Source: a virus. Taken from it: a DNA stretch of 21,776 nt. Within the stretch, counting starts at the first letter, position 1. Each line of letters begins with the position of its first letter. The position numbers and the translations under genes were made by a program. The notes under the pieces were generated by a model. That model searched no databases, was not told where the DNA came from, and saw nothing but the letters and a program-made list of their open reading frames with translations. Shown in pieces: positions 1 through 21,776 of this stretch. The stretch covers positions 1 to 21,776 of IMG/VR virus record IMGVR_UViG_3300023251_000019. One strand, given 5' to 3'.

Positions 1-52
1 TCATGCTCAATTCCCAACCCTCCCCTTAATACTTTCCACGGTCATAACTTCC
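1..52. repeat. 52-bp direct repeat, copy 1 (copy 2 at 696-747)
   Basis: Bases 1-52 are identical to 696-747 and the match ends at base 53 versus 748. Each copy encodes on the minus strand the same C-terminal peptide (VMTVESIKGRVGN, then stop) followed a few bases later by ATGA. The copies therefore sit at the 3' ends of two adjacent genes and the starts of the genes after them. Copy 1 touches the window edge, so the repeat may be longer. An ATG at 4-2 on the minus strand may start another gene outside the window. Confidence 0.95.
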
Positions 53-699
53 ACCGCCTGAAATAACTGCCCTTGCGCCTTGTGCCTTTCAATCCGTTCC
101 GTTGCCGCTTCAAAGTATTCCTTGTCAATCTCGTAGGCTGTGAGGTCATATCCGTAATCATGACAGGCTATCGCTATTGAACCGCTTCCGAGGTGCGTAT
201 CAAGGATGGTCTGCCCCGGCTTGGCATAGTTCGTCAGGAGCCATTTGTAGAGGGCAACGGGCTTCTGGGTTGGATGGATACGGATTTCTTTGTGCTTCAT
301 ATTCTGTTGACGCATTCCATGCCATAAATATCTTACTTTTCTTGTGGCTGTTTTAAAAGATGTCCACGCAAGTTCACAATCAGCATGGAGGCTACCCCCA
401 TTATCTTTATCCCACACTACAAAACAGGATGTATTTTGAAGATATTCTATAAAATAGTTTCCCCCAAATACAATTTGATTATTAGATACACGGAGGAGTT
501 CTAAAAAGTATTCAGGCGGTGGGGTTTCTTTGTCCCAAGCCTTTTCCGTATAGTTTTTTGCTTCTGTTTTGCTGCTCTTCGTCATAAAATGAGCGCCATC
601 CATTCCTACCCCATAAGGCGGGTCAACTATCGCCAAATCAAAAGCATTGTCGGGCATCTCTTTCATGGCCGGGAGGCAATCACCTTGAATTAATTTCAT
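7..699 (-). CDS. Phage DNA adenine/cytosine-N4 methyltransferase
   Basis: This is a 230-residue S-adenosylmethionine-dependent amino-methyltransferase. The catalytic motif IV DPPYG is at residues 26-30. The motif I-like DTHLGSGSIA follows near the C-terminal third, after an HPTQKP signature. Motif IV before motif I is the beta-class order seen in many phage and type II methylases, which modify N6-adenine or N4-cytosine. I chose the ATG at 699; a TTG at 705 in the same frame is possible. It starts just after the stop of the 48-residue gene. No restriction endonuclease partner is visible, so I infer an orphan methylase that masks phage DNA from restriction. The target sequence cannot be read from the protein. 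Its last 13 residues are duplicated in the upstream gene by the 52-bp repeat. Confidence 0.9.
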   Translation of the reverse strand: MKLIQGDCLPAMKEMPDNAFDLAIVDPPYGVGMDGAHFMTKSSKTEAKNYTEKAWDKETPPPEYFLELLRVSNNQIVFGGNYFIEYLQNTSCFVVWDKDNGGSLHADCELAWTSFKTATRKVRYLWHGMRQQNMKHKEIRIHPTQKPVALYKWLLTNYAKPGQTILDTHLGSGSIAIACHDYGYDLTAYEIDKEYFEAATERIERHKAQGQLFQAVEVMTVESIKGRVGN

Positions 700-747
700 G
701 CTCAATTCCCAACCCTCCCCTTAATACTTTCCACGGTCATAACTTCC
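696..747. repeat. 52-bp direct repeat, copy 2
   Basis: This copy is identical to 1-52. It spans the 3' end of the 48-residue gene and the start codon of the methyltransferase gene. With copy 1 it brackets exactly one methyltransferase gene, as expected for the product of tandem gene duplication or for a recombination junction. Confidence 0.95.
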
Positions 748-848
748 CCAGCTTCAACCATCTCTGTATTTCTCTCTATGTGTATCACAAACTCGCAAGA
801 TTGTCTTGCCTGGATCATCCCACCCAAACCTTGAGAACCCATCCGCAT
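702..848 (-). CDS. Small protein, 48 residues, unknown function
   Basis: The ATG at 848 follows a strong AGGAGGAG ribosome binding site at ideal spacing, and the frame is open to TGA at 702-704. It begins MRMGSQGLGG and ends with the peptide that also ends the downstream methyltransferase. The shared tail comes from the 52-bp direct repeat. It may be the remnant of a gene whose body was lost, leaving the tail, with a new short 5' part attached. No domain is recognised. The strong binding site and exact packing between neighbours support translation. Confidence 0.55.
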   Translation of the reverse strand: MRMGSQGLGGMIQARQSCEFVIHIERNTEMVEAGEVMTVESIKGRVGN

Positions 849-915
849 ACTCCTCCTATACATAAGAGTATCGCTATGTCTATAACCTTAATGATTCTCG
901 CTTCTGTCCTTGCTT

Positions 916-1104
916 TCATTTCCAGCCTCCATATTCAATTTCCCATGTTGGATGATATATCCCCGATTTTGTGTCTCCATCCAGTTTGATTCTGAGGTGC
1001 GCTCCACGGGATCCGGTGATAATTCCTGGTTTCCCTTTGTAAAGCACCATTGCCCCACGCTTGGCGGGTACGTCATAAGTCTTTCTAATATACTCCATGC
1101 TCAT
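916..1104 (-). CDS. Small phage protein, 62 residues, SH3/KOW-like composition
   Basis: It starts at an ATG 6 bases after GGAGG (GGAGGTAAGAA-ATG). The protein is rich in beta-type segments and glycine: GAMVLYKGKPGIITGSRGAHLRIKL is followed by an aromatic end with HPTWEIEYGGWK. Short phage proteins with this valine/glycine pattern often form small SH3-like barrels, but no diagnostic motif is present, so the function is unknown. It belongs to the run of tiny genes between the packaging gene and the methyltransferase. The overlapping frame at 888-1076 lacks a ribosome binding site and is a shadow. Confidence 0.7.
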   Translation of the reverse strand: MSMEYIRKTYDVPAKRGAMVLYKGKPGIITGSRGAHLRIKLDGDTKSGIYHPTWEIEYGGWK

Positions 1105-1134
1105 TTCTTACCTCCAAATTGTTACCAGTTGTGG

Positions 1135-1323
1135 TTAAGTGGTGACATCCAGTAGTGCCGGTTTTGGGTCGCCTTCTTTTTGGTTGGTGCGCCCACATGT
1201 GCGGCATGTAGCCTTGTCTCCATCCCAATCAACAAAACCTCTGCACAAATTAGGACACACCCAAAACTTAAAACCGCCGTTTTCGTCAACCTCTTCAAAA
1301 AAAGCCTTCATCTCTTCGTCCAT
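1135..1323 (-). CDS. Small zinc-ribbon-like protein, 62 residues
   Basis: The ATG at 1323 follows GGGAGGTGATGCG, one copy of the repeated leader of this region. The N-terminus is acidic and aromatic (MDEEMKAFFEEVDENGG). It is followed by cysteines in a CPNLC ... CRTCGR arrangement around residues 23-44, consistent with one zinc-binding ribbon. The last codons (PALLDVTT, stop) are encoded by DNA that resembles the repeated leader (CGGCACTACTGGATGTCA), so a former leader may have been absorbed into the coding region. The function is unknown; a nucleic-acid or adaptor role is only an inference from the zinc ribbon. Confidence 0.7.
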   Translation of the reverse strand: MDEEMKAFFEEVDENGGFKFWVCPNLCRGFVDWDGDKATCRTCGRTNQKEGDPKPALLDVTT

Positions 1324-1346
1324 CGCATCACCTCCCGTAGTGCTGG

Positions 1347-1499
1347 TTATTCATGCTTTTCGACAACCCATAGGTTCCAGTCTCGTTCCGGGTAGAAAGA
1401 TTCTAACTCATTCCTTACAGCCCTGGCGGTTTCTTTGTGTTTATAGGGGCCCCGAACAGTGTTGTTGTTATTGTCATCGACTATATACCAATTATTCAT
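1347..1499 (-). CDS. Small phage protein, 50 residues
   Basis: The start is the ATG at 1499, preceded by ACAGGAGGTGTGAG; a longer in-frame extension has no ribosome binding site. The product begins MNNWYIVDDNNNNTVRGPYKHKETARAVRNELE and ends WNLWVVEKHE. It looks like a small beta-hairpin followed by a helix and a final strand, a pattern seen in short phage proteins carrying a WYIVD-type start. No catalytic motif is seen and the function is unknown. Its TAA stop lies inside the leader of the next gene. Confidence 0.7.
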   Translation of the reverse strand: MNNWYIVDDNNNNTVRGPYKHKETARAVRNELESFYPERDWNLWVVEKHE

Positions 1500-1606
1500 C
1501 TCACACCTCCTGTAGTAGTGGTAGAAATGGCCTCCCCTTTGCATGGCAATTTGCGCTTTGGTAAGGATCTCTGGCTTACGGGCGCCACCCCGCTATTTTC
1601 TACCAT
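1496..1606 (-). CDS. Possible tiny ORF, 36 residues
   Basis: This reading frame fills the gap between the 60-residue gene ending at 1610 and the gene starting at 1499, and overlaps the latter by ATGA. It begins MVENSGVAPVSQRS and ends STTTTGGVR, its last codons being the repeated leader itself. The ribosome binding site is poor (only GAGA at usable distance). It may be translated by coupling from the upstream stop, or the stretch may be non-coding. Confidence 0.3.
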   Translation of the reverse strand: MVENSGVAPVSQRSLPKRKLPCKGEAISTTTTGGVR

Positions 1607-1609
1607 TAC

Positions 1610-1792
1610 TTATTTCTCATCCATAAGTCGGGTTACTAAATCCCTAATTTTCATCATATTCACCCACCATTTTGGCTCGGTGGGGTACGAGGGTGTTTTT
1701 TGGTCTACTTGATCTATTTCGTTGAGAAAGTGGTCTAACATTTGCTTGTATGCCAGTTTTGCATCGTCACCTTCTTTCTGGTATCTATCCAT
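1610..1792 (-). CDS. Small helical protein, 60 residues
   Basis: The ATG at 1792 is 6 bases from an AGGAGGTGATGGG ribosome binding site. The longer frame starting at 1864 runs back through the leader and into the upstream gene, so it is rejected as the start. The protein is charged and probably mostly helical (KLAYKQMLDHFLNEIDQVDQ), with a central proline stretch and a second helix (WWVNMMKIRDLVTRLMDEK). No family is recognised. Confidence 0.65.
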   Translation of the reverse strand: MDRYQKEGDDAKLAYKQMLDHFLNEIDQVDQKTPSYPTEPKWWVNMMKIRDLVTRLMDEK

Positions 1793-1812
1793 CCCATCAC
1801 CTCCTGTGGTGC

Positions 1813-1995
1813 TTAATTTTCCCAACAATTCTCGCAAGAGATTTTTCCGTTCTTCTTTTTCCAATCAGCAAACTTCATGTGATCCTTAATGCCTCCCTTA
1901 GTTTTGCAACAAAGTATTCCACCTTCACCGTTTTGCAAATATTCCCCACAATAATCACATTTAGCAACAAAAAAATCTTGTTTTTTGATACCCAT
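1813..1995 (-). CDS. Small zinc-finger-like protein, 60 residues
   Basis: The start ATG follows the leader copy at 1996-2021. Cysteines are arranged as CDYCGEYL (residues 13-16), then a CC pair near residues 29-30, and CENC near the C-terminus. This fits one or two zinc-binding knuckles. The protein is lysine-rich (DWKKKNGKIS), which suits nucleic-acid contact, but the role is unknown. It is the second of three cysteine-rich tiny proteins in this cassette, with 1135-1323 and 2019-2195. Confidence 0.7.
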   Translation of the reverse strand: MGIKKQDFFVAKCDYCGEYLQNGEGGILCCKTKGGIKDHMKFADWKKKNGKISCENCWEN

Positions 1996-2018
1996 CCCGT
2001 CACCTCCAGTAGTGCTGG

Positions 2019-2195
2019 TTATGCTTTATTTTTGGGTAAAACGCTTAACCCTCGTCGCCTTTCTCGGCGGTCCTCTTTAGCCCATCTTTTTATTATTTCT
2101 CTTTCGCAATAACTGTTGAATTGATGCGCAAGCATATCCACCTCGTTGACAAATTCCTCTGCACAGATTTCACAAATCCACGGATCTATCTTCAT
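2019..2195 (-). CDS. Small C2HC zinc-finger-like protein, 58 residues
   Basis: The ATG at 2195 lies 6 bases after GGAGG in a leader copy. The N-terminal part reads WICEICAEEF, followed by a histidine (MLAHQF) and a cysteine (NSYC), giving a C-x2-C ... H-x5-C arrangement like a classical small zinc finger. The C-terminal half is very basic (EDRRERRRG), suggesting nucleic-acid binding. The stop TAA is the first part of the next leader copy. Specific function unknown. Confidence 0.65.
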   Translation of the reverse strand: MKIDPWICEICAEEFVNEVDMLAHQFNSYCEREIIKRWAKEDRRERRRGLSVLPKNKA

Positions 2196-2264
2196 ACATC
2201 ACCTCCAGTAGTGCTGGTTATTTTTATTTCTCCAACAATATTCCGCGCCTCCAACCGCTAACTG

Positions 2265-3008
2265 TTAACCGTCAACCGATTCTCCGATTTCGATAACAAA
2301 CTCCTTCGCCCTGGCGTACTGGTTCATAAATCCGTCCTTCGCGGCCATGAGTACGCTAATCAGTTCGGGGAGTTTCCGCTGATCACCGCCCACGAGATTG
2401 ATCCACGTGGCGGCATCCGACTGGAAAAAATGCGCGATCCCCGCATCGAGGACGGTGGCCCTGGATGCCAACTCTATCTCAAATTGATCGCGCGGGATAT
2501 ATAACCCCTCCTCGACTTTCTGCTTGTGCTTCGCCCGGGCGATTTCCACTTCCAGTTTCTCAACTTCAAGCCCCGTCTTTCTCCGCTGCAGGTCATCCTG
2601 TTCACCCTGGAGCCGTTTGCCGGTGTCTTTGCGCTTCAAAAAAACGCTGGCATATTTCTTGACGTCTTTGAGATAGAACAGACCATCCTCACGCGACAGC
2701 AGCTTCGCCTTCCCGATCCGGTTATAGACCGTCGACTTCGACACCTTCCAGCCGTTATCCTGCAGCCACTTCGTCACCGCGAGACGGTTCGGGAAAGTCC
2801 GAATTTCCGGCATATACTGTTCTTCCAGTCTGCCGACATATTCTTCGAGAGCACCCTCAGCACTTTGCAGATCACGGAGTTTCGCGGTCGTCGATTCGGT
2901 CTGGTATGCCGTCAACGTCTTGATCGAGGCGTTGTAATATATCTTGAGCTGCAGGGCCTCTTCTTTTGAGGCCAGCTTCAGGAGCTTGTCTAATCGGGTT
3001 TTTTCCAT
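2265..3008 (-). CDS. Probable small terminase subunit (Nu1-like DNA-packaging protein)
   Basis: The product has 247 residues and a TAATG overlap with the upstream gene; GGAGATC lies ahead of the start. The N-terminal third is helical or coiled-coil. Next comes a winged-helix-like stretch (RLAVTKWLQDNGWKVSKSTVYNRI ... LFYLKDVKKYA, about residues 75-120) that resembles the DNA-binding part of Nu1-type small terminase subunits. A charged coiled coil follows (LEVEKLEVEIARAKHKQKVEEG), then a C-terminal helical region containing IPRDQFEIELASRATVLDAGI. Such proteins recognise the packaging site and load the large terminase. The large subunit is not in this window; it could lie beyond base 1. A host-type helix-turn-helix regulator is the main alternative. 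Confidence 0.6.
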   Translation of the reverse strand: MEKTRLDKLLKLASKEEALQLKIYYNASIKTLTAYQTESTTAKLRDLQSAEGALEEYVGRLEEQYMPEIRTFPNRLAVTKWLQDNGWKVSKSTVYNRIGKAKLLSREDGLFYLKDVKKYASVFLKRKDTGKRLQGEQDDLQRRKTGLEVEKLEVEIARAKHKQKVEEGLYIPRDQFEIELASRATVLDAGIAHFFQSDAATWINLVGGDQRKLPELISVLMAAKDGFMNQYARAKEFVIEIGESVDG

Positions 3009-3481
3009 TAGTTGATCTCCAGATCATAAATATCAGATTCAGGCACATCTACCATCGCGGTTTTATCCCAGTCAGTTTCAATCTCAAATCCCACACTCTT
3101 GTCATATTCCGCAGGGTCGAGTTCGTGATGCGAATATGGTATGTTCATTTTCTTCGCCAGCTTCAGTTCGTTTGAACAGCCCTTGCTTTTCCCGTCATGA
3201 ATGAATACGCTGTGATCACTGTCCTTGAGCACGTCCAGGCTGCGATGCTCGAACGCACCGCGCAGAAATTTGAAGTTCAGGAAATGCAGCTTTAGGGGAA
3301 TGGCCTTTTCCCGGCAAAGATCCCTCGCGACTTCACATACGCCGCCGGGCTCGGCATGGGTAACGATAGTGGTGGGATTGTGCTTCTCTATCTCTTCTAA
3401 AATAATAATTTTAACCCTCTCATCCGTCAGAGTCCGGCTGCCATGAATTGAAAGGTGAAATTTTTGAGGTTGTTCTCGCAT
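3008..3481 (-). CDS. SLOG/YspA-like nucleotide-binding domain protein (DUF2493-type)
   Basis: The product has 157 residues. It begins with a strand followed by HGSRTLTDE, corresponding to the GSR-T-D signature of the YspA/DUF2493 group of the SLOG superfamily. It continues with TIVTHAEPGGVCEVARDLCREKAIPL and later SDHSVFIHDGKSKGCSNELKLAKKMNIP, matching the family's glycine-rich and DG-S-G-T/S segments. SLOG proteins bind nucleotides or nucleotide-derived ligands; phage members of this type are common and poorly understood. The usual GG-G-D motif is altered to EPGGVCEVA, so ligand binding may differ. It sits 12 bases after the endonuclease gene and overlaps the packaging gene by one base, so it is co-transcribed with both. 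Confidence 0.7.
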   Translation of the reverse strand: MREQPQKFHLSIHGSRTLTDERVKIIILEEIEKHNPTTIVTHAEPGGVCEVARDLCREKAIPLKLHFLNFKFLRGAFEHRSLDVLKDSDHSVFIHDGKSKGCSNELKLAKKMNIPYSHHELDPAEYDKSVGFEIETDWDKTAMVDVPESDIYDLEIN

Positions 3482-3493
3482 AAATATCCCGTG

Positions 3494-4276
3494 TTACTTG
3501 ATTAGTTCTGCTTTTCCGCCGGTGAAATTCTCCCAGCGTTTTACGGTTACGTCGCAGGCCTTTTCTTTGTCCTTTTTAAATTCAATCTCGTCTATCCTGT
3601 ACAACTCATATCCATTCATTTTACACCAAGCATCTTTCTTTTTGTCTCTCGCTACAGCCAATAGCAACGAATGCCAATATGAACCATCGGCCTCAATGAG
3701 AATCTTTAAGCCTTCAATCTTAAAATCAAAACTCCATTTTTTTACTTTGAACTGACATGAAAGGGGAATGCCCTTATTTTTTAGGTACTCTCCCACTCTT
3801 TCCTCATAATGTGATACTCGTCTATTTTTCAAATAACATCTATGCGAGCAATGGATTTGTTTTCTATCACCAAAATCAGCTACAGCTCTAAATCTTTTAT
3901 TGCAGACAGGACAATAAGCTACTCTGGCTCTCTGCAAATGTGGATAGTGTCTACCCTTTTTATTACTTGGCGTCCCCTTCTGAGATAAAGCCTTACACTC
4001 CATAGAGCAATATTTTACGTCAAGCCGGTCAACTGGCCCAAACGTTTTACCGCATTGCTTGCACACGAGAAACGTTTGTGGCCGATAAATCTTTTTACAT
4101 TCAATGGAACAAAGTTTTTTATTTCTTTTACCACTGAACTCTTTTCCGCACACAACGCATATTCTGGTTTCAACTCCATGACACTCCTTACATCTTGCAG
4201 TATATCCATTCTCCCGTGACGTTTTATAAAACTCAGAGAGTGGCTTTACCTTTCCGCATTTTGCACACTTCTTCAT
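3494..4276 (-). CDS. Zinc-finger PD-(D/E)XK (Vsr-like) endonuclease, probable homing endonuclease
   Basis: The product has 260 residues; the start ATG at 4276 follows GAGG and overlaps the 3' end of the methyltransferase gene by 44 bases. Four consecutive cysteine modules are visible: C4/C7 with C29/C32, C40/C43 with C56/C60, C72/C75 with C90/C94, and C122/C125 with C143/C147. These are treble-clef or ribbon-type DNA-binding fingers. The C-terminal nuclease part has FDFKI (D184), then LIEADGSYWH (E195, D197, W201, H202), as in Vsr, DUF559 and EDxHD endonucleases. The gene is visibly more AT-rich than the replication genes. Free-standing homing endonucleases of this build are known in phages; mobility here is inferred. 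A phage repair or restriction nuclease is the alternative. Confidence 0.75.
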   Translation of the reverse strand: MKKCAKCGKVKPLSEFYKTSRENGYTARCKECHGVETRICVVCGKEFSGKRNKKLCSIECKKIYRPQTFLVCKQCGKTFGPVDRLDVKYCSMECKALSQKGTPSNKKGRHYPHLQRARVAYCPVCNKRFRAVADFGDRKQIHCSHRCYLKNRRVSHYEERVGEYLKNKGIPLSCQFKVKKWSFDFKIEGLKILIEADGSYWHSLLLAVARDKKKDAWCKMNGYELYRIDEIEFKKDKEKACDVTVKRWENFTGGKAELIK

Positions 4277-5477
4277 AGGGGATCGCCTCTTTATCGTTAG
4301 TAGATAAAAAGACTTTACCATCAATCCCAACGAATTGCAAGTACCTATTTATTATAACATCGCAGTACAAACAATCTATCTCCATGAGGTACGCTGTCCG
4401 TCCTGTCTGTTCGGCTGCTATGAGGGTGCTGCCTGAACCGCCGAAGAGGTCGGCAATAACATCATCTTCTTTGCTGAATTTTTCAATAAACCACCTCACA
4501 AGAAGGATTGGCTTTTGTGTTGGGTGTTTCCTGCCGTCGCTGTGGTCAAATTCCTGCTCAGTCCCTAAAATGCCGCTCCACGTTATGCGTGCAATTTGCC
4601 TGTGGTGTCTTGCCTTACTCCAACAAAGCTCAAACTCACTTGTTGACCATTCCATGTCTTCAATGCCCTTGCGCTTATCCCAAACAATCCAACTCCCTTT
4701 GTTTTTATCAATCAAGCGCTCCGCATAATAATCAGCACCCCACCAAAATTGTTCCTTGCAATACTTAAATAATTCCTGGAGAAAAGAGGGGTCAAAATCT
4801 TTATCGTCTGCAATGACTGGAGAATAATTATTGATCTTTGCTTGCCAGTTCCCTTTTTTATGTCTAAGTGTATCTGACATATTTGGGTTATATTTCATCC
4901 CATACGGCGGATCGACAAAGAGGACTGCCGCCTTCACCCCGTCCATCAGCCTTTCCACATCCTCCGCCTTTGTCGAATCGCCGCACATTACCCTGTGCTT
5001 CCCCAGCAACCAGATATCGCCCGGCTTCGTGATAGCCACCTTCGGGACTTCGGGGACTTCGTCCGGATCTGTCAGGCCCTCTTTAATATCAAACAGCTTC
5101 TCAATTTCCACGCCATCAAAGCCTGTCAACTCCAGGTCGAATCCCTCGAGGGACAGAAGCTTGAGTTCGTTGGCCAGATCTTCTGGGAGCCAGTCGGATT
5201 CATTCGACCGGTTGTCCATCAAGCGGAAGGCCCTGACCTGGGCGTCCGTCAGGTGGTCCATGCGCACAGTCGGTACGCTCTCCATCTTGAGCTTTTTCGC
5301 GGCCAGAAGGCGACCGTGCCCGGTGATGATCACGTTCTCTTTGTCCAGCAGAATCGGGACCTGAAATCCATACTCCTGGATCGACTGCGCTATCTTGTTA
5401 ACCTGGTTCCGTGGATGTGCTTTCGCGTTGCCGGGATACGGCTTGATCGCCTCGATTTTCATGTTTTCTATTTTCAT
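4233..5477 (-). CDS. ParB-like domain fused to DNA methyltransferase
   Basis: The product has 414 residues. The start ATG overlaps the primase stop (ATGA); the open frame extends upstream to 5909 only as a shadow of the primase gene. Residues 7-90 form a ParB/Srx-type domain (IKPYPGNAKAHP, then GHGRLLAA at 53-60). The methyltransferase part follows: DPPYG at 189-193, HPTQKP at 318-323, FGGSGS at 345-350. Motif IV before motif I marks the beta class, modifying N6-adenine or N4-cytosine. ParB-methylase fusions are common on phages and mobile elements, where the methylase often has no cognate endonuclease. The 5' half (ParB) is GC-rich like the primase, while the 3' half is AT-richer like the endonuclease, suggesting a mosaic gene. 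Confidence 0.9.
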   Translation of the reverse strand: MKIENMKIEAIKPYPGNAKAHPRNQVNKIAQSIQEYGFQVPILLDKENVIITGHGRLLAAKKLKMESVPTVRMDHLTDAQVRAFRLMDNRSNESDWLPEDLANELKLLSLEGFDLELTGFDGVEIEKLFDIKEGLTDPDEVPEVPKVAITKPGDIWLLGKHRVMCGDSTKAEDVERLMDGVKAAVLFVDPPYGMKYNPNMSDTLRHKKGNWQAKINNYSPVIADDKDFDPSFLQELFKYCKEQFWWGADYYAERLIDKNKGSWIVWDKRKGIEDMEWSTSEFELCWSKARHHRQIARITWSGILGTEQEFDHSDGRKHPTQKPILLVRWFIEKFSKEDDVIADLFGGSGSTLIAAEQTGRTAYLMEIDCLYCDVIINRYLQFVGIDGKVFLSTNDKEAIPYEEVCKMRKGKATL

Positions 5478-6802
5478 ATTATAAAGTTCTCTCCTGTAAT
5501 TTTCTCTGCCGGGTGCGCCAGGATATAATCTGTCACTTCCGGGACCTGGAACACCAGTTGATTGATGCGGCCACCGACGTACTTGCCGTGGCGCAGAATG
5601 GTAAACCGGGCCGGCTCGTTGATGATTACGACGCTGGGGTTGTTTTGTAACAGCTGATAGAGTTCCCTGACGGCGGGATGCAAAGATCCGGTCCCGGTAA
5701 TCAGAACGCGGGCCTCTGGCTTTGCCGGTTCGGGCGCTGGGATGTGAGATGTTGCCGGAGCGGCTTGTTTGTCGTCGATGATCAGTGCCGGTGCGAGCCC
5801 TGCTTTTATCCAGCAATCCAAGTCTATCCCCAACTCGTAGGCCTCTCCGGGGTCTTTCCCCCGGGACACCGGCCAGCGGTCGTTTTGATCGAAGTGCTCG
5901 TCCCACCACCTGCAGGCAGCGGATCCGGCTTTGTCGAAGTCGAGCGCGTTGAGGATCTGCAGCGATCCTTTGAGGCTTTCGTAAACCACGGCGTCCGGTT
6001 TCCCATGGGATGTCCCGACGGCCACGGCGCCGGCGATCTGGTTATTCGCGACGACGGCGACGGCATCGAGTTCTGATTCGACGATGACGGCGGCCCGGCG
6101 CTGCGGCTCGAGGTGCATAATGTGAGCGGAGGATCCGGGGATGACGTAGTAGCGAGGCTCTCCCTCGGGCCGGCGAATCCGGACCCGGTGAACGGTGCCG
6201 TCGATGATCACGGGGATCACCAGGCCGCGAGGGATCCAGAGGACCCTGGGGCGGCCGTTGTCTTTTGTGATCACCGGCAAACCCCAGGCGGTGCGGGCGC
6301 GGTAAAGGTCTTTCCCTTTTTCGCCGGGGTTCCATCCGAGGCGGTACCGCTCTGCAGCGGCCCGGTCGATCCCGCGCGCGGCGAGCCAGGAGAGGACCTC
6401 GGCGTTCTTCAGGAGCTGCCCCTGGGCCCAGACTACCAACGCCTCCGCTTTTGTCTGCCACAGGTCGGTCGGAGACTGGTGCTCCGCCGGTGTGAATTCC
6501 ACTGGTTCAATCCTGCGCTGTGCCGGGCCAAACTGCCGGGGCTGATCTGGCACATCGATGTTGAGATAATCGCAGGCCTCCTGGAAGGACATCCCCTCAA
6601 AGTCGCGCAGGAACTGAATCGTGTCGCCGGCCTTTCCACACCCCCGGCACCAGTAGCTGCCCTCGCCCTGGTTCTGCCCGGGCCAGACATGGAAGCGATC
6701 ATTACCTCCGCAGCCAGGGCACGGACCCTGCCACTCGCCGCCGTTGGTCGATGAGACCTTCCGAAGCTTCACTTTTTTCTGGGCCAGATCAAGGATGTTC
6801 AT
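5474..6802 (-). CDS. CHC2 zinc-finger/Toprim DNA primase
   Basis: The product has 442 residues. The ATG at 6802 follows GAAGGTG; a TTG in frame at 6853 is less likely. The N-terminal CHC2-type zinc finger uses C28, C31, C52 and C55, with the usual hydrophobic WCRGCGKAGDTIQFL end. The Toprim part shows the acidic motif VESELDA (E242, D246) and LDFDKAG (D288, D290), with KDPGE near 316-320. This is the DnaG-like layout of phage primases that make RNA primers. It sits downstream of the SF3 helicase and the helicase-domain paralogue, so the replication genes form one module. The C-terminal 100 residues are not assigned; they may contact the helicase. Confidence 0.9.
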   Translation of the reverse strand: MNILDLAQKKVKLRKVSSTNGGEWQGPCPGCGGNDRFHVWPGQNQGEGSYWCRGCGKAGDTIQFLRDFEGMSFQEACDYLNIDVPDQPRQFGPAQRRIEPVEFTPAEHQSPTDLWQTKAEALVVWAQGQLLKNAEVLSWLAARGIDRAAAERYRLGWNPGEKGKDLYRARTAWGLPVITKDNGRPRVLWIPRGLVIPVIIDGTVHRVRIRRPEGEPRYYVIPGSSAHIMHLEPQRRAAVIVESELDAVAVVANNQIAGAVAVGTSHGKPDAVVYESLKGSLQILNALDFDKAGSAACRWWDEHFDQNDRWPVSRGKDPGEAYELGIDLDCWIKAGLAPALIIDDKQAAPATSHIPAPEPAKPEARVLITGTGSLHPAVRELYQLLQNNPSVVIINEPARFTILRHGKYVGGRINQLVFQVPEVTDYILAHPAEKITGENFII

Positions 6803-6821
6803 GGTTACCACACCTTCACGT

Positions 6822-7247
6822 TTAGCCGATCGAAATGTTTCGTTTTCTGGCAATGAGTATCATTCGATTAAGACCCCTTAATTGACTAAGTAACCATTTG
6901 GTCATTTTAAGGGCCTCTCGGTCATCATCATCGTTGATTGTGATATCCAAGTCTAATATGGTTTGTTTGACCGCTTTGATATTCTTTTGAATCATTACGC
7001 GTAATGATTTTTCATCAACTTCATTATCGTTCAGTGTGATCCCAATAAATATAATGCGGCCCTCTGCCTTATTCATTGTGTACTTCTGGCCGAGTCGCTT
7101 TCCTACCCAGGCGGCGCCCGGTTGTTTTCTGCCCATGTTAGCGTGATACCAGGAACTAAAATTGTCATAGAATTGCCGAAATACTACCCGTGCGTCCGGA
7201 TCCACAATACAGCGCTCCTGGATGAAGTCATTAAGTACGTCTTTCAT
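6822..7247 (-). CDS. Stand-alone paralogue of the helicase C-terminal domain
   Basis: The product has 141 residues; the ATG at 7247 is 9 bases after GGAG. Residues 1-73 align without large gaps to residues 456-527 of the SF3 helicase encoded upstream. Examples: VLNDFIQERC against LLADFIDECC; SSWYHANMG against VSWYHDNIG; AAWVGKRLGQKY against GTWFGKQLSQKY; IIFIGITLND against VIYIGITLTD. That region is the small winged-helix-like end of D5/P4 primase-helicases. The remaining 68 residues are a new charged, helical extension with an acidic NDDDD patch. It arose by partial gene duplication and then diverged. A role as origin-binding or helicase-modulating protein is plausible but inferred. Confidence 0.85.
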   Translation of the reverse strand: MKDVLNDFIQERCIVDPDARVVFRQFYDNFSSWYHANMGRKQPGAAWVGKRLGQKYTMNKAEGRIIFIGITLNDNEVDEKSLRVMIQKNIKAVKQTILDLDITINDDDDREALKMTKWLLSQLRGLNRMILIARKRNISIG

Positions 7248-7707
7248 CGTTACATTCTCCTTTCGGGGAGGCTTAGGGAGGCCTTTTTAAACCCTCCAGA
7301 AAAACTCTCAAACCCTCCCTTTTTTCTTCTTTTTTTTATATATTTAATATCATTATGTTTTTTAATATTATTAATAATAATAATACCCCTCCCAAGGGCC
7401 TTTATGGATAGTTAGATAGTTAAGCCCTATAACTATATGTATGTGCTTTTTAAAAAACGAAACACCAAGAAAAGGTTGGAGAACCGTCTAACCCTCCCTG
7501 AGCACAGATATTCCAGCCAAGTATCTACGGCTTTCCCTGAATGGTTCCTAACAGTTACCGACGCCGGCGCGCTGAGGGCAAACCCTCCCTTTTCCGGGGA
7601 TGCTTGGCGACTGTTGGGGAGACAGGGAGCGTTATTCACAACTCTGTGCATTTTAATAACTCCATTTCGTTTGTTAAGTTTTACCACCATAAACCCTCTA
7701 ACCCTCC
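7248..7707. other. Non-coding stretch, candidate replication origin
   Basis: This 460-bp gap is the longest in the window. Next to the start of the helicase-domain paralogue it has an AT-only or nearly AT-only tract (about 7320-7385, with poly-T runs and TAATAATAATA), suited to strand opening. It also holds several same-orientation copies of AACCCTCCC (plus strand). It sits between two genes sharing a helicase domain and beside the primase. An 85-codon frame at 7433-7690 is open, but its sequence is low in protein character and includes the repeats. Origin function is inferred. Confidence 0.5.
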
Positions 7708-7709
7708 CT
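7290..7709 (-). repeat. GGGAGGGTT iteron-like direct repeats
   Basis: Exact AACCCTCCC (minus strand GGGAGGGTT) occurs at 7311-7319, 7490-7498, 7581-7589 and 7700-7708, with one-mismatch forms at 7290-7298, 7692-7700 and 7482-7490. All point the same way. The pairs at 7482-7499 and 7692-7709 form a longer repeat, AACC(G/C)TCTAACCCTCCCT. The last copy covers the helicase stop codon. The same nonamer also occurs at 16-24 and 711-719 in the methyltransferase repeat. Confidence 0.75.
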
Positions 7710-9291
7710 AATCGGTGAGCGTGATCCCGATATAAATGACGCAACCTTCGGACTTTGACTTGTCGTATTTCTGGCTGAGCTGCTTGCCGAACCAGGTTCC
7801 GGATGGTTCCTTGGTACCGATGTTGTCGTGGTACCAGGAGACAAACCGGCCGTAGAGAACCGAGGCCTTGCCCTTCGCCCCCGGCTCCCGGAGGCAGCAC
7901 TCGTCGATGAAGTCTGCCAGGAGATCCTCGTTGCGCCGGTATTTCTCGGTGGCGTCGGTGACTTTGCGCGGCGGTTTAAGGCCGTGTTTCTGCCAGAGCA
8001 GACAGCCCCGGACCAGCCAGGCGAGGATCCCGGGCGCCTCTTTCAGCAGCTGCTGATCAAGATCGAGTATCGCTCGGCGCTCCGTCGCGTCCTGGGGATC
8101 CCGGTTGACGAATGACAGGGTGAAGGGGATCAGATGGAGCCGCTCCCAGAAGGCCTTGTCGTTTGCCGGCGCCTGGGGTTGTGAGTTGGTCATCAGGAAT
8201 AGTTTATGCGTTGGCTGAAACCGCGTCGAATATTTATCGTGAGGGTTCCGGCCATTTAATTCATCTTTACCGGTCAGCCATTTGACTTTCGAAGCGCTGA
8301 ACTTCTGGCCCTCGTCGGTCTCAGAGGCGAAGGTCAAGCGCATTCCCTTGAGACTCATGACATCGGGCGATGGTCCGGATGAGGCCTTGACGTATTTCGA
8401 GGATAAAAGCATTTCAGAGGGAATAGACCCGGCGAGGGATCCCATGACGTAGCTGATGGTCTCAATGATCAGGCTCCGGCCGTTCCAGCCGCCCTTCCCG
8501 TAGAACACCGGGAAAACCTTCTCGTGGACCAGACCGGTCATGGCATACCCGAAAAGGCGCTGAATATATGCCACCATTTCCTCGTCGCCGCTGAATATCT
8601 CGAGTAGCGTTTTCTCCCAGAGGACCGCGGGTGCATCGATGCTTTTGAAATCAACCGGGCTGGCCATCGACAGATAGTCGCCGGGGCGGCCATCGATAAG
8701 CGTCCCGCGCACGAGATCGATGACACCGTTCGCGCAGGGAAAGAGCTTCGGCTTCTGATCGAACTCGTCGCCGGTGATGGCCAGGGGATCCGTGATCGTG
8801 TGTGCGAATTTCAAACAGGCGGTCCGGCGGCGATCGTCCCGGAGCTTGCTTGCCCGGTTGAGCAGGTCGTGTTGTGACTTTCTGAGCTTCTTCACCTTCG
8901 CCTGGCCTTCATCATCGCCATCAACCACAACCCCGGCAATCTCCCCGGCGAGCCGTTTATATTCTCCCAGATATTGCTGCACTACGAGCTCGACAGCGGC
9001 GAGCGATCGTCCCATAATATCACGCTGCCAGCGGTGGCCGGTCCACTCAAACCACTCCTGCATGTTTTTACAGTAGAGAAGTTTATCGCGGAACAGAGTC
9101 GCGTACATCGTGCCATCGCCCAGGGCGTTCGCAAAGATACAATCGCTAATAAATTTACTGTCAATCTTCGGTCCGGAATCAGGAGCCGTGGCCGGAGCCT
9201 GCGCGGTCTCCTCATCGATGCGCTCCTGGACTTGCCGTTTAATATCATCCACAGAAGTGGCCTTGCCGCCTGTCCCATCCGAATCACTCAT
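7708..9291 (-). CDS. D5/P4-type SF3 replicative helicase
   Basis: The product has 527 residues. The start overlaps the upstream small gene's stop (TATGAGTGA) and is preceded by GAGGTTG. An N-terminal D5_N-type region (about 150-260) precedes the SF3 ATPase core: P-loop GKGGWNGRS (265-273), Walker B-like MRLTFASETDEG (317-328), sensor-type KLFLMTNSQ (363-371) and FWERL with probable arginine finger R384. The C-terminal winged-helix-like domain (456-527) is duplicated in the next gene. Such enzymes unwind DNA at phage or plasmid origins. No N-terminal primase domain is present; priming is supplied by the separate CHC2/Toprim gene. The P-loop lysine is replaced by arginine (codon CGG). Confidence 0.9.
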   Translation of the reverse strand: MSDSDGTGGKATSVDDIKRQVQERIDEETAQAPATAPDSGPKIDSKFISDCIFANALGDGTMYATLFRDKLLYCKNMQEWFEWTGHRWQRDIMGRSLAAVELVVQQYLGEYKRLAGEIAGVVVDGDDEGQAKVKKLRKSQHDLLNRASKLRDDRRRTACLKFAHTITDPLAITGDEFDQKPKLFPCANGVIDLVRGTLIDGRPGDYLSMASPVDFKSIDAPAVLWEKTLLEIFSGDEEMVAYIQRLFGYAMTGLVHEKVFPVFYGKGGWNGRSLIIETISYVMGSLAGSIPSEMLLSSKYVKASSGPSPDVMSLKGMRLTFASETDEGQKFSASKVKWLTGKDELNGRNPHDKYSTRFQPTHKLFLMTNSQPQAPANDKAFWERLHLIPFTLSFVNRDPQDATERRAILDLDQQLLKEAPGILAWLVRGCLLWQKHGLKPPRKVTDATEKYRRNEDLLADFIDECCLREPGAKGKASVLYGRFVSWYHDNIGTKEPSGTWFGKQLSQKYDKSKSEGCVIYIGITLTD

Positions 9292-9529
9292 AGACCAACC
9301 TCAATGTTGACGCTTTCCAAATTTCCAACCGAAACATGAATTTATGTGCAGGCAATTTCCGCGCTGGGGGAAACCGCATAGGAGACAAGGTCCCGAAAGG
9401 ACCCAAAACGCAGGGAGGTCCATAGATACTTGTATTGAATCTATTGAAAAGAGATACAAGAGAGAGCAGACGGACAGCGGTGTTCTCTCTTTTAGATTCT
9501 GTTCGGCTATAAACTTCCCGTGTCATCAT
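9284..9529 (-). CDS. Small conserved-looking phage protein, 81 residues
   Basis: It overlaps the upstream gene by ATGA and the helicase start by 8 bases, so it could be translated by coupling. The core YSRTESKRENT ... NTSIYGPP ... GPFGTLSPMRFP resembles the frame at 11251-11550 (YSWTESNRAGG ... PTSINRPP ... GPFDDPGSIRFP). The similarity is also visible in DNA (9371-9430 against 11362-11420), so a conserved non-coding element is possible. The composition is arginine- and proline-rich and no domain is known. Translation is supported mainly by its overlaps with neighbours. Confidence 0.45.
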   Translation of the reverse strand: MMTREVYSRTESKRENTAVRLLSLVSLFNRFNTSIYGPPCVLGPFGTLSPMRFPPARKLPAHKFMFRLEIWKASTLRLVYE

Positions 9530-9783
9530 AAAAATTCATCCCTGTATCGCTTCATATGGTTGCTGTTGTCCCAGTAGTCACAGATGTATGCCGGGTTAAT
9601 CCGGTATCCACGGCCGTCTTTCAGGCCGATAATGTCGCAGCGTGGTTCGGTTCTGGCGATCCCAGCGCCGATGCCTTGTACCTGGTAGTCCCGGACAAAG
9701 TGGTTGCAGTGAGAACAGTATGCCCAGGTCAGACCCTTTTTGTAGTGGACCTCATCCTTGATTTTCGGCCGCGCCACTCCCAT
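9526..9783 (-). CDS. Small cysteine-containing protein, 85 residues
   Basis: The ATG at 9783 follows AAAGGAGAACACA. The protein has KGLTWAYCSHCNHFVRDY with a C-x2-C pair, then CDIIGL and YICDYWDN, giving a possible zinc site with C and H ligands. Aromatic residues are frequent. It overlaps the end of the upstream gene by 32 bases and the next gene by 4, so it is part of the operon that leads into the helicase. No specific family is recognised; a DNA-binding accessory of replication is only a guess from position. Confidence 0.65.
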   Translation of the reverse strand: MGVARPKIKDEVHYKKGLTWAYCSHCNHFVRDYQVQGIGAGIARTEPRCDIIGLKDGRGYRINPAYICDYWDNSNHMKRYRDEFL

Positions 9784-10183
9784 TGTGTTCTCCTTTCACC
9801 GTGCCGAGGATCCCATAGCCAGCGATGTCACGGTACGGAGACTCGCTCAGGGCGTCCTTGTCTGTCGCGATTCTAAAGAGCTTGTCGACGACCCTGGCTA
9901 CAGAAAGGAGGTCATCGTATTGCTCCGGGGTGATCCCGCCAGGATAGAGTATCCGCAAGACATCGCCCGCCTTGCCAAAGCTGTCTCCATAGGCCTTTTG
10001 TTTTAGAGCCACCATCGCCCCGATCGACGCGCCGTGCTCTTCGTATTCGCTTATGGGTTTGATGAGCGAGTTGATCTCATCCTTCAGATCAGAGATCTCG
10101 GTGACCTGTTCACCGACGATACCTCGCAGCCGATCGAGTTCGGCATAAAGCGGATTGTCGACGTTCGCTGTGGATTCTGGCAT
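9752..10183 (-). CDS. Hypothetical phage protein, 143 residues, N-terminal coiled coil
   Basis: I chose the ATG at 10183 because AAAGGA lies 6 bases ahead; the longer frame to 10294 has no binding site. The protein starts MPESTANVDNP and has a probable coiled coil (AELDRLRGIVGEQVTEISDLKDEINSLIKPI). A mostly helical region follows (DDLLSVARVVDKLFRIATDKDAL), then a glycine-rich tail. It resembles small early phage proteins of unknown function. It overlaps the next gene by 32 bases. Confidence 0.65.
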   Translation of the reverse strand: MPESTANVDNPLYAELDRLRGIVGEQVTEISDLKDEINSLIKPISEYEEHGASIGAMVALKQKAYGDSFGKAGDVLRILYPGGITPEQYDDLLSVARVVDKLFRIATDKDALSESPYRDIAGYGILGTVKGEHNGSGAAENQG

Positions 10184-10274
10184 AAACATTCCTTTCATTA
10201 TAACGGTCTGATATCTCTGAATAAAACAACGCACACAATCGCTCTGTGCTGGACTTTCACGCCCCGGGCCATAC

Positions 10275-10472
10275 CTAAGCATGGATGGATTCACGCCCCG
10301 GGGCTTCCTGGACCCGGATATCGGATGGATTCACCGACCAGGGCGATGGAATCAGCCCCTTTTCTTTCGCGACCGAGATCCGTGCCAGGAGTTCGGCCCG
10401 ATCCGGGTCCGGTGCCATTCGATAGAGATCATAGATCTCGCCCGCGATGTTCATGATTATATGGTATCGCAT
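10275..10472 (-). CDS. Small hypothetical protein, 65 residues
   Basis: The ATG at 10472 follows AAAGGAAATGGC. An internal ATG (at IMNIAGEIYDL) is an alternative start. The protein has a helical N-terminal half (IAGEIYDLYRMAPDPDRAELLARISVAKEKG) and a proline-rich end. It overlaps the upstream small membrane gene by 44 bases. No family recognised. Confidence 0.55.
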   Translation of the reverse strand: MRYHIIMNIAGEIYDLYRMAPDPDRAELLARISVAKEKGLIPSPWSVNPSDIRVQEAPGRESIHA

Positions 10473-10569
10473 GCCATTTCCTTTTGGATCTGTCTTGTGT
10501 CATATCCCACAGTCCCGCGCCGAAGATGAGGCCGACCACAAACGCTATTACAAATACGATGATGAACAT
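10429..10569 (-). CDS. Small single-span membrane protein, 46 residues
   Basis: The ATG overlaps the upstream stop (TAATG), and GGAGG lies 9 bases ahead in the upstream gene's last codons. Residues 2-20 form one hydrophobic segment (FIIVFVIAFVVGLIFGAGL). A polar, basic tail follows (DMTQDRSKRKWHAIPYNHEHRGRDL), which would probably face the cytoplasm. It could be a holin-like or other small phage membrane protein, but nothing decides this. Confidence 0.55.
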   Translation of the reverse strand: MFIIVFVIAFVVGLIFGAGLWDMTQDRSKRKWHAIPYNHEHRGRDL

Positions 10570-10718
10570 TATGCCACCCTCCGACTCTTTGTCCTTACGA
10601 TTCGCCAGGCTACCTTCAGACGCTTCCCGAGAGACAAGCTTGTCAGACTCGTCATCGGCAGAAGTCGGCCATAGCGCTCGCCGGCTTTCCGAATCTTTTT
10701 ATCGCGTTTCCCGCTCAT
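10569..10718 (-). CDS. Small basic protein, 49 residues
   Basis: The ATG at 10718 is 6 bases after GGAGG, formed by the last codons of the upstream gene, and one base after that gene's stop. The protein is highly basic (MSGKRDKKIRKAGERYGRL ... GKRLKVAWRIVRTKSRRVA), which suits nucleic-acid or membrane-surface binding. The longer frame to 10808 lies inside the upstream gene and is rejected. No family recognised. Confidence 0.5.
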   Translation of the reverse strand: MSGKRDKKIRKAGERYGRLLPMTSLTSLSLGKRLKVAWRIVRTKSRRVA

Positions 10719-10719
10719 C

Positions 10720-10980
10720 CTACCCCTCCATCTGCCAGTCGGCCGGGATTTTGTATCTGCACCACTGGCCGTCTCTCCGGAAATATTCCTTGCCGTTGAT
10801 CCATTCAATCCGATAACCCGTTCCGTGATAAGCCTGGCGTGCCTTTTCCTGCCAGACCTCGGTCATGTATTCCTCCCGGACCAGATCCGACAGCGAGTAT
10901 GGCAGCGCCGGATGAATGCCGAGGGGATACAGGATCGTTGGGATACATAGGACGATCAGGGCCGCGAGCAGAATTCTCAT
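10720..10980 (-). CDS. Membrane-anchored or secreted small protein, 86 residues
   Basis: The start is the ATG at 10980, overlapping the previous stop (ATGA). The N-terminus MRILLAALIVLCIPTILYPLGI is a signal peptide or membrane anchor. The rest is soluble, with WQEKARQAYHGTGYRIEWINGKEYFRRDGQWCRYKIP, a compact aromatic domain. It probably lies in the inner membrane facing outward. Phage proteins of this sort include spanin-like and exclusion proteins, but no specific motif is present. Confidence 0.6.
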   Translation of the reverse strand: MRILLAALIVLCIPTILYPLGIHPALPYSLSDLVREEYMTEVWQEKARQAYHGTGYRIEWINGKEYFRRDGQWCRYKIPADWQMEG

Positions 10981-11141
10981 TGAAAAACCCCCGTCATCCA
11001 CGCGTGCAGATAGCCGCCGCCGAAATAAAGCACAGCCAGAATCATGACCGCGTAACAGAATTTAGTCAGCCAGTCATCAGCTTCTCTGAGGTTCTCATCC
11101 CAGGACTCGTTCTCGATGTAGCCTTGAAATCGTTTAATCAT
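10977..11141 (-). CDS. Small membrane protein, 54 residues
   Basis: It begins MIKRFQGYIENESWDENLREADDW, an amphipathic or charged cytoplasmic part. One hydrophobic span follows (FCYAVMILAVLYFGGGYL), then a short outer tail ending GVFQ. The ribosome binding site is weak (GGGTG). The ATGA overlap with the next membrane gene supports it being translated in the same unit. Function unknown. Confidence 0.5.
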   Translation of the reverse strand: MIKRFQGYIENESWDENLREADDWLTKFCYAVMILAVLYFGGGYLHAWMTGVFQ

Positions 11142-11250
11142 GATCGACACCCATATTTATAACCGAGATTCCGCTTGCGCCGAGGCTCCCGGCGGGCCCC
11201 TGTAAGGAGGAGTCTATGAAGGGGAGTTTAACGGCATCCCCGGGCCGACC

Positions 11251-11550
11251 TTATTGTCCCTGTCCATAGAGAACCAACTGGCCCCCGCCGCGTTTCCGGC
11301 GTAATATTCGGGCCTGGCGCGCCTCTTCCTTCTTCCGTGCCAGCTCCATAAGCTCCAACGGAAACCGTATGGAGCCGGGGTCGTCGAAAGGACCACAAGC
11401 ACGGGGAGGCCTGTTGATACTGGTCGGAAAGTTATAACGAAATGCGAAAACAGAATTGATGGTGCCTCCGGCTCTGTTGGATTCTGTCCAACTGTAAAGA
11501 TCACAAACTCGCAAATCTGTGTGCCATACTTGCCGCCCAGCAATGGTCAC
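11251..11550 (-). CDS. Possible small protein (GTG start), paralogue of 9284-9529
   Basis: The frame has 99 codons from a GTG start with no clear ribosome binding site. The core YSWTESNRAGG ... PTSINRPP ... GPFDDPGSIRFP matches the 81-residue product at 9284-9529. A basic tail follows (RKKEEARQARILRRKRGGGQ). An overlapping frame, 11214-11543, is open across almost the same DNA, so coding is uncertain. The similarity to 9284-9529 holds at DNA level as well; both may be copies of a conserved element rather than genes. The 100 bases downstream (11142-11250) show no gene. Confidence 0.35.
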   Translation of the reverse strand: MTIAGRQVWHTDLRVCDLYSWTESNRAGGTINSVFAFRYNFPTSINRPPRACGPFDDPGSIRFPLELMELARKKEEARQARILRRKRGGGQLVLYGQGQ

Positions 11551-11573
11551 AACCGGGACTGCCAGGTCATAAC

Positions 11574-11729
11574 CTATTCCAGGTTCTCTTTGATCTCGTC
11601 CAGGTTCTCTTTGATCTCGTCAATGTCTGCTTGCAATACAAACACTGCATCCTCGTCCCACAAATGGAACATCAAAGACGCGATGTGATGCAATGCTCGG
11701 TTCGCGTAATACACACTTGCCTCTTTCAT
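11574..11729 (-). CDS. Small protein with duplicated DEIKENL heptad, 51 residues
   Basis: The ATG at 11729 follows GGAGGGGGG at suitable distance. The product begins MKEASVYYANRALHHIASLMF and ends in two copies of DEIKENL, a heptad that would form a short coiled coil. The duplication is exact in DNA (two 21-bp units). Function unknown; possibly a small regulator that dimerises through its tail. Confidence 0.6.
   Translation of the reverse strand: MKEASVYYANRALHHIASLMFHLWDEDAVFVLQADIDEIKENLDEIKENLE
11580..11621. repeat. Perfect 21-bp tandem repeat, 2 copies
   Basis: Bases 11580-11600 and 11601-11621 are identical. The unit is 7 codons long and keeps the frame, giving the repeated heptad DEIKENL at the end of the 51-residue protein. 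Perfect identity means the duplication is recent, or copy number changes by slippage. Confidence 0.95.
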
Positions 11730-11768
11730 AATACCCCCCTCCACCACATGCTAAGAACCACCGTAATC

Positions 11769-12158
11769 TTATCCTGCACAATCTCTATTGTTCCCATCTT
11801 TTCTTTCCCCCTTTTTTTCAAGCAAAGTATTATGATTTCCCTCTGTTACTGGTAGACCAATTGATTCAGGATCAACACAAACAGGAGGGAAAAGGACATC
11901 GAGCAGATCCGGGGCAGATCGCGCCCCATTGACGAGATTGAAAAGTTCACCCATCAGAGCCGCAGCCGCCGGCCGGAGAATCTCCGTCACCTGGTTCATC
12001 AGCCGCTCGTTACAGGTTGCATCGAGCATGATCTGGCTAATCATCGGTCGGCTGACCGGAGGCTCCATGCGGCCAGCCAGGTTCTGATAGCTCGATCGGG
12101 CATAACCGATCAAAGCACCGGCCAGTTTTTTGTTGACAGCTCGTTTCGATTTCTTCAT
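11769..12158 (-). CDS. Putative helix-turn-helix regulator, 129 residues
   Basis: The ATG follows AAAGGTAAGACATT. The basic N-terminus (MKKSKRAVNKK) leads into LAGALIGYARSSYQNLAGRMEPPVSRPMISQIMLDATCNERL. This has the spacing of an XRE-type helix-turn-helix (Q-x-L-A ... vSr--iSqI), with the recognition helix near PMISQIM. The C-terminal half carries a helical segment (AAALMGELFNLVN) and a charged tail. It is the first gene after a strong promoter, so it may control the early region downstream, as Cro/CI-type proteins do. The assignment is by pattern only; a structural adapter is the alternative. Confidence 0.55.
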   Translation of the reverse strand: MKKSKRAVNKKLAGALIGYARSSYQNLAGRMEPPVSRPMISQIMLDATCNERLMNQVTEILRPAAAALMGELFNLVNGARSAPDLLDVLFPPVCVDPESIGLPVTEGNHNTLLEKKGERKDGNNRDCAG

Positions 12159-12160
12159 AA

Positions 12161-12195
12161 TGTCTTACCTTTGGTTAGTATTTAGATTGTCTTAC
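12161..12195. promoter_or_regulatory. Direct repeat TGTCTTAC, candidate operator
   Basis: TGTCTTAC (plus strand) occurs at 12161-12168 and 12188-12195, 27 bases apart. The copies flank the probable transcription start between the -10 box and the regulator gene. The position suits an operator for autoregulation, but an 8-bp repeat can arise by chance. Confidence 0.35.
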
Positions 12196-12200
12196 AAGTA

Positions 12201-12229
12201 GTCATAAAGGAAAGCAGTGCTTGTGTCAA
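12201..12229 (-). promoter_or_regulatory. Sigma70-type promoter for the early gene run
   Basis: On the minus strand, TTGACA (12229-12224) is followed by exactly 17 bases and then TATGAC (12206-12201). The -35 is perfect and the -10 matches 4 of 6. It sits 43-71 bases ahead of the putative regulator gene, in the AT-rich gap after the reverse transcriptase, where a new transcription unit would be expected. Confidence 0.7.
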
Positions 12230-12322
12230 GGAAAAAATACCCGAAAACTGAAATAAATTTAAAAGTTATTTGACCCCTTTGTAGCCTGCCGATTTTACAG
12301 AATAAACAGAGCATGAAAATGA

Positions 12323-13396
12323 CTACGTGGTCACGCCTTCTGTATCCGGCACACCTTGAACAGTAGATGAGCACTTCGGTTTCAGCGTAATGCCTTCCAG
12401 CACTTTCTTCCTCAGCCTGTATGTGTTCGCGTGTTTGCAGTGCGCAACCCAACTCTGGACAGCTACAATGACTCTGTCCGGGGTTATCTTCCCTCCCCGG
12501 TAAAGTTTCTGTAGTGTCCGGATCTTCCGCTTTGCACGTTTTGCATTGGATGCCCTCAATAGTCGATGTGTCGCCCAGGTATGATACCCGAGAAAATCTA
12601 TACCCCTGCTTTCGACGGGGAATATCTGTGTTTTCCTGTTCAACTGCAGCCTTAAACTATGTTGTAAATAGTCCGCGATATCATTTATGACGTGATGCAG
12701 GTGCGTTTTGTCCGGCGCCAGGATAATGAAGTCGTCCATGTAGCGAATATAAAACCGTTCGCGAAGCGTGTACTTGACAAGCTCATCCAGCTCGTGGAGG
12801 TAGACGTTGGCAAAGAGCTGGCTTGTCAGGTTGCCGATCGGGACACCAGTATCAGAGCCGGTCGAATCAATAATAACGTCGCAAAGCCATAGCGTTTCCG
12901 GACAGGCGATGCGCTTTCGTAATAATCGCTTGAGGGTGTCGTGATCGATCGAGGGAAAGTATTTTGATATGTCGGCTTTCAGGCAGTAGACGCGGCCCCA
13001 GTTGCGTTTGCAGCGTCTCAAAAGTGCGGTCAGTTTGTCTGCCGCGGCATGTGTTCCCTTGCCCGGGCGGCACGCATAGGAATCTGCGATAAAGCGGGAC
13101 TCCCATATAGGCTCAACAATATTACAAAGCGCGTGATGGAGAACCCGATCCCTGAATGGCGCGGCGGTTATCAGCCTCTTCTTGGGCTCATAAATATAGA
13201 AGGTGTTGCATCGGCCAGGCGTGAATGTCTTCCAGATCAGCTCGTTCTGGATCTGGATCAGGTTCTCTTCCAGGTGGCAGCTGAAGGCGAGGACGTTCTC
13301 TTTGTATCGTTTCCCCTTCCGGGCCTTCTGGTATGCCAGAAACAGGTTGCCGAAGTTGTATATCCGGGGATAAAGCCCACCGTATGTTTTCGCCAT
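12323..13396 (-). CDS. Diversity-generating retroelement reverse transcriptase
   Basis: The product has 357 residues; the ATG at 13396 is preferred over the GTG four codons upstream. Motifs run in order: RDRVLHHAL (82-90), catalytic D142 in ADISKYFPSID, the DGR-type motif IGNLTSQ (187-193) in place of the QG motif usual in retroviral and group II intron enzymes, the catalytic YMDD (219-222), and the thumb-proximal FLGYHTW. There is no maturase or endonuclease domain, which separates it from group II intron proteins. The enzyme copies the TR RNA into cDNA with errors at adenines, working with Avd. It lies 159 bases downstream of the TR, the usual DGR order. No clear terminator follows. Confidence 0.95.
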   Translation of the reverse strand: MAKTYGGLYPRIYNFGNLFLAYQKARKGKRYKENVLAFSCHLEENLIQIQNELIWKTFTPGRCNTFYIYEPKKRLITAAPFRDRVLHHALCNIVEPIWESRFIADSYACRPGKGTHAAADKLTALLRRCKRNWGRVYCLKADISKYFPSIDHDTLKRLLRKRIACPETLWLCDVIIDSTGSDTGVPIGNLTSQLFANVYLHELDELVKYTLRERFYIRYMDDFIILAPDKTHLHHVINDIADYLQHSLRLQLNRKTQIFPVESRGIDFLGYHTWATHRLLRASNAKRAKRKIRTLQKLYRGGKITPDRVIVAVQSWVAHCKHANTYRLRKKVLEGITLKPKCSSTVQGVPDTEGVTT

Positions 13397-13555
13397 ATAT
13401 GATCTCACAAGAGTGTGGCCTGCGATAGCTTTCGTTTCCTACTTGCCATCGCGGGCCTGTTTATATATTTTGCCTTGCGGCACGGACTGAGAGCCTGACT
13501 TTGAAAAGTCACTGCCGGAGAAACCGTAATTTCTTCGATCTATAATATTATCACT
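13397..13555 (-). ncRNA. DGR RNA 3' spacer with hairpin (between TR and reverse transcriptase)
   Basis: In the studied Bordetella phage DGR, RNA downstream of the TR folds and primes cDNA synthesis. Here the 159-base gap contains a perfect inverted repeat TGACTTT-TC-AAAGTCA at 13496-13511 (minus strand), realistically a 6-base-pair stem with a 4-base loop. Reading the TR in the target's frame stays open to 13439, but there is no sign of a real gene. RNA function is by analogy. Confidence 0.45.
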
Positions 13556-13664
13556 GTCACAGGCGAAGCGGCACCCGTTGTTCGTGTTCACGTTCCACGG
13601 ATAGTTGTTCACGTTCACACACCGGGAACCGGCGTTCACGCCGTTGTTCCAGTTGCCGCCTGCA
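13556..13664 (-). repeat. DGR template repeat (TR)
   Basis: This 109-bp block matches 14037-14145 except at 13579, 13587, 13593, 13594, 13614, 13615, 13647, 13648 and 13653. All nine are T on the plus strand, that is adenine in the template RNA sense. Of the 26 adenines in the block, 22 lie in 11 AAC codons when read in the target frame. It starts 7 bases after the avd gene ends. This is the non-mutated master copy. Confidence 0.97.
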
Positions 13665-13670
13665 GCGCCC

Positions 13671-14003
13671 TCAACCCAGAGACTTCATCCAGCCGCCCAG
13701 AAGGCGGCCTATTTCGTTGATCCGTTTGCTTGTCTCCGCATAACTATTATGAGACAGATATTTCCTGTCATGGGAAAACCTGATCAGCATCCTCAATTCT
13801 TCGATTGACACATCGATATCGTACAGCAGTGGCCGCTTGCTCCGGCTTTTATTCGCCCGGATAATGCGCCGCGCTATATCGATAATGCAGTTTTTGACCT
13901 GTGTACAAAGAACAAACTTTTCATATTTCGGGAACCTGTCTATGATTGGAAACAAATAAATCATGAGATCATATACCTTCTGATAGATTACAAGATTTTC
14001 CAT
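13671..14003 (-). CDS. avd: DGR accessory variability determinant (Avd)
   Basis: The product has 110 residues, almost entirely helical, matching the length and build of Avd-type four-helix-bundle proteins (same fold family as 23S rRNA intervening-sequence proteins). Visible helices include VIYQKVYDLMIYLFPIIDRFPKYEKFVLCTQVKN, then IIDIARRIIRANKSRSKRP, then DVSIEELRMLIRFSHD and a C-terminal helix with RINEIGRLLGGWMKSL. Avd forms a basic pentamer that binds the DGR RNA and the reverse transcriptase and is needed for mutagenic homing. The position between target and TR is typical. The binding site is weak (GGGAATCTG). Confidence 0.9.
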   Translation of the reverse strand: MENLVIYQKVYDLMIYLFPIIDRFPKYEKFVLCTQVKNCIIDIARRIIRANKSRSKRPLLYDIDVSIEELRMLIRFSHDRKYLSHNSYAETSKRINEIGRLLGGWMKSLG

Positions 14004-14027
14004 TAAAACAGATTCCCAGATATCAGA

Positions 14028-15134
14028 TTACAGAGAGTCACAGGCGAAGCGGCACCCGTGGTTCGTGCTCACGCGCCACGGATAGTTGTTCACGCCCACA
14101 CACCGGGAACCGGCGTTCACGCCGTTGGGCCAGATGCCGCCTGCAAGGACGGCATGCAGTGAGGTAGCACCGTACATATACAGCTGCCCGACACCCTGGC
14201 CCGTCATGGAGTCCTGCCAGCCACCAGTTACCTGACTGGGATCGAGCATAAATTCATCCAGCCACTCCAGGACATTTCCCACGCAATCACAGAGATTGTA
14301 TGCGCTGACAGCGTTGACGACGGTGCCGGCGGGATTGCGACCGGCATTACTCGTATATGACCAGGCATTGACATTGTCTCCGTCGTTTCCCTGGGGACTT
14401 CCTTCTGCACCCTGGAGCCATTCGGACAGTGACATCATGCGTTTGCCTGTCCGCTTCGCCAGCTCGTTAAAATGGTACCAGTTGAGTGATTCCGTTCCGG
14501 TGAGGGGATTGGCATTATAGATTGACTTCGTCGTGCCGGTGAGTAATTTCCCCGTTGACAGTGTTATCGCGTCATCGACGGATGCCAGATATATATCCAC
14601 CCAGATTCCGCCAACCTTCGCCATGCCTTCCGGTGCGCAGGTCGGACGGTTTTTGAGATCCCAGACGGAGTTTGAGAGGATCGCCGACGATACATCATCC
14701 TCCCAGCCAGCGCCGTAAGCGCCATTTGTCACATCAAGTGGTATCCAGTTTGCATTCACAAGGCGGACGCGGCCATAGTGGAACCCGCCGATCTTGCGCG
14801 ATGTGTTGGCATCGTAGCCCGCGGGATAGGTTGTAGCCGCCGAGAGCAGGCCGACCAGCGAGCCGCCATCGTCGCAGAGGTAGACATAATAATCGGTGCC
14901 GTGGGCCTTCGCCCCCGTGTCGAGATCGGCATCAAGGTCGAGGTCAAAGTCGGTATCCAGCACCCACCATTTGCTGTTGAGGTTGAGCCCCATGACGTTG
15001 GAGCCCGTTACCGTGACCACCGTCGCGGACTTGTATTCCACGAGGGTGTTTTTTGGATTGAGGTTCATGTTCGCCAGGATCGCGGCGAGGTCTGAGTTCT
15101 GTGATGCTATTTGTGTGACCAGTCGATTTGTCAT
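14028..15134 (-). CDS. DGR target protein, FGE/C-type-lectin-fold receptor-binding candidate
   Basis: The product has 368 residues; GGAGG is 9 bases before the ATG, which overlaps the previous stop (TAATG). The N-terminal 200 residues carry tail-fibre-like beta segments (for example WWVLDTDFDLDLDADLDTG). The C-terminal part is a formylglycine-generating-enzyme/sulfatase-modifying-type C-type lectin fold: MMSLSEWLQGAEG, then LCDCVGNVLEWLDEF (281-295), then the conserved end GSRCV ... GCRFACD. Residues 331-366 are the VR. Variable positions relative to the TR are I334, P336, G347, R354, S356 and H359. No formylglycine catalysis is implied; the fold presents a binding site. Position after tail-tip genes suggests a host-receptor-binding tail protein. 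Confidence 0.92.
   Translation of the reverse strand: MTNRLVTQIASQNSDLAAILANMNLNPKNTLVEYKSATVVTVTGSNVMGLNLNSKWWVLDTDFDLDLDADLDTGAKAHGTDYYVYLCDDGGSLVGLLSAATTYPAGYDANTSRKIGGFHYGRVRLVNANWIPLDVTNGAYGAGWEDDVSSAILSNSVWDLKNRPTCAPEGMAKVGGIWVDIYLASVDDAITLSTGKLLTGTTKSIYNANPLTGTESLNWYHFNELAKRTGKRMMSLSEWLQGAEGSPQGNDGDNVNAWSYTSNAGRNPAGTVVNAVSAYNLCDCVGNVLEWLDEFMLDPSQVTGGWQDSMTGQGVGQLYMYGATSLHAVLAGGIWPNGVNAGSRCVGVNNYPWRVSTNHGCRFACDSL
14037..14145 (-). repeat. DGR variable repeat (VR)
   Basis: This is the 109-bp counterpart of the TR, ending two codons before the target stop. Nine substitutions relative to the TR change six AAC codons: N to I, P, G, R, S and H. Five AAC codons remain unchanged (N337, N340, N349, N350, N358). 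The 3' part (GGGTGCCGCTTCGCCTGTGAC region) is identical in both copies and adenine-poor, as expected for the homing initiation end. No GNRA hairpin is obvious just downstream. Confidence 0.97.
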
Positions 15135-15412
15135 TATATCGTACCTCCATTCGCCTTGATTATCTTCGCCAGTTCCGTGCGGTCAGCGAAGCCCTTCTGC
15201 TTCCAGAGCGGTGACGGATTCGGCTTTAGCTCCTGTTTCCAGTCGGACATCGGGTCCCTGGGATCGATCAGCTCTGTAGTCGTCATAATGAGCGTGTCGT
15301 CGTCAGCATAGAGCCCTTCCAGGTCGCCCAGGGCACGCGCCTTGTGCTCCGGGATTGCCAGCAGGTTGATGTAGTCCTGCTTCGTCGGTATGTATTTCGG
15401 GTAGCCTCTCAT
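15134..15412 (-). CDS. Small tail-region protein, 92 residues
   Basis: The ATG follows AGGAGGCGATC. The protein begins MRGYPKYIPTKQDYINLLAIPEHKARALGDLEGL, an N-terminal pattern seen in short proteins next to phage tail-fibre genes. An acidic middle and a K-rich C-terminal helix follow (RTELAKIIKANGG). Its end carries the ribosome binding site of the DGR target and overlaps it as TAATG, so the two are translated together. It could be a chaperone or minor fibre partner of the target. Confidence 0.65.
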   Translation of the reverse strand: MRGYPKYIPTKQDYINLLAIPEHKARALGDLEGLYADDDTLIMTTTELIDPRDPMSDWKQELKPNPSPLWKQKGFADRTELAKIIKANGGTI

Positions 15413-15421
15413 GATCGCCTC

Positions 15422-15835
15422 CTATGCGCTGTATTGGACGACGTACCGGATTATCTTGGTCGCGCCCAGTCTGTTTTTGATTGCGATTCCCGCACCGGCG
15501 TCATAGACGCAGAGGAATCCGTCCGTGTCTGTATTGATAGCGTTGGCTGAATTGCTTATTATCGTAACAACGCCCGCCGCCGTGAATCGGAAGTTGATAT
15601 ATTCCTCGTTGTCCCCGGCCATCGCCCAGCCGCGTCCGGTTTTGCCTGTGTCAAGGGTGACGGAGCCTTCATCGGCGACGGAAGACGAAGCGAATGTGTG
15701 CTTGCCATCTGCATCATGCTCTGCCAGCATATTCGCGTGGATTGCCTTCGCTGGCCGGTTCGCTACGTCTGCAAGGCTGCCGTGGTTTTCTCCAACTACT
15801 TTCTCGTCATAATTAATCCAGTCTGGTGTGGCCAT
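15422..15835 (-). CDS. Tail fibre/appendage-like protein, 137 residues
   Basis: The ATG follows AGGAGGGGATTAAA. The start PDWINYDEKVVGENHGSLADVANRPAKAIHANMLAEHDADGKH resembles the connector or head parts of phage fibre and baseplate-appendage proteins. A compact beta-rich C-terminal half with GWAMAGDNEEYINFRFT and VVTIISN follows. Exact role unknown; the position between hub proteins and the DGR target suggests it links the fibre to the tail tip. Confidence 0.65.
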   Translation of the reverse strand: MATPDWINYDEKVVGENHGSLADVANRPAKAIHANMLAEHDADGKHTFASSSVADEGSVTLDTGKTGRGWAMAGDNEEYINFRFTAAGVVTIISNSANAINTDTDGFLCVYDAGAGIAIKNRLGATKIIRYVVQYSA

Positions 15836-15850
15836 TTTAATCCCCTCCTA

Positions 15851-16297
15851 TTATACCGCGGCGTATGTATGCACCCAGGTGATCCGCAGCGCATCGTTGG
15901 CCAGTTTATTTACCGCCGCGAATACGATCCGCGTCAACAAGGTTCCGTTGGCGGCTGCGTTGAGTATCCCAGCCTCTGTGATCACGCCAGTGCCATCTCC
16001 CGCTGCCCAGTCTGCTATGTACGTCACTGTTTTAGTGGCCTGCGTTTTCGATGTCAGGGCATTGCGATCGAGTTCCGTCACCAGCGCAGTATTGCCAACA
16101 GCAGCCGCCGTTGTCCCGGTGCCGATGGCGACATGTGACATGACATCCTCACCCTGATCAGACATCTGGTCAGCAATATGATTGAGTCCAGCTGTAACAA
16201 TTAGATTCTTTATCTCTCGCAGATCCTTCAGCCCGCCATCGGGACCGAATAACTCGATTTTTACCTTACCAGTGATCTTTATCGTTTCTTTTATCAT
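15851..16297 (-). CDS. Tail fibre/baseplate-like protein, 148 residues
   Basis: The start at 16297 follows AAAGGAGCATTAAA; the longer frame to 16393 overlaps the previous gene without a binding site. The sequence has LREIKNLIVTAGLNHIADQMS followed by SHVAIGTGTTAAAVGNTALVTEL, then VTYIADW and ITEAGILNAAANGTLLTRIVF. This is the pattern of short phage tail proteins with an IGTG-type turn and a terminal strand-rich part. The function is structural by inference. Confidence 0.7.
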   Translation of the reverse strand: MIKETIKITGKVKIELFGPDGGLKDLREIKNLIVTAGLNHIADQMSDQGEDVMSHVAIGTGTTAAAVGNTALVTELDRNALTSKTQATKTVTYIADWAAGDGTGVITEAGILNAAANGTLLTRIVFAAVNKLANDALRITWVHTYAAV

Positions 16298-16331
16298 TTT
16301 AATGCTCCTTTCATTACCGTTATAGTCTTTT

Positions 16332-17894
16332 TCAAAGCACAGTGTAATCTTCGCCACACGCGAAAGATCCATTGTAATAATGTATTCCGTCATATCTGAA
16401 ATCGTTTAAGATTGCCTGCTCGGAAATCGCGAGACTTTCCGGAGCGGTTTTCTGAATGTATTTTGTTATCACTTCGGAAATCGAGGCTCCTTCAGAAACC
16501 GCCTTTGTTATTTCTTTCGCGATGACCTCGCTAACCGCAACGCTCTCCGCCAGGTTTTTTGTAACGCCCTTTGCAATAACCTCCGTGATATTGATGATCT
16601 CCTCTATTGTACCTTTCTCGATGTATTTCGATATAGTCTCGGCAATCGAAACACCGTCTGTCAGGCTTTTCGTGACGCTCTTTGCAATGGTCTCCGTGAC
16701 GGCCAGCTGCTCTGCCACGTTTTTTGTGACGCTCTTTGCGATAACCTCCGTGATATTGACAATCTCCGCCACAGACTCGCTGAGCGAATGATAAGACACG
16801 CCCTTGTCGATAAGCTCAAAGTTTATCGTTTTGTCATTGATGGCCGTTACCTTTGTCAGCACCTGGACTATCCGATCCGCGAAGGGGAGCTGCGCTGTAT
16901 CGTAGAGCGTGGAATGATTCAGCAGAACAAAATCGCCCTTCTCAAAATGCAGGTTTCGCAGTGTGACCTCATCGAACCGGATCATCCATATCGGGTCCTT
17001 CAGGCGGTTGATGATTATCGCCTGCACCGCCGCGATCGTGGTCGCGTCACGGCACCACTTAAAATCAAAGGTCTTGATCTTGTCGCCGTGGACGTTCCGG
17101 CTTAGCTGATCCGCGGTAGAACTGCCGTCATCACCCTCCTCGTATTTGAATAATCTATAATTCCAGGCATATTGAACTTCCGCAATATTACACAGGTTTT
17201 TTTCATCGCGTGTGGCGGACAGTTTCTTTATGTTTCGCTCCAGGAGCTCGCCCTTCCAGGCATACACCTGGTCGGTCGTGTTCATCTGGATGACAATATT
17301 GTCCTGGTGATTCTTCCACCATTCGCCGTGAAATGAATAGAGGATCTCCGACAGCGTGGTCCCGATAGAGCTGTCTCCGGTGATCAGGCCCGCGGCCTTG
17401 TAATCTGTGCAGACGTCTTTCGCTTTTTGCAGGGCGAAGGCATCGAAATCCGCAGAGGCTCCGCCAGCGAGGTTGACGACAAAATCTTCCAGGATTGTAA
17501 CTGGGTTTTCTATCAGCGCGGCGCCATCGTTCTTGCCTTTACAGCGAATTGATATCAGTTCATTTAACGCTTGATCATCAGTAAAATTGATTATGGCAAC
17601 ATGCGCCCCATTTTCATCCGTGTGGTCATCGACAATGGTGTATCCTGCGGAATCAATCGCCACGTTAGCGTAATTATAAACCGTAAAGTCGTTGCCGTTT
17701 CCGGCGCTCAGGATGGTATGATCCGCGATAAGGTAATAGAAGTTGACCGTGTCGATGCAGGGGCAGTTCCACAGGCCATAGTTGCCGCCCTTTATATCGC
17801 CATACACGGCGGGGAGGTAATCGGTCGGCATGCGCGGGTTTGCGTATCGCCACGCCCGGCCCAGGCTGTATGTGTCTTGGAGATTGGTGCTCAT
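16332..17894 (-). CDS. Tail hub/tip protein with repetitive C-terminal region
   Basis: The product has 520 residues. Residues 1-370 contain mixed alpha/beta segments with YSFHGEWWKNHQDNIVIQM, KIKTFDFKWCRDATTIAAVQAI and LHFEKGDFVLLNHSTLY, a style seen in siphovirus tail-hub or tip proteins. Residues about 372-494 are seven units of about 18 residues (pattern xxEIVNITEVIAKSVTKN). The C-terminal 26 residues (RYDGIHYYNGSFACGEDY) are aromatic and form a small end domain. The start follows AGGGCGGTGTAATA. The repeats could form a rod or spacer that carries the end domain. Confidence 0.7.
   Translation of the reverse strand: MSTNLQDTYSLGRAWRYANPRMPTDYLPAVYGDIKGGNYGLWNCPCIDTVNFYYLIADHTILSAGNGNDFTVYNYANVAIDSAGYTIVDDHTDENGAHVAIINFTDDQALNELISIRCKGKNDGAALIENPVTILEDFVVNLAGGASADFDAFALQKAKDVCTDYKAAGLITGDSSIGTTLSEILYSFHGEWWKNHQDNIVIQMNTTDQVYAWKGELLERNIKKLSATRDEKNLCNIAEVQYAWNYRLFKYEEGDDGSSTADQLSRNVHGDKIKTFDFKWCRDATTIAAVQAIIINRLKDPIWMIRFDEVTLRNLHFEKGDFVLLNHSTLYDTAQLPFADRIVQVLTKVTAINDKTINFELIDKGVSYHSLSESVAEIVNITEVIAKSVTKNVAEQLAVTETIAKSVTKSLTDGVSIAETISKYIEKGTIEEIINITEVIAKGVTKNLAESVAVSEVIAKEITKAVSEGASISEVITKYIQKTAPESLAISEQAILNDFRYDGIHYYNGSFACGEDYTVL
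16405..16790 (-). repeat. Coding tandem repeats, about 54 bp x 7, in the hub gene
   Basis: Units (approximate core): NITEVIAKSVTKN, AVTETIAKSVTKS, SIAETISKYIEKG, NITEVIAKGVTKN, AVSEVIAKEITKA, SISEVITKYIQKT and a partial AISEQ. Units 1 and 4, 2 and 5, and 3 and 6 are most alike, so the present array is a duplicated triplet. One unit is one residue longer (unit 4). Confidence 0.85.
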
Positions 17895-17896
17895 TA

Positions 17897-18409
17897 TTAC
17901 ACCGCCCTGATCTTGAGGGTAAGTTTCTCGTCGGTCAAAGTAAAACGCGACACTATGCCGGTAAGCTGCTCCAGGAACTCATCCCTCGATATGTCTCCGG
18001 TTCCGACAAGCAGTTCTATCACTGCGGAGATCATGTTCTCCCTGCCCAGGAGCTTCGAGAAGTATCTGTCGGCATTATTCAACACGATTTGCATGGTCGA
18101 GATCTCCTGCGTTTTCTGGCTCAGAGTCAGGTCGCCGGAATCAGGAGTGAGTGTCTCGCGCAGGCGGCCCCAGCTCAGTACCCTGCCTCCATAATCCAGG
18201 ACGTTCTCCATGTTGCTGCCGAAGGTTATATCGCCGTTGTATGTGTATGTGCCGTCATATAGCACGGCATCCGTGTCGAGGCGGACATTGTCCGGCGGCA
18301 TACGGTCGGAGAATATCCTCAAGCCAGCCGAATTGGTTATTCGACAGATTGTCAGCTCCGGATTCCCGGCGTCCTGACTTTTGGAAAAGGCCAGTGATTT
18401 CTTATACAT
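17897..18409 (-). CDS. Tail-tip protein, 170 residues (DUF2163-like arrangement)
   Basis: The protein has PELTICRITNSAGLRIFSDRM, then VLYDGTYTYNGDITFGSNMENVLDYGGRV, then a region with TMQIVLNNADRYFSKLLGRENMISAVIELLVG and a final SRFTLTDEKLTLKIRAV. Short tail proteins located between the distal-tail protein and the hub, with an LNN-D-Y-F segment and a terminal strand pair, are known in siphoviruses and gene-transfer agents. The exact family is not certain. It overlaps the previous gene by 8 bases. Confidence 0.6.
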   Translation of the reverse strand: MYKKSLAFSKSQDAGNPELTICRITNSAGLRIFSDRMPPDNVRLDTDAVLYDGTYTYNGDITFGSNMENVLDYGGRVLSWGRLRETLTPDSGDLTLSQKTQEISTMQIVLNNADRYFSKLLGRENMISAVIELLVGTGDISRDEFLEQLTGIVSRFTLTDEKLTLKIRAV

Positions 18410-19478
18410 TCGATTTCACCGCCTCTGACAGATCTACCGCGATCGTGAATTGATCAAGAAACATTGCCTCTCGGCTTAAAATCTTGTCAATGTTGACAAG
18501 GTAAAAGTTGTTCGCGTCTCCGGCGCCTTCTGGAAAGAACCAGGCCGGCTTAACCATCCGCGTCGCCTCGTTTTTGATTGCTCTGAGCATGGAGAGGAGC
18601 GAGTCGATATCCGTCTCCGGGATCCGATCGAAGGTAATCTGGAAACTCTCCTGCAGGTAGTCCAGCGATTTCTTCCCAACTCCGGCCCTGCTTTTTGCCG
18701 CCGTCTCAAAGACGGAGGTTGATTGATCCCACCCATAGCTGTAGTTATTGCCGGGTTCCAAATAATCGCCGAGATACAACTCGCCGATTTCGATATAGCC
18801 GTCGGTGTTCAGCTGGTCTGATATCTGTAGCCGCCAGTACCGGTATGTCTGGTCGAGGTAATAACCGATCTTTTTCGAGTTCCATGCTATCACCTGCGAA
18901 TATGCCGGCGCGCCCCATGCGTCGCTCGTATTGCCCATAAGCGTGATCACAGCCGTGGATGACAGGTTATGGTCTAAGATCGCCAGGGCTTTGATGTTCT
19001 TTGCCTCGGAAAAAGTCAGTGTGATCGCGTTTGGATCATCGAGGGTTCTGGAGCGACAGACAAAATCGCGGTCGAGATCGAAGAGCTTTTGCTTGCCGTA
19101 ATTATTCTTGCAAATAAATGACCACTTATCGCCCAGCTCAAAATCGTCTCCAGTGCCGGATGCAAATTGTATTGTCACTCCGTTGGACATCTCATAAGCG
19201 CTTGTTTGGGTGGCCACGCCGGTCTCGGTCCAGGTCTGGCCATCGTCGTCCGACCATTTGAAGGTGGCCTGGGTGACTTCCTGCCCGCCGCCTACACCGT
19301 CAATCTCTACGACATAGCCCAGGTCTTCGCTGGCCGAATAGAGGCCGCCGTTCTGGACCGAGGCGGACCCGAGCTGCTCGGTATAAATGCCACCGATCAC
19401 GCCATAGAATGACGATGATACGGCTATCTGAGAAGCCGCCGTTATTTCATTCTGATATAAAAATCTGCAGTTGCCCAT
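18402..19478 (-). CDS. Distal tail/tip protein with beta-sandwich region, 358 residues
   Basis: It starts at a TAATG overlap with the tape-measure stop and has GAGGAG ahead. The N-terminal part is glycine/serine-rich beta structure (residues 1-125, including KWSDDDGQTWTETG). The middle contains FSEAKNIKALAILDHNLSSTAVITLMG and YLDQTYRYWRLQISDQ ... YIEIGELYLGDYL, like a discoidin-type (F5/8 C) jelly roll. The C-terminal part (LDYLQESFQITFDRIPETDIDSLLSMLRAIKNEA) is helical and ends in strands. The position right after the tape measure fits a distal tail protein. The domain reading is by pattern. Confidence 0.65.
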   Translation of the reverse strand: MGNCRFLYQNEITAASQIAVSSSFYGVIGGIYTEQLGSASVQNGGLYSASEDLGYVVEIDGVGGGQEVTQATFKWSDDDGQTWTETGVATQTSAYEMSNGVTIQFASGTGDDFELGDKWSFICKNNYGKQKLFDLDRDFVCRSRTLDDPNAITLTFSEAKNIKALAILDHNLSSTAVITLMGNTSDAWGAPAYSQVIAWNSKKIGYYLDQTYRYWRLQISDQLNTDGYIEIGELYLGDYLEPGNNYSYGWDQSTSVFETAAKSRAGVGKKSLDYLQESFQITFDRIPETDIDSLLSMLRAIKNEATRMVKPAWFFPEGAGDANNFYLVNIDKILSREAMFLDQFTIAVDLSEAVKSNV

Positions 19479-21776
19479 TAGTGTCTCAACTCCTCAAGAT
19501 TACGCAGCTCGATCCGGACCTCGCGGGTCAGTTTCTCGATGAACTGGTCGTCGAAGACGTGGTTGTCGCCCTCGATCGATACCAGCGGGCCGTTGAGATG
19601 TATTGTTGTGCCGCCACCAGGGCCGCCGCCTCGCATTTCCACTGGAATACTCCTGCCTCCGGAAAGCGGGACCACAGCCTCATCACCATGCAGCGTTTCT
19701 CGATGTCCGGATGCAGGGCCGCGAGCGATACCACCATATTTCCAGAAACCACCATCATCGCCATCGTCACCGCCCCATCCGCCGGTGCTGCCAAGTCCTT
19801 CGCCAAGACCTCCAAATCCTCCAAACCCGCCACTGCTCAATCCATCGCCGCCACCACCCCAGTTGGGATCACTATAAGCACCACTTTCAAAACCGGGGCT
19901 TGTTTCCATTCCAAAACCTGCAAAGCCGGGACCGTACGTAGCCGCCGAAGCGTAACCCAATCCGGGAGATACACTTCCGGGATCTACTCCATAATATCCT
20001 CCAATAGCTTGCTGCATAGGTGAATACAATCCCGGATAACTATGTATCGAAAGGCCGGTCGCTATAGAAGCCATAGCCGCTGCATGCGCATTTCTTCTGG
20101 AACTATATACATCTTCATACGCATCAAGCATCGGTTCATTCTGCCGCATATCGATAGCATCCCCAAAATAGTCCCCCAGATAGGCACCAAGCGTTTGCCC
20201 GACAATACCTGCTATCACACCGGGGACTCCTAACGTAGCCAGTCCGACATATCCCAGCAATGCTCCTATGTCATCCCAACCGAAATCACCCGGCATTCCT
20301 TCAATACCCGGCATATTTGCCACACCAAGAATTTCTCTTCCTACAGCGGGTACTCCACCAGTTAATATAGAAGTACCCAGTACCTCTGGACTCATCATAA
20401 CCTCTGCAAACTTAGAACCACTGATCAATCCACTGAGATTTAAGCCTAATCCAGCTCCTCCGATAATTGAATAGGTCTGAGCTGTCCCTTTAGCCAGCGC
20501 CTCCATAACAGCCGTATCTTGGACACCGGTACTCGCTCGCATTGCTTCCCCTAAACCACCAAAGTCACCACTATAACCGCCCTCTGCGACTCCAGCACGA
20601 ATCTTCTCTCCCATCTCTGGAGTAAGGATCATCTCTCCGGGGCGAGTCCAGACTGGGATCGTATCTTGACCTTTTCCTTTTGGCACTTCCCAAATTCCCT
20701 TTGCAGCAAACAATCCGCCAACAATCTCGGTGACAAAACCAATGGCAGCCACAGCAGCCGCTTCTACCAACATCGCAGCGACTGTCCGTATAACAATATC
20801 CAGCATGTTATCCCAAAGGGATTCCCAGGAACTTGCCATCTCGTCCCAGTCACCCTTCATGCCGGCTACAAGAATGTCAGTCATGCTGGATTTCATTCCT
20901 GTCATGATCTGAGTCCATCCATCGTACATCGTCTGTGAGGTATTCATGTTATCTCTGGAGAAGTCACTCCACGCCACCTTCATAGTGTCGAGGACACCCC
21001 CATGCTTACGAGCCTCCTCATCCCAAAGCTTTGCTTTTTCGCCGGCGAGCCAGGTGTCGAGCAGATTTACGCCATCGGCGTAGGTTTCGTTTTGTCTGCC
21101 GAGAGACACGAGATGATTTTTATATTCGCTGTATTGCTTATCCAGGAGATTGCCCTTGTATTGATATTCGCTCAGGGCGTTCTTGTTCACGTCGTCCACC
21201 AGGCGCTCGTAGATCCGGGTGGATTCTTTGGCATAGTCCTCGTCGGCTTTGATTTTATCTTGCGATTGAGAATCAACCAGTTTCCCTATTTCCGCCGAGA
21301 CCCACTTCTCCACCTGCACATGATCAGATCCGGCTCGCTCGTAAGCATTCCCCTGATCGCGGATCTTTCTCACGGCATAGTCGTAATCGCCCAGGGTGAG
21401 TTCCTGATATTTGTCCGAGAAGTCCTCGGTCGCCTTGATTTTATCTTGTGACCCTTTGTCGGCCAGGTCCTTAATTTCCGCAGCAACCCATTCTTCCACC
21501 TGCACATGATCAGATCCGGCTCGCTCGTAAGCATTCCCCTGATCGCGGATCTTTCTCACGGCATAGTCGTAATCGCCCAGGGTGAGTTCCTGATATTTCT
21601 TCGAGAAGTCCGCCGCGAGCTTTTCGCGTTCCTTCGCGGCCTTGACCGCCGCCTTTTGAGAGTCTTTGATTCGTTTTAACTCAGCGGCAGTTTCTTTATT
21701 TCGAATACGCCCCATATCTTGCGCATGAATTAGCCATATATCTTTAATTTTAGTTGCTGCAGTTTTTGTAACTCCT
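19478..21776 (-). CDS. Tail tape-measure protein, 5' end outside the window
   Basis: The frame is open past the first ATG (21715) to the window edge (KTAATKIKDIWLIHAQDM), so the true start lies further on. More than 760 residues are visible. The N-terminal half is charged coiled coil with a 62-residue tandem repeat. Next come a hydrophobic stretch (VIRTVAAMLVEAAAVAAIGFVTEIVGGLFAAKG), further helical and small-residue segments, and a glycine-rich tail (about 610-690). The C-terminal GGIARGPASGHRETLHGDEAVVPL is the ending typical of phage tape-measure proteins. These proteins set tail length and help DNA pass into the cell; membrane-active segments fit that. The next gene starts in the stop codon (TAATG). 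Confidence 0.85.
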   Translation of the reverse strand, partial: GVTKTAATKIKDIWLIHAQDMGRIRNKETAAELKRIKDSQKAAVKAAKEREKLAADFSKKYQELTLGDYDYAVRKIRDQGNAYERAGSDHVQVEEWVAAEIKDLADKGSQDKIKATEDFSDKYQELTLGDYDYAVRKIRDQGNAYERAGSDHVQVEKWVSAEIGKLVDSQSQDKIKADEDYAKESTRIYERLVDDVNKNALSEYQYKGNLLDKQYSEYKNHLVSLGRQNETYADGVNLLDTWLAGEKAKLWDEEARKHGGVLDTMKVAWSDFSRDNMNTSQTMYDGWTQIMTGMKSSMTDILVAGMKGDWDEMASSWESLWDNMLDIVIRTVAAMLVEAAAVAAIGFVTEIVGGLFAAKGIWEVPKGKGQDTIPVWTRPGEMILTPEMGEKIRAGVAEGGYSGDFGGLGEAMRASTGVQDTAVMEALAKGTAQTYSIIGGAGLGLNLSGLISGSKFAEVMMSPEVLGTSILTGGVPAVGREILGVANMPGIEGMPGDFGWDDIGALLGYVGLATLGVPGVIAGIVGQTLGAYLGDYFGDAIDMRQNEPMLDAYEDVYSSRRNAHAAAMASIATGLSIHSYPGLYSPMQQAIGGYYGVDPGSVSPGLGYASAATYGPGFAGFGMETSPGFESGAYSDPNWGGGGDGLSSGGFGGFGGLGEGLGSTGGWGGDDGDDGGFWKYGGIARGPASGHRETLHGDEAVVPLSGGRSIPVEMRGGGPGGGTTIHLNGPLVSIEGDNHVFDDQFIEKLTREVRIELRNLEELRH
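21309..21598. repeat. 104-bp perfect direct repeat inside the tape-measure gene
   Basis: 21309-21412 is identical to 21495-21598, at a spacing of 186 bp (62 codons). Similarity continues beyond the perfect part. The encoded unit contains KYQELTLGDYDYAVRKI and GSDHVQVEEW (or KW). A third diverged unit may follow (SEYQYKGNLLDKQYSEY ... LLDTWLAGEKAKL). Confidence 0.95.

What the first reader, a model, noticed from the sequence alone, without database searches (positions are those of the whole stretch)
12323..15134. Complete phage diversity-generating retroelement with purely adenine-directed changes
Target, VR, Avd, TR and reverse transcriptase are all present and intact in the canonical order. 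Over 109 bp the nine TR/VR differences all fall at TR adenines (13579, 13587, 13593, 13594, 13614, 13615, 13647, 13648, 13653). The reverse transcriptase has the DGR motif IGNLTSQ and catalytic YMDD. This indicates past and probably continuing mutagenic homing into a tail-linked gene.
Basis: partly seen in the sequence, partly recalled or inferred. Interest (0 to 1): 0.9.

Follow-up and report, generated by a model that had tools for sequence, protein, structure and literature searches.

The report
Phage mutagenic retroelement with CTG-repeat target

Summary
On the - strand lie target (14028-15134), VR (14037-14145), Avd, TR (13556-13664) and RT. All nine TR/VR differences fall at TR adenines (P ~7e-7), RT and Avd are intact, and the target is an Mtd homologue. 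Layout and adenine-codon positions match Bordetella phage BPP-1. It is a new member of a known kind. Activity in this virus is not shown: the only other copies of the region are identical.

Following the anatomy past the given coordinates gave something less ordinary. BPP-1 needs a DNA hairpin after VR; this locus has none. Instead four YTG triplets spaced 7-7-8 nt (14033-14009) follow the TR/VR identity, the only such run in the window. Of 64 RTs <60% identical, 22 have >=4 units after VR (0.11 expected, none after TR); a hold-out set gave 17 of 23. It marks one RT clade (48/59 inside, 0/30 outside). BPP-1's IMH, the element that makes VR and not TR the recipient, lines up with the first two units. 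I propose the array is the general form of IMH: a recipient-site tag, probably read by the RT-Avd-RNA complex. Its role is inferred; key DGR papers could not be read.

The parts
14028..15134 (-). target gene: Mtd-like tail/receptor-binding protein, 368 aa, C-type-lectin C-terminus that carries VR
   Evidence: PF21916 mtd_2nd 9.9e-25, FGE-sulfatase 2.6e-5; phrog_11262 tail protein 1.5e-60; PDB Mtd 1yu4 8.4e-16 over residues 35-368
14037..14145 (-). VR, variable repeat (109 nt)
   Evidence: 92% identical to TR, 9 differences all at TR adenines
14009..14033 (-). direct-repeat array just 3' of VR: CTG at 14033-14031, 14026-14024, 14019-14017, 14011-14009 (spacing 7, 7, 8); the first CTG is the last target codon, the target stop TAA is 14030-14028
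   Evidence: only chain of >=4 YTG at 7/8 spacing in the window on either strand; conserved in relatives
13671..14003 (-). avd, accessory variability determinant, 110 aa
   Evidence: PF22296 bAvd, phrog_3206, NF033474; PDB 4dwl 9.5e-5
13556..13664 (-). TR, template repeat; 11 AAC codons in the VR frame
13397..13555 (-). spacer (Sp) part of the DGR RNA between TR and RT, about 147-159 nt depending on RT start; structured (fold z -2.4)
   Evidence: fold of 13388-13555; same place and similar length as BPP-1 Sp (144 nt between TR and brt); function inferred from BPP-1
12323..13408 (-). reverse transcriptase; GTG start at 13408 or ATG at 13396; IGNLTSQ and YMDD motifs
   Evidence: PF00078 7.4e-23, phrog_1423 1e-146; BPP-1 bRT structure 8ub7 7e-68

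Best explanation
This is a complete Mtd-type phage diversity-generating retroelement. Inferred from BPP-1: the avd-TR-Sp-RT region is transcribed, Sp recruits RT and Avd, RT copies TR with errors at adenines, and the cDNA replaces VR at the end of the receptor-binding protein gene, giving new attachment surfaces. Here the site chosen for replacement is, I propose, marked by a direct-repeat array (four YTG units, 7-8 nt apart) that starts where TR/VR identity ends, exists after VR and not after TR, and so makes VR the recipient and TR the protected donor. BPP-1's IMH is a shortened version (two units) followed by its hairpin; this locus has the full array and no hairpin. Shown: the parts, adenine-only changes, the array's conservation and VR-specificity. 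Inferred: activity, and that the array is the recipient tag read by the RT-Avd-RNA complex. (The DGR identification alone I hold at about 0.98; the confidence below is for the whole statement with the array's role.)
For: DGR; same gene order as BPP-1; all ten AAC codons of BPP-1's TR (Mtd 344-368) recur at window residues 334-358 with a fixed offset of 10. Array: 40 of 85 non-redundant sites have >=3 of 4 YTG at 7-7-8 against 0.9 in shuffles and 0 after TR; 7-7-8 is the best of 512 spacings. 22 of 64 RTs <60% identical have >=4 units against 0.11 in dinucleotide shuffles. Hold-out 17 of 23 against 0.02. Present in 48 of 59 RTs of one clade and 0 of 30 outside. Named phages carry it: BalMu-1, VP58.5, phiARM81mr, ZX4290. 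L075 keeps the register while spacer letters changed. Units are more alike within a locus than between loci (0 of 2000 permutations). BPP-1 IMH TCTGTGAC-CAC-CTG-ATTC-TTG lines up with window CCTGTGAC-TCT-CTG-TAAT-CTG, and two of the five IMH/IMH* mismatches destroy that CTG in TR; IMH mismatches are known to set direction (PMC3240598; PMC4891356).
Against: No experiment tests the array. BPP-1, the one element studied in depth, works with at most two units plus a hairpin, so a full array is not needed there. All array loci have Avd, but this follows phylogeny and is weak support for Avd as reader. No RNA complementarity specific to the own locus was found, so base pairing is not supported. Similarity of units within a locus could partly reflect base composition. 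No VR variation was seen within this virus.
Confidence: 0.62

Rival explanations
1. The DGR is a plain BPP-1-type element and the array has nothing to do with homing: it is a translation or transcription signal between target and avd (for example for coupling avd expression).
For: In the window the array ends only 5 nt before the avd start codon, overlaps the target stop, and lies between two genes of one strand.
Against: The array keeps its place right after VR while the distance to avd varies, often with a hairpin in between; in L111 the next conserved gene after VR is the RT, not avd. It is never after TR.
Confidence: 0.12
2. The array is shared ancestry without present function: a relic copied with the DGR.
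For: It follows one RT clade.
Against: YTG triplets and spacing persist among RTs under 60% identical while the letters between them change; L075 at about 75% DNA identity keeps the register; shuffles and TR control are empty.
Confidence: 0.06
3. The array acts as a weak-pairing or protein-bound stretch that keeps the target single-stranded, doing the hairpin's job of aiding cDNA invasion rather than tagging the recipient.
For: [quoted passage not shown] 20 of 66 array loci lack a stable hairpin, and loci with fewer than 3 units nearly all have one (13 of 15 at -6 kcal/mol).
Against: Most array loci also have the hairpin, and the array/hairpin association is not significant (Fisher P 0.10-0.22). 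The array sits at the IMH position, not the hairpin position.
Confidence: 0.2

Closest known systems
Bordetella phage BPP-1 DGR (mtd-avd-TR-brt)
   Same: gene order, Mtd-type target, Avd, RT motifs, Sp length, adenine-directed changes, AAC codon positions with fixed offset
   Different: target only ~28% identical, RT 42%; no GC hairpin after VR in the window; four YTG units against two; window TR/VR tract 109 nt against 134, with no imperfect IMH* beyond the identity
Phage DGRs of VP58.5, BalMu-1, phiARM81mr, ZX4290 (named phages)
   Same: RT/Avd family and YTG array after VR
   Different: a stable hairpin, GRNA-looped in most, also follows the array
Hairpin/cruciform DGR target sites (Guo et al. 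2011, PMC3240598)
   Same: a cis element just 3' of VR; VR-hairpin distances of 4-34 bp would leave room for the array
   Different: the paper describes inverted repeats with GRNA loops; a search of its text finds no mention of direct repeats, and the window lacks the hairpin

Membership tests
diversity-generating retroelement | DGR-type reverse transcriptase with (I/V/L)GxxxSQ and YxDD | tested here: met
   IGNLTSQ, YMDD; phrog_1423 and bRT structure 8ub7
diversity-generating retroelement | TR/VR pair differing at TR adenines | tested here: met
   9 of 9 differences at TR A, P 7e-7
diversity-generating retroelement | accessory gene avd or equivalent | tested here: met
   PF22296, NF033474 above cut-offs
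diversity-generating retroelement | VR in a C-type-lectin-fold target | tested here: met
   homology to Mtd over residues 35-368, whose structure is solved; no fold predicted here
diversity-generating retroelement | GC-rich inverted repeat with GRNA loop downstream of VR (BPP-1-type target site) | tested here: not met
   no stem >=5 bp in 14065-13940; best local fold -1.0 kcal/mol against -12.2 in BPP-1. Its authors propose it as conserved, but residual homing occurs without it and many relatives here also lack it, so I do not treat it as defining for DGRs as a whole
diversity-generating retroelement | RT-dependent homing from TR to VR | not testable with these tools
   needs cultured phage or a reconstituted system
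Mtd receptor-binding proteins | Mtd second domain plus variable lectin domain in a tail gene | tested here: met
   PF21916 9.9e-25; aligned to Mtd over query residues 35-368; neighbours include tape-measure and tail-fibre matches. The N-terminal ~34 residues do not match Mtd

The most novel reading that the evidence does not exclude
A direct-repeat array of 3-6 YTG units at 7-8 nt spacing is the ancestral recipient-site tag of the large DGR clade that contains BPP-1, recognised unit by unit by the RT-Avd complex (for example one unit per Avd protomer of the pentamer); the much-studied BPP-1 IMH is a degenerate two-unit remnant, and the hairpin is an add-on that this phage does without.
Probability: 0.4. 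Interest if true: 0.8.

Novelty: new variant of a known kind. Interest (0 to 1): 0.55.

Why it matters
The DGR itself adds one more to more than 30,000 known (PMC8144416). The array matters because how the mutated cDNA finds its target remains incompletely understood (PMC12875486), and the detailed work rests on BPP-1, which lies inside the array clade but lacks the full array. A short, alignable, VR-only motif would explain donor/recipient asymmetry, help find target genes far from their RT, and give a simple design rule for using DGRs as gene diversifiers. It names the positions to mutate, so the idea is testable in laboratory E. coli.

Tried and rejected
Group II intron, retron, DRT: RT scores far below those family cut-offs in NCBIfam; many weak PADLOC hits fit a generic RT; DGR features decide. 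Chance repeat: excluded. Population variants of this VR in IMG/VR: an adenine-degenerate pattern found only the identical contig. Known RNA families: none. Hairpin after VR: searched several ways, absent. Array-hairpin trade-off: trend only. Array pairing with DGR RNA: six tests, smallest permutation P 0.03, not significant after six tests. Avd as reader: array loci all have Avd, Fisher P 6e-4, but confounded by phylogeny. A read-level test was not possible. Papers: Wu 2018 (NAR), Naorem 2017 and Handa 2018 are not held; Guo 2008 was not looked up and is known here only through citations.

Full report
1. The observation. The window is an IMG/VR virus record of 21,776 bases. All genes concerned lie on the - strand. 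TR (13556-13664) and VR (14037-14145) are a 109-nt ungapped repeat at 92% identity. The nine differences are exactly those listed and all fall on TR adenines; with 26 A in 109 nt this has probability 7e-7. They change six of eleven AAC codons (to I, P, G, R, S, H) and none to a stop. Beyond the repeat, similarity drops at once on both sides.

2. The proteins. RT (12323-13408) matches RVT_1, phrog_1423 and, best of all solved structures, the BPP-1 reverse transcriptase (8ub7, 7e-68). The catalytic aspartates are 221/222 from the ATG at 13396. Avd (13671-14003) passes the bAvd and DivGenRetAVD cut-offs. The target (14028-15134) carries the Mtd second domain and aligns with solved Mtd structures over residues 35-368. 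Upstream genes are tail genes: a tail-fibre match and a tape-measure match. Gene order equals BPP-1. All ten AAC codons of BPP-1's TR recur in the window TR with a constant offset of ten residues, so the same surface positions are probably diversified.

3. Is it active? Of 147 loci fetched first, 119 sequences (window included) show a TR/VR-like pair with mostly adenine-directed differences; a few are re-fetched copies of this virus. Several pairs of related loci with >99% identical RT regions differ in VR at 13-21 sites, nearly all TR adenines, so such elements are active in nature. For this virus the only other contigs are identical, which shows neither activity nor inactivity. The nearest relative with a VR, L075, differs from it at 25 VR sites, 17 of them TR-adenine positions (26 of 109 positions are adenines), which supports homing since the two lineages split.

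4. A missing hairpin and an unexpected array. BPP-1 needs an 8-bp GC hairpin with a GAAA loop just after VR for efficient homing (PMC3240598; seen in L149). The window has no such hairpin. Instead, from the end of TR/VR identity, it reads TCT-CTG-TAAT-CTG-ATAT-CTG-GGAAT-CTG: four CTG triplets at 7, 7, 8 nt. This is the only chain of four or more such triplets in the window on either strand. The first CTG is the last codon of the target; the rest is non-coding, and a 7-8 nt period is not a codon effect.

5. The array is general. Across 85 non-redundant sites, 40 have at least three of four YTG at exactly 7-7-8, against 0.9 in shuffles and none after TR; among 512 spacings 7-7-8 ranks first. Allowing gaps of 7 or 8, 22 of 64 RTs under 60% identical have four or more units against 0.11 in dinucleotide shuffles, and none after TR. 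The same test, fixed beforehand, on 23 new RTs under 65% identical to the first set gave 17 against 0.02. On an RT tree (quick method, many branches weak), three or more units occur in 48 of 59 members of one group (support 88) and 0 of 30 outside. Named phages show it: BalMu-1, VP58.5, phiARM81mr, ZX4290. In most relatives a hairpin, often with a GRNA loop, follows the array; in the window and about 19 other loci it does not. Units within a locus resemble each other more than units of other loci; some lineages have TTTG-type or AACTG-type units throughout, as expected if a lineage-specific partner reads the units, though base composition may contribute.

6. Link to IMH. In BPP-1, the 21-bp IMH at the VR end differs from IMH* of TR at five sites and sets the direction of transfer (PMC3240598; PMC4891356). 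Aligned at the shared TGTGAC, BPP-1 VR reads CAC-CTG-ATTC-TTG and the window TCT-CTG-TAAT-CTG: the first two units coincide, and two of the five mismatches remove the first CTG from TR. I infer that the array is the full form of IMH. This is a hypothesis: supported by position, VR-specificity and conservation, not by experiment. A caution: the first CTG in Mtd-type targets also encodes a conserved C-terminal leucine.

7. What reads it? Unknown. No complementarity specific to the own DGR RNA was found. All array loci have an Avd and no locus without a detected Avd has an array, but this follows phylogeny. A ring-like protein reading evenly spaced triplets is conceivable for the Avd pentamer; that is speculation.

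8. Novelty. The DGR is a new member of a known kind; its class has been surveyed in the tens of thousands (PMC8144416). The array is not described in the papers I could read, but important ones are not held in the library, so priority is uncertain. I rate the locus a new variant (array-type, hairpin-less target site) of a known kind.

Noticed in passing
L126, L046-L056, L064, L071, L137, L138, L141, just after VR: A DGR group outside the YTG clade shows another spaced repeat after VR: ATC triplets at 7-10 nt (10 of 16 loci with >=3 units, 0.06 expected, none after TR). The loci are related and the test was exploratory.
   Followed up: partly
L160 4478-4510 (Synechococcus phage S-CBS3): An mtd homologue with no reverse transcriptase annotated nearby; it lacks the array but keeps a GGCGC-GACA-GCGCC hairpin after the gene: perhaps a former DGR target.
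   Followed up: no
L156 (Caudoviricetes vir525, Methanosarcinales host): Mtd-like target, TR and RT with no avd annotated or detected, and no array.
   Followed up: no
L063 4835-5170 and 5392-5727: Two avd copies with the same N-terminus and a second partial TR-like copy: a tandem duplication inside a DGR.
   Followed up: no
window 16545-16602 and 16710-16767: 88% repeats inside ORF 16332-17894 (-), encoding repeated EVIAKxxTK-like segments in a probable tail gene.
   Followed up: no
window 6822-7247 (-): Small ORF that by eye resembles the C-terminus of the D5-type primase/helicase at 7708-9291 (-): a possible partial duplication.
   Followed up: no
window 7-705, 3494-4330, 4233-5909 (-): Two N6/N4 DNA methylases, one with a weak ParB-like domain, and an MTES_1575-type nuclease close by.
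   Followed up: no
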